IMG/VR virus record: IMGVR_UViG_3300045973_001492
Coordinates: 1 to 48,071 of that record
From: a virus
Length of the DNA stretch: 48,071 nucleotides
Strand: one strand, 5' to 3'
The translations under genes and the position numbers were made by a program. Of this stretch, positions 1 to 48,071 are shown piece by piece. Within the stretch, counting starts at the first letter, position 1, and the number at the start of each line of letters is the position of its first letter. A model generated the notes under the pieces. It was not told the origin of the DNA, ran no database searches, and saw only the letters and a program-made list of their open reading frames with translations.

Positions 1-342
1 TTAGTTCCTTTTTCGTGCCAAACATTTCTTTATACTTGATATTTTTTCTTCTATTAATTCTAATTCTTTCACGATATCCTGTTCTTTTATACCATAATAT
101 TCAACAGGTTCTGAAATCATATTGCCCTCTTCCTCTTCCTGAAAAATATACTTTAAATCAATTTCAGGAAACGCCTTTACCAATGAAATAATAAAGTCGG
201 GCCCAAAATTACTTTCACCACTCAAAAATCTACTAATCATTGCTGGTGCATGTCCTAATATTTCCGCCACTTCTTTTTGCGAAAGTCCTTTCTTTTTAAA
301 GAACAATCTCAGTTTTTCGTTATACTTCATATTTAGAATCAT
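1..342 (-). CDS. XRE-family phage repressor (CI-like)
   Basis: This is a small helix-turn-helix protein of 113 residues, likely the lysogeny repressor. The N-terminal half carries a classic XRE/Cro-CI fold: helix 2 around SQKEVAEILG, a turn, then the recognition helix APAMISRFLSGE, about residues 20-45. The C-terminal half is short, acidic and predicted helical, without the LexA-type peptidase domain of lambda CI, so induction probably does not use RecA-stimulated self-cleavage. An in-frame ATG four codons in (328-330) is an equally good start. It is divergent from the 433 gene, and the gap holds three operator-like sites that resemble two more near 8.85 kb. The HTH is clear; the repressor role comes from position. 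Confidence 0.85.
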   Translation of the reverse strand: MILNMKYNEKLRLFFKKKGLSQKEVAEILGHAPAMISRFLSGESNFGPDFIISLVKAFPEIDLKYIFQEEEEGNMISEPVEYYGIKEQDIVKELELIEEKISSIKKCLARKRN

Positions 343-432
343 TATAAATTAATACTTTCAGTAAATTTTGTTATTCAAAAAATATACTATTAGTAAATTA
401 ATTAATACTTTTGACGAACAAATAACAAATAT
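343..432. promoter_or_regulatory. Divergent lysogeny-switch operators and promoter
   Basis: The gap between repressor and Cro-like gene holds TACTTTCAGTA at 353-363, TACTATTAGTA at 385-395 (32 bp start to start) and a half-match TACTTTTGACG at 406-416. The first two fit the palindrome TACTNNNAGTA. The third overlaps TACTTTTG at 406-413, an exact match to the Bacteroidetes -7 consensus TAnnTTTG pointing at the 433 gene, so binding there would block the early promoter. No clear -33 element was found. Confidence 0.7.
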
Positions 433-696
433 ATGGCAAAATTAATAATAAATAACACTTCCGAAAGTATGGAGTTACACATTCAAAAAGCGTACGACAT
501 CATAGACAAACATCTCCCATTTCATTATACAGATTTAGTCCTTGCTAAACTCCCTACAAATTCAGGAATTACATCAGGCATTGTTCGAAATGTGAAAAAA
601 AAATTATCTAAAAGAATCGATGTTCTAAACGCTATGGTCGAAGTAGCATTAGACAATAAAAAACTAGAAGAAAACTTTAAAGAATTAACCACTTAA
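433..696 (+). CDS. Small Cro-like DNA-binding protein
   Basis: This 87-residue protein is the first gene of the rightward early operon. Its central part, from YTDLVLAKL through SGIVRNVKKK to IDVLNAMVEVAL, has the helix-turn-helix spacing and the final 'DVLNAMVEVAL' helix common in short Bacteroidetes phage proteins placed opposite the repressor. It probably acts as the Cro-type competitor or an early regulator. The ATG follows a short A-rich leader about 17 nt after the putative -7 element. The family is not recognised by name; the DNA-binding call rests on helix pattern, basic charge and position. Confidence 0.55.
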   Translation: MAKLIINNTSESMELHIQKAYDIIDKHLPFHYTDLVLAKLPTNSGITSGIVRNVKKKLSKRIDVLNAMVEVALDNKKLEENFKELTT

Positions 697-708
697 AAAA
701 AAACATCC

Positions 709-1281
709 ATGACACAATTTGCTATTAACAGACAGTTTCCCGGAATGGACGACTCCGCTATCGAGTTTTTCATTTCAGAGAAACAAACTAAAGTCATCCA
801 GCACGGAAAAATACTTCCGTTTAGCGAAATTCCTTTGGCTACCTTAAAAGTTCTTGACCAAGCCATTCACGCTGATATCAACATCAATCTGGAACTTCAC
901 GATATGCATCCAACTTCTAATCTAAAACGCATCGAACAATTTGCCCGTTGCCGTTTTGGAGGATTGGATTTTGTAGGCGATATAAAAGAGGGTCAACTAC
1001 AAGAAGGTGAATACCACGAATGTCCCAAACGAGGCAATTGCAAGAGCGAAGGAATCCTTTGTAAACTCCCACCTTATAAGGATCAGAAATTGACAAGTCA
1101 AGACATTCTATTGATGCAACATCTTTCAACTTCAAAAACTATCGAAGTTATTATTTGTGAAATGGATATCCGCCCAGGAACCTTTCATAAAGCTCACAAT
1201 ATTTTATACCTCAAATTAGGCGTTCAAACTCGGCAGGAAGTCACGAAGATAGCCTATTTGTTAAACCTCATTCAATTGTAA
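709..1281 (+). CDS. Early phage protein, Cys-rich centre and LuxR-like C-terminal helices
   Basis: The N-terminal 70 residues look like a globular alpha/beta domain. A central segment carries four cysteines (HECPKRGNC, then GILCK, plus CRFGG before it) that could bind zinc. The last 60 residues (DILLMQHL, TIEVIICEM, TFHKAHNILYLKLGV) have the spacing of a LuxR/GerE-type helix-turn-helix. It lies 12 nt after the Cro-like gene and before the replication genes, so it may be a regulator of early or late transcription. No named family was recognised; the HTH assignment is moderate and the metal site is inference. Confidence 0.5.
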   Translation: MTQFAINRQFPGMDDSAIEFFISEKQTKVIQHGKILPFSEIPLATLKVLDQAIHADININLELHDMHPTSNLKRIEQFARCRFGGLDFVGDIKEGQLQEGEYHECPKRGNCKSEGILCKLPPYKDQKLTSQDILLMQHLSTSKTIEVIICEMDIRPGTFHKAHNILYLKLGVQTRQEVTKIAYLLNLIQL

Positions 1282-1324
1282 AACTGGGTGATTTTTTAAA
1301 CCAAAAACCAAAAACCAAAAACAT

Positions 1325-1648
1325 ATGTCAAACCATCCCATTGCCTCAAAAATAGATTTGATCCAAGAGCAAATCGATAACCTAGAAAAATCAGGATTTT
1401 TTACCGAGAAAGAAATGGATAAATTCTCCTTTCCATTGCGCCAGGAACTTATAAGTTTAAAAAAACAATTAACCGATGTGTATGTAGATGAAGCCGCCAA
1501 AGAATATGGCTTAACTCCTTCGCAAATGGTAGAAGGTCGTAGAGTATTCAGTGAGTTGTGGGCGAAAATAGACGCACTTAAAAATCCAATATTCAATATT
1601 GAAGTGATCGAAGCTCAAATTCTAACTCCAAACCACATCACGGTATAA
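1325..1648 (+). CDS. Unknown helical early protein
   Basis: This 107-residue protein is strongly helical and charged: a first coiled-coil-like stretch at about 8-60 (IDLIQEQIDNLEKSG, LRQELISLKKQL), then a second domain with an HTH-like segment (AAKEYGLTPSQMVEGRRVFSEL). The leader has three tandem CCAAAAA units just before the ATG. Its stop overlaps the ATG of the primase-helicase by one base (TAATG), so the two are probably translationally coupled; it may be a replication accessory or loader, but that is inference from position only. Confidence 0.45.
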   Translation: MSNHPIASKIDLIQEQIDNLEKSGFFTEKEMDKFSFPLRQELISLKKQLTDVYVDEAAKEYGLTPSQMVEGRRVFSELWAKIDALKNPIFNIEVIEAQILTPNHITV

Positions 1649-4512
1649 TGGGATACGTTAAAGACACAGATATATTTGATGCCACAAACGGCGGACTCGA
1701 AATCATCACTTCTTATTATCCAAATGCCAACAAAGTAATCACAAAAACGGCTCGCCAGTTTAAACTTCGGGAGTCCGAAAAAACAGCATCGGCTTCGTTA
1801 AAATTGTTAGAAAATGGAGTTTGGGTAGTAACAGATTTTGGAGGCGATGCCATTTCTCGCAATGGTGTACAAGTTTGCGCCTTGGAAGAAAATATTTCCT
1901 ACGGCGAAGCTTGTGCCCTTCTTGGTTCTCGTTACCGTGTTGAAGGTGCTGAAATGCAAGTTTGGAAACCAATAATCGAAAAGCGTCCGCTTACGCCAAA
2001 GGAAACTCCAGGCTCATACCATTTCACTTACAACAAAGAATTATCTCAAAAAGAATTGGCACTTATTGGACCAAGAGTAAACCAGAAACATTGCGACGAT
2101 TTTAAACTAATGTCCTGTAAATCCTTTGCGTATTGCAAGGAAAACGAAACCATCGTAACCACGTCAACGGAGGATTATCCTATTCTAGTTTTTGACTTTG
2201 GCACTTGGCAAAAGATTTACCAGCCTAATTCTTTTGATAAACAATACCGTTTCCGTTATGCCGGAACCAAGCCTTCTCGTCATATTTTCGGAATGGATTT
2301 AATTAAAGAAGAATTCTTTAAAAGGAAAAAAAAGCAAGACGAAGATGTTTCTGATAATAATGATGAAAAAACAGCACCAAAAAAGAAAGATCCTAGATTA
2401 TATGCTGCATTTATTATTAGTGGTGGAACTGATGGAATTAACCTTTATAGTTTCAATAAATTTCCAATTTTCACTAATTCAGAGTCTGACCAATTAGATT
2501 GGGATGAAATTAAAAAATTAAAAATTTATGTAAAAGAAATATATTACGTTGCTGATTTAGATGCTACAGGATTAAAACAAGCTCTTGCAATGGGATTGAA
2601 ATTCCTTGACATAAAATTGCTTTGGTTACCTGAAAAACTGAAATTGTACAACGATAAACGCGGCAATCCTTGCAAAGATTTCAAAGATTATGTAGATAAA
2701 TTCTACCGTTCTGAAAACCCAAATGCGTTTACTAATGGGTTAGACAAACTCATAAACAACGCATTGCCAATGCAGTTCTGGACAGAATATAAGTCCGAAA
2801 AGAAAACCAATTACAACTTATCCAACACTCGTTTGTATCATTTTCTTTCTAATATGGGATTTGGGCGTTACGAATCCGAGAATCTAAAGGAAGGTTTCCT
2901 CTACATCCGCAAGGAAGGATCTATTGTAAAAGTGTTGCATCCGTACGAAATAGAGAACTACGTTCACGCCTTTCTCGAAGAGCGACAAATGCATCCGGAC
3001 TTACGAGATTATATCTACAAAAGCCCTCAATTAGGCGAGCGTTCTATGTCAAAACTGTCAAGACTGGACATTGATTTTACCGATGCCGATAAGCAAACGC
3101 AATATTTATTCTTTACCAAGAAAGTTTGGAAAATTACCGGCAAAGAAATCACGGAATACAAGCAAGGCGAAGTCGATAAATTCATCTGGGAAGATAAAGT
3201 AATTGATTTCAATGCCAAAAAAGAAGAACCCCATTTCAAAGTTTCAACCGATGCCGACGGTGATTTAGATATCGAAATCATCCGAAAAGACAATCCGTTT
3301 TTCAACTTCCTTATAAATTCCTCCAGAGTGCATTGGCGAAAAGAACTCGAAGAGTCATTCGAAGACCGTAAAGAAACCGAAGCCGATGAATATTTCGCCG
3401 CCAATCAGTTCAACATAGCAGGAAAAAACCTTTCGGACGATGAAATCCACGAGCAAAAACTGCACCTGATAAACAAGATTTACAGCATTGGATATATGCT
3501 GCACAAATACAAAGACGAGTCTAAGGCTTGGTGTGTATTTGCTATGGACAATAAGATTTCCGAAAGCGGAGAATCGCACGGAGGTTCTGGAAAATCATTG
3601 TGTTACGGCTATTTGAACAACATCCTGAAACGCAGATTTTATTTAAAAGGACGTGACGAAAAGCTCACACAAAATGATTTCATCTACCACGGAGTTACGG
3701 AAGATACTGACTATATAATGATTGATGATTCCTCGCAGTATTTGAAGTTCGATTTCTTCTTCTCGGAAATCACGGGTTCGTTGAAGGTGAATCCAAAAAA
3801 TGCGCAGCCTTTTGAAATTCCATTTTCTAAGGCTCCAAAGTTTATTATCTCGTCAAACTTTACCATTCGTGATGCAGATCCATCTACAGCTCGACGATTG
3901 TTGTACACGGTTTTCTCGGATTATTATCACTTTAATAAAGACGACGAGTACAAACAAGAGCGTCAAGTTTCGGCAGACTTTGGAGGAAGAAACCTTTTCA
4001 AAGATTTCACGGAAGCCGAGTGGAATGCCTACTATAATTTCTGTGCGCAATGTACCCAGTTTTTTTTAGCACATCCATACAAAGTAAATCCGCCAATGGA
4101 CAATGTAACCAAGCGAAGTCTTCACGCTGAAATGGGTGATGCGTTCGAAGGTTGGGCAGAAGCATTCTTCGCTACAATGCTACTCAATGAAGGCTCAATG
4201 CAGGAAGAACCTAAATATTTAGACAATTATTTCTCTAAAGAAATGGCTTTTGAGGATTTTATGAAAGCCACAAAGCAAGGAAAATGGACAACCAATAAAT
4301 TCAAGAAAGCCCTGAAAGCTTTCTGTAAACTGAACAATTATATTTTAAATCCAAAGGATCTACAAAACGCACCAGGACGAATCGTACAGAAGATAGACGG
4401 AAAATCGCAAGAAGCCATCTACATCAGAACCATCGCCACTCCAGAAGCGTTCAAACAAATTGATGGCGTGAAGGAATATAATAATGAAAATGAAATTTTT
4501 GAAGAAGAGTAA
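1648..4512 (+). CDS. DNA primase-helicase (Toprim + SF3/D5-like ATPase)
   Basis: A 954-residue replication protein. The first 100 residues resemble a primase zinc-binding/CHC2-like domain (KxF..., WVVTDFGGD) but lack the cysteines. A Toprim-like domain lies at about 250-340: the motif with DxD is YVADLDATG near residue 302, while the usual glutamate of the first motif is a glycine (IISGGTDG). The C-terminal half is a viral-type ATPase: Walker A GGSGKS near residue 645, Walker B YIMIDDSS near 688, and an SF3-like arginine-rich segment DPSTARRLLY near 750. It should prime and unwind phage DNA. The domain order matches primase-polymerase-helicase fusions used by phages without their own DnaB. 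It is the only replication enzyme visible in the window. Confidence 0.85.
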   Translation: MGYVKDTDIFDATNGGLEIITSYYPNANKVITKTARQFKLRESEKTASASLKLLENGVWVVTDFGGDAISRNGVQVCALEENISYGEACALLGSRYRVEGAEMQVWKPIIEKRPLTPKETPGSYHFTYNKELSQKELALIGPRVNQKHCDDFKLMSCKSFAYCKENETIVTTSTEDYPILVFDFGTWQKIYQPNSFDKQYRFRYAGTKPSRHIFGMDLIKEEFFKRKKKQDEDVSDNNDEKTAPKKKDPRLYAAFIISGGTDGINLYSFNKFPIFTNSESDQLDWDEIKKLKIYVKEIYYVADLDATGLKQALAMGLKFLDIKLLWLPEKLKLYNDKRGNPCKDFKDYVDKFYRSENPNAFTNGLDKLINNALPMQFWTEYKSEKKTNYNLSNTRLYHFLSNMGFGRYESENLKEGFLYIRKEGSIVKVLHPYEIENYVHAFLEERQMHPDLRDYIYKSPQLGERSMSKLSRLDIDFTDADKQTQYLFFTKKVWKITGKEITEYKQGEVDKFIWEDKVIDFNAKKEEPHFKVSTDADGDLDIEIIRKDNPFFNFLINSSRVHWRKELEESFEDRKETEADEYFAANQFNIAGKNLSDDEIHEQKLHLINKIYSIGYMLHKYKDESKAWCVFAMDNKISESGESHGGSGKSLCYGYLNNILKRRFYLKGRDEKLTQNDFIYHGVTEDTDYIMIDDSSQYLKFDFFFSEITGSLKVNPKNAQPFEIPFSKAPKFIISSNFTIRDADPSTARRLLYTVFSDYYHFNKDDEYKQERQVSADFGGRNLFKDFTEAEWNAYYNFCAQCTQFFLAHPYKVNPPMDNVTKRSLHAEMGDAFEGWAEAFFATMLLNEGSMQEEPKYLDNYFSKEMAFEDFMKATKQGKWTTNKFKKALKAFCKLNNYILNPKDLQNAPGRIVQKIDGKSQEAIYIRTIATPEAFKQIDGVKEYNNENEIFEEE

Positions 4513-4514
4513 TT

Positions 4515-4850
4515 ATGAAAAAAATATACATCGCAGGAAAAGTAACTGGACTACCACAAGAAGAAGTGATAGAGAAGTTTGCAAACATTCAAAAAGAACT
4601 AGAGAAAATGGGTTGTCAAGTTATCAATCCAATTGAAGTAGTTAAAGATTTTGAAACACCTTGGAACAAAGCGATGCGAATGTGCATTGCGGAACTTGTG
4701 TATTGCGATGTCATTGTCCTACTTCCAGATTGGTTCAGTTCCAAAGGAGCTAAGATAGAATGGGATATTGCAAAACAGTTAAACATCCCTGATTTTAGAG
4801 GAACTAGATTTGGATTAGAAGACTTAAAAGAATACTTAAAAAATAAATAA
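4515..4850 (+). CDS. DUF4406 / nucleoside 2-deoxyribosyltransferase-like protein
   Basis: A Rossmann-like protein of 111 residues. The N-terminus KKIYIAGKVTGLP is the DUF4406 signature (YIAGPmtG form), followed by a helix, then 'VINPIEV', and AMRMCIAELVYCDVIVLLPDW, where a catalytic-type Asp precedes the hydrophobic strand, then 'SKGAKIEWDIAKQLNIP' with the Glu position of 2-deoxyribosyltransferases. The family is common in phage early regions and is thought to act on nucleotides, though no activity has been settled for DUF4406. It starts 2 nt after the primase stop, so it is in the same operon. Confidence 0.8.
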   Translation: MKKIYIAGKVTGLPQEEVIEKFANIQKELEKMGCQVINPIEVVKDFETPWNKAMRMCIAELVYCDVIVLLPDWFSSKGAKIEWDIAKQLNIPDFRGTRFGLEDLKEYLKNK

Positions 4851-4870
4851 ACAACTTAAAAACAAAACCC

Positions 4871-5182
4871 ATGACAACACATTATTTCCTCGAAAAAGGA
4901 CATTGCAACCAGATGAACAGCAAGTTGCATCAAGCAATCAGCACTTATTTTAGTTCCCTTTCCGGAACACTTATCGAAGCCAGTGAGCTCGAACAATTGA
5001 AAGAAATCTTCCTTGCGAAAATTATCTTGCTAAATATGGAATACCACAGACACAAACCAGTGACGTTAAGTTTCAACATCTTCGGAAGAGCAGGGAATAT
5101 AAGCGTTCAAGGAATTGACGGAATGAATTTTATATTAAAAACAGCAACCCTTTACACTGCAAAATCACTTAGAACTAAATAA
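4871..5182 (+). CDS. Unknown small early protein
   Basis: A 103-residue protein I do not recognise. The N-terminal half is helical (LHQAISTYFSSL, ELEQLKEIFLAKIILL) and the C-terminal half is beta-rich (PVTLSFNIFGRAGNISVQ, FILKTATLY). The ATG follows a typical A-rich phage leader. It sits between the DUF4406 gene and a NUMOD1-like gene with only 2 nt to the next ATG, which points to one early operon. No motif suggests a function. Confidence 0.45.
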   Translation: MTTHYFLEKGHCNQMNSKLHQAISTYFSSLSGTLIEASELEQLKEIFLAKIILLNMEYHRHKPVTLSFNIFGRAGNISVQGIDGMNFILKTATLYTAKSLRTK

Positions 5183-5184
5183 TT

Positions 5185-5538
5185 ATGACACGAGAGCAAG
5201 AACGACAAATCCTCCGTCAGAATATAAATCATTATCTCTGGAGCAAACCCAGAGCCGAGTGGACGGAACAAGATATCAAAAATCTGGAAGAAAAAAGCAT
5301 CAACGGAACTGTAAAAACTGCAGCAGTTTTTGATAGACCACGAAGAACTCGCCAGCACTACAAGCAACCCATAATAGTTGTAAAAGACGGTGAAGACGTA
5401 TTGTATGAATCTGTGGCGCTTTGTGCTGCAGAACTCGAAATAGAACCCAACACCATTTATGCCAAGCTCAATGGTCACCAAAAAAACAACGGAGAATATC
5501 AATTTTTTAAATCAATAATTAATCAAAAACAAATTTAA
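5185..5538 (+). CDS. Early protein with NUMOD1-like DNA-binding module
   Basis: The C-terminal 55 residues read as a NUMOD1-type module: a strand pair PIIVVKDGEDVLYESV, then a helix-turn-helix (ALCAAELEIEPNTIYAKLNG), then the closing YQFF. NUMOD1 modules usually bind DNA at the tail of homing nucleases; here no GIY-YIG or HNH domain precedes it. The N-terminal 50 residues are charged and helical. It may be a stand-alone DNA-binding protein or the stripped tail of a nuclease. Assignment rests on pattern recognition only. Confidence 0.5.
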   Translation: MTREQERQILRQNINHYLWSKPRAEWTEQDIKNLEEKSINGTVKTAAVFDRPRRTRQHYKQPIIVVKDGEDVLYESVALCAAELEIEPNTIYAKLNGHQKNNGEYQFFKSIINQKQI

Positions 5539-5539
5539 A

Positions 5540-5770
5540 ATGAGTACATAAAAACAAAATCCAGAAAAAGAATTAGTAGTAAAAGGGCAATTAATTGCGG
5601 TTTTAGATCAAGAGAAAAGTTTCCGAGAAGTAACGGATGTAATCAATCATAACGATGCTTATGAATGGCTATTTATCACATATAGCGGGAAAACAGTATA
5701 TCGAAATGATGTGTTTAAATTAACATCCGATGAGTTTCCAGTGACAGTAATCAATTCAAACAAATTTTAA
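5540..5770 (+). pseudogene. Small early gene interrupted by a stop at codon 4
   Basis: An ATG at 5540 opens a frame that reads M-S-T-stop (TAA at 5549-5551) and then stays open for 72 codons to a TAA at 5768-5770. The conceptual product after the stop begins KQNPEKELVVKGQLIAVLD, continues with EVTDVINHNDAYEWLFITY and ends VTVINSNKF, which looks like a compact protein and has gene-like spacing (2 nt after one stop, 2 nt before the next ATG). No ATG, GTG or TTG was found in frame near its start. It is either inactivated by a single substitution, a sequencing error, or recoded. Confidence 0.6.
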
Positions 5771-5772
5771 AA

Positions 5773-6051
5773 ATGGAATTAACCGCACAAATCAAAAGAA
5801 TCGAAACCACAAAAACAGTAGGTACAAACCAAGACTTCAAAATCCGTGATCTCATTGTCGTTACAGACGAGCAATATCCACAAACATTATCCATCCAGTT
5901 TATCCAGGGGAAATGCGAGGAACTCGACAAATTTAAGCCAGAACAAAAGGTCAAGATAGACATCAACCTCCGAGGCAAAGAAACCGTTAAGGATGGTAAA
6001 ACATCCGTATTCAACACCATTCAAGGATGGCGAATTGTAGCAGCAGTTTAG
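5773..6051 (+). CDS. DUF3127 protein, OB-fold-like (possible ssDNA-binding)
   Basis: A 92-residue protein matching the DUF3127 pattern: ELTAQIKRI at the start, a strand 'FKIRDLIVVTDEQYPQTLSIQF', the helix 'GKCEELDKFKPEQKVKIDINLRG' and the closing 'FNTIQGWRIV'. DUF3127 proteins are small OB-fold-like proteins of Bacteroidetes and their phages, often beside replication genes, and are usually guessed to bind single-stranded DNA. Length fits a complete domain. It sits in the replication operon after the broken 5540 gene. Confidence 0.75.
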   Translation: MELTAQIKRIETTKTVGTNQDFKIRDLIVVTDEQYPQTLSIQFIQGKCEELDKFKPEQKVKIDINLRGKETVKDGKTSVFNTIQGWRIVAAV

Positions 6052-6053
6052 CG

Positions 6054-6227
6054 ATGTACTCAATTACCGAAATAAGGTTAGTATTTGCCAGATGTAGAGA
6101 TTTTCTCGAACTAGAAAGAGCTTGCGATGCCTTTTTATTAATAATAAACGACGGAGACTTTTCGGCTACTGCCGAAAAATATACAAGATTAGAAGCACAC
6201 ATTAGATTCAGACAACTAAAAGCGTAA
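6054..6227 (+). CDS. Unknown 57-residue helical protein
   Basis: A short gene starting MYSITEIRLVFARC, 2 nt after the DUF3127 stop and 4 nt before the next ATG. An earlier ATG at 6027 in the same frame overlaps the DUF3127 gene and is less likely as the start. The product is all helical with an amphipathic pattern (FLELERACDAFLLIINDGD, TRLEAHIRFRQLKA). Tight spacing on both sides supports it as a real gene; function is unknown. Confidence 0.5.
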   Translation: MYSITEIRLVFARCRDFLELERACDAFLLIINDGDFSATAEKYTRLEAHIRFRQLKA

Positions 6228-6231
6228 AACT

Positions 6232-6720
6232 ATGAAACTTCTCGAAGTACGAACCGTAATGAGCCGCGCTACAAAATACGATTTGTTTGCTGGCGAACTC
6301 AACAACCTCAAAGGAAAACAATGGGTTAAGGAAAACACCACTGTTTTTTACCGTGACCCAAAAACGGGAACGTTTATGGGACCTTCGTTGTTGTCGTCAG
6401 CATTCTTTGTCGAATTGTACGCCCAAATGTCCTACGGAATGATAGGCGTTATCGCTCCAGTTCCTACCGTGGTGACAAACGAAATCTTGTTTGACCTCGT
6501 ACTTCGTGAAGCTTCTATAGATGATCTAAAAGATACGCCACGACACATTAAGCTGAACCGTATTTTCTATACGTATGACAGCCACATTCTTTTAGGACCA
6601 TTTTATACTGACAACAGTACTACGAGTTTATACTTGGAAAACCTGATTGCAAAGAATCAAATATTTGTTCCTAACGAAAGGCAACATTTTAAGAAAAGAG
6701 AAATGAAAATGGCGGGATAA
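6232..6720 (+). CDS. Unknown early protein
   Basis: A 162-residue protein starting MKLLEVRTVMSRATKYDLF. It has mixed alpha/beta composition with a GKQWVKENTTVFYRDPKTG hairpin-like start and a mid-part 'PVPTVVTNEILFDLVLREASIDDL'. No known family was recognised. It ends the compact early operon: its stop overlaps the element GATAACGC, after which there is about 150 bp before the next gene. Codon use and leader resemble its neighbours. Confidence 0.45.
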   Translation: MKLLEVRTVMSRATKYDLFAGELNNLKGKQWVKENTTVFYRDPKTGTFMGPSLLSSAFFVELYAQMSYGMIGVIAPVPTVVTNEILFDLVLREASIDDLKDTPRHIKLNRIFYTYDSHILLGPFYTDNSTTSLYLENLIAKNQIFVPNERQHFKKREMKMAG

Positions 6721-6870
6721 CGCTTTGCCACTTGGTGCGGTTGGGGCTAAATAAGCCAAATTAATAACTATAAAAACTATCACAATGACACAAGACAATA
6801 ATTAAATTTAACCTAAAGCCTGAATAGCGGTTAGCGTATATTATTACTTCGGCTTTTTAAACGTAAACAA
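6721..6870. other. Non-coding leader of the cassette-like gene
   Basis: This 150-bp gap begins with GATAACGC (6716-6723) overlapping the previous stop, followed by a small hairpin GGCT-AAATA-AGCC at 6745-6757 and a five-codon-long minimal ORF near 6785. A second GC-rich segment, AGCGGTTAGCGTATA, lies near 6830. The same GATAACGC octamer overlaps the stop codon of the next gene at 7181, so the two copies bracket the 6871 gene. Confidence 0.4.
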
Positions 6871-7182
6871 ATGGATAATTATCTAAATAAAGCAATCAAA
6901 TTGTTCTCTGAAATTAGAGACTTACAGCACTTTTTATTTGTTGTAACGGAATTTAATAAAAAAGACACTTCTACACCTAGCGTGAATTGTTTTTTGAAAC
7001 AAACAAATGAAATTAAGGTATCATTATTTGGGTCAAGAAAGTACGGATGTGGAACTCATAAACAAGAAATACAAATCCCAAACGAATTAAGAAACGGTAT
7101 TAGAGAATTGGCTGAAAAATTACTTCTTGAAAAAGAAGTTGAATATAAGAACGTTTTTCGCTACTCCAACGAAGCTGAGTGA
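6871..7182 (+). CDS. Unknown small protein, cassette-like placement
   Basis: A 103-residue protein starting MDNYLNKAIKLFSEIRDLQ: two helices, a beta segment (EIKVSLFGSRKYGCGTHKQEIQI) and a C-terminal helix (ELRNGIRELAEKLLLEKEVEY). I do not recognise it. It is flanked on both sides by gaps, unlike the tightly packed genes before it, and its stop codon overlaps a 61-nt attC-like hairpin. That layout (one promoterless gene plus 3' hairpin) resembles an integron gene cassette, though no integron integrase is present. Confidence 0.45.
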   Translation: MDNYLNKAIKLFSEIRDLQHFLFVVTEFNKKDTSTPSVNCFLKQTNEIKVSLFGSRKYGCGTHKQEIQIPNELRNGIRELAEKLLLEKEVEYKNVFRYSNEAE

Positions 7183-7241
7183 TAACGCCCGGCTAGGCGC
7201 TAGTACGACTGCAAGGAGTATTGCGCTTAGCCAACGTTATC
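7181..7241. repeat. attC-like imperfect inverted repeat
   Basis: A 61-nt palindrome directly after the 6871 gene. Outer arms GATAACG (7181-7187) and CGTTATC (7235-7241) pair perfectly. After an asymmetric spacer (3 nt left, 2 nt right), inner arms GGCTAGGCGC (7191-7200) and GCGCTTAGCC (7223-7232) pair with one mismatch; an inner TAC/GTA pair closes an 11-nt loop. The R''-L''-L'-R' layout, the AAC/GTT core and the length fit integron attC sites. It could also simply be an RNA hairpin; no T-tract follows, so a terminator is less likely. Confidence 0.45.
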
Positions 7242-7277
7242 ATAAAAACAATTTAACAATCACTTAAAAAAACACCC

Positions 7278-7373
7278 ATGAAAAACGAAAAATTAATAAT
7301 CACAAAAATGCTATGGTTTTGCATAGGATTTACACTGGTCTTAGTAATAATTGCAATCGCTATTAATTTATGA
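7278..7373 (+). CDS. 31-residue single-span membrane peptide
   Basis: A short frame begins at an ATG after the usual leader (ACTTAAAAAAACACCC) and encodes a peptide with a basic N-terminus (MKNEKLIITK) and one hydrophobic span (ending LVLVIIAIAINL). Its TGA overlaps the ATG of the next gene as ATGA, typical of translational coupling, which supports it as real despite its size. The hydrophobic span is long enough to cross the inner membrane. Function is unknown. Confidence 0.5.
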   Translation: MKNEKLIITKMLWFCIGFTLVLVIIAIAINL

Positions 7374-8092
7374 AAACTAAAACGAAATTCAGACCCATCT
7401 TATTTTCAACACCTATGGTTCAGGCGTTGCTTGAAGGTAGAAAAACAATAACCAGGAGAACCAAAGGATTAGAAAAATTTAATGCAGCTCCAGATAGTTG
7501 GAGATATGATGGTTATGACGTGCAATCTAAAAGCCATTATATGGAACTTATTTCTTCTGACAGGAAATTCACAGAAAAATATTTTGAAGCAGTTTGTCCA
7601 TATCAAGTTGGCGATGTGCTTTGGGTTCGGGAAACTTTCTTTGATGCAACAATGTTTCTTACTGCTCCAATTTTTAAATATTTGCCATACGTATATGCGT
7701 ATAAAGCAAACGATGATTTTATTGGATGTCACAAATGGAAACCTTCCATATTTATGCCAAAAGAAGCCTGCAGGATCTTCCTTAAAATAAAATCTATTAG
7801 AGTCGAAAGGCTAAATACAATTAGGGATAAAGATGCAATTTTGGAAGGAATCAACAGCCAAGTATTCTGTTTAGATGATAAAGTCACTATTTACGAAAAC
7901 TATTTACCCGGAAAAGATTTTTATGATTTGAGTGAATACTCTTGGAATTTTGGAAAAGAAACTCATTCTGCTCCTATGGCTTCTTTTTGCAGTTTATGGG
8001 AATCTATTAATGGAGACGGTTCTTGGAACTCCAACCCCTTCGTTTTCGTCTACGAATTTGAGCGAATAGAAAAACCTTTAGACTTCAACTAG
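7370..8092 (+). CDS. ASCH/PUA-like phage protein
   Basis: A 240-residue protein whose start, FRPILFSTPMVQALLEGRKT then ITRR, is the signature of a large group of phage ASCH-like proteins (often mislabelled morphogenetic). Later features fit: VGDVLWVRETF at about 83-93, a YAYKAND strand, PSIFMPKEACRIFLKIKSIRV at about 125-145, and the terminal NPFVFVYEFERI. The fold is PUA-like and is expected to bind RNA or modified nucleotides; the biological role in phages is not settled. Length is close to the usual. It overlaps the upstream membrane peptide by 4 nt. Confidence 0.75.
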   Translation: MKTKTKFRPILFSTPMVQALLEGRKTITRRTKGLEKFNAAPDSWRYDGYDVQSKSHYMELISSDRKFTEKYFEAVCPYQVGDVLWVRETFFDATMFLTAPIFKYLPYVYAYKANDDFIGCHKWKPSIFMPKEACRIFLKIKSIRVERLNTIRDKDAILEGINSQVFCLDDKVTIYENYLPGKDFYDLSEYSWNFGKETHSAPMASFCSLWESINGDGSWNSNPFVFVYEFERIEKPLDFN

Positions 8093-8175
8093 AAATTACA
8101 CGCCATTTTTCAAGGAAACTTTAAGGATAGAACGCAGGAACTAAACGCAAAGCTTCTGCAGAACAAATCAGAGTA

Positions 8176-8349
8176 ATGAGAGCCAGTCCCACAAAACCTT
8201 TGTCTAAAGAAATACAAGTGACTATCGTAGAACGATGGCGCACAGCTAAACTTAATTCCGTTCGAGAGATAGCATTAGAATTCAACTGTTCACCACATCA
8301 AGCAAGCAAAGCCATAAATGATTATCTCGCTACTAAAATCCGCTCTTAA
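8176..8349 (+). CDS. Small HTH protein, possibly 5'-truncated
   Basis: From an ATG at 8176 the frame encodes 57 residues with a clear helix-turn-helix: SVREIALEFNCSPHQASKAI, preceded by a helix EIQVTIVERWRTA. The frame is open upstream to a TAG at 8128 and reads plausible protein there too (AGTKRKASAEQIRV), but no start codon was found in that part, so the original gene may have been longer and lost its 5' end or shifted frame. The terminator hairpin at 8336-8362 overlaps its 3' end. It is the last early gene before the control region and could be a late-gene regulator; that role is inference. Confidence 0.5.
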   Translation: MRASPTKPLSKEIQVTIVERWRTAKLNSVREIALEFNCSPHQASKAINDYLATKIRS

Positions 8350-8362
8350 ACAGCGGATTTTT
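8336..8362 (+). terminator. Intrinsic terminator of the early operon
   Basis: AAATCCGCT (8336-8344) pairs perfectly with AGCGGATTT (8352-8360) around a 7-nt loop, and the T-run continues to 8362. The left arm lies inside the last codons of the HTH gene. It should end rightward early transcription before the 8.4-8.9 kb control region. Confidence 0.75.
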
Positions 8363-8389
8363 GTATATAGATATATAAAAAAATACAAC

Positions 8390-8425
8390 AGATTAGCAGA
8401 TTTTTTATTTTTAATCTGCGAATCT
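8390..8425. repeat. Inverted repeat downstream of early operon
   Basis: AGATTAGCAGATT (8390-8402) and AATCTGCGAATCT (8413-8425) are reverse complements with one mismatch around a 10-nt T-rich spacer. It may act as a second terminator or mark a joint; no gene overlaps it. Confidence 0.5.
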
Positions 8426-8458
8426 GCTATGGACTTTTTATTAATATTCCTCACTACT

Positions 8459-8778
8459 GGTTACAAAAATACTTTTTCCTAACAAAAACTAAAAAGAAAG
8501 TTTTTTCTGATAGTGTTTTCCCTACTCCCAATATTTCATATAAACCCCGAAAAAAATGTAACTTTGTAACCATTGCCGAGAGGTGGCGAAAACAAAGGGA
8601 TTATAGGTTACATTTTACTATTTATAGTGTAACCGTAGTTACAAAAAAAATGTAACTAATAAAGTGGTTACATTTTTACATTTCTGTTTTGCCCTTTGGT
8701 TACAAAACCGTTGTAACCAAACTTTCCTTTAATAGCAAGGCTTCACGCTATATAAAACCGCTCGGTTACATTGTTACA
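8459..8778. repeat. GTTACA/TGTAAC iteron-like array
   Basis: Within 320 bp of non-coding DNA the hexamer GTTACA occurs twelve times counting both strands: forward at about 8460, 8607, 8638, 8667, 8699, 8765 and 8773; reverse (TGTAAC) at 8557, 8566, 8628, 8651 and 8712. Many extend to GGTTACA. Several pair as palindromes: TGTAAC-CGTA-GTTACA at 8628-8643, and GGTTACAA-N5-TTGTAACC at 8698-8718. Chance would give less than one copy. It lies between the replication operon and the first virion operon, so it is either a replication origin bound by an initiator or a cooperative regulator site. Confidence 0.65.
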
Positions 8779-8810
8779 CTTTTTTCTGGACTTTTTAGGA
8801 TTTTTAAAAA

Positions 8811-8920
8811 ATACGTGTCACACTTTAGAAATTAAAATAAATATACTTTTAGTAGATTATTTTTAGTTTAAAATATACTTTTAGTATATTTTTTCCTATT
8901 TTTGAAAAAACTAAACGTGT
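8811..8920 (+). promoter_or_regulatory. Promoter with paired repressor operators for the first virion operon
   Basis: ATACGTGTCACA lies at 8811-8822. Two identical palindromes TACTTTTAGTA follow at 8844-8854 and 8876-8886, 32 bp start to start, matching form and spacing of the two complete sites at the lysogeny switch. A -7 element TATTTTTG (TAnnTTTG) lies at 8897-8904, about 17 nt before the ATG at 8921. The second operator falls in the -33 to -7 spacer, so a bound repressor should shut the promoter off. Confidence 0.7.
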
Positions 8921-9412
8921 ATGGGACTACTTGATAAAGTGAAAGTTAATCCAAATATTTGTGGCGTGGAGCTTGCCTTCTCGGGTGATTTGACAGCAGC
9001 TACTATTGCAGATTGGCAGCAGTTCTATAACTCCTCAATGATTGGAACTGATTTTACTAAAACACATTTTGGTTTAGCCTCAGTAGCTTTTGCCGAGGAA
9101 TCACAAGAAAGTCCAGCCGGAATATCATACAAACAAACTATTTCCATTCGTTTTCCATCTACAGATGGTAACAGATCAGAACGCCTATCATTGATGCAGC
9201 GCGTGAAATTCATAAAACTAAAGCTTACAAATGGTCTTGATATTGTCATAGGCCGAAATGACTTTCAGCAAAACGCACGTCCCAGGATCAAAATAAAAAC
9301 CAACCATAAAACTGCCGAGATAGAATTTGAAACTGTTTCAATATTCTCGGTTGGATTTGTTGCAAATCCGTTGGCTTATGGTTTACCATTAATCCCTATA
9401 AATTTATACTAA
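8921..9412 (+). CDS. Phage structural protein (tail/baseplate, unknown)
   Basis: A 163-residue beta-rich protein, first gene under the 8.9 kb promoter. Patterns such as CGVELAFSGDLTAATIADWQ and the closing VGFVANPLAYGLPLIPINLY suggest a compact virion domain, perhaps the attachment domain for the fibre encoded next. Its stop codon overlaps the ATG of the fibre gene by one base. No family was recognised; the virion role is inferred from the neighbours. Confidence 0.5.
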   Translation: MGLLDKVKVNPNICGVELAFSGDLTAATIADWQQFYNSSMIGTDFTKTHFGLASVAFAEESQESPAGISYKQTISIRFPSTDGNRSERLSLMQRVKFIKLKLTNGLDIVIGRNDFQQNARPRIKIKTNHKTAEIEFETVSIFSVGFVANPLAYGLPLIPINLY

Positions 9413-11136
9413 TGAGCGAGTTTCTACCTATAGAATGGGAGGATAAAGTAAATAGTCCAGAGTTGTTGGCTTTTTTACAGCAGTTTGGCAACGAACACTA
9501 TTTATCTGCCGAGGAAATAAACCAGTTGCGTGATGCGCTCAATGAAATTGGATTTCCAGATAAGGTTATCAAAGCTGGCGAAGTTAATATTGCAAGTTTA
9601 ACAGTTTCTATTATCGCTGGAGATTTTCAATGGAGATTAAATAAAGTTGAGTTTTTAAGTCCTCCTGCCTATTCCACAGCAATAGATGCGGCCACAGATG
9701 AATTTATCCGTAAAGATATAATTGAAGGAGATGACGAAGGAAATTATCATTTAAAAAAAGGTGTAGAAGGAGAGTTTATTGCGTTAGAACCAGCAGTTAC
9801 AACTGGAAGAATTAGATTAGTAGGAATACTTATTTACGGAAGCACAATTCTAGATATTATCCCTCCAATCGTGGGTGATGCTTACATTCCCAAGGCAGAA
9901 AACGAATCTATTTCATCCTTACAATCCGGAGCAATCAATTTCATTATTTTAGAAACCATTCAAAACAAAATTTTGTTGAGTGGTGGAGCTACAGAACTAC
10001 GTTCAATTAACCACTGGTCGAATCCTTTTTTATTTTCAGGACGTGATTTGTATATAAAAAATGATGGTGTTGCAAATTGTACAATCAAACATTTATATTC
10101 TGGAGCAGGAAACTACACATTTTATTTTCCAAATGAAGTTGATTTCATTCATAAACCAAAGGAACTACTCCATTTTAAATTAAGATTTACCACTACAGCA
10201 CACGGGATTTATGAATATGTAGGAGTTATTGCTTCTACAGCATTTACAGGAACACAAGATGATGTTCCAGACGGTACAACCTATAAACAATATTCAGCAA
10301 CCGAAAAAGCAAAGTTAGCTGCTATTACAGGAACGAATACAGGTGACGAAACAGCTTCTTCTATTGTTACAAAAATAGGCGATGGCACAAAAATATCATC
10401 TACTTATTTACCATCGTATATTGATGATGTTTTAGAGTATGCAAATTTAGCAGCTTTACCAGGAACAGGCGAAAGCGGAAAAATATACATCACAATTGAT
10501 TCGTCAAAACAATACCGTTGGACTGGAAGTGCTTATTTGCAAATCACAAATGGACTTATTGCGAGTACTACAGATGTTCCAGAAGGTTCTAATCTATACT
10601 TCAACACAGCGAGGGTTTTAGCCAGTTTACTTACAGGGATTTCATTTGCAACAGGTGGTGCGATTGTTTCAACGGATTCTGTAATTATCGCTTTTGGGAA
10701 GATTCAAAAGCAAATCACGGATGCTTTAACAGCTATTGGATTAAAAGCTGATATAGCATCACCAACATTTACAGGAACACCAGCAGCACCAACTGCAACG
10801 GTTGGAACAAATACAACACAATTAGCAACAACGGCTTTTGTACAGGAAAGTAAAATATTACCAGTCACAGAAACTGGAACATCATTCTCTTTAACCGATG
10901 CTTATAATGGTAAAGTAGTCATCTTGACGGCAAGTTGTACCGTTACTATTCCCAATGGTTTGATAGCTGGTTTTGAAGTTACGATTGTAACATTATCAGG
11001 TGTAACGCTTACAGTTGCTTTAGGAGGTTCAGTTGTTTTATTTAACAACGTTGGAACTACAATGGCAGAAAAATTAAGCTGCACTATAAAAAACAGAACA
11101 ACTACAAATAATTATATAACAGCGGGTTCGCTATAA
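9412..11136 (+). CDS. Tail fibre protein
   Basis: A 574-residue fibre. The first 200 residues are a globular attachment part. At about 270-330 and 385-480 lie fibre-type repeats; the segment TFTGTPAAPTATVGTNTTQL then ATTAFVQ (about 454-480) is the well-known phage fibre motif seen in many tailed phages. A 'GDETASSIVTKIGDGTKI' segment and a small IDSSKQYRWTGSAY module (also typical) come between. The C-terminal 90 residues form a beta-rich tip (TVTIPNGLIAGFEVTIV), the likely receptor-binding head. It should be trimeric and bind the host surface. Confidence 0.8.
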   Translation: MSEFLPIEWEDKVNSPELLAFLQQFGNEHYLSAEEINQLRDALNEIGFPDKVIKAGEVNIASLTVSIIAGDFQWRLNKVEFLSPPAYSTAIDAATDEFIRKDIIEGDDEGNYHLKKGVEGEFIALEPAVTTGRIRLVGILIYGSTILDIIPPIVGDAYIPKAENESISSLQSGAINFIILETIQNKILLSGGATELRSINHWSNPFLFSGRDLYIKNDGVANCTIKHLYSGAGNYTFYFPNEVDFIHKPKELLHFKLRFTTTAHGIYEYVGVIASTAFTGTQDDVPDGTTYKQYSATEKAKLAAITGTNTGDETASSIVTKIGDGTKISSTYLPSYIDDVLEYANLAALPGTGESGKIYITIDSSKQYRWTGSAYLQITNGLIASTTDVPEGSNLYFNTARVLASLLTGISFATGGAIVSTDSVIIAFGKIQKQITDALTAIGLKADIASPTFTGTPAAPTATVGTNTTQLATTAFVQESKILPVTETGTSFSLTDAYNGKVVILTASCTVTIPNGLIAGFEVTIVTLSGVTLTVALGGSVVLFNNVGTTMAEKLSCTIKNRTTTNNYITAGSL

Positions 11137-11146
11137 TTTTAATATT

Positions 11147-11533
11147 ATGAAAGTAATCACAACCGAAAAAGTTTTCTTGCAAATTGACCGAGAAGGAGAA
11201 TTGATTGAACACGTGCAAATTGATTTGAAAATAACTAATAAAGATGATGTTTCTAAAATATACACTTTAGAAGCCATTGATTCAATTGTTTTTAATAAAG
11301 ACGAGGAAAACGAAAGTAGCACTATTTTAATGAATCGCAGGGGTTCTCCACAGATAAAAACATACACCAAAACGTATGCTGAATATGACGAGCAAAGAGA
11401 GTTTTTACTATCAGTTTATGGCGAGGAAACGAATTTAACAGGCAGTGAACTTGACGACTTTTTATTGCAAAAAGGATTGCTTTATAATTTAGTGTCGGAC
11501 AATATTTATAACGGAACTTGGATAGTAAGATGA
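11147..11533 (+). CDS. Unknown protein next to tail fibre (fibre chaperone or base?)
   Basis: A 128-residue acidic protein (MKVITTEKVFLQIDREGELI) with an N-terminal beta part and a C-terminal helical part (YDEQREFLLSVYG, SELDDFLLQKGLLYNLVSD). It starts 10 nt after the fibre gene and its stop overlaps the ATG of the LamG-like gene (ATGA). That position is usual for a fibre assembly chaperone or adaptor. Sequence alone gives no family, so the role is a guess. Confidence 0.4.
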   Translation: MKVITTEKVFLQIDREGELIEHVQIDLKITNKDDVSKIYTLEAIDSIVFNKDEENESSTILMNRRGSPQIKTYTKTYAEYDEQREFLLSVYGEETNLTGSELDDFLLQKGLLYNLVSDNIYNGTWIVR

Positions 11534-12237
11534 ATTTAGTAACAAGGCAAATATATGGTGATAAAAAAGGCAATGCAGCTTTAAATTCTGCTGTAATAGC
11601 TTCTTATGGATTAGCGAATGGAGTGGATTCATCTCCTAATGCCTACGACGCAACTGTGGGAAGTTCAATTACTTATAGTGCAGTAAAAAATGGCAATGGA
11701 TCTAATTTTGATAATACAAGTAATGCAAAAATAACTTTACCTCAAACTTATGATTTTGCCTTTACGGATGGAACTAATGACAAACCATTTTCTTTAAGGT
11801 TTTTTATAAAATTTAATGATACTAGAAGGCAAATATTCTTTGGGGAAGGGGGAAATATTGGTATGAGAGTTGATTTTTTTAACAGCGCTCAAATGATTTT
11901 GTATATGTTTAGTCCGGGAGGTTTTTCTTATGTACAAACGGATTCCGTTTTCACAACAAACGTGTTATATGAAATAGTATTGACGTCAACAGGAGTTAGC
12001 AATGTGAATGGAACAAAATTATATGTAAATAACAGTGAGCCTGTTTGGTATAAATATCCGTCAGGAAGTTACACTAGAATGGATAAGACATTGACAAATA
12101 GAATAATTGGACAGTACAATGGAGGCTCTATCTTAAATGGTCAAATGGATGAATTTACAATATTCAATAGAGCCTTGACGGCTGTAGAAGTTGATTATTT
12201 ATACAATGGAGGAGCAGGAAAATTTTATCCATTTTAA
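11530..12237 (+). CDS. LamG / concanavalin A-like adhesin domain protein
   Basis: A 235-residue protein consisting mainly of one laminin G-like jelly roll. The hallmark C-terminus 'NGQMDEFTIFNRALTAVEV' followed by DYLYNGGAGKF matches the bacterial LamG-like fold, and earlier strands (KPFSLRFFIKFND, LYEIVLTSTGVSNVNGTKLY) fit. Such domains bind carbohydrates and often form phage receptor-binding tips. The ATG at 11530 was chosen since it overlaps the previous stop as ATGA; an in-frame TTG four codons earlier is less likely. Confidence 0.75.
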   Translation: MNLVTRQIYGDKKGNAALNSAVIASYGLANGVDSSPNAYDATVGSSITYSAVKNGNGSNFDNTSNAKITLPQTYDFAFTDGTNDKPFSLRFFIKFNDTRRQIFFGEGGNIGMRVDFFNSAQMILYMFSPGGFSYVQTDSVFTTNVLYEIVLTSTGVSNVNGTKLYVNNSEPVWYKYPSGSYTRMDKTLTNRIIGQYNGGSILNGQMDEFTIFNRALTAVEVDYLYNGGAGKFYPF

Positions 12238-12240
12238 ACT

Positions 12241-12393
12241 ATGAAAATAGTAATAGGAAGACACGGAAAAGTATGGCTCAAAAAGTACAGAACATACACT
12301 TTGTTGACTATTGCTGAAACTGGATTACTAAATGCTAAAATTAAAGAAGGAGAAATAAAATTTCATCGAACAAAAACATTAAAAAATGACTAA
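12241..12393 (+). CDS. Unknown 50-residue basic protein
   Basis: A short frame starting MKIVIGRHGKVWLKKYRTYT, 3 nt after the LamG gene stop, ending FHRTKTLKND. It overlaps the start of the next gene by 8 nt. It is beta-rich and basic. Close packing between two genes and a good ATG support it as a real gene; nothing indicates its function. Confidence 0.45.
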   Translation: MKIVIGRHGKVWLKKYRTYTLLTIAETGLLNAKIKEGEIKFHRTKTLKND

Positions 12394-12634
12394 GTGTGAT
12401 TATTGCCCCGATAATGCAAAATTTATTCACAATACAGAAATCCTCTGTAATAGGCATTTGTTGGCTTTATACGATATTAAAAAAACAGAAAGCAAGAAAA
12501 TAAAAGTGCATAAAACACAATTAGAAGAAAAGCTTTTTCATAAATATAACAAATTAATTCAAGGTGAAATCACACAAGAGTTAATTGAAAATTTTAAAAT
12601 AGATGCTGGAAGAATAAGAGCTTACAATAAATAA
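12386..12634 (+). CDS. Small putative zinc-binding protein
   Basis: An 82-residue protein with a CDYCPDNAKF...ILCNRHLLALYD arrangement near the N-terminus: two Cys two residues apart, then Cys-x-x-His about 17 residues later. That CxxC...CxxH pattern resembles a small treble-clef or B-box-like zinc site. The remaining 50 residues are basic and helical. It lies at the end of the fibre operon; function is unknown, perhaps nucleic-acid binding. Confidence 0.45.
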   Translation: MTKCDYCPDNAKFIHNTEILCNRHLLALYDIKKTESKKIKVHKTQLEEKLFHKYNKLIQGEITQELIENFKIDAGRIRAYNK

Positions 12635-12661
12635 ATTTTTAACCTACAAAAACCACCCCAA

Positions 12662-13222
12662 ATGTCAGTAGTTCCAATCTTGATCCGCCAACACTTAATT
12701 CCGTTTTTTTTTAAAGAAAGCGAAGGAGAGGAATTCCTGTACGGCAACAAGAGAGGAAAATCAGTATTGTTTTCTCCAATGGTTTCTACTGTAGGCAGGA
12801 TTATACGATTGCTTATGATTAAGTCAGGAAAGCCTTTAAATGTAGATAACTTCAATTTATATCTTTCTATTTCAGACACGAGCAATGGCAAGCAATACCT
12901 TGGTCAATTCTACAAACACGAGAACGGCAGAAACTCCTTCCTGATGTTGCCAAAAGAGGCAAACGATGACATTAATGATCTCCTGGAAGATATCTTTCGG
13001 ATGTCGTTTGTTTCTTATATGAACGGCTGTATCGAGAATAATGGCGAAGCTGTGGTAACAATGGCTATTGACAAGTTTATTAATAAGTATGATCTGCTAG
13101 AATTTGGTTTTTCGAACGATACATTAAGACGGTTTTATTATCGAGAAAAAAAAAACAGTAAAATAATTCAACGGTTCCAGGCTAAGAAGTCGCCTAACAG
13201 TATGAATTGTGCTTTAGCTTAA
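12662..13222 (+). CDS. Unknown 186-residue protein before terminator
   Basis: The protein starts MSVVPILIRQHLIPFFFKES. A beta-rich N-terminal half (LYLSISDTSNGKQYLGQFY) is followed by a helical half (DDINDLLEDIFRMSFVSYMN, 'FINKYDLLEFGFSNDTLRRFYYREKKN') that could be a DNA-binding helix set: the last part, with NDTLRRFYYRE, resembles C-terminal HTHs of phage proteins. It may be a regulator or a virion protein; I cannot tell which. A hairpin with a T-run begins on its stop codon. Confidence 0.4.
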   Translation: MSVVPILIRQHLIPFFFKESEGEEFLYGNKRGKSVLFSPMVSTVGRIIRLLMIKSGKPLNVDNFNLYLSISDTSNGKQYLGQFYKHENGRNSFLMLPKEANDDINDLLEDIFRMSFVSYMNGCIENNGEAVVTMAIDKFINKYDLLEFGFSNDTLRRFYYREKKNSKIIQRFQAKKSPNSMNCALA

Positions 13223-13250
13223 ATACGTGTCACAGCGTATTTTTTTTTAT
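13221..13250 (+). terminator. Weak terminator carrying the ACGTGTCACAG motif in its loop
   Basis: AAATACG (13221-13227) pairs with CGTATTT (13236-13242), the loop is TGTCACAG, and a run of T's follows. The stem is AT-rich, so strength is uncertain. The loop is the same motif that stands at the start of five other modules, so this copy may act as a DNA site more than as a terminator. Confidence 0.5.
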
Positions 13251-13286
13251 AAGTATATTTTTACTGCAACCTTTAAAATCAATATT

Positions 13287-13541
13287 ATGAAAGAAGTAAT
13301 TTCAGGCTTATGGAGCCTAAATAACAGAGAAAAGTTAAAAGGATTGGCGCTTGCGATATTTGGAGCAGTACTTGCTCTTGTTTGGGGTGCAATTGGTCCG
13401 GTAGTAACTACCTTTTTAACCGATGGAACAATTGATTTTTCAGTTTTTAAAACTGTTGTCAATTGGATTACAATTGGTCAAACTGCTTTAGCGAGCGCAC
13501 TTGCTTATTATGGTGTGACTTTCTCAAGCGGAAAAAAGTAA
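13287..13541 (+). CDS. Holin-like small membrane protein
   Basis: An 84-residue protein starting MKEVISGLWSLNNREKLKG. Two hydrophobic spans: about 20-47 (LALAIFGAVLALVWGAIGPV) and about 58-80 (WITIGQTALASALAYYGVTF), with a basic tail SGKK. Size, two spans and position at the head of a unit that also holds a DUF5675 gene fit a holin that opens the inner membrane at lysis. An upstream in-frame start at 13227 would read through the terminator and is rejected. A strong terminator follows directly, so it may be made in excess over the genes downstream. Confidence 0.55.
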   Translation: MKEVISGLWSLNNREKLKGLALAIFGAVLALVWGAIGPVVTTFLTDGTIDFSVFKTVVNWITIGQTALASALAYYGVTFSSGKK

Positions 13542-13550
13542 TGTGTTCCA

Positions 13551-13582
13551 AAAGGCGTGACCTACCACGCCTTTAATTTTTA
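13551..13582 (+). terminator. Intrinsic terminator after holin-like gene
   Basis: AAAGGCGTG (13551-13559) pairs perfectly with CACGCCTTT (13566-13574) around a 6-nt loop, followed by AATTTTT. A 9-bp GC-containing stem with a T-tract; read-through into the next gene at 13603 is likely partial since no other promoter is obvious. Confidence 0.75.
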
Positions 13583-13602
13583 ACTGTTAAAACATAAAAA
13601 TT

Positions 13603-13845
13603 ATGCCTCCATCCGAAAAATTAACTGTAGCTCAAAAACTAGATCGTGTACTCTATATTCTTGAAAACGATGAAAAAACAAACCGAAAAGGGCTTGTTGA
13701 AGACGTTTCTGAAATGAAATTGAATTTAGAAGAATTAATGTTCAAACAGAAAATGTTTGTGTCTAAAGTAGCTTTTCTTGGGGTTATTGGCGGTTTTTTA
13801 TTCTCGGTTTTGATTTGGGCTTACGATAGAATTACACTAAAATAA
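13603..13845 (+). CDS. Small C-tail-anchored membrane protein (lysis-associated?)
   Basis: An 80-residue protein: a charged helical, coiled-coil-like N-terminal part (QKLDRVLYILEND, EMKLNLEELMFKQK) followed by one hydrophobic span at about 54-74 (VAFLGVIGGFLFSVLIWAY) and a short basic end. That topology is like XhlA-type or holin-partner proteins. It lies between a holin-like gene and a DUF5675 gene (5 nt gap to the latter), so a lysis role is likely but inferred. Confidence 0.5.
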   Translation: MPPSEKLTVAQKLDRVLYILENDEKTNRKGLVEDVSEMKLNLEELMFKQKMFVSKVAFLGVIGGFLFSVLIWAYDRITLK

Positions 13846-13850
13846 AAAAG

Positions 13851-14234
13851 ATGAAACTACATTTAAAACGACTTCATAAAACTGAAAAATCCACTATTGG
13901 CGAATTATCAATAGATGGCGTTTTTGAATGCTATACGCTCGAAGATATTGAGCGAGAAGTAAAAATTAAAGGAGTGACTGCAATTCCAGTTGGCACTTAT
14001 AAAGTAGGAATCTCAATGAGTAATCGTTTCAAAAAAGAAATGCCAATCTTATTTAATGTACCCAATTTTGAAGGCGTTCGTATCCATTCCGGGAACATTG
14101 CCGAAAATACCGAAGGTTGCATTCTTGTGGGGCAAACCAGAAGTTTAGATTTTATTGGGAATTCTAGGAAAGCATTCAATAAACTATTTTCAAAAATGAA
14201 ATTAGCAACGGAAATCACTTTAACAATTGAATAA
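13851..14234 (+). CDS. DUF5675 family protein, probable lysis enzyme
   Basis: A 127-residue single domain of DUF5675: LKRLHKTEKSTIGELSIDG, then FECYTLEDIER, 'TAIPVGTYKVGI', and the conserved core 'VRIHSGNIAENTEGCILVG'. The His-x-Gly...Gly-Cys pairing recalls the catalytic HxG...C layout of L,D-transpeptidase-like folds. The family is frequent in phages and prophages beside holins and is suspected to act on the cell wall, but no activity is firmly assigned. Lacking a signal peptide, it would depend on the holin. Confidence 0.7.
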   Translation: MKLHLKRLHKTEKSTIGELSIDGVFECYTLEDIEREVKIKGVTAIPVGTYKVGISMSNRFKKEMPILFNVPNFEGVRIHSGNIAENTEGCILVGQTRSLDFIGNSRKAFNKLFSKMKLATEITLTIE

Positions 14235-14235
14235 A

Positions 14236-14574
14236 ATGAGTGTAGTAACTACAGAATATAATTTTCCAAAGCACAAGCGCGGCACTACATTCGAGGCTCA
14301 AACGCTTCGTTTAGAAGGTGTTGATTTAACAGGGGCTGTAATACTAATGCAATTCAAGGAAAATAATAGTTCCGCGATAAGTTATGAGTTTAAAACTGCC
14401 GATTCTAGTATATTAATTACAAATGCGGCTTCGGGTGAATTCGAACTTCAAGAACGTATTTTAGACGTGCCAAGTTGTACTTATTTATACGACTGTTTGA
14501 TCACTTTTCCTTCTGGGAAAAAGAAAGTATATTTTGAAGGAGCTCATCCCATTACTGCTAGAAGAAGTTCATAA
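14236..14574 (+). CDS. Baseplate/fibre-base protein (BppU N-terminal-like)
   Basis: A 112-residue beta-sandwich-like protein: FPKHKRGTTFEAQTLRLEGV, 'DLTGAVILMQFKENNSS', 'LITNAASGEFELQE', 'YLYDCLITFPSGKKKVYFEG'. This pattern resembles the N-terminal domain of upper baseplate proteins that anchor fibres in siphophages. The ATG at 14236 just after the previous stop was chosen over an in-frame TTG at 14227. It shares its final base with the next ATG, so the two are coupled. Confidence 0.55.
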   Translation: MSVVTTEYNFPKHKRGTTFEAQTLRLEGVDLTGAVILMQFKENNSSAISYEFKTADSSILITNAASGEFELQERILDVPSCTYLYDCLITFPSGKKKVYFEGAHPITARRSS

Positions 14575-14813
14575 TGGAAACAGTTATAATAGAAGTTGTT
14601 GAAAACATAGAAAACGTAACCCTTTCTATAAATGAATCAATTGAACAAAACACTATTATAATTGAAGAAATAATTGAACCGGTTATAGTGGCAATTACAG
14701 AAAATATTCAAAACATTGAAATTGCCGTAACTGAAATTATTGAAATAGTAACCCTTCAAGTTCAAGAAGTAACAAATGTTAAAACAAACTCATACTATCC
14801 TAGTGGGTGGTAA
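14574..14813 (+). CDS. Low-complexity Ile/Glu/Val repeat protein
   Basis: A 79-residue protein made almost entirely of alternating hydrophobic and acidic residues in imperfect repeats of about 8-11 residues: VENIENVTLSI, IEQNTIIIEEI, TENIQNIEIAV, TEIIEIVTLQV. It ends in TNSYYPSGW. The alternation predicts beta strands, so it could be a fibrous stem, a beta-prism or a beta-solenoid segment linking baseplate to fibre. Codon use is not repetitive at the DNA level, so the pattern is probably kept by selection. No family recognised. Confidence 0.5.
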   Translation: METVIIEVVENIENVTLSINESIEQNTIIIEEIIEPVIVAITENIQNIEIAVTEIIEIVTLQVQEVTNVKTNSYYPSGW

Positions 14814-14838
14814 ACTAAATAACTAAAATTAATTTAAA

Positions 14839-15357
14839 ATGGCAAAAACGTACACCGCATCAGCAATTGGAATCGCCTTTGGTTCAAATAAATCACTATT
14901 AGCAATACAAAATGCACACGCAACTCGTAAGGTAAAAATATATCGCGTGTGGATGTTAAACAATCAAACAGCGGCAGTAACAGGAGTTTTGACTTCTTGC
15001 TCGCTAAGAAAATTATCGGCATTATCAGGAGGAACGGCAGTAACACCATTGGCTCACGATACTGGAAATGCGACAGTCGATTTAACATCAGTAACTTGTG
15101 TTCAAGGAGGAACAGCAACACAAACAGGAGACAATCCTTGGAGAGTTTGGATGTGGTCAGGTGATGAGCCTGCAGTATCTTCTGCAACATCAGATGAGTT
15201 TCAATGTATCGTTCCGTTGATGTGTATTTGGGATAGTACGGGAGATTCAAATATAGAACCAATTACATTGAATACCGGAGAAGGCATACACATTGTACAA
15301 CCAGGTTCAAATGCCGTAGGCGTAGCAGATTTTTTTATAGAATTTACAGTTTCTTAA
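14839..15357 (+). CDS. Virion protein, jelly-roll-like, paralogue of next gene
   Basis: A 172-residue beta-rich protein with many Thr, Ser, Gly and Ala: MAKTYTASAIGIAFGSNKSL, 'RKVKIYRVWMLNNQTAAVTG', 'LAHDTGNATVDLTSVTC', 'GEGIHIVQPGSNAVGVADFF'. The order (strand pair, NNQ/NSNGG loop with a short Cys segment, 'P.IGE/LAHD', T-rich strand, 'GEGI.LV') recurs in the N-terminal and later parts of the following gene, so the two are probably related virion or fibre domains. Exact role is unknown. Confidence 0.5.
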   Translation: MAKTYTASAIGIAFGSNKSLLAIQNAHATRKVKIYRVWMLNNQTAAVTGVLTSCSLRKLSALSGGTAVTPLAHDTGNATVDLTSVTCVQGGTATQTGDNPWRVWMWSGDEPAVSSATSDEFQCIVPLMCIWDSTGDSNIEPITLNTGEGIHIVQPGSNAVGVADFFIEFTVS

Positions 15358-15360
15358 TAA

Positions 15361-16797
15361 ATGTCAAAATACCAATATAGAATTAATAGTGATGGGATGT
15401 ACTCAAGTAATTTTGGGTACTCTTTTATTGCTATCACAAATCCATCAGGAAGTGGTAAAAAATTAACATTAAGAAATTTAGAGGTAAATGTTTTAAATTC
15501 TAATGGAGGTAACGCAACTACTGGGGTAACACCTTGTAGTTTTTATAGATGTACTACGCCTATTATTGGAGAAGATATGTCTATATATGCTACAAAATTA
15601 GATAGTTCTGCAACATTACCAACTACTGTAAAAATTAAAAGGAATGCGCAGTGTACAGGACTTTCAGTTGTGGGGAAAAGAGTAGAGATTGCTAGAAAAG
15701 GAACTACGGTAGGAACACAAAACAGACTGCTTTTTGGCACTCCTATGCAAATAGGTCAAGACAAATATTCCTCATATTATCGTTCAGCAAAAAGAGCAAG
15801 TTCAACAGTTGTAGAGCCTTTCATAGTCAATCAGAACGAAGGTTATTGTTTAATAACAGACCAGTCGTCAGCACTTATTTTTACCCAACAAATTAGAGTA
15901 AACATCACTGTAAGCATCAATGCAAAAACTTTCAATTGGGATTTTGTTTCAAGTAATATTCCTGGCATGGCAGTTTTTTCAATAGAAAATACAGGAACTG
16001 ATGTAGTTAAAATTTTAAATTATTCTTTTGCTGAATTAGGAACTACAGATACTGCTACTATTAGAATGGTACCTATAGGTCAGTTGTATTCAGGAAATAT
16101 TAATGACTCATCAAAACAAGGAGTTGCTATTCAAGCAATGAACAGTACCTATCCAGTTTTGTCTCAGTCTATTTGCAAAGTTTATACTGATATTGGTTTT
16201 ATCCCATCAGGAGTGCCAGAGATAGCTATTGCGCCATCCTCTACGGGTTCGCCAAAGCAAATGAACTATTTACATACAAAAGATTTTTGGGGACCATTAT
16301 ATCGGATTTTCTTTCCAGAAGTATGTCACTACAAAACAAATGGAATTCCTGATATGTTAGGTTATTCTTATGGTATGAAGGGGAGCGATTTGCTGGTAAG
16401 ACGGTCAGGAATAGTTATTAATCCAGGAGAAGGAATAGCCCTTGTAAGTTCGGCAGAAACTGCGGTAGGTGTTCAAGCCGCTTATTCTGGTTGGGGGCAA
16501 TTTAATTTTGCGAGTCAAGTAGATGTAGAAAGTATTTATACTCCAATACTAAACATTGATGGAATAATTGCAGGAAGCAGAATTAAAGTGGTTAGAGTAA
16601 GTGATTCTTTTGTTGTGGCAAATTCTGCTGTGCCAAGTACTACTTTTTCTTTAAATATAGATGAAAATGATATTGGAGCGCAGTACAGAGTCGAAGTCCG
16701 TAATGCAAGCTCATTGCCCTATTATCAGCCGTGGTACAGTATAGGTACGGTTACTACAACTGGATTAAATTTAACAGCATTACAACAATTAGATTAA
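15361..16797 (+). CDS. Large virion/fibre protein with duplicated domain
   Basis: A 478-residue beta-rich protein. Residues about 1-175 (ITNPSGSGKKLTLRNLEVNV, 'NSNGGNATTGVTPCSFYRC') resemble the whole of the preceding protein; about 190-370 look like a second copy (FSIENTGTDVVKILNYSFAE to VINPGEGIALVSSAETAVGV). The final 95 residues form an Ig-like end (YTPILNIDGIIAGSRIKVVR). It is likely an oligomeric tail or fibre component. It starts 3 nt after the previous stop. Confidence 0.5.
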   Translation: MSKYQYRINSDGMYSSNFGYSFIAITNPSGSGKKLTLRNLEVNVLNSNGGNATTGVTPCSFYRCTTPIIGEDMSIYATKLDSSATLPTTVKIKRNAQCTGLSVVGKRVEIARKGTTVGTQNRLLFGTPMQIGQDKYSSYYRSAKRASSTVVEPFIVNQNEGYCLITDQSSALIFTQQIRVNITVSINAKTFNWDFVSSNIPGMAVFSIENTGTDVVKILNYSFAELGTTDTATIRMVPIGQLYSGNINDSSKQGVAIQAMNSTYPVLSQSICKVYTDIGFIPSGVPEIAIAPSSTGSPKQMNYLHTKDFWGPLYRIFFPEVCHYKTNGIPDMLGYSYGMKGSDLLVRRSGIVINPGEGIALVSSAETAVGVQAAYSGWGQFNFASQVDVESIYTPILNIDGIIAGSRIKVVRVSDSFVVANSAVPSTTFSLNIDENDIGAQYRVEVRNASSLPYYQPWYSIGTVTTTGLNLTALQQLD

Positions 16798-16816
16798 CTT
16801 TTAAAAACATAAAATT

Positions 16817-18250
16817 ATGTCAGTAGCATCAGATTTTGCCATAGACGGCAGCGGAAACATAACCCACGTATCGGGAACTACCGTGTATCCTGTATTACAG
16901 GTTCACGAATGGTTACAGGATTTAGCAGATGATGCTAGTGCAAGTGGCGATGATCAATTATCAATTTTATCATCAAACCCTTCCAAATTAGACGGACCAA
17001 GAAGTACTATTAAACCAATGGTACTGAATTTACTTGGAGCCGTAAATATAAACGATGCAGCAGCACAGTTTATCAACTTTGGATCTATTCAACAAGATGG
17101 GACAAACATACTTTATACTGGTGTAAAGTCCATTGGTTCGCCATTAGTCTCCGGGTCGCCTATTTACATTGTGCAAAATGGAAATAAATTGACTTCATAC
17201 TGGGCAAATGGTCATATTCAAATTTTAGTAAAAGCAAAAACAGGCGGAGCTTTAATTGATAACGGAGATATTCGTGTATTTTCAAGAAAGTATGGACAGA
17301 CATTTGGTGATTTTGCTGCTAACTTAGTCGCTGGAGGTGAACAGCCTGCGGCGATTTCTACAGCTACGACTTCGGACTGGACGCCATTAAGTTTAGCATC
17401 GGCACAAGCACTCTCTGCAAAAGTAGCAATAACTGTTTCTAATCATTCAAAAGATACAGGAGACGGTAATGGTTCTCAAAATTATAAAGGAACTATTACT
17501 TTAAGTGGTGGTTGCACTATTGCCGAAGCCGCTCAATATTGCCAAGCAATTTGTGATCAATCTTCAACTACAACAATAAACGGTTCTTTAGGGTGGAAAT
17601 ATAGAACTTTAGATGCGGCTTATACGCCTAATGGCGCAGCTCCTTTTGGAGTTGTTGCGGGTGGAAAATGGTTCGTTGCTCAAGGATGGTATATTGCAGG
17701 AGCGCTAAACGCAGACTTGCAAAAATATCAAATGATTTCAGATGGCGGAACTACTGTTGGAAATCCTGTTACGGCTGCAATTACAATCGGTGGCTTAGTA
17801 GTAGGCTCTAGGGTAATGGTAGCAAGAGATAATGGTTCTGGAGGATTATTGACAACGGAATACACTTTGAACGGAGCAACAACATCAGGAGGAAATACTT
17901 GCGTAGTAAACGAAACTGTAAAAGCAGATACTCCAGTAACAGGTTTTATAAGAGTAAATGGAATCCCTTATGTCTATACAGCCGTGAATATTGCAACAAA
18001 AACATTTACTATATCAGGAACTTGGGGTCAAGTACACGCAACGGCTTCTCCTGCATTTGTTCCGTTTATTGACAAAGTAGCAGCAAGCACAACAGAGTCA
18101 AGTGCTTTATTTGTATATGCTAGTGATTTTACAGGAAGATTACGAGCAAGATTTGGAGACGTTGGAACGCCTAAAAAACCATTTGAAACTACATTTTCAG
18201 TAACCAATGCGGGTGGTGGAACAAATGCAATTTTAGATTCTGATTTATAA
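16817..18250 (+). CDS. Large virion/fibre protein
   Basis: A 477-residue protein starting SVASDFAIDGSGNITHVSGT, a pattern that resembles N-terminal attachment parts of phage appendage proteins ('YPVLQVHEWLQDLADDASAS'). The middle has a receptor- or enzyme-like domain, with 'AQYCQAICDQSSTTTINGSL' and 'PFGVVAGGKWFVAQGWYIAG', and the C-terminus an Ig-like segment (ITIGGLVVGSRVMVARDNGS) similar in style to the end of the previous protein. Likely a baseplate or fibre protein; not assigned to a named family. Confidence 0.5.
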   Translation: MSVASDFAIDGSGNITHVSGTTVYPVLQVHEWLQDLADDASASGDDQLSILSSNPSKLDGPRSTIKPMVLNLLGAVNINDAAAQFINFGSIQQDGTNILYTGVKSIGSPLVSGSPIYIVQNGNKLTSYWANGHIQILVKAKTGGALIDNGDIRVFSRKYGQTFGDFAANLVAGGEQPAAISTATTSDWTPLSLASAQALSAKVAITVSNHSKDTGDGNGSQNYKGTITLSGGCTIAEAAQYCQAICDQSSTTTINGSLGWKYRTLDAAYTPNGAAPFGVVAGGKWFVAQGWYIAGALNADLQKYQMISDGGTTVGNPVTAAITIGGLVVGSRVMVARDNGSGGLLTTEYTLNGATTSGGNTCVVNETVKADTPVTGFIRVNGIPYVYTAVNIATKTFTISGTWGQVHATASPAFVPFIDKVAASTTESSALFVYASDFTGRLRARFGDVGTPKKPFETTFSVTNAGGGTNAILDSDL

Positions 18251-18261
18251 AATAACACCCC

Positions 18262-18807
18262 ATGGCTATCACTATAGACTGGATTAATAAAATAGTAAAT
18301 TCAACTTCTAACATCTCTGATTTGCCATCTTTCAAGGACGTAATCAGGGATTTAGAGGATGATGCGACAGGAATGTTGTATCAACCCATTATTACGTATA
18401 AACGTATTGATTTAGGAGGAGGAGCTTATTTTCACGCTGTGGATTTTATTAACGGATATAGATTGAAATTTCCAAATGCCGGAGCTTATGAGATTGTAGG
18501 TAATTTGAACGCAGAAATAATCCCGATTAGTGGTGTTTATGTAGAGAGAAAAACAAGTGTTGCATTTGCTACATCAAATACTGGAGGAGGAAGCCCAGGA
18601 AATCCTTGGTCTGAAATTATTGAAGGCACTTATACCGCGGGCGAAATAATGAGAATGTTGGCAGCTATTGCAGGCGGAAAAACAACTATTACAGATAATG
18701 GAAATGAAACCGCAACTGTAACTTTTAGAGACTTAGAAGATACAACCGATAGAGTAATTGCTCAAATGGAAGGAAGTGAACGAACCAATATAAATTTAGA
18801 CTTATGA
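18262..18807 (+). CDS. Baseplate-associated structural protein
   Basis: A 181-residue protein. The C-terminal part has the recurring appendage pattern YTAGEIMRMLAAIAGGKTTI then 'ATVTFRDLEDTTDRVIAQME', seen in many Bacteroidetes phage virion proteins of this size, where a Gly-rich linker (GGGSPGNPW) precedes it. The N-terminal part, with FKDVIRDLEDDATGMLYQP, pairs with similar text in the upstream 477-residue protein. It overlaps the next gene by 4 nt. Confidence 0.55.
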   Translation: MAITIDWINKIVNSTSNISDLPSFKDVIRDLEDDATGMLYQPIITYKRIDLGGGAYFHAVDFINGYRLKFPNAGAYEIVGNLNAEIIPISGVYVERKTSVAFATSNTGGGSPGNPWSEIIEGTYTAGEIMRMLAAIAGGKTTITDNGNETATVTFRDLEDTTDRVIAQMEGSERTNINLDL

Positions 18808-19292
18808 AACTAACATTCAAAATACTCGCGATTGCATTACTGCTATCCTTGATATGGTTATTGAATTCCTGCGACATTCAGAAAGAAGCTGCAAAATCAA
18901 AATCGGATACAGGATTCAAAGAAAATATAGAAAGTCAAACTTTCCGCAAAGGCGATACCGTGCATTATGAGATACCAAAAGTAATTTATAAAGACACGAC
19001 AATCTATCGTACTAATCATCAAGGAACTACTATCAAGACCGTTTATGATCAAGGCGGGAATATATCCTCAATAGATTGCTATGCATCGGCTATAGCCGAA
19101 ATCAGAAAAGAAAATCGGGAATTCCAGCAAGCTCTCAAAGACAAAGCTTCCAAGAAAACAGAGGAATTCGATGGAACATTTATTCTCTATATCGTGGGCG
19201 GTGTAGTGGTTCTGGGAATATTTGCCTTATTTCTGATGTATATGTACGTGAAGAAAAATACGGCAGTTGTAACACAATTTTTAAGTAAATAA
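18804..19292 (+). CDS. Candidate unimolecular spanin (lipoprotein + C-terminal TM)
   Basis: A 162-residue protein with both anchors of a u-spanin. The N-terminus is a lipoprotein signal (MKLTFKILAIALLLSLIWLL, then NSC with Cys23 as the lipidated residue). The periplasmic part (about 24-124) is beta-rich first (VHYEIPKVIYKDTTIYRT) and helical later (AIAEIRKENREFQQALKDKA). A single hydrophobic span at about 126-147 (FILYIVGGVVVLGIFALFLM) ends in basic residues. Such a protein would tie outer to inner membrane and fuse them at lysis. It shares the transcription unit of the holin-like and DUF5675 genes. Spanin function is inferred from topology and context. Confidence 0.6.
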   Translation: MKLTFKILAIALLLSLIWLLNSCDIQKEAAKSKSDTGFKENIESQTFRKGDTVHYEIPKVIYKDTTIYRTNHQGTTIKTVYDQGGNISSIDCYASAIAEIRKENREFQQALKDKASKKTEEFDGTFILYIVGGVVVLGIFALFLMYMYVKKNTAVVTQFLSK

Positions 19293-19294
19293 TA

Positions 19295-19468
19295 ATGGAA
19301 CTCGAAAACAAACTCCGGGATTTAAAACTAAAAAAAGCGATGCTTTTGTTAACCATAGAATCTTTGTCAGAAGTTGATGAAGCTTTGTTTACCCAGTTTG
19401 GCAAACTAGAGGTTGAGATTGTAAAAGTCAAAAAAGCAATTGTTCGAGCAACGGCAAATGATTTTTAG
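19295..19468 (+). CDS. 57-residue coiled-coil protein
   Basis: A short frame 2 nt after the spanin-like gene: MELENKLRDLKLKKAMLLLT, then ESLSEVDEALFTQFGKLEVE and a basic end. It is all helix with a heptad-like pattern. Spacing and codon use support it as a gene ending this operon. It could partner the spanin or the capsid module; no evidence decides. Confidence 0.5.
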   Translation: MELENKLRDLKLKKAMLLLTIESLSEVDEALFTQFGKLEVEIVKVKKAIVRATANDF

Positions 19469-19480
19469 TAAAAACCGGCA

Positions 19481-19494
19481 ATACGTGTCACAGC
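19481..19494. promoter_or_regulatory. ATACGTGTCACAGC module-start motif
   Basis: This 14-bp sequence is identical at 13223-13236, and its first 12 bp match 8811-8822. Here it stands in the gap before the capsid module, 42 nt ahead of the protease ATG. No hairpin forms at this copy, so the conserved part is likely a protein-binding or promoter element. Confidence 0.5.
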
Positions 19495-19536
19495 TATTTA
19501 GAATACATACAAATAACTTCGTAAAAAAATAATGCA

Positions 19537-20409
19537 ATGAAAGTAAATCCTTTATTAATGGACTTGGTTCGTGGCGAATGGTTAATGTCATTCGAGGGTT
19601 TGAGTGCTTATGCTCCTATCGCCCACAAACTATTAACAGGGCAAGATGTTGACTTTTCTAAAAACACTAAAAGTTTACTTTCGGTTATTGATTCCAATGG
19701 AAAAAAAGTAATGCCTGATATGAATGGGATGCTTAATGCTCCACAAGGATCTGTCGCCATCATCGATATGATAGGTCCCATTCTAAAATATGGCGATTAT
19801 TGTACGTATGGCGCGGACGAAATCGTGAATGCGTTGCAAGCTGCAGATGACAATCCAAACATTATTGGAACTATTTTTAATATTGATGGTCCTGGTGGAG
19901 CGGTTTCCGCAATTGGTCCCTTTATCGAATTTGGAAAAACAAAAACAAAACCTATTGTTGCCTTGGTGGATCAATGTTGCTCTTTGCACTATTGGGCGAT
20001 TTGTGCTGTTGCCGATTATAAAATGGCCGACAATAATGTTTCTGCTTGCATAGGTTCTGTGGGTGTGATGACCTCATTTGCTGATAACAGAAAATATTTG
20101 GAAACTCTTGGATATACATTTCACGAAATCTATCCAAAAGAAAGCGAGCATAAAAACCTAGCTTTCAAACAAGCATTAGAAGGAAACTATGATTTAATAA
20201 AAGAGGAATCACTTTCTCCTATCGCAATCAGTTTTCAGAATGCAGTTCGGGAAGCCTGCCCGAATTTAAAAGAAGAAACAGGTGTATTATCAGGAAAGAC
20301 TTTTACTGCTGATAAAGCACTAGAATATGGAATGATAGATGCCATTGGAAGTATGGCAAAAGCCGAACAATGGCTTAGAATAATGAGTGAGATAACCCAC
20401 TATAAATGA
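19537..20409 (+). CDS. S49-family (SppA/protein C-like) prohead protease
   Basis: A 290-residue ClpP-fold serine protease. The conserved 'FNIDGPGGAVSAIG' at about 114-127 is the S49 oxyanion region. 'VDQCCSLHYWAICAVADYKM' aligns with the 'AASGGYWIA' nucleophile block, giving Ser149 as the likely nucleophile although the two following Gly are Leu-His. 'SACIGSVGVMTSF' at about 169-181 is the next S49 block. The end (GVLSGKTFTADKALEYGMID, 'AIGSM') is also typical. Lying directly before the capsid gene, it should cleave the scaffold during head maturation. Confidence 0.85.
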   Translation: MKVNPLLMDLVRGEWLMSFEGLSAYAPIAHKLLTGQDVDFSKNTKSLLSVIDSNGKKVMPDMNGMLNAPQGSVAIIDMIGPILKYGDYCTYGADEIVNALQAADDNPNIIGTIFNIDGPGGAVSAIGPFIEFGKTKTKPIVALVDQCCSLHYWAICAVADYKMADNNVSACIGSVGVMTSFADNRKYLETLGYTFHEIYPKESEHKNLAFKQALEGNYDLIKEESLSPIAISFQNAVREACPNLKEETGVLSGKTFTADKALEYGMIDAIGSMAKAEQWLRIMSEITHYK

Positions 20410-20435
20410 TTTTTAACCCCTAAAACAAAACTCCT

Positions 20436-22583
20436 ATGAAATGGAAACTTATGGCTATGACGGTGGCGTTCTTCAACACACTGTTAGGCACGAAAGAACT
20501 CCCGATTGATGGCGAACAAAAAAGCCTTAATCTGGATGCCACACAAAGACAAAAAATTGTCGATGCGCTTGGCGAAAAAGATGCGGAAGCTGCCATCAAT
20601 GGCATCAACTCCGAAATTAAGAATATGGCAAATGAAAACTTGCAGTTAAAAGCTGTTCAGGATGAAATTGCTGCTTTGGTAAAAGAGTCTAATCTATCTG
20701 ACGAAGAGATTGCGAATATCGCAAAAGACGAAAAAGGCGACAGCGAAACACTGGCCACTTTGAAAGCGTTGAATGCAAAACAAAAAGAACAGGCTCAAAT
20801 TATAGCTGCTCTTATTGCTGAACCAGAAGGCGACAAACCTTTTCAAGTAATCCGTGGTGGTAAAATGGACAAAGCTGTTCATTCTGCTACACACTTGTTT
20901 GGAACAAACAATGCTTATGATGCTTTTGACGAAGGGCGTAACTGGAACCGTAGAGCTGCAGGACTTTCTACAGTTGCTACCGATTTTACAAATCAGCCAG
21001 CTGTTGAGAAGTTAAACAATGATATGAACTTGTATTTCCGTCAGAATCCGGAAACAGTTAAATCATTACAGCGTGATACTTTTGGATTACCAGTTTTCTG
21101 GCCAAAACGCACAAAAATTGACGATAAAGTATCTGATGCTTCTATCGCTACTGCCGAAATCTCTCAAGGTAGAAAATTGCCTTGGTTGCCTAAAAACAAA
21201 CAAACCATTCAAGCAGAGGAAGGACAAATTTTCCCAGTACAAATCGACATCGAATTTGTGGGTTACTATTTGCAAAAAATAGAAGCTTCGTGGTTGAACT
21301 TTATGAATAAAGAAGGTTCTCAACCTTATAAAGATTCATTCGTAAAATTCTTAGTGTCTGAATTAGACAAAAAAGCAAGAGTCGAAGATAGAGTTGCTAC
21401 TATCAAAGGTGTTTATGTTGCCACTCCTGATGGAGCTACAGTTGCAGGACGTTCTGTAAACCGTCAAAATGGTTTATTGTACTTGATACAACAAGCGCGT
21501 GATGTAACTAAAAAATACCGTGCTTTTGACCTTGGTATGCCAACAACTTCAAACATTGTAGATTATATCGATAGTCTGATCAAAGCTTTACCACAAGACG
21601 TGAGAGAGCAACAAGGATTAGTTTTATACCTTTCTAACGAATGGTTGAGAGCTTACAAACGCAGATACGAAACACTTTACGGATTGAACGAAGATTATGC
21701 AGGATATCCTGATACTCCAAAAGATTATCCTAATGTGAAATTCGAGCGTTTGATTGATATGGCTGGTTCTGACTTTATGTTCTTGACATTTGATGATAAC
21801 ATCGAAATTCTTGAAAATGTTCCTGCTGAAAAATCAATGTACCATTTTGAATATTTACTACGTAAAATATACATCTGGGCTGATTATAAAATGGGAATTC
21901 GTTTCATACATATTGGTAACACAGTTGCCGTAGGCGATCCATTAGAATTTGCTGTACAAACCGTATGGTCAAATACTGCTCCTATCTTCCCTGCTGATTT
22001 CTACGTTCCTGTGAACGATGATGAAACAGGATTTGTAAAAGCAGTTTACAAAAACTTGTATGTTGCTAAAGACTGGCATACTACCATCACAAAATTCACT
22101 GGAACTACTCCAGGAACAATTTTGAAAGTGAAAGGAGATACAACATTAGTTGCAGCCACAACAATTGCCGATGGTGCTAATATTCAATTGGTAGGCGATG
22201 TTGCTTTCAACTTGAAATCTGGTGGAACAATCACATTCTTCGTGAATGCTGATGGAACTGTAAAAGAATTATCTAGAACTTCTGCTCCTGATACGACAGT
22301 AATTCCTGATGCTACTTTTGATACAGCTACTGTAGATGCTAATGGTGGCGTTGCTTTCTATTACAATGGAGCTGCAACAAAAGCTATCACAGGTATCTTG
22401 AATGGTGTTGAAGGTAAAACTATCAGAATCTACGGTACTGATGCCGCTGGTGTTGATGTGACCTTATCTGATGTTGGAAACATCAATGTACTTTCTGCAG
22501 CTACCTTGCTAGATGCAACTGACTACGTTCAACTTACAAAAGTTGACGGTATCTGGATCGAAACTGAACGTTTAATCGCTTAA
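20436..22583 (+). CDS. Scaffold-major capsid fusion with C-terminal beta domain
   Basis: A 715-residue protein in three parts. Residues 1-140 are helical and charged, with a coiled coil (INSEIKNMANENLQLKAVQD, 'LKALNAKQKEQAQIIAALIA'): a scaffold or delta domain. About 145-520 is the capsid-type core (MNLYFRQNPETVKSLQRDTF, 'IDIEFVGYYLQKIEASWLNF', 'AGYPDTPKDYPNVKFERLID', 'YKMGIRFIHIGNTVAVGDPL'), with the spacing of HK97-like coats. The last 170 residues are Thr- and Gly-rich beta (ILKVKGDTTLVAATTI to VQLTKVDGIWIETERLIA), probably a surface decoration. The protease just upstream is expected to remove the N-terminal part. Confidence 0.75.
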   Translation: MKWKLMAMTVAFFNTLLGTKELPIDGEQKSLNLDATQRQKIVDALGEKDAEAAINGINSEIKNMANENLQLKAVQDEIAALVKESNLSDEEIANIAKDEKGDSETLATLKALNAKQKEQAQIIAALIAEPEGDKPFQVIRGGKMDKAVHSATHLFGTNNAYDAFDEGRNWNRRAAGLSTVATDFTNQPAVEKLNNDMNLYFRQNPETVKSLQRDTFGLPVFWPKRTKIDDKVSDASIATAEISQGRKLPWLPKNKQTIQAEEGQIFPVQIDIEFVGYYLQKIEASWLNFMNKEGSQPYKDSFVKFLVSELDKKARVEDRVATIKGVYVATPDGATVAGRSVNRQNGLLYLIQQARDVTKKYRAFDLGMPTTSNIVDYIDSLIKALPQDVREQQGLVLYLSNEWLRAYKRRYETLYGLNEDYAGYPDTPKDYPNVKFERLIDMAGSDFMFLTFDDNIEILENVPAEKSMYHFEYLLRKIYIWADYKMGIRFIHIGNTVAVGDPLEFAVQTVWSNTAPIFPADFYVPVNDDETGFVKAVYKNLYVAKDWHTTITKFTGTTPGTILKVKGDTTLVAATTIADGANIQLVGDVAFNLKSGGTITFFVNADGTVKELSRTSAPDTTVIPDATFDTATVDANGGVAFYYNGAATKAITGILNGVEGKTIRIYGTDAAGVDVTLSDVGNINVLSAATLLDATDYVQLTKVDGIWIETERLIA

Positions 22584-22595
22584 TAAAACTATAAG

Positions 22596-23420
22596 ATGAC
22601 TTATATTAGAACAAATGTAGCAAAGCCTACCGGGAAGTCTCCCGGGGCTGCTGCTCCAAAAGAGCCAAATGTAACGATAGTTGCAGTTGATGATATACAA
22701 ACTTGGCCAGCTAGGGACGATAATGGTGTGAATCACACAGGAAACTTTGTGATGAATACGGGTGCTAAGATGATCCAATTGTATATGACCCCTTCTAAAA
22801 TCAAAGCTGGATTTGAAAGCGATGGTGATGAAGATGCGGTATCTTTCAAACAAAAGTTTGAGGGAGAACACCCAGGGAATGATTTGGCTATTGCTGAATT
22901 CGTTCAGAACTGGACAGGTGTAAATGCCATAATTATTTATGGTTCTTGCTCTGATGCTTTTAGAAAAGTGATTGGTACAAAATGTGCTCCGGTACAATTG
23001 AAACCATCCTTGAAAGATGATAATGATTCGAGAATGCACATGCTTGTTTTTGAGCAATTTGCAAAATCGGGTTATGTTCCAGGACACTACACAGGAAGTT
23101 TGAGTTTTGGCTCTCCATTTAATGTAGTTTCTTCTACAGCGTTAGCTTTAAGCCTTACTAACGGATATGTTTATCAATTGCCAAGCTTAGCGGTTACTGC
23201 TGCGATAGCTGTTAATACCAATACATTGGTACACGGTGATATCGTAACATTGATAGGTGGTGGTGGTGGTGCTCCTGCAACATTAGCAAGCGGCGTGGCT
23301 GATAAATCAGCATTGTTAGTTTCTGGCACTACTTGGGTAGGATTAGCTGGTGCAACAATCAACTTAAAAGTATTTGTAGCTGGAGGCATCACTTTATTCC
23401 AAGAGATTTCAAGAACATAG
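22596..23420 (+). CDS. Second major virion protein (unknown)
   Basis: A 274-residue protein following the capsid gene by 12 nt. After a flexible Pro/Ala/Lys start it has a globular domain (MNTGAKMIQLYMTPSKIKAG, 'KQKFEGEHPGNDLAIAEFVQ', 'NAIIIYGSCSDAFRKVIGTK') and a C-terminal Gly/Ala/Val beta domain that resembles in style the capsid C-terminus. Candidates are head decoration or an auxiliary capsid protein; a tail tube protein is possible but less likely next to the coat. No family was recognised. Confidence 0.5.
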   Translation: MTYIRTNVAKPTGKSPGAAAPKEPNVTIVAVDDIQTWPARDDNGVNHTGNFVMNTGAKMIQLYMTPSKIKAGFESDGDEDAVSFKQKFEGEHPGNDLAIAEFVQNWTGVNAIIIYGSCSDAFRKVIGTKCAPVQLKPSLKDDNDSRMHMLVFEQFAKSGYVPGHYTGSLSFGSPFNVVSSTALALSLTNGYVYQLPSLAVTAAIAVNTNTLVHGDIVTLIGGGGGAPATLASGVADKSALLVSGTTWVGLAGATINLKVFVAGGITLFQEISRT

Positions 23421-23433
23421 TCCTCACCCCCAA

Positions 23434-23452
23434 CCCTCTCCAAAGGAGAGGG
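23434..23452. repeat. CCCTCTCC hairpin
   Basis: CCCTCTCC (23434-23441) and GGAGAGGG (23445-23452) form a perfect 8-bp stem with an AAA loop, inside a GC-rich patch (CTCACCCCCAACCC) that differs from the AT-rich surroundings. A similar phrase is dispersed in many bacterial genomes. No T-tract follows directly. Confidence 0.55.
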
Positions 23453-23496
23453 AGAAAAGCGGATTTTATTTTATTTTGGTTAGTTAGTTTTTTTGG

Positions 23497-23527
23497 AAAG
23501 GCTCGTCAGTAATGGCGAGCCTTTTTT
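23497..23527 (+). terminator. Terminator of the capsid module
   Basis: AAAGGCTCG (23497-23505) pairs perfectly with CGAGCCTTT (23516-23524) around a 10-nt loop, followed by more T's. It ends the capsid unit; the TGTCACAGC motif begins 3 nt after the T-run at 23530-23538 and the next gene starts at 23621. Confidence 0.85.
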
Positions 23528-23620
23528 GATGTCACAGCGAAATATAAAGGTAATTACCAACTTTACGGTTCAAAGATTACAAACTATCCTTTACGACGGT
23601 ATTAACCAAAATAAAAAATT

Positions 23621-24469
23621 ATGAAACAAAAAGTTATCGAGTTCTTCCAGAACTTACCAGAAGCCAAACACGAGCAATTCAACAAAGCGTTTGAATTGTA
23701 CCGACAATCCGAAGGCAAAAGCCTTGGAGCCGAAAAAGTAATCAACGCTACAGGATATACGCCTGCAAGTTTAGAAAATCTTTTGTACGATTTGCAGAAG
23801 CTTCACGACATTAGTGATGTGGAGAAATTTAGCATTCAGTATTCAGTGAGCAGTGAGCAGATTGCAGAACTGGAATCCGAAAAAGAAGATTTAGAATTTG
23901 AAAACGAACATTTGAAGGATGAAAACGAAGATTTAAAATCCGAAGTTGAAACTTTGAAACTCGCTCCAAAACTAGATGCAAAAGCTATTCGGGTGGAATT
24001 TCCTTTCTTGAATGATGCAGCTTGTCCGGATGAATTGAAAATATTGATGGCAGATAAAATATCTGCTTGGAATCGCTATTTAGAAGCTTATGAAAAAATA
24101 CAAAAAATTAAAGCAGGTGAATTAGTTGTTACTGAAAAAGAAAGTGTGGTTCTAGCATTGATTTGTGTTTCTAATTTCAAAGAAAATAAAGAAATCTACG
24201 ATGAATTGAATTGTTATCAAACTACTGGGAAAGTACTTGGTGTTCATCCTATATTCAAAAAACTGCAATTGTCCAGGGAAGTAGAGACAATGACCGCCGA
24301 TGAGTTGATTAAATACAAAGGCTCTAGTGCTAAATATTTTTCTGTAAAGAAAACAGCCTTGGCCAAAGCTAAAAAAGCGAAAGACGAAGCCAAAGTTACC
24401 GAGATTGAAGTTGCTCTTGCCGAACGTCACGACAAACTGTTTCTTGTAAACAAGAAGCTGGGAGTTTAG
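23621..24469 (+). CDS. Coiled-coil protein, partner of PLD-like gene
   Basis: A 282-residue protein. The N-terminal domain (MKQKVIEFFQNLPEAKHEQF to SLENLLYDLQKLHDI) is helical and HTH-like. About 80-120 is a strong acidic coiled coil with repeated E-D-L-x-x-E units (SEKEDLEFENEHLKDENEDL). The middle (AKAIRVEFPFLNDAACPDEL) and the C-terminal helical part (TALAKAKKAKDEAKVTEIEV) follow. Its stop lies directly against the next ATG, so it is probably co-translated with the PLD-like protein. The function is unknown. Confidence 0.5.
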   Translation: MKQKVIEFFQNLPEAKHEQFNKAFELYRQSEGKSLGAEKVINATGYTPASLENLLYDLQKLHDISDVEKFSIQYSVSSEQIAELESEKEDLEFENEHLKDENEDLKSEVETLKLAPKLDAKAIRVEFPFLNDAACPDELKILMADKISAWNRYLEAYEKIQKIKAGELVVTEKESVVLALICVSNFKENKEIYDELNCYQTTGKVLGVHPIFKKLQLSREVETMTADELIKYKGSSAKYFSVKKTALAKAKKAKDEAKVTEIEVALAERHDKLFLVNKKLGV

Positions 24470-25063
24470 ATGCTGTTTAATTACAAGGATATCCTGGTAA
24501 AGAAAGAAGATTTACCTACTGACAAAAAAGAGGAGCTATTTACATCCAAGTATCTAGCTTCTCATTATCAAAAAGTAAGTTCCTTGGAAAATGACCTGAT
24601 GCGGGTTCCTTGCCCGGAAGAGTTTTTCTTCTTGCAGAGCGATACGGCTTTCAACGCTTTTACCTTTATCCCGTTGGTAGCGAAGTTGTATCCCATAAAA
24701 GAGTTGCACGCATCTACATACAGCATTTCCCGCAAGGTTATCAGTGCATTGATAGAAATGCACGACAAAGGACAAATTGAGCGCGTCACGCTACTGGTTA
24801 GCGATAGTATGATCAAACGAAATCCCTTGACGATTGAAAACCTGATGGCAATGGCAAGCAGTCGCCCGAATGTAACGGTTTTGTATGCTTGGGTTCACGC
24901 TAAAGTTTGTTTGTTGCAAACACACGAACATTATTATGTGATTGAAGGTTCAGGGAACTGGAGCGAAAATGCACATTATGAGCAGTACACTTTTGCCAAT
25001 AGCAAGGGGTTGTATGATTTTAGAATGAAATTATTTACGGACAGTAAATTAAAAAAATATTGA
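24470..25063 (+). CDS. PLD-like phosphodiesterase-fold protein
   Basis: A 197-residue protein with one degenerate phospholipase D half. The segment AWVHAKVCLLQTHEHYYVIE followed by GSGNWSENAHYEQYT near 141-175 matches the PLD core H-x-K-(x)n-G-S-x-N, with His, Lys and the GSGNWS block present and the usual Asp replaced. Upstream (HASTYSISRKVISALIEMHD, 'RVTLLVSDSMIKRN') is the alpha/beta part usual before that motif. A homodimer could form one active site, as in single-HKD nucleases. It could act as a nuclease or only bind DNA. Confidence 0.65.
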   Translation: MLFNYKDILVKKEDLPTDKKEELFTSKYLASHYQKVSSLENDLMRVPCPEEFFFLQSDTAFNAFTFIPLVAKLYPIKELHASTYSISRKVISALIEMHDKGQIERVTLLVSDSMIKRNPLTIENLMAMASSRPNVTVLYAWVHAKVCLLQTHEHYYVIEGSGNWSENAHYEQYTFANSKGLYDFRMKLFTDSKLKKY

Positions 25064-25064
25064 T

Positions 25065-25349
25065 ATGCCAGGACTAAAAATATTTGAGTTAAAACCTGAA
25101 TATGTAGATACAATTTCCGATGATTTGATTGACGGTGTATTATATATATCTGAAAAATACGGATGCGCAATACATCTATGCGCCTGTGGTTGTGGAAAAA
25201 AAACGGTAACCCCTATTAATGGAAGAGGCTGGACTTTAGTTAGAAACCAAGAGAAAGTTACTTTAAGACCATCAATCGGTAATTTTAACGGAGAAAGTCC
25301 GTATCACGCCCATTATTTTATTACAGAGAATAAAATAGAATGGTTATAG
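25065..25349 (+). CDS. DUF6527 family protein (Cys-rich)
   Basis: A 94-residue protein with the DUF6527 core: DGVLYISEKYGCAIHLCACG, then CGKKTVTPINGRGWTLV, 'VTLRPSIGNFNGESPYHAHY' and the closing 'ENKIEWL'. The Cys-x-Cys-x-x-x/C cluster with the late His is probably a zinc ribbon. DUF6527 is known in phages and also beside bacterial ubiquitin-like conjugation operons; here it stands with phage genes only. It starts 1 nt after the PLD-like gene stop. Confidence 0.7.
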   Translation: MPGLKIFELKPEYVDTISDDLIDGVLYISEKYGCAIHLCACGCGKKTVTPINGRGWTLVRNQEKVTLRPSIGNFNGESPYHAHYFITENKIEWL

Positions 25350-25394
25350 AAATTGTTTGCGGAAAATAAATTCAAAAAATATTAAAACTAAAAT

Positions 25395-25646
25395 ATGACA
25401 CCAATAAATTTTAAAGAATCAATGATTGAATTGAAAAAACCTTCTTCAATGACAGAAGAAGAGTGTGGAAGTTTGCCGATTCATCAAACAGAAGATGGAG
25501 TTTGCATTTCCTGTTGGACTGTTCCTTTTTGGAAAAGATTAAAATTTTTATTTCACGGAAAAATATGGTTGGGAATTCATTCCGGAAGAACTCAACCTCC
25601 AGTTTGGTTAGATTGTACAAAAACAGTTTTTACAAAACCGCAATGA
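25395..25646 (+). CDS. Conserved phage protein, companion of DUF6527
   Basis: An 83-residue protein. The C-terminal phrase ISCWTVPFWKRLKFLFHGKI followed by WLGIHSGRTQPPVWLD is a recognisable small phage protein pattern that often lies right beside DUF6527-type genes. The N-terminus (MTPINFKESMIELKKPSSMT) is variable. Its stop overlaps the ATG of the next membrane peptide (ATGA). The function is not known. Confidence 0.6.
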   Translation: MTPINFKESMIELKKPSSMTEEECGSLPIHQTEDGVCISCWTVPFWKRLKFLFHGKIWLGIHSGRTQPPVWLDCTKTVFTKPQ

Positions 25647-25795
25647 CAAACCTTATCTACATACTAATCAAAATTATCCTTGGGATTGTTGCTGCTATGC
25701 TTGGATTTCTTGGAATTGTAGTGATTTTTATCCTGGCATTGCCTTTGGTTGGTTGGAACAAATCGAAGTATATATTTAAAAAAGTAGCACGATGA
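25643..25795 (+). CDS. 50-residue membrane protein
   Basis: The peptide starts MTNLIYILIKIILGIVAAML and has one long hydrophobic stretch (about 4-38, with a glycine in the middle, possibly a hairpin), then a basic end (NKSKYIFKKVAR). It overlaps the stop of the 25395 gene and the ATG of the next gene, both as ATGA, so three genes are linked translationally. Possibly a holin-like or exclusion peptide; not recognised. Confidence 0.5.
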   Translation: MTNLIYILIKIILGIVAAMLGFLGIVVIFILALPLVGWNKSKYIFKKVAR

Positions 25796-25965
25796 AACTA
25801 GCAGGAATTATATTAATCATCCTTGCATTATTGCTTGGAAGCGCCACTTCTAATTTGCCGTTGGGTTTTCCTATTGAGCTATTTGTGGCAATATCTTTTA
25901 TAGATTTTATGGTTGGAATGTATCTTTTGATTAAGGGCGAAAAATACCCAGAAAAAGGGAATTAA
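25792..25965 (+). CDS. 57-residue membrane protein with two spans
   Basis: A frame overlapping the previous stop by 4 nt encodes MKLAGIILIILALLLGSATS and then ELFVAISFIDFMVGMYLLIK, two hydrophobic spans split by NLPLGFP, with a charged end (GEKYPEKGN). It is too short for most gene callers, yet coupling and clear hydrophobic design support it. Along with the 50-residue peptide it could form a two-component pore. Confidence 0.5.
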   Translation: MKLAGIILIILALLLGSATSNLPLGFPIELFVAISFIDFMVGMYLLIKGEKYPEKGN

Positions 25966-25981
25966 ATTTAAAATTGATATT

Positions 25982-26473
25982 ATGAATAGAAAAATAAAAT
26001 TTAGAGTTTGGAATGGGTCAAAAATGGAGCATAATATTATGGCTGGATTTTTAGGTTCATTTTATGTTCAAGGCATTGATGAAAAGGATTCTGCAAGTAT
26101 GAGCCAATTCAATACAAAATATTTTGAAAACACTCCATTAATGCAATTCACTGGATTAGTTGACAAAAAAGGAAATGATGTTTACGAAGGTGATATCATT
26201 AAATGGAAAACAACTAGATGGCATACTGATGAACAAAGATTAAAAGGTGTTGCTATGCCTAAGTTTTTTGTTTCTCCTGTTTTATGGAAAGATGGAGAAT
26301 TTCTAGTTAACGAAAGTGATGATATTGGTTTAGATGTAGATGATTATGATACTCCATTATGCTGTTTTTTTGTAGACTCAATGGACAATAAATTTGATTT
26401 CAAAGCGGAAGTTATTGGAAACATTTATGAAAATCCAGAATTACTCACAAACTATGAACCTAATCGAAAATAG
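25982..26473 (+). CDS. YopX family phage protein
   Basis: A 163-residue protein with the YopX layout: the start MNRKIKFRVWNGSKMEHNIM, then PLMQFTGLVDKKGNDVYEGD followed by 'IIKWK', and the end 'FKAEVIGNIYENPELL'. YopX proteins are common in phages and prophages; their job is not known. Length is typical. Its 3' end overlaps the next gene by 20 nt. Confidence 0.85.
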   Translation: MNRKIKFRVWNGSKMEHNIMAGFLGSFYVQGIDEKDSASMSQFNTKYFENTPLMQFTGLVDKKGNDVYEGDIIKWKTTRWHTDEQRLKGVAMPKFFVSPVLWKDGEFLVNESDDIGLDVDDYDTPLCCFFVDSMDNKFDFKAEVIGNIYENPELLTNYEPNRK

Positions 26474-26780
26474 ATTTTCAGACGAAGAGCTGACTTCCAT
26501 CGAAGACTTGGCGGCTTGCAATTATTCTCCTGAGAAGATTGCGCTGTATCTTGATGTGGATAAGGCTGCGTTTTTGCAAACTTGGTACAATAAAGAAAGT
26601 TTAGTTCGAATGGCTTACGAGCGTGGGAAACTAGTAACTGATTTTAATATTAGCAACAAACAAAAGGAATTGGCAGTGGCGGGAAATATTACTGCAGCAC
26701 AAATATTTATTGGTTTGCGAGAAGCTACAGAAATAGAACGAATTAGGGACCAAATTTTATACGGACACGATGCTGATTAA
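26454..26780 (+). CDS. Putative terminase small subunit-like HTH protein
   Basis: A 108-residue protein starting MNLIENRFSDEELTSIEDLA. It holds a helix-turn-helix (CNYSPEKIALYLDVDKAAFL) and a C-terminal helical part (ISNKQKELAVAGNITAAQIF) like the oligomerisation region of small terminase subunits of other phages. It lies two genes before the large terminase. The start at 26454 was chosen because the upstream in-frame ATG would be inside the YopX coding sequence. Confidence 0.55.
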   Translation: MNLIENRFSDEELTSIEDLAACNYSPEKIALYLDVDKAAFLQTWYNKESLVRMAYERGKLVTDFNISNKQKELAVAGNITAAQIFIGLREATEIERIRDQILYGHDAD

Positions 26781-27396
26781 CGATGTAGGCCTTGACGATT
26801 TGAAAGAATTTTTGGAGACGGGAAACCCTGACAATGCTCCAGAAGCGATTGTGCAATATATTGAACTATTGACACGCATTCACGGAATGACTTTGCGCAT
26901 TGATAAATTTGGAAGCAAAGAAGCGGTTCTGAAACATCTAATCGCTTTTGAGGGATTGTCTCGCTACAAAGCTTCGCTTGTTTATAACGAAACTTTGGAA
27001 TATTTCTACACTGATAAAGAGGTTTCTAAAAAGGCGTGGCGTAATTTTTATGCCGCTATTTTAGATCAAGAAATCAACTTCTCCAGGAGAATCAAAAAAG
27101 ATACTGCAGATTCGAAACGAATTGCAGAAATGGTAGAAAAAGCAGCGAATATGAGAGGCGCATTCGATGAAGAAATCGAGGAACTACCAGAAGAATTATT
27201 CCGCACTCCATACATTGTTTACACTTGCGACCCTGAACTTTTAGGATTGCCAAAAGTGGACAGGAACAAACTTTCGGCTCAGATAGATGCTTATCCGGAA
27301 CTATCCGAAAAAGAGAAAATCCAAATCAAGCGTGAGGCTCAAATTTTACCTATAAATATATTCCCAAATGAGCAGGAGAACCCACGTAAATCTTGA
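26770..27396 (+). CDS. Terminase-associated protein
   Basis: A 208-residue, mainly helical protein (LKEFLETGNPDNAPEAIVQY, 'LKHLIAFEGLSRYKASLVYN', 'RRIKKDTADSKRIAEMVEKA'). It overlaps the gene before it by 11 nt and the terminase large subunit by 29 nt, so the three are made together. It may be a second DNA-recognition part of the packaging machine. No named family was recognised. Confidence 0.5.
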   Translation: MLINDVGLDDLKEFLETGNPDNAPEAIVQYIELLTRIHGMTLRIDKFGSKEAVLKHLIAFEGLSRYKASLVYNETLEYFYTDKEVSKKAWRNFYAAILDQEINFSRRIKKDTADSKRIAEMVEKAANMRGAFDEEIEELPEELFRTPYIVYTCDPELLGLPKVDRNKLSAQIDAYPELSEKEKIQIKREAQILPINIFPNEQENPRKS

Positions 27397-29071
27397 TGAT
27401 GATAGAGTGACGGGACAATATGCCTCTTGGATAAAGATGGCGATTGACTTGATTGCTCCCAAAAATTTATATCTTATTGCAGGTCGTGCGACGGCGAAAA
27501 CTTCGGATATTATTGCGGAGCGTTCGATGGCGATTTGTAGAGATATGCCACATAATAAGTCGGTTTTTGTGTCGGATACTTATGTGAATGCCTTGAAAAA
27601 CATCACTCCTACACTTATCGAGGGATGGAACCGTAAAGGATGGCGCGAGGGAATTCATTATGTTACGGATAGCCGACCTCCTACTCACTTCAAAAAATGT
27701 TATAAGCCAGTACAGACTTTCAAGCATACGATTTACACGTATCTGGGAAATGTTTTCACGATTGGGAGTTTAGACCAACCTAGCGGATTGGCGGGAGATT
27801 CCTTTCAACACAGGTTTGGTGATGAAGCTCGTTTGCTCAAAAAGGCTAAACTGGATAAACTTACTCCGGCTTTGCGTGGTGAGTATGCACAGTTTGGTAC
27901 TTCTCCTTATTATCGTGGGAATACATTTACTACGGATATGCCTAATATTCTTCTGGGTGATGATGATTGGATTATGGCGCAGGAAAAGAATATGGATTTA
28001 GACCAGGTTAAAAATGCGCTGCAGGTTGGACTGGTTCTAAACGAAATTAAGCGCGAAGTTTTGGCGGCCGTGCAAATCAAGGATTATGTAGCGGTTGAAA
28101 GTTTGAAAAAACAATTGGTAAAATGGACGATGCACTGGGTTCGAGCTCGCAAGGATCTCACTTTTTTTTATGTGGTTTCTTCGTTTGTAAATGTTGATAT
28201 CCTTACGGACGGTTTTTTTGCGGACAGTTTGAAAGCGTTGGGTATTGAAGGGTTTAAAAGTGCGATTCTTTCTTTTAAAGTCAATATCACGAAAGGAGAG
28301 AAATTCTACGGAAATCTTGGCGAGCATCATTTTTATGATGACGGCGTGATTACGGAATACTATAACAAATTTTCATTGACGGACGAGATTGAGGAAAGCA
28401 GTTTGGCATTGCGGCACATTGACCACAATGCGAAACTGGAAGCGGGTGTGGATTTTGGCGATATGTGTAGTATCGTGACGGCACAGCCTAGAGGGAACTA
28501 CTTATATTGCCTTAAAGAATTCCACACATTGGCACCGGAGAATGAAATACAGTTGGGTAGGAAGTTTACGGAATTTTACAAGTATCACAAGGTTAAAATC
28601 CTTGATATGTACTATGACCGTTCGGGAAATCAGAATAGCAAAACGAAACGCGACTGGGCGAACGCTTTGAAAAATGCGATTGAATTTCAGAATGGGGTTT
28701 CGACTGGATGGACTGTTAACTTAATGTCGTTGAATCAGGCTACGATTTACCAAGATGAAGAGTTTGCTTTCGCCAAAGCTTTGATGGGAGAAACGACCGC
28801 CACGCTCATAAAACTAAAGATTGACAAGTTCCAGTGCAAATGCCTAAAAAGTTCCTTAGAACTCACGAAAATCAAAATAAAAATTGATACCAAAACTGGG
28901 TCAAGGACTTTGCACAAGGATAAATCTAGCGAGGCATTGCCGATTCTTTTACGGCCAATGTACTCGACAAACTTCTCGGATGCGTTTAAATATTTGATTT
29001 ATCGTAGAAGTTTTGTGGACCAGGTGAATACGCATAGTCAGTTTAGTGGAATGGATCCGAGTGTGAATTAA
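27368..29071 (+). CDS. terL: Terminase large subunit
   Basis: A 567-residue packaging motor. The ATPase has a deviant Walker A (LIAGRATAKTSDI, Gly38 to Thr44), an adenine-side segment 'HNKSVFVSDTYVNAL', and a Walker B-like RFGDEARLL with the Asp-Glu pair near 149-151. The nuclease half has the first acidic residue in 'LEAGVDFGDMCSIVTAQP' near 360 and a second in 'ILDMYYDRSGNQNSK' near 413, as in RNase H-like terminase nucleases. It would cut concatemers and drive DNA through the portal. In this genome the portal gene lies 4 kb farther on, beyond two accessory operons. Confidence 0.85.
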   Translation: MSRRTHVNLDDDRVTGQYASWIKMAIDLIAPKNLYLIAGRATAKTSDIIAERSMAICRDMPHNKSVFVSDTYVNALKNITPTLIEGWNRKGWREGIHYVTDSRPPTHFKKCYKPVQTFKHTIYTYLGNVFTIGSLDQPSGLAGDSFQHRFGDEARLLKKAKLDKLTPALRGEYAQFGTSPYYRGNTFTTDMPNILLGDDDWIMAQEKNMDLDQVKNALQVGLVLNEIKREVLAAVQIKDYVAVESLKKQLVKWTMHWVRARKDLTFFYVVSSFVNVDILTDGFFADSLKALGIEGFKSAILSFKVNITKGEKFYGNLGEHHFYDDGVITEYYNKFSLTDEIEESSLALRHIDHNAKLEAGVDFGDMCSIVTAQPRGNYLYCLKEFHTLAPENEIQLGRKFTEFYKYHKVKILDMYYDRSGNQNSKTKRDWANALKNAIEFQNGVSTGWTVNLMSLNQATIYQDEEFAFAKALMGETTATLIKLKIDKFQCKCLKSSLELTKIKIKIDTKTGSRTLHKDKSSEALPILLRPMYSTNFSDAFKYLIYRRSFVDQVNTHSQFSGMDPSVN

Positions 29072-29087
29072 ATTTTATTTATAATTC

Positions 29088-29117
29088 CGTATATGTACGT
29101 AAAAATGATTATATTTG
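29088..29117 (+). promoter_or_regulatory. Promoter with CGTANNNNTACG operator
   Basis: The palindrome CGTA-TATG-TACG lies at 29088-29099 and a -7 element TATATTTG (TAnnTTTG) at 29110-29117, five nt before the ATG at 29122. The same palindrome, with flanking TATAATT, occurs at the promoter of the opposite operon (32438-32449) and at 37179-37190. This should start the small operon 29122-30402 independently of the terminase. Confidence 0.6.
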
Positions 29118-29121
29118 AAAT

Positions 29122-29412
29122 ATGGAAACGAAACAAACAACATTCAAAAACCTTTCGGTTTTAAAGGCAGCGCAACAAAGTGTAAAAGCGGAGTTGGGCG
29201 ATAAATACGATACTATTGTTGCTCCTTATATTCAAATTATTGAGATGGTTATGAAAGCCAATTCTATCAATGAGTTTGAAGCTTTGAAAAAGATTAAGGA
29301 TAAAACTGAAATTTATAAAAAAGTAGATTCTCCTTTGTTTTTCGCATCTGCTTTGATTGAAATTACTGAGGCGAAACATTTTGTGGGGTTTAGGGATAAA
29401 ATTAACTTATAA
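29122..29412 (+). CDS. Unknown 96-residue protein, accessory operon
   Basis: The first gene of a four-gene operon behind its own promoter: METKQTTFKNLSVLKAAQQS. It is helical (IVAPYIQIIEMVMKAN, 'FEALKKIKDKTEIYKKV') and ends DKINL. I do not recognise it. The stop codon is part of a repeated leader ACTTATAAGTGAA that also stands before the three following genes or their starts. Confidence 0.45.
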   Translation: METKQTTFKNLSVLKAAQQSVKAELGDKYDTIVAPYIQIIEMVMKANSINEFEALKKIKDKTEIYKKVDSPLFFASALIEITEAKHFVGFRDKINL

Positions 29413-29422
29413 GTGAATTTTT

Positions 29423-29695
29423 ATGTATTTAAATAACGTAACTATATATCAAGGACGTAGTTCAGGAATGAAAGCTTTAAGAATAAGAGGTAATGAAATA
29501 TCTAAACTAGCCAATGAAAAAAATGTTATAATTGGTTGGGATAACATAGGAACTAATTATCAGATTTATATTGAAAGCATTACTCATATAAGAATATTTG
29601 AAGAAACGGTCTTAACTAGAGGAGTTGTTACTGTAGAAAAAATCAATGCCTTTTATGATATATTTGAAAAAGAACTAGAAAACATTAACTTATAA
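29423..29695 (+). CDS. Unknown 90-residue protein, accessory operon
   Basis: A beta-rich small protein (MYLNNVTIYQGRSSGMKALR, 'NVIIGWDNIGTNYQIYIESI') with a helical end, FYDIFEKELENINL. It is preceded by ACTTATAAGTGAATTTTT (palindrome ACTTATAAGT at 29405-29414). It is unrelated by eye to its neighbours. Function unknown. Confidence 0.45.
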   Translation: MYLNNVTIYQGRSSGMKALRIRGNEISKLANEKNVIIGWDNIGTNYQIYIESITHIRIFEETVLTRGVVTVEKINAFYDIFEKELENINL

Positions 29696-29704
29696 GTGAA
29701 ATAT

Positions 29705-30094
29705 ATGATACCTGTTAAACTTGAAGAGCCAATCTGGATGGAAGATTTCAATAAAATGAATGATAGGCTTAAAAATACTTTTTCGGATATGGTAAAGTTC
29801 CAAGAGGAATTTCTTTGCTCAAAACTAATTAGTAATCGAGATAAGGCTTTAGAGGAATTAGTTCGTGAGCGATTATACAAGCTTAATTATAAATTTAGAA
29901 ATGATGAGCTTTTTTATAATTTTGTTCAAAACCGAATTACAAGAATAGGTTTTTCCGAAGCTCCCAATATTGAATATTTATACTTAGATTATATTTCAGA
30001 AGAAAACAGAGGTGTTTTATTAGCTACTTTTTCAAGGAATATCGAATATGATTACGATAATTTTTCTGGAAAAATAACAATGTCAATTGGATAA
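29705..30094 (+). CDS. Unknown 129-residue protein, accessory operon
   Basis: A helical, charged protein: MIPVKLEEPIWMEDFNKMND, then LKNTFSDMVKFQEEFLCSKL and RDKALEELVRERLYKLNYKF, ending in a beta part (LLATFSRNIEYDYDNFSG). The ATG at 29705 follows the leader palindrome at 29688-29697; an in-frame GTG at 29696 is part of that repeat and is less likely the start. Function unknown. Confidence 0.45.
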   Translation: MIPVKLEEPIWMEDFNKMNDRLKNTFSDMVKFQEEFLCSKLISNRDKALEELVRERLYKLNYKFRNDELFYNFVQNRITRIGFSEAPNIEYLYLDYISEENRGVLLATFSRNIEYDYDNFSGKITMSIG

Positions 30095-30111
30095 CTTATA
30101 AGTGAATTTTT

Positions 30112-30402
30112 ATGGAAAAGGGTAAAAGATATAAAGCCTATTATTCTCGTTATGGAGTTATTGGCTTTGAAAAATTTGAAGAATTAGAAAAAGCTACTGA
30201 ATTTCTATCTAATCAAGAAAACGAAGGAAACATTTGCGGAATAGGCGTTTATGATCAACAGGAAAAAATATTTTATTCTTCTGATAATCTTGATGTTTTT
30301 GGAATTTCAAAAGAGGAAGTTTTATCTATTAAATTAAAAGATTTAAAAAATATAGGGATTGAGCCACTTGAAGTAAAATTCCTTGAAAAACACAGTTTTT
30401 AG
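30112..30402 (+). CDS. Unknown 96-residue protein, accessory operon
   Basis: Starts MEKGKRYKAYYSRYGVIGFE after the third copy of the leader palindrome (30094-30103). A compact alpha/beta pattern (KFEELEKATEFLSNQENEGN, 'CGIGVYDQQEKIFYSSDNLD'). It ends the operon; two terminators follow. Function unknown. Confidence 0.45.
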   Translation: MEKGKRYKAYYSRYGVIGFEKFEELEKATEFLSNQENEGNICGIGVYDQQEKIFYSSDNLDVFGISKEEVLSIKLKDLKNIGIEPLEVKFLEKHSF

Positions 30403-30427
30403 AAAAAAGAAAAAATAAAGTCACTCT

Positions 30428-30454
30428 CCGCCCGCTTGGGCGGAAAAATTTTTT
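30428..30454 (+). terminator. GC-rich terminator of accessory operon
   Basis: CCGCCC (30428-30433) and GGGCGG (30438-30443) form a strong 6-bp stem with a GCTT loop, followed by five A's and six T's. It acts on rightward transcripts from the 29122 operon. Confidence 0.7.
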
Positions 30455-30461
30455 AGCATAA

Positions 30462-30487
30462 AAAAAGCACCTCGAAAGGTGCTTTTT
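30462..30487. terminator. Bidirectional terminator between converging operons
   Basis: AAAAAGCACCT (30462-30472) and AGGTGCTTTTT (30477-30487) pair over 11 bp with a CGAA loop, with T-tracts on both strands. It separates the rightward 29122 operon from the leftward DUF932 gene. Confidence 0.85.
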
Positions 30488-30489
30488 GC

Positions 30490-31350
30490 TTAGTAAACAA
30501 GCTCTAGGGCTGTATTGAATAACTCCTTATCGAGTTTCTTCTGTTGGTCAAAGGTTTTCTTCATCTTGCCGTGAAGTAGTTCATTGAAGGCATTATAGAC
30601 CATCCACATATTTGCATCTTCTTTCAAAACAAGGCTTTCGTTTTCTATGGTTTCGAGAACTAAACGAGCGTTAAGGCTTGGCGCTGGGTTTTTGTCGGAG
30701 GATTCAAATTTAAAAAGTTTGGTTTCTTCTGCTATGCGTTTGACAATTTCGGCAGGGTCAACGATTTTAAAATCGGCAAGTACCTCAAATTTTCGTCGAA
30801 GTTCGTAAAATTCATTATCTAGAAAATTATAGATTGTTTGCCCTATTGCAGGGAGAACCAACTCGGAAATATTTCCTCTGTGCTTCAAAGAAAATCCTAT
30901 TCCTGTTTTTGCGGTGTGCAGTCCGTTGCTGCATACTTCCCTAAAAAATCCAAATGTACCCGAAGTTTTGCAACTGCCATCATAGGAATTTGTAAAGCGG
31001 AGCATTGGACGAATTTTGTCTAATCCGTTTTTGATGTTGATGCTAAAATTATCATCGTTCAAAATGTAATCTACTGCAAAGCTTCGGTTATCTCGGTTTA
31101 TACTACGAGTAATATAATTGATGTCGGAATTGATTAGCATTTCTTCGACCTTATAAAAAAAGTCCTCGTTTGGCAAATGTCCGTAAGAATTTGAAACGAT
31201 GTTAACGATTCGATTCTCTGAAACTATTACTTTATCTAACCCTTTGCGGGTTGGTATGTCTAGATAGTTGCTAATTGGTAATAGGGCACTTTTTACAAAA
31301 ATGTTGTCGTTTTGTAATGGCTTGTTTAAAAATACGTTTGAATTTGTCAT
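30490..31350 (-). CDS. DUF932 family protein
   Basis: A 286-residue protein with the DUF932 layout: an N-terminal segment on 'VIVSENRIVNIVSNSYGHLP' and NEDFFYKVEEML, then MLRFTNSYDGSCKTSGTFGF followed by FREVCSNGLH, where the 'N-S-Y-D-G...G..R..C.NGL' phrase is diagnostic, and a helical end. DUF932 proteins are frequent on plasmids, integrative elements and phages; the archetype is an anti-restriction-like or plasmid protein of unknown mechanism. It is the last gene of a leftward operon and ends at the bidirectional terminator. Confidence 0.8.
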   Translation of the reverse strand: MTNSNVFLNKPLQNDNIFVKSALLPISNYLDIPTRKGLDKVIVSENRIVNIVSNSYGHLPNEDFFYKVEEMLINSDINYITRSINRDNRSFAVDYILNDDNFSINIKNGLDKIRPMLRFTNSYDGSCKTSGTFGFFREVCSNGLHTAKTGIGFSLKHRGNISELVLPAIGQTIYNFLDNEFYELRRKFEVLADFKIVDPAEIVKRIAEETKLFKFESSDKNPAPSLNARLVLETIENESLVLKEDANMWMVYNAFNELLHGKMKKTFDQQKKLDKELFNTALELVY

Positions 31351-31353
31351 GGC

Positions 31354-31515
31354 TTAAATTTTTGTGATTTTTTTTTCTGTTGTTGTTAAATAATAGGTGT
31401 TATCAAGATTGAACCCTTTTTTGATAATAAACTCTTCGGGGTCGTGCAGGTACTTTTTTTTGAGTTTTGATTTAAAAACTTTTCCGCTCATATAGTCTAA
31501 AATGAAAATGTACAT
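31354..31515 (-). CDS. Unknown 53-residue basic protein
   Basis: A leftward short frame between the DUF932 and SymE-like genes starting MYIFILDYMSGKVFKSKLKK and ending TTEKKITKI. It is rich in Lys and Tyr. A 3-nt gap separates each side from its neighbours, which supports a real operon gene. It has no recognised motif. Confidence 0.5.
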   Translation of the reverse strand: MYIFILDYMSGKVFKSKLKKKYLHDPEEFIIKKGFNLDNTYYLTTTEKKITKI

Positions 31516-31518
31516 AGA

Positions 31519-31707
31519 TTAATTTTTTTGGATTATTAATAAATTTTGTGAAACTGATATTGTCACACTCTCCCCTATTTCAAACCCTGCCTTTTGCATC
31601 CAATCGCCTGATAAAATAAGTTTTGGTTTGTGGGTGGGTTTCTTCCAAAGTGCTTTGCAATATTGGGAGGAAATTTTTAGTTTTCGGAGGTTAAAAAATG
31701 TACTCAT
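31519..31707 (-). CDS. SymE-like toxin family protein
   Basis: A 62-residue protein with the SymE signature: a basic N-terminal strand 'LRKLKISSQYC', then 'KPKLILSGDWMQKAGFEIGE' and the final strand SVTISVSQNLLIIQKN. The 'P.L.L.G.WL..AGF..G' phrase is specific to the family (AbrB-derived fold). In E. coli SymE is an RNA-cleaving type I toxin kept in check by an antisense RNA; many relatives have no known activity. Here it sits inside a phage accessory operon; no cognate antisense RNA was identified. It overlaps the start of its upstream neighbour's end by 17 nt. Confidence 0.75.
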   Translation of the reverse strand: MSTFFNLRKLKISSQYCKALWKKPTHKPKLILSGDWMQKAGFEIGESVTISVSQNLLIIQKN

Positions 31708-31915
31708 TGAAATCGCTTTTTGTGTTTGTCTCCTCTAAAAACTTTTCGGCTATTGCGTGTGCTTTATCGAATGCGTTTTTGCAAGTACTTTTGAAGTATT
31801 GGTAATCATCCCAATTCCATAAAAAGGAATATCCTTTTTGATTTAAAATTTGTCTTACTTGGTAGGATAGGTAATTTGATGTATTTTTGTGGCTGTTAGA
31901 ATTTATTGGCGTCAT
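31691..31915 (-). CDS. Unknown 74-residue protein
   Basis: A leftward gene starting MTPINSNSHKNTSNYLSYQV, mostly helical (RQILNQKGYSFLWNWDDYQY, 'CKNAFDKAHAIAEKFLEETN'). Its 3' end overlaps the SymE-like gene by 17 nt, so the two are translated together. It may be the partner of the SymE-like protein, but nothing else indicates a role. Confidence 0.5.
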   Translation of the reverse strand: MTPINSNSHKNTSNYLSYQVRQILNQKGYSFLWNWDDYQYFKSTCKNAFDKAHAIAEKFLEETNTKSDFNEYIF

Positions 31916-31940
31916 GGCTTATAATTTTTAAGTGAAATTA

Positions 31941-31970
31941 AACCCTACTCTTCGACCAGTAGGGTTTTTT
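31941..31970. terminator. Hairpin between the 31984 gene and the rest of the leftward operon
   Basis: AACCCTACT (31941-31949) and AGTAGGGTT (31958-31966) form a 9-bp stem. The T-run is on the + strand; on the leftward transcript only TTTAATTT follows, so it probably attenuates rather than fully stops transcription from 32391 into the SymE and DUF932 genes. Confidence 0.55.
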
Positions 31971-31983
31971 GTTTTTACTGCTT

Positions 31984-32391
31984 TTAGATTTCGAAATTCA
32001 AAACTTCGTTTTCTGCTTCGGAAAGTAGAATGTTTAGTTCTGCTTCCATCGTGTCACGAACTTTTTTAATAACGTTAGAGTTATTCACGCTAAACTCAAA
32101 ACCTGTTGAGTTTTTAAGAACAATCTTTGCACTCGTTTTGTCGTTGCCTGCATCAAACATTTTAAGGTCGTTTGATTTTTCTTTTAGCAATCGGAATCTT
32201 TTTGAAAGTGCTTCAAAATGTTCTATTCTCCCGATGCGTTCCTCTGCTGTTGGCGGAGTTTTAGAAATGAACTTTTCTATAAGTGTTTCTGTGGCTGTTT
32301 TTCTCTCGATTACGGGAGTTTCAACTTTTTTCAATGTCGGTAATGCTTTTGCAACTTCGACGGCTTTAACCTCTTGTTTTACAGCTTCCAT
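31984..32391 (-). CDS. Unknown helical protein, first gene of DUF932 operon
   Basis: A 135-residue protein, leading gene of the leftward operon. The N-terminal 55 residues are Val/Lys/Glu-rich and likely disordered (MEAVKQEVKAVEVAKALPTL). The rest has a helix (IEHFEALSKRFRLLKEKSND) and a compact alpha/beta end (AKIVLKNSTGFEFSVNNSNV, 'KKVRDTMEAELNILLSEAEN'). Such proteins often accompany DUF932 in Bacteroidetes mobile elements. No function is assigned. Confidence 0.5.
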   Translation of the reverse strand: MEAVKQEVKAVEVAKALPTLKKVETPVIERKTATETLIEKFISKTPPTAEERIGRIEHFEALSKRFRLLKEKSNDLKMFDAGNDKTSAKIVLKNSTGFEFSVNNSNVIKKVRDTMEAELNILLSEAENEVLNFEI

Positions 32392-32429
32392 TTTTTAGAT
32401 ATTTATCTGATTATTAATACTTAAAGATA

Positions 32430-32449
32430 CAAAATTACGTACACATACG
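32430..32449 (-). promoter_or_regulatory. Leftward promoter with CGTANNNNTACG operator
   Basis: On the minus strand the palindrome CGTA-TGTG-TACG (32438-32449) is directly followed by TAATTTTG (32430-32437), an exact TAnnTTTG -7 element. It drives the 32391 to 30490 operon and carries the same operator as the opposite operon at 29.1 kb, so both are probably co-regulated. Confidence 0.6.
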
Positions 32450-32619
32450 GAAATTATAAGAGGTAAAAAAGTTGATTTATACACTATAAAAGACTAATAC
32501 ATAATGATTCTAAACAAGGTAAAAACAAACATAAATAACTCATTAATACATAGTTACAAAAAAATAAAAATAGATAAAAGACTGAAAACCAACGAAGAAA
32601 CCCGAATAAATGAGGGGTT
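32450..32619. other. AT-rich gap without genes
   Basis: This stretch upstream of the leftward promoter is A/T-rich with many short A runs. I see no frame, hairpin with T-tract, or repeat that I can support. It ends where the minus-strand gene fragment begins. Confidence 0.4.
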
Positions 32620-32760
32620 CTAAGTGGTTTTGTCTTTGAAAATACCGTCCCGCTCAAAATCGTATTGCTCCTTACCTATATGCTTAAACGAAAGAGATAT
32701 GATTGAAGCGACCGAGCCACCGCCCACCATAAACGCTCCGAAGGTATCCTTATCCCTTGC
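32620..32760 (-). pseudogene. Fragment of a small membrane-type gene
   Basis: On the minus strand, a frame ending in TAG at 32620-32622 reads TIARDKDTFGAFMVGGGSVA followed by SIISLSFKHIGKEQYDFERD and GIFKDKTT. It has protein-like composition, a 19-residue hydrophobic span and richer G+C than its surroundings. Upstream it is cut off by a stop right at the edge of the 32760-32822 inverted repeat. The only internal ATG (32728-32730) would give 36 residues. It looks like the 3' remnant of a gene truncated by recombination, although a short real peptide cannot be excluded. Confidence 0.4.
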
Positions 32761-32822
32761 TATTGTTTATGTCACACCGTTAATGATATAGTAATAGTAC
32801 TATTGTATATCATTAACAATAG
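32760..32822. repeat. Long interrupted palindrome at a module joint
   Basis: GTTAATGATATA (32779-32790) and TATATCATTAAC (32806-32817) pair perfectly; the centre AATAGTACTATT is itself a palindrome. Farther out, CTATTGTT (32760-32767) pairs with AACAATAG (32815-32822), but the left arm carries 12 extra nt, TATGTCACACCG, that hold the TGTCACA motif. A GTG-initiated gene starts 9 nt after it. Confidence 0.65.
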
Positions 32823-32830
32823 GTAATTAC

Positions 32831-33109
32831 GTGCAACCCACCATTAAGCTATACGATGCAGTCAAGAGAATGCGAACGTTAACCGATTTAGGAATACCAT
32901 TCTCGTTTACATTCTTATCATATAACACTAAAAACAACACCAGTGATGGCTTCAAAGAAGTGAACAATGCGCAGTTAAGAAAGGGTTATCGTGATGATCA
33001 GTCAGATAAAGCAGACTTATTGATAGGTTATGTTAATCAACACGATGGCAATCGTTGGTTTTATCTACCATTATTAATTAAGTTCAACGGATATATAATT
33101 AAACCATAG
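32831..33109 (+). CDS. Unknown protein ahead of portal, GTG start
   Basis: A 92-residue protein starting (GTG) MQPTIKLYDAVKRMRTLTDL. It is a compact alpha/beta domain, with 'GIPFSFTFLSYNTKNNTSDG' and a 'KADLLIGYVNQHDGNRWFYL' block. It lies 3 nt before the portal gene and, like the first part of that gene, has codon use unlike the rest of the phage. Many Bacteroidetes phages have a small protein here; role unknown. Confidence 0.55.
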   Translation: MQPTIKLYDAVKRMRTLTDLGIPFSFTFLSYNTKNNTSDGFKEVNNAQLRKGYRDDQSDKADLLIGYVNQHDGNRWFYLPLLIKFNGYIIKP

Positions 33110-33112
33110 GAT

Positions 33113-34474
33113 ATGAACATAGAATACATAGGTAGAGATGCCATAATAGAGACGCCAGATGTATCATTCACTTACCAAGTGAGTGAGACACCACGTGACT
33201 TCTATCAGTTAAAGGGTAACACAAACAACCTCGATTGGAACACTAAGTTTAACTATATTGGTGACTACCTAGTCTATCCTTTTGGTGCTAACAATGACTT
33301 ACCTGACATCATTAAGCAGGTAGTTCAGACTAACTACATTGCTCCTGGTATATTGAAGAAAAAGACTCAATTAATTTGGGGATTAGGGCCACAACTATAT
33401 AGAGAGAAGATAGGTAATAGCATACTCTCTCGTGACTGGCAGGAAGACACTGAGATAGCGGACTGGCTACACTCTTGGGGTTACGAAGACTATCTATTAA
33501 AAGCGTGTACTGATTTTCAACACATCGAGGGAATATTCTCCCGTTTCGAATTGACTAAGGGTTCTCGTATAGGTAAGCCATTCATATCTAAAATCAATCA
33601 CATATACCCTGATAGAATCCGTTTAGCTACAGCCAAGACCGCTCAAGACCGTATTGCTACTCACGCCGTGGCCACTGATTGGTCATTCAATACCATTCAC
33701 GCACTTACTGAGTACAAAGTATATCCGTTATTCGATTTTCTAAATCCTTTTGCCAATAAAAACGCGGTGCTTTATTCTAATATGTACTCATTTTGTACTG
33801 ATTATTACACCGTTCCAGATTTATACGGTTCGCTCGAATGGTTAAATCGTTCTACTGCTGTGCCATTAATATTCAAAGCTCTATCAAAGAACTCAATAAA
33901 TCTAAAATATCACATCGTTTCACCACAAGCCTTTTGGGATAAGAAAGCAGACGAAATGAAGGCTAATTGTACCCAGAGAAATCTTGTTTTTAAAACCCAA
34001 ATGCTTCTTGATTTCCAAAAAGAATTCCTTGAAAAAATATCTGTAGTGCTTTCAGGGGATGAAAACACAGGAAAGTACCTTCACACCACAAAAAGCTTCA
34101 CCGTAGACGGAACTAATCTTATCGAACACGGTTGGGAGATAAAAGTCATTGATCAAAACATCAAAGACTTCGTAGCTGCTCAAATATCCATTTCAGAACG
34201 TGCAGATCATGCTTTATCAGCAGGCTTAAATCTACACTCTGCACTTGGTAATGTTTCCGAAAGTGGAAAAAGCGACAGCGGTTCTGAGCAAATTTACGCA
34301 CTCAAAACATTCCTTCAAACAGGAATCGACATCCCCGAAATGATAATTATGAAAGCCATTAACTACGCTATCAAAGTTAATTTTCCAACAAAGAACCTAA
34401 AACTAGGATTCTACCACGTAAACCCCGAAAAAGAACAAAACATCGCTCCAAAAGACCGAATAATAAATCAATAA
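33113..34474 (+). CDS. Portal protein
   Basis: A 453-residue protein with the portal layout of Bacteroidetes phages: 'YLVYPFGANNDLPDIIKQVV' near 50-70, 'GLGPQLYREKIGN' near 90, a wing-like central part (KPFISKINHIYPDRIRLATA), then a long helical part (DFVAAQISISERADHALSAG) and the 'SGSEQIYALKTFLQTGIDIP' stem-like end. It should form the dodecamer through which terminase pumps DNA. The first 200 codons prefer AAG (about 9 of 12 Lys) and GGT, while later codons prefer AAA and GGA, which suggests a recombinant gene with a joint near 33.72 kb. Confidence 0.75.
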   Translation: MNIEYIGRDAIIETPDVSFTYQVSETPRDFYQLKGNTNNLDWNTKFNYIGDYLVYPFGANNDLPDIIKQVVQTNYIAPGILKKKTQLIWGLGPQLYREKIGNSILSRDWQEDTEIADWLHSWGYEDYLLKACTDFQHIEGIFSRFELTKGSRIGKPFISKINHIYPDRIRLATAKTAQDRIATHAVATDWSFNTIHALTEYKVYPLFDFLNPFANKNAVLYSNMYSFCTDYYTVPDLYGSLEWLNRSTAVPLIFKALSKNSINLKYHIVSPQAFWDKKADEMKANCTQRNLVFKTQMLLDFQKEFLEKISVVLSGDENTGKYLHTTKSFTVDGTNLIEHGWEIKVIDQNIKDFVAAQISISERADHALSAGLNLHSALGNVSESGKSDSGSEQIYALKTFLQTGIDIPEMIIMKAINYAIKVNFPTKNLKLGFYHVNPEKEQNIAPKDRIINQ

Positions 34475-34475
34475 T

Positions 34476-35468
34476 ATGAAAGTACTATTCATCACCACCG
34501 GAACGGCAGGAAATACAGAACTCAAAGAGTTATTGGGGTTTATCGATGCCGATTTAAAGCTAAAAAACCTTTTGCCAGACATCACAACGGCCACAAATGA
34601 CGTTATTGATCTAATAGGACTCGAAGTTTATACTAAAGCCGTTTTGCTATATAATAACGGAACTACGCTCGAAGCAGATAAACCTTTCATCAATGCCGTT
34701 CGGTATCCAATAGCTGTCAATGCCTATCGCCTTTATTCTCCGTCCAATGACTTAGCGCACACCAATAATGGTCGAAAAATGCGCCAAGACGATGGCGAAA
34801 AACAAGCATTCGAATGGATGATAGACCGCGATAATGCAGCCTTAGAAAAACGATATTATCGCGCTTTAGACGATTTAATCACATTTCTTGACCGTTCAAA
34901 GGTTGAAACCGAAACTGCCGAAACATTATACACCATCTGGACAGCTTCCGATGCTTTCAAAGCAACGCATAATCTATTCATCAGAACCGTAAAAGAGTTC
35001 GACAATCATTTTCCAATAAATTCAAGATTATTACTTATAAAATTAGTGCCCGGACTTTCCAATTGTGAGCAATACGAAATTCGTCCCCGTGTGAGCGTCG
35101 AAAAAATGAACACTCTGAAAGCGGCACTAAAAGCAAATACGCCCATTACCGATGCAACTGATATAGAGTTAATTCGCCTAATTCAAAAAGCATCGGTAGC
35201 GTATGCGCTTGCTTGGTCTATGCCTCGATTATCCGTAAATCTATATCCTGATGGCGTATTGCAACACGTCACCAGCGAAAAAGCAACCACAAGAGGCGAA
35301 CGCCCTACTATGAAATCCGAAACCGAAGCCGCGCGCCAAGCCTTTATGGAAGATGCAAATAAAGCTTTCATCGATATAGAAAAACTATTGGCACCACCAT
35401 TAGCTATAGATGAAACAATTACCATAATCCCGGAACAAATTTACGGTGATAAATATATGTCAACATAA
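34476..35468 (+). CDS. DUF6712-like head-tail connector protein
   Basis: A 330-residue, mostly helical protein that fits the DUF6712 pattern: TTGTAGNTELKELLGFIDAD, 'DVIDLIGLEVYTKAVLLYNN', 'VRYPIAVNAYRLYSPSNDLA', NGRKMRQDDGEKQAFEWMID and a second helical half. Lying right after the portal, it is probably a connector or adaptor at the head-tail interface. It starts 1 nt after the portal stop. Confidence 0.7.
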   Translation: MKVLFITTGTAGNTELKELLGFIDADLKLKNLLPDITTATNDVIDLIGLEVYTKAVLLYNNGTTLEADKPFINAVRYPIAVNAYRLYSPSNDLAHTNNGRKMRQDDGEKQAFEWMIDRDNAALEKRYYRALDDLITFLDRSKVETETAETLYTIWTASDAFKATHNLFIRTVKEFDNHFPINSRLLLIKLVPGLSNCEQYEIRPRVSVEKMNTLKAALKANTPITDATDIELIRLIQKASVAYALAWSMPRLSVNLYPDGVLQHVTSEKATTRGERPTMKSETEAARQAFMEDANKAFIDIEKLLAPPLAIDETITIIPEQIYGDKYMST

Positions 35469-35494
35469 AAAAAAACTAACCAAAACCTTTACCA

Positions 35495-35803
35495 ATGAAA
35501 TCACTATTTAAGCTAATTGCAGAATTCTTTAATTATTTAACAAATTTTAGAGCTATAAATCGCTACAAGAAAATCAACAAAAAACTAGGCAAAACCATCG
35601 AAGACCGCGAAGTCGATAGAATAATACTAAAAGGCAAAATCATTAAAATGGTTCGAAAGTATTTGAAATTAGATGCCAAATCAAAATACATTCCCCGAGA
35701 CTATAAAAATGACTTTCTAATCAGAGAAAAAGTCATCACCGAATACGGTTCTGAAATGAATAAACTAGGAATTCGCATCAACAGTAAACTTGAACTCATA
35801 TAA
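35495..35803 (+). CDS. Unknown basic 102-residue protein
   Basis: A very basic helical protein (MKSLFKLIAEFFNYLTNFRA, 'INRYKKINKKLGKTIEDREV'). It follows a 26-nt gap and its stop directly precedes the next ATG. Basic charge could mean contact with DNA or capsid, but there is no motif. It may be an internal head protein. Confidence 0.45.
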   Translation: MKSLFKLIAEFFNYLTNFRAINRYKKINKKLGKTIEDREVDRIILKGKIIKMVRKYLKLDAKSKYIPRDYKNDFLIREKVITEYGSEMNKLGIRINSKLELI

Positions 35804-36709
35804 ATGCACATCATCGAAATTCCCGAAGCTAACATAAAACGCTACATTCCATCGGATTTATCTGAGTGCGAACCACAGCAGTATATGGATATGTGCGAGC
35901 TTATTTTCCATTTCCAAAATCAAGCCATTACCTATGACGAACTTCGCACCCACGCAGCTTACAAACTGCTAAAGATGAAACCATCAAAAGCATCAGACCA
36001 GGACGAAGAAAAATTTGCTAATATTTACCAAATATCAGAACTTATAGACAGTTTTTTCGAAGAAGATTCTACTGGAATCAAAACCATCAAGCAATATTAC
36101 ATCCATAATCCAGTACCCAGTTTCAAACCCACTTGGACACGATTTTATGGCCCATCGGACAGCTTTATGAATATGACCTTTGGCGAATACACAGATGCGC
36201 TCCGGTTGTTTCACGATTTCCACGCCACTGGCGATATGGAAATACTAAAACTCTTGACCGCCTTATTCTATCGCCCTAAGAAATCATTTCTTTTCATCAA
36301 AAAACGATTGGAGAATTACAATGGCGACATTCGTGAACCCTACAACTCGCACAAACTTGAAGCGCTTGCCAAAGTCTTGCAACACGCACCCATTGGTTTC
36401 GTTTACGGATTTTATCTGCTTTTTGCCAGTTTCCAAAAGTATTTAATCGATGCCAAAATAATGTGGAGCGGAAAAGAAATAGACTTCTCCATCCTCTTCG
36501 AAAGCTCCAGAACTGACGAAGAACCATCATCAACAGAAACACCAGGAATAGGAATGGATTCCATCGCTTTCAGTATTGCCGAAAGTGGCGCATTTGGCAC
36601 CATAGAAGAAGTCCGCAAAGCCGATTTCTGGCAAATAATGGTCAGAATGTACGACCTCAGAAGAACAGATCTAGAACGACAAAAACAAGATAAAAATGCT
36701 ACCACTTAA
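35804..36709 (+). CDS. Unknown head/connector-region protein
   Basis: A 301-residue protein in the connector operon: MHIIEIPEANIKRYIPSDLS, then QQYMDMCELIFHFQNQAITY, and 'SFMNMTFGEYTDALRLFHDF' in the middle, which recalls proteins that follow DUF6712 in flavophages. The C-terminal 60 residues (GIGMDSIAFSIAESGAFGTI) resemble a chaperone-like segment. It overlaps the next gene by 14 nt. Role unknown; possibly a tail assembly chaperone. Confidence 0.5.
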   Translation: MHIIEIPEANIKRYIPSDLSECEPQQYMDMCELIFHFQNQAITYDELRTHAAYKLLKMKPSKASDQDEEKFANIYQISELIDSFFEEDSTGIKTIKQYYIHNPVPSFKPTWTRFYGPSDSFMNMTFGEYTDALRLFHDFHATGDMEILKLLTALFYRPKKSFLFIKKRLENYNGDIREPYNSHKLEALAKVLQHAPIGFVYGFYLLFASFQKYLIDAKIMWSGKEIDFSILFESSRTDEEPSSTETPGIGMDSIAFSIAESGAFGTIEEVRKADFWQIMVRMYDLRRTDLERQKQDKNATT

Positions 36710-37175
36710 TAGATTACTCGAATACCAAGCCGAAGTCTGTTATGCGCTTCGTGACGTAAATAACAAAAAACTATTCAACTACTCCGATATGGTAGTCGAT
36801 GACAGCGAACTATCTAAGATACTCAAAGAGCGAATTCCCGAGGATAACACCTTCTTAATCTCGGTAGTGCCAGAATTCAATATGAAAGGCGAGGAAGACA
36901 AAGCCAAATGGGAAAACGTTCTCCAGTTCTTTATCCTCGACAAAACTGATTATTCAGAACACGATCGCGATTCTTTTCATAACATATTCGTTCAAACCCA
37001 AATCAAAGCCCAGGCATTTGTCGATAAATTATTAACAGACAAAGGCAATCACGAAGGAATGTTCTGTGGTTTCCTTTCTTGGTTAGACGAAAATTCCATA
37101 CACGTAGCACCAGTTTGGAAAAAAGACGGTTGCAATGGCTGGACAGTAGAAATAAATTTGGATACACCATTATAA
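36696..37175 (+). CDS. Unknown tail-connector protein
   Basis: A 159-residue alpha/beta protein (NRLLEYQAEVCYALRDVNNK, 'EDNTFLISVVPEFNMKGEED', 'FVQTQIKAQAFVDKLLTDKG', 'CNGWTVEINLDTPL'). Size, position and strand-rich ends fit a tail terminator or tail completion protein, but the assignment is by position. The next gene has its own putative operator just downstream. Confidence 0.45.
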   Translation: MLPLNRLLEYQAEVCYALRDVNNKKLFNYSDMVVDDSELSKILKERIPEDNTFLISVVPEFNMKGEEDKAKWENVLQFFILDKTDYSEHDRDSFHNIFVQTQIKAQAFVDKLLTDKGNHEGMFCGFLSWLDENSIHVAPVWKKDGCNGWTVEINLDTPL

Positions 37176-37178
37176 ATA

Positions 37179-37190
37179 CGTACCTTTACG
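37179..37190. promoter_or_regulatory. CGTANNNNTACG operator, third copy
   Basis: CGTA-CCTT-TACG at 37179-37190, flanked by TATAAA on the left and GGAAAT on the right. On the other strand it reads TTCCGTA...GTACGTA like the 29.1 and 32.4 kb copies. It overlaps TACCTTTA, a near match to a -7 element, 16 nt ahead of the ATG at 37205, so this gene may be regulated by its binding protein or encode it. Confidence 0.5.
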
Positions 37191-37204
37191 GAAATGTAAA
37201 AGCA

Positions 37205-37468
37205 ATGACAACCACACAAATCGAAACATTATTCTGGGAAACCCTAAACAAAAAAGAATCTTACGGCTCCGCTATCGAAAATAAATTACAAGGAATCTCC
37301 GAAGACAAACTATACAACTGGCGCAAAGCGCGTGGACCAAAACCCACCATTGGCGATATGCTTAATATGCTTTATCAGTTGAAATTAATTAAAGTGGAGA
37401 AAATAAGTGCCTATGATATAAAACTTGAAGAAGCATTTGAGTCCTGGAAAACTAAAACTGAAATATAA
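37205..37468 (+). CDS. Small HTH-like protein
   Basis: An 87-residue protein starting MTTTQIETLFWETLNKKESY. The segment from YGSAIENKLQGISEDKLYNW to 'RKARGPKPTIGDMLNMLYQL' looks like a five-helix DNA-binding fold with a recognition helix at DKLYNWRKARG. The operator-like palindrome immediately upstream suggests autoregulation, but this is inference. A start at 37079 would overlap the previous gene by 97 nt and is rejected. Its stop overlaps the next ATG. Confidence 0.5.
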   Translation: MTTTQIETLFWETLNKKESYGSAIENKLQGISEDKLYNWRKARGPKPTIGDMLNMLYQLKLIKVEKISAYDIKLEEAFESWKTKTEI

Positions 37469-37845
37469 TGTCCTTAATTGCAACCCGCGAAAACCTATCC
37501 CAACAAATCCTCGAACGTCGATTCATTCGTCGTGTCCTACAAGACACCAGTAAGGATATCGATCGTGCGCAGCGCAATTATATGTCAGGGCGAGGTTTCG
37601 AGAACAACGATTGGTATTCCGGACGTGGATTTCAAGTGACTGAAAACGAACTAGGCTACACCCACCTCAAGAAACATCGTTTTGTTGATATGAAAACCAG
37701 AACCAGCAAGAAAGGCACAAACCGCAAGAAATCACACCCCGTACACAATAAGATTATTTGGGGACATTACAATAACGTCATCAAGGAACTGCATTTTGGC
37801 TTTACAAATGCCGTAAAGGAAGAACTAAGAAATTTAGAAGAATAA
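37468..37845 (+). CDS. Unknown basic protein at end of connector operon
   Basis: A 125-residue basic protein (SLIATRENLSQQILERRFIR, 'DRAQRNYMSGRGFENNDWYS', 'DMKTRTSKKGTNRKKSHPVH'). The layout of a helical start and Arg/Gly-rich middle is reminiscent of head-tail joining or virion morphogenesis proteins. The stop is inside the following terminator stem. Function unknown. Confidence 0.45.
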   Translation: MSLIATRENLSQQILERRFIRRVLQDTSKDIDRAQRNYMSGRGFENNDWYSGRGFQVTENELGYTHLKKHRFVDMKTRTSKKGTNRKKSHPVHNKIIWGHYNNVIKELHFGFTNAVKEELRNLEE

Positions 37846-37870
37846 TCCCTCACTTTCGAGGGATTTTTTT
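37844..37870 (+). terminator. Terminator of connector operon
   Basis: AATCCCTC (37844-37851) pairs perfectly with GAGGGATT (37858-37865), loop of 6 nt, followed by T's to 37870. It separates the connector operon from the lipoprotein gene. Confidence 0.85.
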
Positions 37871-37900
37871 ATATTTACACTTCACTTAAAAAATTGCACT

Positions 37901-38473
37901 ATGAAAAAAATTATGTTGTTACTTACTATTATTTTATGTATTTCTTGTAAACAAGAAATAAAAGAAGAACTAGTTACTATACCAGTAGAACCCGAAATAA
38001 TTAAAGCAGAAAAACCGATATCAAAAGGAGAATTAAAAGAATTAGTAAAAAAAGAATACGCTGCAATGAATGAAGATTTAGGCGGTTTTCATCGACCACC
38101 AAATGTTTCAAAAGGAGGTCTTGAAGATTTATTAATAACTGCTAAAAATTCAATTTTTGAAAAACAAATTCAAAAAAGCATAGATAGTTTAGATTTAGTA
38201 ATGAATAAAAATATTTTAGAAAATGAAGCTGTTGAAAGAAAAGAATATGAAACAACTTTAAGAAATAGTTTTTTAGATAATAATCTGAACATTAGAGTTA
38301 AGGTATCTGGAAAAAATAATACTAAAATTACTTTAACATATCCTTTATTTAATGAAATATGGTTTAGAAAATTTGAAACAGAGGGGCATTTTGATAAACT
38401 TGCAAAAAAAGGTTTTAAAATTATTGAGATGAAAGATGGTTACAATTATGGACAAGGTTTAAAATATGAATAA
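37901..38473 (+). CDS. Putative lipoprotein, moron-like
   Basis: A 190-residue protein with a lipoprotein signal: basic MKK, a hydrophobic core (IMLLLTIILCI) and the lipobox ISC, so Cys19 would be lipidated. The mature part is acidic at first (QEIKEELVTIPVEPEIIKAE) and then helical, with a beta-rich domain near the end (NLNIRVKVSGKNNTKITLTY). It is bracketed by terminators and is more AT-rich than the connector genes. Phage lipoproteins in such islands often alter the lysogen surface or block superinfection; no direct evidence here. Confidence 0.6.
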   Translation: MKKIMLLLTIILCISCKQEIKEELVTIPVEPEIIKAEKPISKGELKELVKKEYAAMNEDLGGFHRPPNVSKGGLEDLLITAKNSIFEKQIQKSIDSLDLVMNKNILENEAVERKEYETTLRNSFLDNNLNIRVKVSGKNNTKITLTYPLFNEIWFRKFETEGHFDKLAKKGFKIIEMKDGYNYGQGLKYE

Positions 38474-38575
38474 ATGAGCAACTTCCACCACAATCGACTC
38501 CTCGATCCTAACTGGTGGTATCTTTGCCTCATAGTCACGGCAATAATTCTAATCGCATCCTACTTTTTCAAGTAG
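38474..38575 (+). CDS. 33-residue membrane peptide
   Basis: The ATG overlaps the lipoprotein stop by one base (TAAATG). The product is MSNFHHNRLLDPNWWYLCLI followed by VTAIILIASYFFK: an amphipathic N-terminus with two Trp and one hydrophobic span. A terminator stem forms over its last codons. The coupling to the lipoprotein suggests a two-part membrane unit. Too short for a confident call, but the coding design is clear. Confidence 0.5.
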   Translation: MSNFHHNRLLDPNWWYLCLIVTAIILIASYFFK

Positions 38576-38585
38576 GATTTTTTTT
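38557..38585 (+). terminator. Terminator overlapping the 33-residue gene
   Basis: ATCCTACTT (38557-38565) pairs perfectly with AAGTAGGAT (38570-38578), loop TTTC, followed by T's to 38585. The stop codon TAG is in the right arm. Confidence 0.85.
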
Positions 38586-38606
38586 GTTCTCAAAATAAAT
38601 AATTCG

Positions 38607-38760
38607 TAAGTTTACACCGCTAAAATACCCATAAGGGAACTCCTTTAACAACTTTTCAAAAAGTTACGATAAGCGATTCCCTCGTAATGATGTCCCTCGG
38701 AAACAAAGGGAAATCTATCCTTATGGGTATTTTAGCACATCTAACACGAGGGTTTCGTGT
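38607..38760 (+). ncRNA. Structured RNA locus with 18-bp closing stem
   Basis: GCTAAAATACCCATAAGG (38619-38636) is the perfect reverse complement of CCTTATGGGTATTTTAGC (38719-38736). The 82-nt interior can form further helices: AACTTT/AAAGTT, ACGA/TCGT and TCCCT/AGGGA. A second hairpin, ACACGA-GGGTT-TCGTGT, follows at 38744-38760. TAAGTTTA at 38607-38614 is a near -7 element (TAnnTTTG) just before the stem, so transcription may begin near its first base. It starts after a terminator and precedes the 38778 gene, so it may be a leader RNA, a regulatory RNA or a processed phage RNA. Its family is not recognised. Confidence 0.65.
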
Positions 38761-38777
38761 ATATATACTTTTCGATT

Positions 38778-38954
38778 ATGCTAAAAGAAAATAGAATTAA
38801 TTACAGAAATAAAATAGATTTTATTACCATTCATCAAGAAACCATCGACGCAGGTTCTCTCTGGAACTTAATCGGAGATAAACTCATTCTCGTTGACGAC
38901 GATAATTATGTAGAAACATCATTAGATTTATCCATTTTTGAACAATCAGAATAA
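38778..38954 (+). CDS. Unknown 58-residue protein downstream of structured RNA
   Basis: An acidic protein, MLKENRINYRNKIDFITIHQ then ETIDAGSLWNLIGDKLILVD, ending SLDLSIFEQSE. The ATG at 38778 is preferred; an in-frame GTG at 38757 is inside the second hairpin of the upstream RNA. It is the only gene between the RNA and the strong terminator at 38985, so if the RNA is a riboswitch or attenuator this is its only target. Function unknown. Confidence 0.45.
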   Translation: MLKENRINYRNKIDFITIHQETIDAGSLWNLIGDKLILVDDDNYVETSLDLSIFEQSE

Positions 38955-38984
38955 TCAGCTTATAAATTGATTTACACCACCAAG

Positions 38985-39007
38985 CCCCGTAATTACGGGG
39001 TTTTTTT
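38985..39007 (+). terminator. Strong terminator before tail module
   Basis: CCCCGT (38985-38990) pairs with ACGGGG (38995-39000) around AATT, followed by seven T's. The TGTCACAGC motif begins 2 nt later at 39009. Confidence 0.9.
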
Positions 39008-39008
39008 A

Positions 39009-39017
39009 TGTCACAGC
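39009..39017. promoter_or_regulatory. TGTCACAGC module-start motif before tape measure
   Basis: The same 9-mer as at 13228, 19486 and 23530, here between the strong terminator and the tape-measure start 45 nt farther on. The ATG at 39008 that overlaps it is in frame with the tape-measure gene, but is likely part of the motif and not a start codon. Confidence 0.5.
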
Positions 39018-39061
39018 ATTCCCCATTATTAAAATGCAATTTTACTGAAAATCAGCATCTA

Positions 39062-42000
39062 ATGGCAAAGACTATATCCGACGAGCAAATGAAATTATCC
39101 ATTATCATCAATGGAAACGAAGCTCAAAAAGAACTCCTTGATTTAGAAAAATCAACCCGAAAACTTACCGAAGAAAACAAGGCTCTAGGCTTGCAAAAGA
39201 AACTCCTTATCAAACAAGGCAAGGAAGAGTCTGCCGAATATAAAACGCTAACAGCTACAATGAAGGCAAATACTGCCGAAATTACCAGCAACAAAAATAA
39301 AATGGTTGAACTGCAAAATCAAATTGGACTTACCGGTTTAACGATGCACCAACTCACCCAAAAAGCGCAGTTACTCCGTATGTCATTACTCAATGCCATA
39401 CCAGGAGGCGAAGCCCATAAAAAATATACAGCAGAATTAGGTTTAGTAACAGCAAGAATGGACGAGCTAAAAGGAAAATCTGCAGCCGCCAAGATGTCCT
39501 TAGGTTCATTAGCAGATTCCTTCAACCGTTATCAAGCCATTACGCTTGGAGTTGTAGCGGCACTTACAGGTGTAGTTCTTTCTATCCAAAAAATAATTGA
39601 TATCAACGGCAAACTCTCCGATGCGCAGGCGGATGTGATGAAAACCACTTCTATGACTAAGGCAGAAGTAGATGAACTCACCAAGTCTTTCGGTTTACTC
39701 GAAACCAGAACCTCTCGCATCGACTTACTCAAAATTGCCGAGCAAGGCGGTCGTTTAGGTATTATGAAAGAAGATATTGGCGACTTCGTAAAGACAATGA
39801 ATATGGCAGCCGTTTCTCTTGGAGATTCTTTTACTGGAGGTGTTGACCAAGTGGCGGAACAATTAGGAAAAATAAAATTCCTGTTCAAAGAAACTAAGGA
39901 TATGAATGTCGAAGAGGCCTATAACTCCATAGGTTCTGCTATCAACGATTTGGGAGCAAACGGAACAGCAAACGAAGCTAATATTGCCGAGTTTACCAAG
40001 CGCATCGGTTCACTTACTGATGTGTTGAAACCATCCGTACAAGAAACGTTGGCATTAGGTACTGCATTCGAAGAATCAGGAATCGAAGCAGAACAGTCTT
40101 CCAGAGCGTATAATATTTTTATGAAGCAAGCTTCTACTTCGGCTGATAAGTTTGGTAAAGTAATGAACTTATCTACTAAGGCTGTCGAAGACATGATCAA
40201 TACGAATCCTTTGAATTTTATGCTTGAATTCTCCAAAGGATTAAACGGTATGAACGCCACTGAAGTTGCAAAAACATTAGATTATTTAGGAGTAAATGCC
40301 GATGGTGCCAATAAAGTAATTGGAGCAATGGGAAATAACTTCGACCGCTTCCACCAGTTAATTGACCTATCAAACAATTCATTTTCTACCGGAACATCAT
40401 TAATAAATGAGTACAATATCAAAAACAATAACCTTGCAGCAACCCTCGAAAAAATAAGCAAAAGAGTTTCAGGCTGGTTCTCTTCAGAAACTTTTATCAA
40501 ATGGCTTTCGACTGCAGTAGATTGGATTGCAAAATTTGTAGGCGCCACAGATGATGCAGATGGTTCTGTAACCGCTTGGAAAAACTCCTTAGTTTTCATA
40601 GCTAAGATGATTGCCATAGTAACCGCTGCAATGATAACCAATGTAGGTTGGCAACAATTAGTAGTCCTTTGGACAAATCGAAACACTGAAGCTAATATAC
40701 TCTACACTACCGGAGCTAAAGCGCGTGCCTTTGCTGATGGTGTTGCAATGGTTGCCTCACAAGCTTATGCTGCCGTTACAATGTTAATGACAGGAAATAT
40801 TGCAGGAGCAACACAAGCATTCAGGGTATTGACCGCTACAATGATGACAACGCCTTGGGGATTTATCATTGGTGCAATAGCAGCTATCGGAACGGCTTAT
40901 GTAATGTTTTCTGAAGACGCAAAAGAAGCCGATACTGCTCAGTCAATGCTCAATAAAACCATTAAGGATTCAGACGCTATTGTTAACCAGCAAACGGCAT
41001 CAATGAAAACGTTGTTGGCTGTAGCCAAAGACGAAACAGCTTCTAAAGAAGCTCGTTTGGCAGCCATAAAAAAACTAAATGAAATTTCCCCGGAATATCT
41101 CAACACGCTTACTCTCGAAAATGTAAAAACTGCAGAAGGCACAAAACTAATTGATGCTTACGTAAAATCTTTGGAGAAAAAAGCAATGCTCGAAGTTCTC
41201 CAAAAAAGACAGAAGGCAATTATGGAGGATATGGACAAAAAGAAAAATATGTCCTTAGACGAAGAAATTCATTGGTACGACGAAGCTTGGGCAATGGTTA
41301 AGAATTTAGGCAATGCAGAATTAGCTGGAGCCGATGTTGCTATAACAGCTTCTCAAAGAAAACAAAAAGGACTCGCTGATTTGCAAAACCAATTGAAACT
41401 AACCAATGCCGAGATGGAAGCCTTCCTCAAAAAGAATCCTTCCGTAATCGTAGATATTGAAACAGGCACAACTCCTAAAGGTTCTAATTATACTGTAGGT
41501 GGAGGAGCTGGAGCAGGAACAGGAACCGGAAATAAGAAAAACCCAAACTCTACTCTTGCCGAAATCAACAAACTAAAACTGGATGAACAATTAAAATTCA
41601 ACGAGCAAACCTTAAAACTATCTCGTCAACTCGAAGATGATAAGATAGCAGCGATGCAAGACGGTTATGATAAAGAAGTGCTGATAGAAAACAACCGTTA
41701 CCAACGTGAAGTCGAAGACCTAAACCGTCAAAAAGTTCACACAGACGAACTCGCAAAACTCGATGAAGACATTGCCAAAGCCAAAGAATCTAAAGACTTA
41801 ACAAAATACAATGCTTTGCTAACCATTCGCAAAGGGTGGGATGCAAAAAACTTGGCACTCGATGCTCAAATTGATGCTATTAAAGAAGGTAAATTAAACA
41901 TCCACAACAACAAAGTTGCTATCATCAAGGAGAAAGCCGCCAAGGATTTACTCGACAAAGAGCAAGAAACATTTAACCAGGAGAAACAAGCTCGCGAAAC

Positions 42001-43267
42001 TGCTTTCTACAATGAACTTGCTGGAATGGATCTAACTGATTCAGAGAAAGCCGCTCGCATTAAAGCTTTCAATGAAAGTGAAATCGAAATTCAAAAAACG
42101 TTCTTAGTCAAAAAAATTGCGGAACTCAACAGCATTATGGCTGGCAATATTATTGAGGGAATTGATTTTTCTTTAATGTCACCAGAAGCAAAGAAAAAAC
42201 TAGGGGAAGACCTTGCTCTTGTTATGAATGCTTTAGCAAAAATAAATAATGCAAATCCTAATAAAGCAGGCAAAGAACTAGACTTAGGACTTGGTGGAGA
42301 AGGCAAAGATATTCTTGGCTTTTCACAACAGCAATGGGATAATTTTGCAACAAATATTGAGAAAGGCACCATTGGTATTCAAACCTTACAAATGGCGTAT
42401 CAGTTAGCTTCCCAAGTCGTTGGTCAATTAGACCAATATATGACCGCTTCTGAAAATGCTACTGTCAAAAAAACAGAAACTATTACCAATCAGAAAAAGA
42501 AAAAACTAGACAAGCAACTCAAGGATGGTATTATTTCCAAAACGCAATACGACAAGAAAGTAGCCAAGCTAGACGAAGAACTGGAAAATAAAAAGTTCGA
42601 AATTGAACTCAAACAAGCCAAGCGTAAAAAAGCAATGTCTATTGTGGACACAGTTGTAAATACTGCCGTTGCCATAATGCAAGCCTATTCACAATTAGGA
42701 CCCATTGGGGGAACAATAGCAGCTGCGCTGATTGGAATTATGGGTGGTTTACAAATTGCCACGATTATGAAACAACCTTTGCCAACTCGTGGTTACGAAC
42801 AAGGTCTTTACGGCGACTACGTAACTCGTGAGCAAGACGGCAAGAAATTCAAATCTTCTTACGCAGGGAAAACACGCTCCGGATTAGTTAGCAACACCAG
42901 CCACTTCCTCGTGGCAGAGAATGGTCCTGAAATGGTCATCGATAATAAAGCGTGGCGACAAATGAACCCTGAGGTTAAGGATTCATTAATCCGTGAACTG
43001 CGGGGCATAAGAGGTTTTGAGCAAGGATTATACAACCAGGAGAAAATGCGCATCGAAGTTCCTGCAACTTCTACACCCACCACCGGAGGCAATGATCAAA
43101 TGATGACACTTATGATGACACTTGTTGCCGAGAATACCGCAGTACTCAAAGATTTACGTGACAAAGGAACTATTGCCGTAATGACAAACCGTGACCTCAA
43201 ATCAATGGGCTATCTCAAAGATGGCATCACTGCCTATGATGAACTAAGAACCAAATCTAAACGATAA
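39062..43267 (+). CDS. Tail tape measure protein
   Basis: The largest gene (1401 residues from the preferred start MAKTISDEQMKLSIIINGNE). Residues about 15-150 are coiled coil; about 165-520 is a TP901-type core (SLADSFNRYQAITLGVVAAL, 'QADVMKTTSMTKAEVDELTK', GGRLGIMKEDIGDFVKTMNM). Hydrophobic membrane-active stretches follow at about 510-620 (LVFIAKMIAIVTAAMITNVG, 'TTPWGFIIGAIAAIGTAYVM'), then coiled coil to 1230 and a C-terminal domain (HFLVAENGPEMVIDNKAWRQ). It sets tail length and exits at infection. The length predicts a long, non-contractile tail. Upstream ATG at 39008 lies in the terminator-motif junction and is less likely. Confidence 0.85.
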   Translation: MAKTISDEQMKLSIIINGNEAQKELLDLEKSTRKLTEENKALGLQKKLLIKQGKEESAEYKTLTATMKANTAEITSNKNKMVELQNQIGLTGLTMHQLTQKAQLLRMSLLNAIPGGEAHKKYTAELGLVTARMDELKGKSAAAKMSLGSLADSFNRYQAITLGVVAALTGVVLSIQKIIDINGKLSDAQADVMKTTSMTKAEVDELTKSFGLLETRTSRIDLLKIAEQGGRLGIMKEDIGDFVKTMNMAAVSLGDSFTGGVDQVAEQLGKIKFLFKETKDMNVEEAYNSIGSAINDLGANGTANEANIAEFTKRIGSLTDVLKPSVQETLALGTAFEESGIEAEQSSRAYNIFMKQASTSADKFGKVMNLSTKAVEDMINTNPLNFMLEFSKGLNGMNATEVAKTLDYLGVNADGANKVIGAMGNNFDRFHQLIDLSNNSFSTGTSLINEYNIKNNNLAATLEKISKRVSGWFSSETFIKWLSTAVDWIAKFVGATDDADGSVTAWKNSLVFIAKMIAIVTAAMITNVGWQQLVVLWTNRNTEANILYTTGAKARAFADGVAMVASQAYAAVTMLMTGNIAGATQAFRVLTATMMTTPWGFIIGAIAAIGTAYVMFSEDAKEADTAQSMLNKTIKDSDAIVNQQTASMKTLLAVAKDETASKEARLAAIKKLNEISPEYLNTLTLENVKTAEGTKLIDAYVKSLEKKAMLEVLQKRQKAIMEDMDKKKNMSLDEEIHWYDEAWAMVKNLGNAELAGADVAITASQRKQKGLADLQNQLKLTNAEMEAFLKKNPSVIVDIETGTTPKGSNYTVGGGAGAGTGTGNKKNPNSTLAEINKLKLDEQLKFNEQTLKLSRQLEDDKIAAMQDGYDKEVLIENNRYQREVEDLNRQKVHTDELAKLDEDIAKAKESKDLTKYNALLTIRKGWDAKNLALDAQIDAIKEGKLNIHNNKVAIIKEKAAKDLLDKEQETFNQEKQARETAFYNELAGMDLTDSEKAARIKAFNESEIEIQKTFLVKKIAELNSIMAGNIIEGIDFSLMSPEAKKKLGEDLALVMNALAKINNANPNKAGKELDLGLGGEGKDILGFSQQQWDNFATNIEKGTIGIQTLQMAYQLASQVVGQLDQYMTASENATVKKTETITNQKKKKLDKQLKDGIISKTQYDKKVAKLDEELENKKFEIELKQAKRKKAMSIVDTVVNTAVAIMQAYSQLGPIGGTIAAALIGIMGGLQIATIMKQPLPTRGYEQGLYGDYVTREQDGKKFKSSYAGKTRSGLVSNTSHFLVAENGPEMVIDNKAWRQMNPEVKDSLIRELRGIRGFEQGLYNQEKMRIEVPATSTPTTGGNDQMMTLMMTLVAENTAVLKDLRDKGTIAVMTNRDLKSMGYLKDGITAYDELRTKSKR

Positions 43268-43271
43268 AACT

Positions 43272-45080
43272 ATGGCATATTCAAAAGTAATTATCACATT
43301 CAACGCAGTACCTAATCTTGATGAAGTACTCAATATTGCAGAAACTTCTTTATCCTTAAACCTAAACGAAATATTCAAAGAAGCTCGTTATGTTTCAGGA
43401 CAATGTGGTTTGCCTCCATTTATCCCAGAAGATGGTATTCATCCGGATAGATACATAGGTTTTGTTTCAGCAAATTATAAAACAGCTTTCAATGCTGATC
43501 ATAATACAACTGCATTATTTACGGTAACTTCTACAAATGGAACTACTAATTCAGGAATAGGAACCGTAACTATTACTGCAAATTATTCCGGAGCAGTATT
43601 TGTTTTAGGAACATCAACAGCAGATCTAGACATAGATATTACAAATGAAACTCCTGTAACTCCTCCTCCTGGAACAATATCATTTACACCAAATAGTATT
43701 GCTTTCGAACACGCTCAAAACGATACCCTACCTTCCTTTGGGATTGCATTTAGTGGCGACCTTTGGAAAATAGTAGGTAAACCTAACTTTCTTTTATCAT
43801 CTTCCACCTCTGGAGTGACAATTACTACTACTGGTTCAGGCGCAGGATTGTACCAAACCATTTCAGGATCTGGCGATGCGCTTGTAAATATTGCGCTAAC
43901 TGCTTATTACGATACGGATATTACTTTTTCTGGAGCTGATATCGCAGGAACTTTTCAAGTATTAAAAGATAATGTAGCCGAAGGAACAATTGCTTACACC
44001 GTGGCAATTACTAAACTCTCCGATTTCTTGACGATTCCTTATGTTTCAGGAAATAAAGCTTTCACGTTAGACACAAAGTTTTTTGATTTCTTTTCTTCGA
44101 ATGCTGACACCTATTTTCAGTTTGATGCAGCAGTAAAAACCTATGACTTTTTTACAAATGCGCTCAATGAATATTCTATTACTCAAAAAATAGGATTATT
44201 CCAGGGAAAAGCAAAAGCAAACCTAGGTCAAATCATCCATCGCCTAATGCAAAATTTCAATACCGTAAACGAAACGCTTTTGCAATACAAAGAGGCAACT
44301 ATAAAAATCACCTGCTCTGAAAAATTATTGGCAAACGATGCCGTAATACGTACAGGACAATCAACAGATATTCCTTTTATAGCTGGATTATCTCGCGGAA
44401 TTACAACACTTGGTTTCTTAGATTTTAATCTAAAACCAAACCGAGTAACGAAAAATAGTTTTACTTACTTAAATATTTTAATTCCAGATACCGGAATCTA
44501 TCTTATATATTCCTATAAAAATGGATTACCATTACCTAGCATTACACTAACGGCTTCTTCAAGTCATATTATTTGCTATAAAATACTTTTCTCGGATTAT
44601 GAAAAAGGAGATGTGATTGATTTCTATCTCTTCAATGCTACTACCGGTAACCGTATTGATTCTACTAGGAAAACATTCAAACTTTTTCCAGAAGGAAATC
44701 ATTCAAATCATATTGTTTGGGAAAACGAATTTTTATTGCAATCCGCAATAGAATGTACCGGCACAGCATCTATAAAATCAGATTTTGAATTCCAATCTCA
44801 AAAAGTTTTTAATTTACTGGTCGAAAAATTAGAATACTTGAACACCACTAAAGAAGTTCGTTTTACTATTAATACGGGTTGGCTACTTAAATCAGATATT
44901 GACACCATCGAAAGCTTGATGCGTGCCAAAAGAGTGTGGTTAATAAATGGAGATTCTACTATCGAAATAAGACCCACTTCAAAATCAATCCTTAATGACG
45001 ATATCGAACGAGAATTAATCGAATTCACACTTGAATTTATAATAAATAGAACCTACAATGAGGAAACTTATTCACTCTAA
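43272..45080 (+). CDS. Distal tail / baseplate protein
   Basis: A 602-residue protein right after the tape measure. The N-terminal 110 residues (KVIITFNAVPNLDEVLNIAE) form a beta domain; about 130-250 are Ig-like repeats with Thr/Gly/Ser (PPPGTISFTPNSIAFEHAQN). The remaining part, with 'DTGIYLIYSYKNGLPLPSIT' and ILNDDIERELIEFTLEFIIN, may be the tail-hub domain. Position and size correspond to the distal tail protein of siphophages. It overlaps the next gene by 23 nt. Confidence 0.6.
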   Translation: MAYSKVIITFNAVPNLDEVLNIAETSLSLNLNEIFKEARYVSGQCGLPPFIPEDGIHPDRYIGFVSANYKTAFNADHNTTALFTVTSTNGTTNSGIGTVTITANYSGAVFVLGTSTADLDIDITNETPVTPPPGTISFTPNSIAFEHAQNDTLPSFGIAFSGDLWKIVGKPNFLLSSSTSGVTITTTGSGAGLYQTISGSGDALVNIALTAYYDTDITFSGADIAGTFQVLKDNVAEGTIAYTVAITKLSDFLTIPYVSGNKAFTLDTKFFDFFSSNADTYFQFDAAVKTYDFFTNALNEYSITQKIGLFQGKAKANLGQIIHRLMQNFNTVNETLLQYKEATIKITCSEKLLANDAVIRTGQSTDIPFIAGLSRGITTLGFLDFNLKPNRVTKNSFTYLNILIPDTGIYLIYSYKNGLPLPSITLTASSSHIICYKILFSDYEKGDVIDFYLFNATTGNRIDSTRKTFKLFPEGNHSNHIVWENEFLLQSAIECTGTASIKSDFEFQSQKVFNLLVEKLEYLNTTKEVRFTINTGWLLKSDIDTIESLMRAKRVWLINGDSTIEIRPTSKSILNDDIERELIEFTLEFIINRTYNEETYSL

Positions 45081-46896
45081 ATTTGAACTGGATTTATCCA
45101 ATTTCAAAATATCAGATACTGAAGAAAACAATTGTTTCTCCGATTCTTTCTTTGTCAAATATTCCTTTCCGTTCGAGATAGATCTAATTGAGGATTTAGA
45201 CATCGCCTTTGGTTTTATTTCCCAATACAATTCAGATAGTGTGGCAACCTATTTTGATTGTAAATACATCCACAATGACAAAATTGAAGATGCCATTTTC
45301 GAAATCGAATCCTATCAGGATAGATTGAGCTGCACACTCCGATTTGGATTTGAGCAGTTGCCATCTTTTGATAAAAAACTTTCAGAATTATCACTAGATA
45401 AATTTCTTTTGCCAGATGGAACCACCATTTACGAACACGCTCAAACGATTATTTCCCAAACATTTCCTGCCGTAAATTATAATTTTCCGCAAATACATGT
45501 AGATAAATATGATACTACTGACGAATTATGGTTAGGATTCGAAGGGATTTTAAACAATCGCATCAGTGGTGATTTTAGAATAAACGAAGTCATTGGCGAT
45601 GATACTTTAAATCGAAATATAATGCAACCTTTACCCTATTGGATTCATATCCTACAACGCGCAATGATAGATGGAGGGTATATTTTATCAGGAAAAATAC
45701 TTACAGACGAACGATTACAAAAAGCCTGCCTTTATGCCGATGTCGATTATTTTACTAAAGCAACCGTACAGGAAGATGTTATTATTTCGCAAATGTCAGA
45801 AGATGCTAGCGATACAAATTATAATAATTCAAATAATACACACGCTCAAAATTTTTATTCCCATACTGTTTTAGCCACACCAGGCAAGTACAATATCAGT
45901 GGAACTATCAAGTCAATGCGATGGTCAAATTTTCCCGCATATTTTCAAATAAAATATCGAAACAAAGTAATATTTTATACTCGGTCATCACCTACAAAGA
46001 TTTTTAACGGTTCAACTTTTAGAGATTATGATGTAGATGTAAACTTTGAAACCATCGTAGATCTAAATCCAAATGATATTACTGTCGAAGGCTATATCGC
46101 GTATTCAGAAACTCAAAGTATTATTAATTTAACCATATCTACCATTCGATTGAATGATGCGCTGGGGATTCCAGTTCCAACTATTATAAATGAAAATAAA
46201 ATAGATTTAACAAAATCCGTTCCTGACATTACGGTACTAGAATTTATAAAAGTTGTAAAAAACTGGTTCAATTATGATTTAAGTATTGAAGGAAACTTTG
46301 CTATAATGAACCCGATAGAAGATGAAATTAATTATAATAACGCTTTCTCTTTAGAAAAACAAGAAGTTAAAAAACCACTCCGAAAGTTCTCGCAAGGAAC
46401 CTCTTTTCTGTTAAAATTTCAGGATATAGAGAGCAAAGCATATACATTTCTTCCCGTTTTTCATAGCAATACCGGTTATGTAAATTCAAATTATACAACT
46501 GATGATAAAACAACTACCATAGAAATAAACGCCTTGCCTTTGCCTTTACTTACTAGAACTACAGCACAAACAGCTCACGCTTTCGAGAGTGATAATGCAA
46601 AAGTATTTCTCGTAAAATACGATGGTTTATATAACGGAAATAATTTAGCGCAGTCTAATATTGATTATTGCATTCCCGCAGTTCATCTGCAATACTGGAA
46701 AAAATGGTTTGATTTTAGAGTTTTTGCGCAAGGATTTCGTTGGACATTCACCGCTTGGAACAGTTATATCAAGGATATAAAGGCAAAGACTAAAATATTC
46801 GCCTATAATAGATTCCACATTATAAAAACCATCAATAAAACCGAAATAAATCCAAATTTATTCACGGTTGAAATTGAAACCGAAGCTTTAAAATAA
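45058..46896 (+). CDS. Tail-associated baseplate hub protein
   Basis: A 612-residue protein, last gene of the tail operon. It begins MRKLIHSKFELDLSNFKISD and contains 'FSDSFFVKYSFPFEIDLIED', then a hub-like set of domains: 'TVLEFIKVVKNWFNYDLSIE' resembles the DxxLxWL-type segment of hub proteins, followed by a beta part with a late 'INKTEINPNLFTVEIETEAL' end. It probably closes the tail tip and anchors the fibres, which are encoded far away at 9-18 kb. Family not certain. Confidence 0.6.
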   Translation: MRKLIHSKFELDLSNFKISDTEENNCFSDSFFVKYSFPFEIDLIEDLDIAFGFISQYNSDSVATYFDCKYIHNDKIEDAIFEIESYQDRLSCTLRFGFEQLPSFDKKLSELSLDKFLLPDGTTIYEHAQTIISQTFPAVNYNFPQIHVDKYDTTDELWLGFEGILNNRISGDFRINEVIGDDTLNRNIMQPLPYWIHILQRAMIDGGYILSGKILTDERLQKACLYADVDYFTKATVQEDVIISQMSEDASDTNYNNSNNTHAQNFYSHTVLATPGKYNISGTIKSMRWSNFPAYFQIKYRNKVIFYTRSSPTKIFNGSTFRDYDVDVNFETIVDLNPNDITVEGYIAYSETQSIINLTISTIRLNDALGIPVPTIINENKIDLTKSVPDITVLEFIKVVKNWFNYDLSIEGNFAIMNPIEDEINYNNAFSLEKQEVKKPLRKFSQGTSFLLKFQDIESKAYTFLPVFHSNTGYVNSNYTTDDKTTTIEINALPLPLLTRTTAQTAHAFESDNAKVFLVKYDGLYNGNNLAQSNIDYCIPAVHLQYWKKWFDFRVFAQGFRWTFTAWNSYIKDIKAKTKIFAYNRFHIIKTINKTEINPNLFTVEIETEALK

Positions 46897-46897
46897 C

Positions 46898-46926
46898 AAA
46901 AAAGCCACTAATTAAGTGGCTTTTTT
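46898..46926. terminator. Bidirectional terminator between tail operon and integrase
   Basis: AAAAAAGCCACT (46898-46909) pairs with AGTGGCTTTTTT (46915-46926) with a 5-nt loop and T-tracts on both strands. It ends the rightward tail operon and the leftward integrase gene, whose stop codon lies inside it. Confidence 0.9.
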
Positions 46927-48071
46927 GTTAAAATATCATCTAGGTTATTGATCTGTTCATTCGATATACTTTCCACAATATGAACATAATCCATCGTTTC
47001 CCTTATTTGGCTGTGTCCAAGAAGTTTCTGTAGGATTTCAACTCTTCCGCCACAAATCAAGAAGTTAGTGGCAAAAGAATGTCGAGCCACGTGAAAGGTA
47101 ATTCTCTTAGTAATACCGCAAGATTTAGCAATAGTTTTTAATTCTCTATTAATATGCTGTTCAGTATATTCACCATAAAATAATTGGTTGGTTCCAATGA
47201 ATTTCAAAGCTGAATTAGACAACTGAATTCGTTGCAACTTTCCTGTTTTTACAGAAAAAAACATTAAAATATTAGTAATAATATTATCAGGTCCAATAGC
47301 TTTTATATCCGAAATTCGTAGTCCTGTAAAGCAGGAAAACAAAAACCGCGCTAATATATTTTTAAGAGTTGGATTTATAAATTCAGATGAATAATATTCG
47401 TATAATTTGAAAATCTCATCAGGAGTTAGAAAAGTTCTATTGCTTATCGCCCTTTTAGTTTTGATTTCCTTATAATTCAGTGGTGTAATAATTCCTAAAT
47501 CATTGGCAATGTGTAAATATTTTTTGAAGTTTTTTGCCAAAGTTTGAATTGTATGTGGCTCATTTTTCTCCTTAGTTTTAAAATGATAAAGCATAGCGTC
47601 AAAAAATACTGGTGTAATTTCATAAAACAATATAGACGATTTATATTTTTTCACTTTATTAAGCGAACTCGTTTGCTGTTTCACAGTTGCCGAATCTTTC
47701 AAAAGCACTTGGTTTTTCATTTCCAATTCCCAAAATTTTATAAAATCAATTCTCGAAGTTGGATTTTCATATTCATGAAGTAGTTTAGTCATATCCAAAA
47801 CCTCTCCGGATAACCTATAACTAAGCTCAATTTTATGAATATCAGAAAAAGTTTTTTCGATTATCATATTATAATCCCGACTGAATGGATGTTTCATTTT
47901 CACGCGTTGTTTCAACTTATCAAAATCATTTGGACAAACCGCTACATTTATTGGCATTTTCTTTTTTTCCTTATTCAAAAACATTTGAAGATATAAAGCA
48001 CAAGTTCCATCTGCGCGAACGTAATCATCTTTGATCACTATTTTCGCTGTTAACTTCCCACTAAAATTCAT
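46908..48071 (-). CDS. int: Tyrosine site-specific integrase
   Basis: A 387-residue recombinase of the Bacteroidetes type. The N-terminal 90 residues are an arm-binding domain (FSGKLTAKIVIKDDYVRADG), about 100-200 the SAM-like core-binding domain, and the rest the catalytic domain. Catalytic residues read as Arg252 (CFTGLRISDI), Lys275 (SVKTGK), His327 and Arg330 (HVARHSFATN), His353 (LLGHSQ) and Tyr362 (MDYVHIVE): a full set. It should integrate and, with an excisionase, excise the phage. The start codon is the last base triplet of the window, so its promoter and attP are not visible. Confidence 0.9.
   Translation of the reverse strand: MNFSGKLTAKIVIKDDYVRADGTCALYLQMFLNKEKKKMPINVAVCPNDFDKLKQRVKMKHPFSRDYNMIIEKTFSDIHKIELSYRLSGEVLDMTKLLHEYENPTSRIDFIKFWELEMKNQVLLKDSATVKQQTSSLNKVKKYKSSILFYEITPVFFDAMLYHFKTKEKNEPHTIQTLAKNFKKYLHIANDLGIITPLNYKEIKTKRAISNRTFLTPDEIFKLYEYYSSEFINPTLKNILARFLFSCFTGLRISDIKAIGPDNIITNILMFFSVKTGKLQRIQLSNSALKFIGTNQLFYGEYTEQHINRELKTIAKSCGITKRITFHVARHSFATNFLICGGRVEILQKLLGHSQIRETMDYVHIVESISNEQINNLDDILTKKPLN

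Follow-up and report, generated by a model that had tools for sequence, protein, structure and literature searches.

The closest described systems are the C4 antisense RNAs of phages P1 and P7 (RF01695), c4-a1b1 (RF03163) and c4-2 (RF02944), which Rfam places in one common clan (CL00128). The description of c4-2 is attributed to Weinberg (2017). In the P1 record, a1 lies at 48255, b1 at 48269, C4 at 48343-48419, a2 at 48423, b2 at 48452 and icd at 48470, followed by ant. The same record gave a sub-threshold match to isrK over the a1b1 leader of C4 (48230-48311; 35.1 bits, cutoff 50). RNase P processes P1 C4 by a cut on the 5' side of its core (PMC5320573). The C4-like sRNAs of Acinetobacter baumannii are chromosomal multi-copy relatives of the phage antisense RNA, with variable targeting loops (PMC5320573).

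We compared these systems with a locus in a Flavobacterium phage. The window is the whole stretch of DNA that was analysed, 48,071 nt of IMG/VR record IMGVR_UViG_3300045973_001492, and the phage is probably temperate, since the window carries an integrase gene (46908-48071). In the tail region, with the tape measure gene downstream, lies an element that we consider, with fairly high confidence, to be a C4-type antisense leader RNA. As in P1, P7 and c4-a1b1, the locus runs from a promoter through an upstream target copy and an antisense core to a second target copy where the next gene begins, and the guide is complementary to both target copies, as in P1. P1 has an operon of a small gene and an antirepressor, and antirepressor domains occur behind the RNA in some relatives here. 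However, P1 and P7 C4 have separate a' and b' loops where the window has one continuous guide, and the present unit sits among the tail genes of a Flavobacterium phage. The A. baumannii sRNAs resemble the Flavobacterium RNAs in their chromosomal multi-copy occurrence, but they belong to another core family, and the Flavobacterium copies each keep their own target gene.

A scan of the window at Rfam gathering thresholds gave no match, and the RF01695 model gave none in the window up to E = 10. In a permissive search, c4-2 matched the core at E = 3.1e-6 with a score below its cutoff (Table 1). Homologous elements in phage 6H, L022 and L039 scored 49.4, 48.5 and 41.3 bits, respectively, all above the cutoff. 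A preliminary description of this DNA had called the structure unassigned; this match and the phage 6H homologue take that label away, and the window's element, being below the cutoff, is filed as a divergent variant and not as a plain member. It has the c4-2 hallmarks, with the outer stem, the inner stem, the GAAA-loop hairpin and a guide followed by CUAA. In contrast to the canonical guide hairpin (CGC loop GCG UAGGA), the window has a single uninterrupted guide. It pairs over 18 bp with the 5' end and overlaps the start codon and first codons, whereas the canonical one targets the leader before the start. Covariance model R1, which has the window among its 34 source sequences, matched 38669-38762 with 98.9 bits.

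Table 1. Features of the RNA and its transcription unit in the window
Feature	Position	Strand	Remark
Intrinsic terminator	38557..38578	+	Closes upstream gene; T tail after it
Possible -33 element TTTG	38583..38586	+	20 nt 5' of -7 box; read from sequence
-7 box TAAGTTTA, TAnnTTTG type	38607..38614	+	Spacing kept in relatives
5' arm, predicted RNA 5' end, a1b1-like	38619..38636	+	Complement of guide
Hairpin AACTT...AAGTT	38650..38665	+	Between 5' arm and core; sequence largely conserved
c4-2-type core	38678..38755	+	RF02944 match, 35.5 bits, cutoff 41
Outer stem, 5' strand CCCUCGU	38679..38685	+	
Inner stem, 5' strand GAUG	38689..38692	+	
GAAA-loop hairpin	38694..38710	+	Within core
Guide (3' arm)	38719..38736	+	Last 7-8 nt, UUUUAGC(A), also pair with start codon region
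Inner stem, 3' strand CAUC	38738..38741	+	Then conserved UAA
Outer stem, 3' strand ACGAGGG	38746..38752	+	
58-codon ORF	38778..38954	+	MLKEN plus C-terminal part of phrog_38077
Start-codon target UGCUAAAA, a2b2-like	38779..38786	+	Second partner of guide
Intrinsic terminator	38982..39003	+	Closes unit before tape measure gene

The two perfect 18-nt complements, 38619-38636 and 38719-38736, stand 82 nt apart and form the longest perfect inverted repeat in the window. The longest repeat in simulated sequences (n = 60, base-step frequencies of the window, loop up to about 300) was 16, and the observed repeat is real and above chance level. The RNA strand at 38600-38770 folded 5.2 SD better than its shuffles. 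The preliminary description had reported this repeat correctly, and it had read it as a closing stem around a complex interior. However, the conserved outer stem crosses the 18-bp stem, which makes the structure a pseudoknot or a switch and not a closed multiloop, and a self-contained fold closed by the repeat was thereby ruled out. The 3' arm is instead a guide with two partners, its own 5' end and the downstream start codon. Three further helices had been proposed inside the repeat, and the hairpin at 38694-38710 covaries while the others were without covariation support. A second hairpin proposed downstream overlaps in sequence with the 3' strand of the outer stem (38679-38685 paired with 38746-38752).

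The RNA lies, as described before, in a gap between a terminator and a 58-codon gene, and the RNA and the ORF are together enclosed by two terminators (38557-38578 and 38982-39003). The TTTG at 38583-38586 may be a -33 element, judged by the consensus. The near-TAnnTTTG element that had been pointed out upstream, TAAGTTTA at 38607-38614, has a conserved spacing: the box stands exactly 4 nt before the 5' arm in 32 of 34 relatives and 5 nt before it in the other 2. Given that the TAnnTTTG box of F. psychrophilum lies at -12 to -5 (PMC9723704), the predicted +1 falls on 38619, where the 5' arm begins, and this arm would therefore be the 5' end of the RNA.

Relatives were collected by Blast, pattern scans, tape-measure relatives and genome scans, giving 35 distinct elements in Flavobacterium phages and Flavobacterium genome contigs. 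The phage elements lie upstream of the tape measure region, and several genome copies adjoin ordinary genes, for example a transporter gene. Pattern matches in Bradyrhizobium, a Nomurabacteria MAG and an Oscillospiraceae MAG looked like chance and were rejected. For the comparison, the guide was taken as the 11 nt preceding the 3' strand of the inner stem. Its site near the RNA 5' end, picked as the maximum over about 90 positions, was complementary at 10 or 11 of 11 positions in all elements except L041, in which the search was led astray by an inserted run of A. The start site was not maximised, the AUG being fixed by the motif upstream, and here the guide paired 7/7 with the G of AUG and the next six nt in 34 of 35 elements. 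When starts were shuffled among elements (20,000 times), 7/7 pairing occurred in 8 on average and 18 at maximum.

The 5' end, guide and start region co-varied at three variable positions with 0 violations among 34 aligned relatives (alignment A1, not fitted to structure). The three-way combinations were CGC (17), ATA (15) and TAT (2) at the first position, CGC (17), ATA (10) and TAT (7) at the second, and ATA (28) and TAT (6) at the third. Pair counts for guide pairing in these relatives were 99.6% and 99.7%, and the covariation scores of.329 and.321 compared with.114 and.117 for shuffles (0/500) and fell below.07 when slid. The start region tolerated wobble G-U changes. Core stems unrelated to the arms covaried as well, with the variable pair of the inner stem being AU in 18, GC in 12 and UA in 4 relatives, and one pair of the hairpin at 38694-38710 being CG in 16 and GC in 16. 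Compensatory change in related phages, on which the preliminary description had made its reading depend, is thus strong, and its idea of a structured leader RNA in flavophages holds, as the RNA is conserved, has its own promoter and adjoins tail genes. We rejected a pairing between the conserved AUAAGCGA and the start-side UUUUCGAUUAUG, which has one G.A mismatch by eye; it is unsupported because the start side is altered in the group of L011, L046, L048 and L049 to UUUUCAGAUAUG (UUUUCAGACAUG in L011) with AUAAGCGA unchanged.

Shuffle controls leave relatedness in, and for this reason we built a tree from the core after leaving out guide and targets. On this tree the five guide types required at least 14 changes; the tree is weakly supported, and the per-type counts were similar in bootstrap trees.

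An independent set came from a covariance model of the cores, which was run on Flavobacterium genomes (28 of 150 matched) and class-wide, where the 2 matching genomes among 295 had both appeared in the genus run. The parsed matches with a start codon that were absent from the first set numbered 24. In this second set the guide paired 7/7 with the start in 19 and at 6 or more positions in 23 (shuffled mean 4.8, maximum 12), and the 5' arm matched at least 10/11 in 22. It also contained changes beyond the first three positions, as in L126 with guide TGTTTGC and start AUGCAAACA. Two more records, L050 and L128, had a further guide type, GUCCAAA. About eight guide types were seen in all, several of them common to phage and chromosomal copies. 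One locus (L112, 1093-1594) had tandem elements about 400 bp apart, the second without a clear 5' arm or start codon.

Matches to c4-2 itself occurred in 9 of 296 Bacteroidota genomes, with 8 above the cutoff and most of them multi-copy. Across 26 canonical chromosomal loci, the complement run of the guide loop averaged 7.0 nt in the upstream leader (shuffled 4.8) and 7.0 nt just before the start codon (shuffled 4.0). Canonical copies therefore share the upstream and start-codon targets of the window, and the layout extends to the c4-2 family at large in these genomes. The canonical c4-2 RNAs (L059-L098) are present in several copies per Flavobacterium genome, each preceding a 77-aa gene (MSTxTLSKETE...). 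Other chromosomal copies (L018, L019, L026, L027, L033, L035, L037, L040 and L041) lie ahead of a 91-aa gene that, in many Flavobacterium species, has a conserved transporter gene as its neighbour; these copies look domesticated.

The genes downstream of the RNA vary widely among relatives. In the window, the 58-codon ORF reads as a chimera in which an RNA-dictated MLKEN is joined to the C-terminal part of phrog_38077, the full-length form of which is a separate gene ahead of the tape measure in related phages; the tape measure gene follows the ORF. In phage 6H (L010, 4118-4219), the ORF from the start codon of the RNA has 34 codons outside the tape measure frame, and the annotated tail gene starts inside it, perhaps through a sequence error or a recent deletion. 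The RNA also stands before small non-tail genes in bacterial chromosomes. Antirepressor-type domains were found behind the RNA in three relatives and none in the window: a Bro-N protein directly behind it in L126 (88.8 bits, cutoff 25.6), KilA-N as the third gene in L015 and L117, and P22_AR_N as the fourth in L015 (78.4 bits). The small proteins gave nothing above cutoff in Pfam, NCBIfam or PADLOC, and the window ORF and a 103-aa phage protein matched only PHROGs of unknown function. A model of a 97-aa protein (A2) showed four helices at pLDDT 76 and had no fold or PDB match, and profiles showed no relation between the 77-aa and 91-aa proteins.

The duplex of the guide with its own 5' end was computed at -30.4 kcal/mol (18 bp), against -7.9 kcal/mol (8 bp) for the guide with the start region. 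A full-length transcript, predicted to be initiated at 38619 by the RNA's own promoter, would thus keep its guide bound to the 5' end, and as a rule the start codon would stay free in cis until the 5' end is lost. Where the 5' end is removed or absent, possibly by RNase P-type processing in analogy with P1 C4, the core would have its guide free. The free guide could then bind the beginning of the ORF at 38778, that is, its start codon and first codons, blocking initiation on the same mRNA or on other mRNA copies. Judged from the sequences, antisense repression of the downstream gene's translation is the most likely function, and it may serve immunity or set when the downstream gene is active. 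Points that weigh against this reading are the sub-cutoff RF02944 score in the window, the weakness of the start pairing beside that of the 5' end, a window ORF that is a chimeric fragment with no antirepressor gene after it, and guide diversity within genomes at chance level.

A leader switch of the attenuator or riboswitch kind that acts purely in cis is conceivable and has a modest chance of being right; a signal, ribosome or protein would alternate the guide pairings, and no separate antisense RNA would be released. RNA and target are always on one transcript, guide and start change jointly in each copy, and the own promoter and terminators make a unit of leader plus gene. Guide diversity within genomes also lends trans action no support, as the canonical set (30 guides, 10 genomes) had no duplicates, yet this was not above chance (P = 0.33). 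However, the 5'-end pairing is so much stronger than that at the start that a switch working by simple equilibrium would not leave its one state. The diverse downstream genes show no ligand-like association, and the layout matches that of P1 C4, a released trans-acting RNA (PMC5320573).

We regard it as rather unlikely that the RNA serves superinfection immunity or defence, with phage and chromosomal copies silencing the matching genes of incoming phages and guide types acting as immunity types. The sharing of several of the roughly eight guide types between phage and chromosome would fit this, as would the at least 14 switches of guide type, the chromosomal copies adjoining ordinary genes and the antirepressor-type genes in some operons. 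The start targets, however, are merely 7-8 nt, the regulated gene is variable and of unknown function in most phages, and there was no PADLOC match. A DNA-level element is very improbable, whether a small inverted-repeat transposon, a cruciform or a recombination site, with the triple copies arising by gene-cassette exchange at the start codon. Although AUGnnnAAAGAAAA is kept while the following gene changes, fused or truncated genes included, the window's genome holds a single copy and no second one, where a MITE would be multi-copy. The core stems that covary apart from the arms, the fixed promoter spacing and the wobble G-U tolerated at the start, as in RNA pairing, also argue against it.

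For the antisense leader RNA, the comparisons indicate that Flavobacterium c4-2 RNAs behave in evolution like C4-type antisense RNAs. The guide is short and its type switches readily, so specificity can be tested by a three-base swap. The c4-2 Rfam family gains a concrete, testable mechanism in which the 5' end is a self-target and the start codon the second target. There is a slim chance that the c4-2 RNAs form an antisense family with few interchangeable guide types, in which phage and domesticated chromosomal copies act mutually in trans. If true, there would be RNA-based immunity types between Flavobacterium phages and their hosts, each copy orthogonal to the others. The results suggest that control of an antirepressor-type operon by antisense RNA, as P1 has it, may extend to Bacteroidota phages, and that units of this antisense-RNA kind may also be present in host chromosomes.
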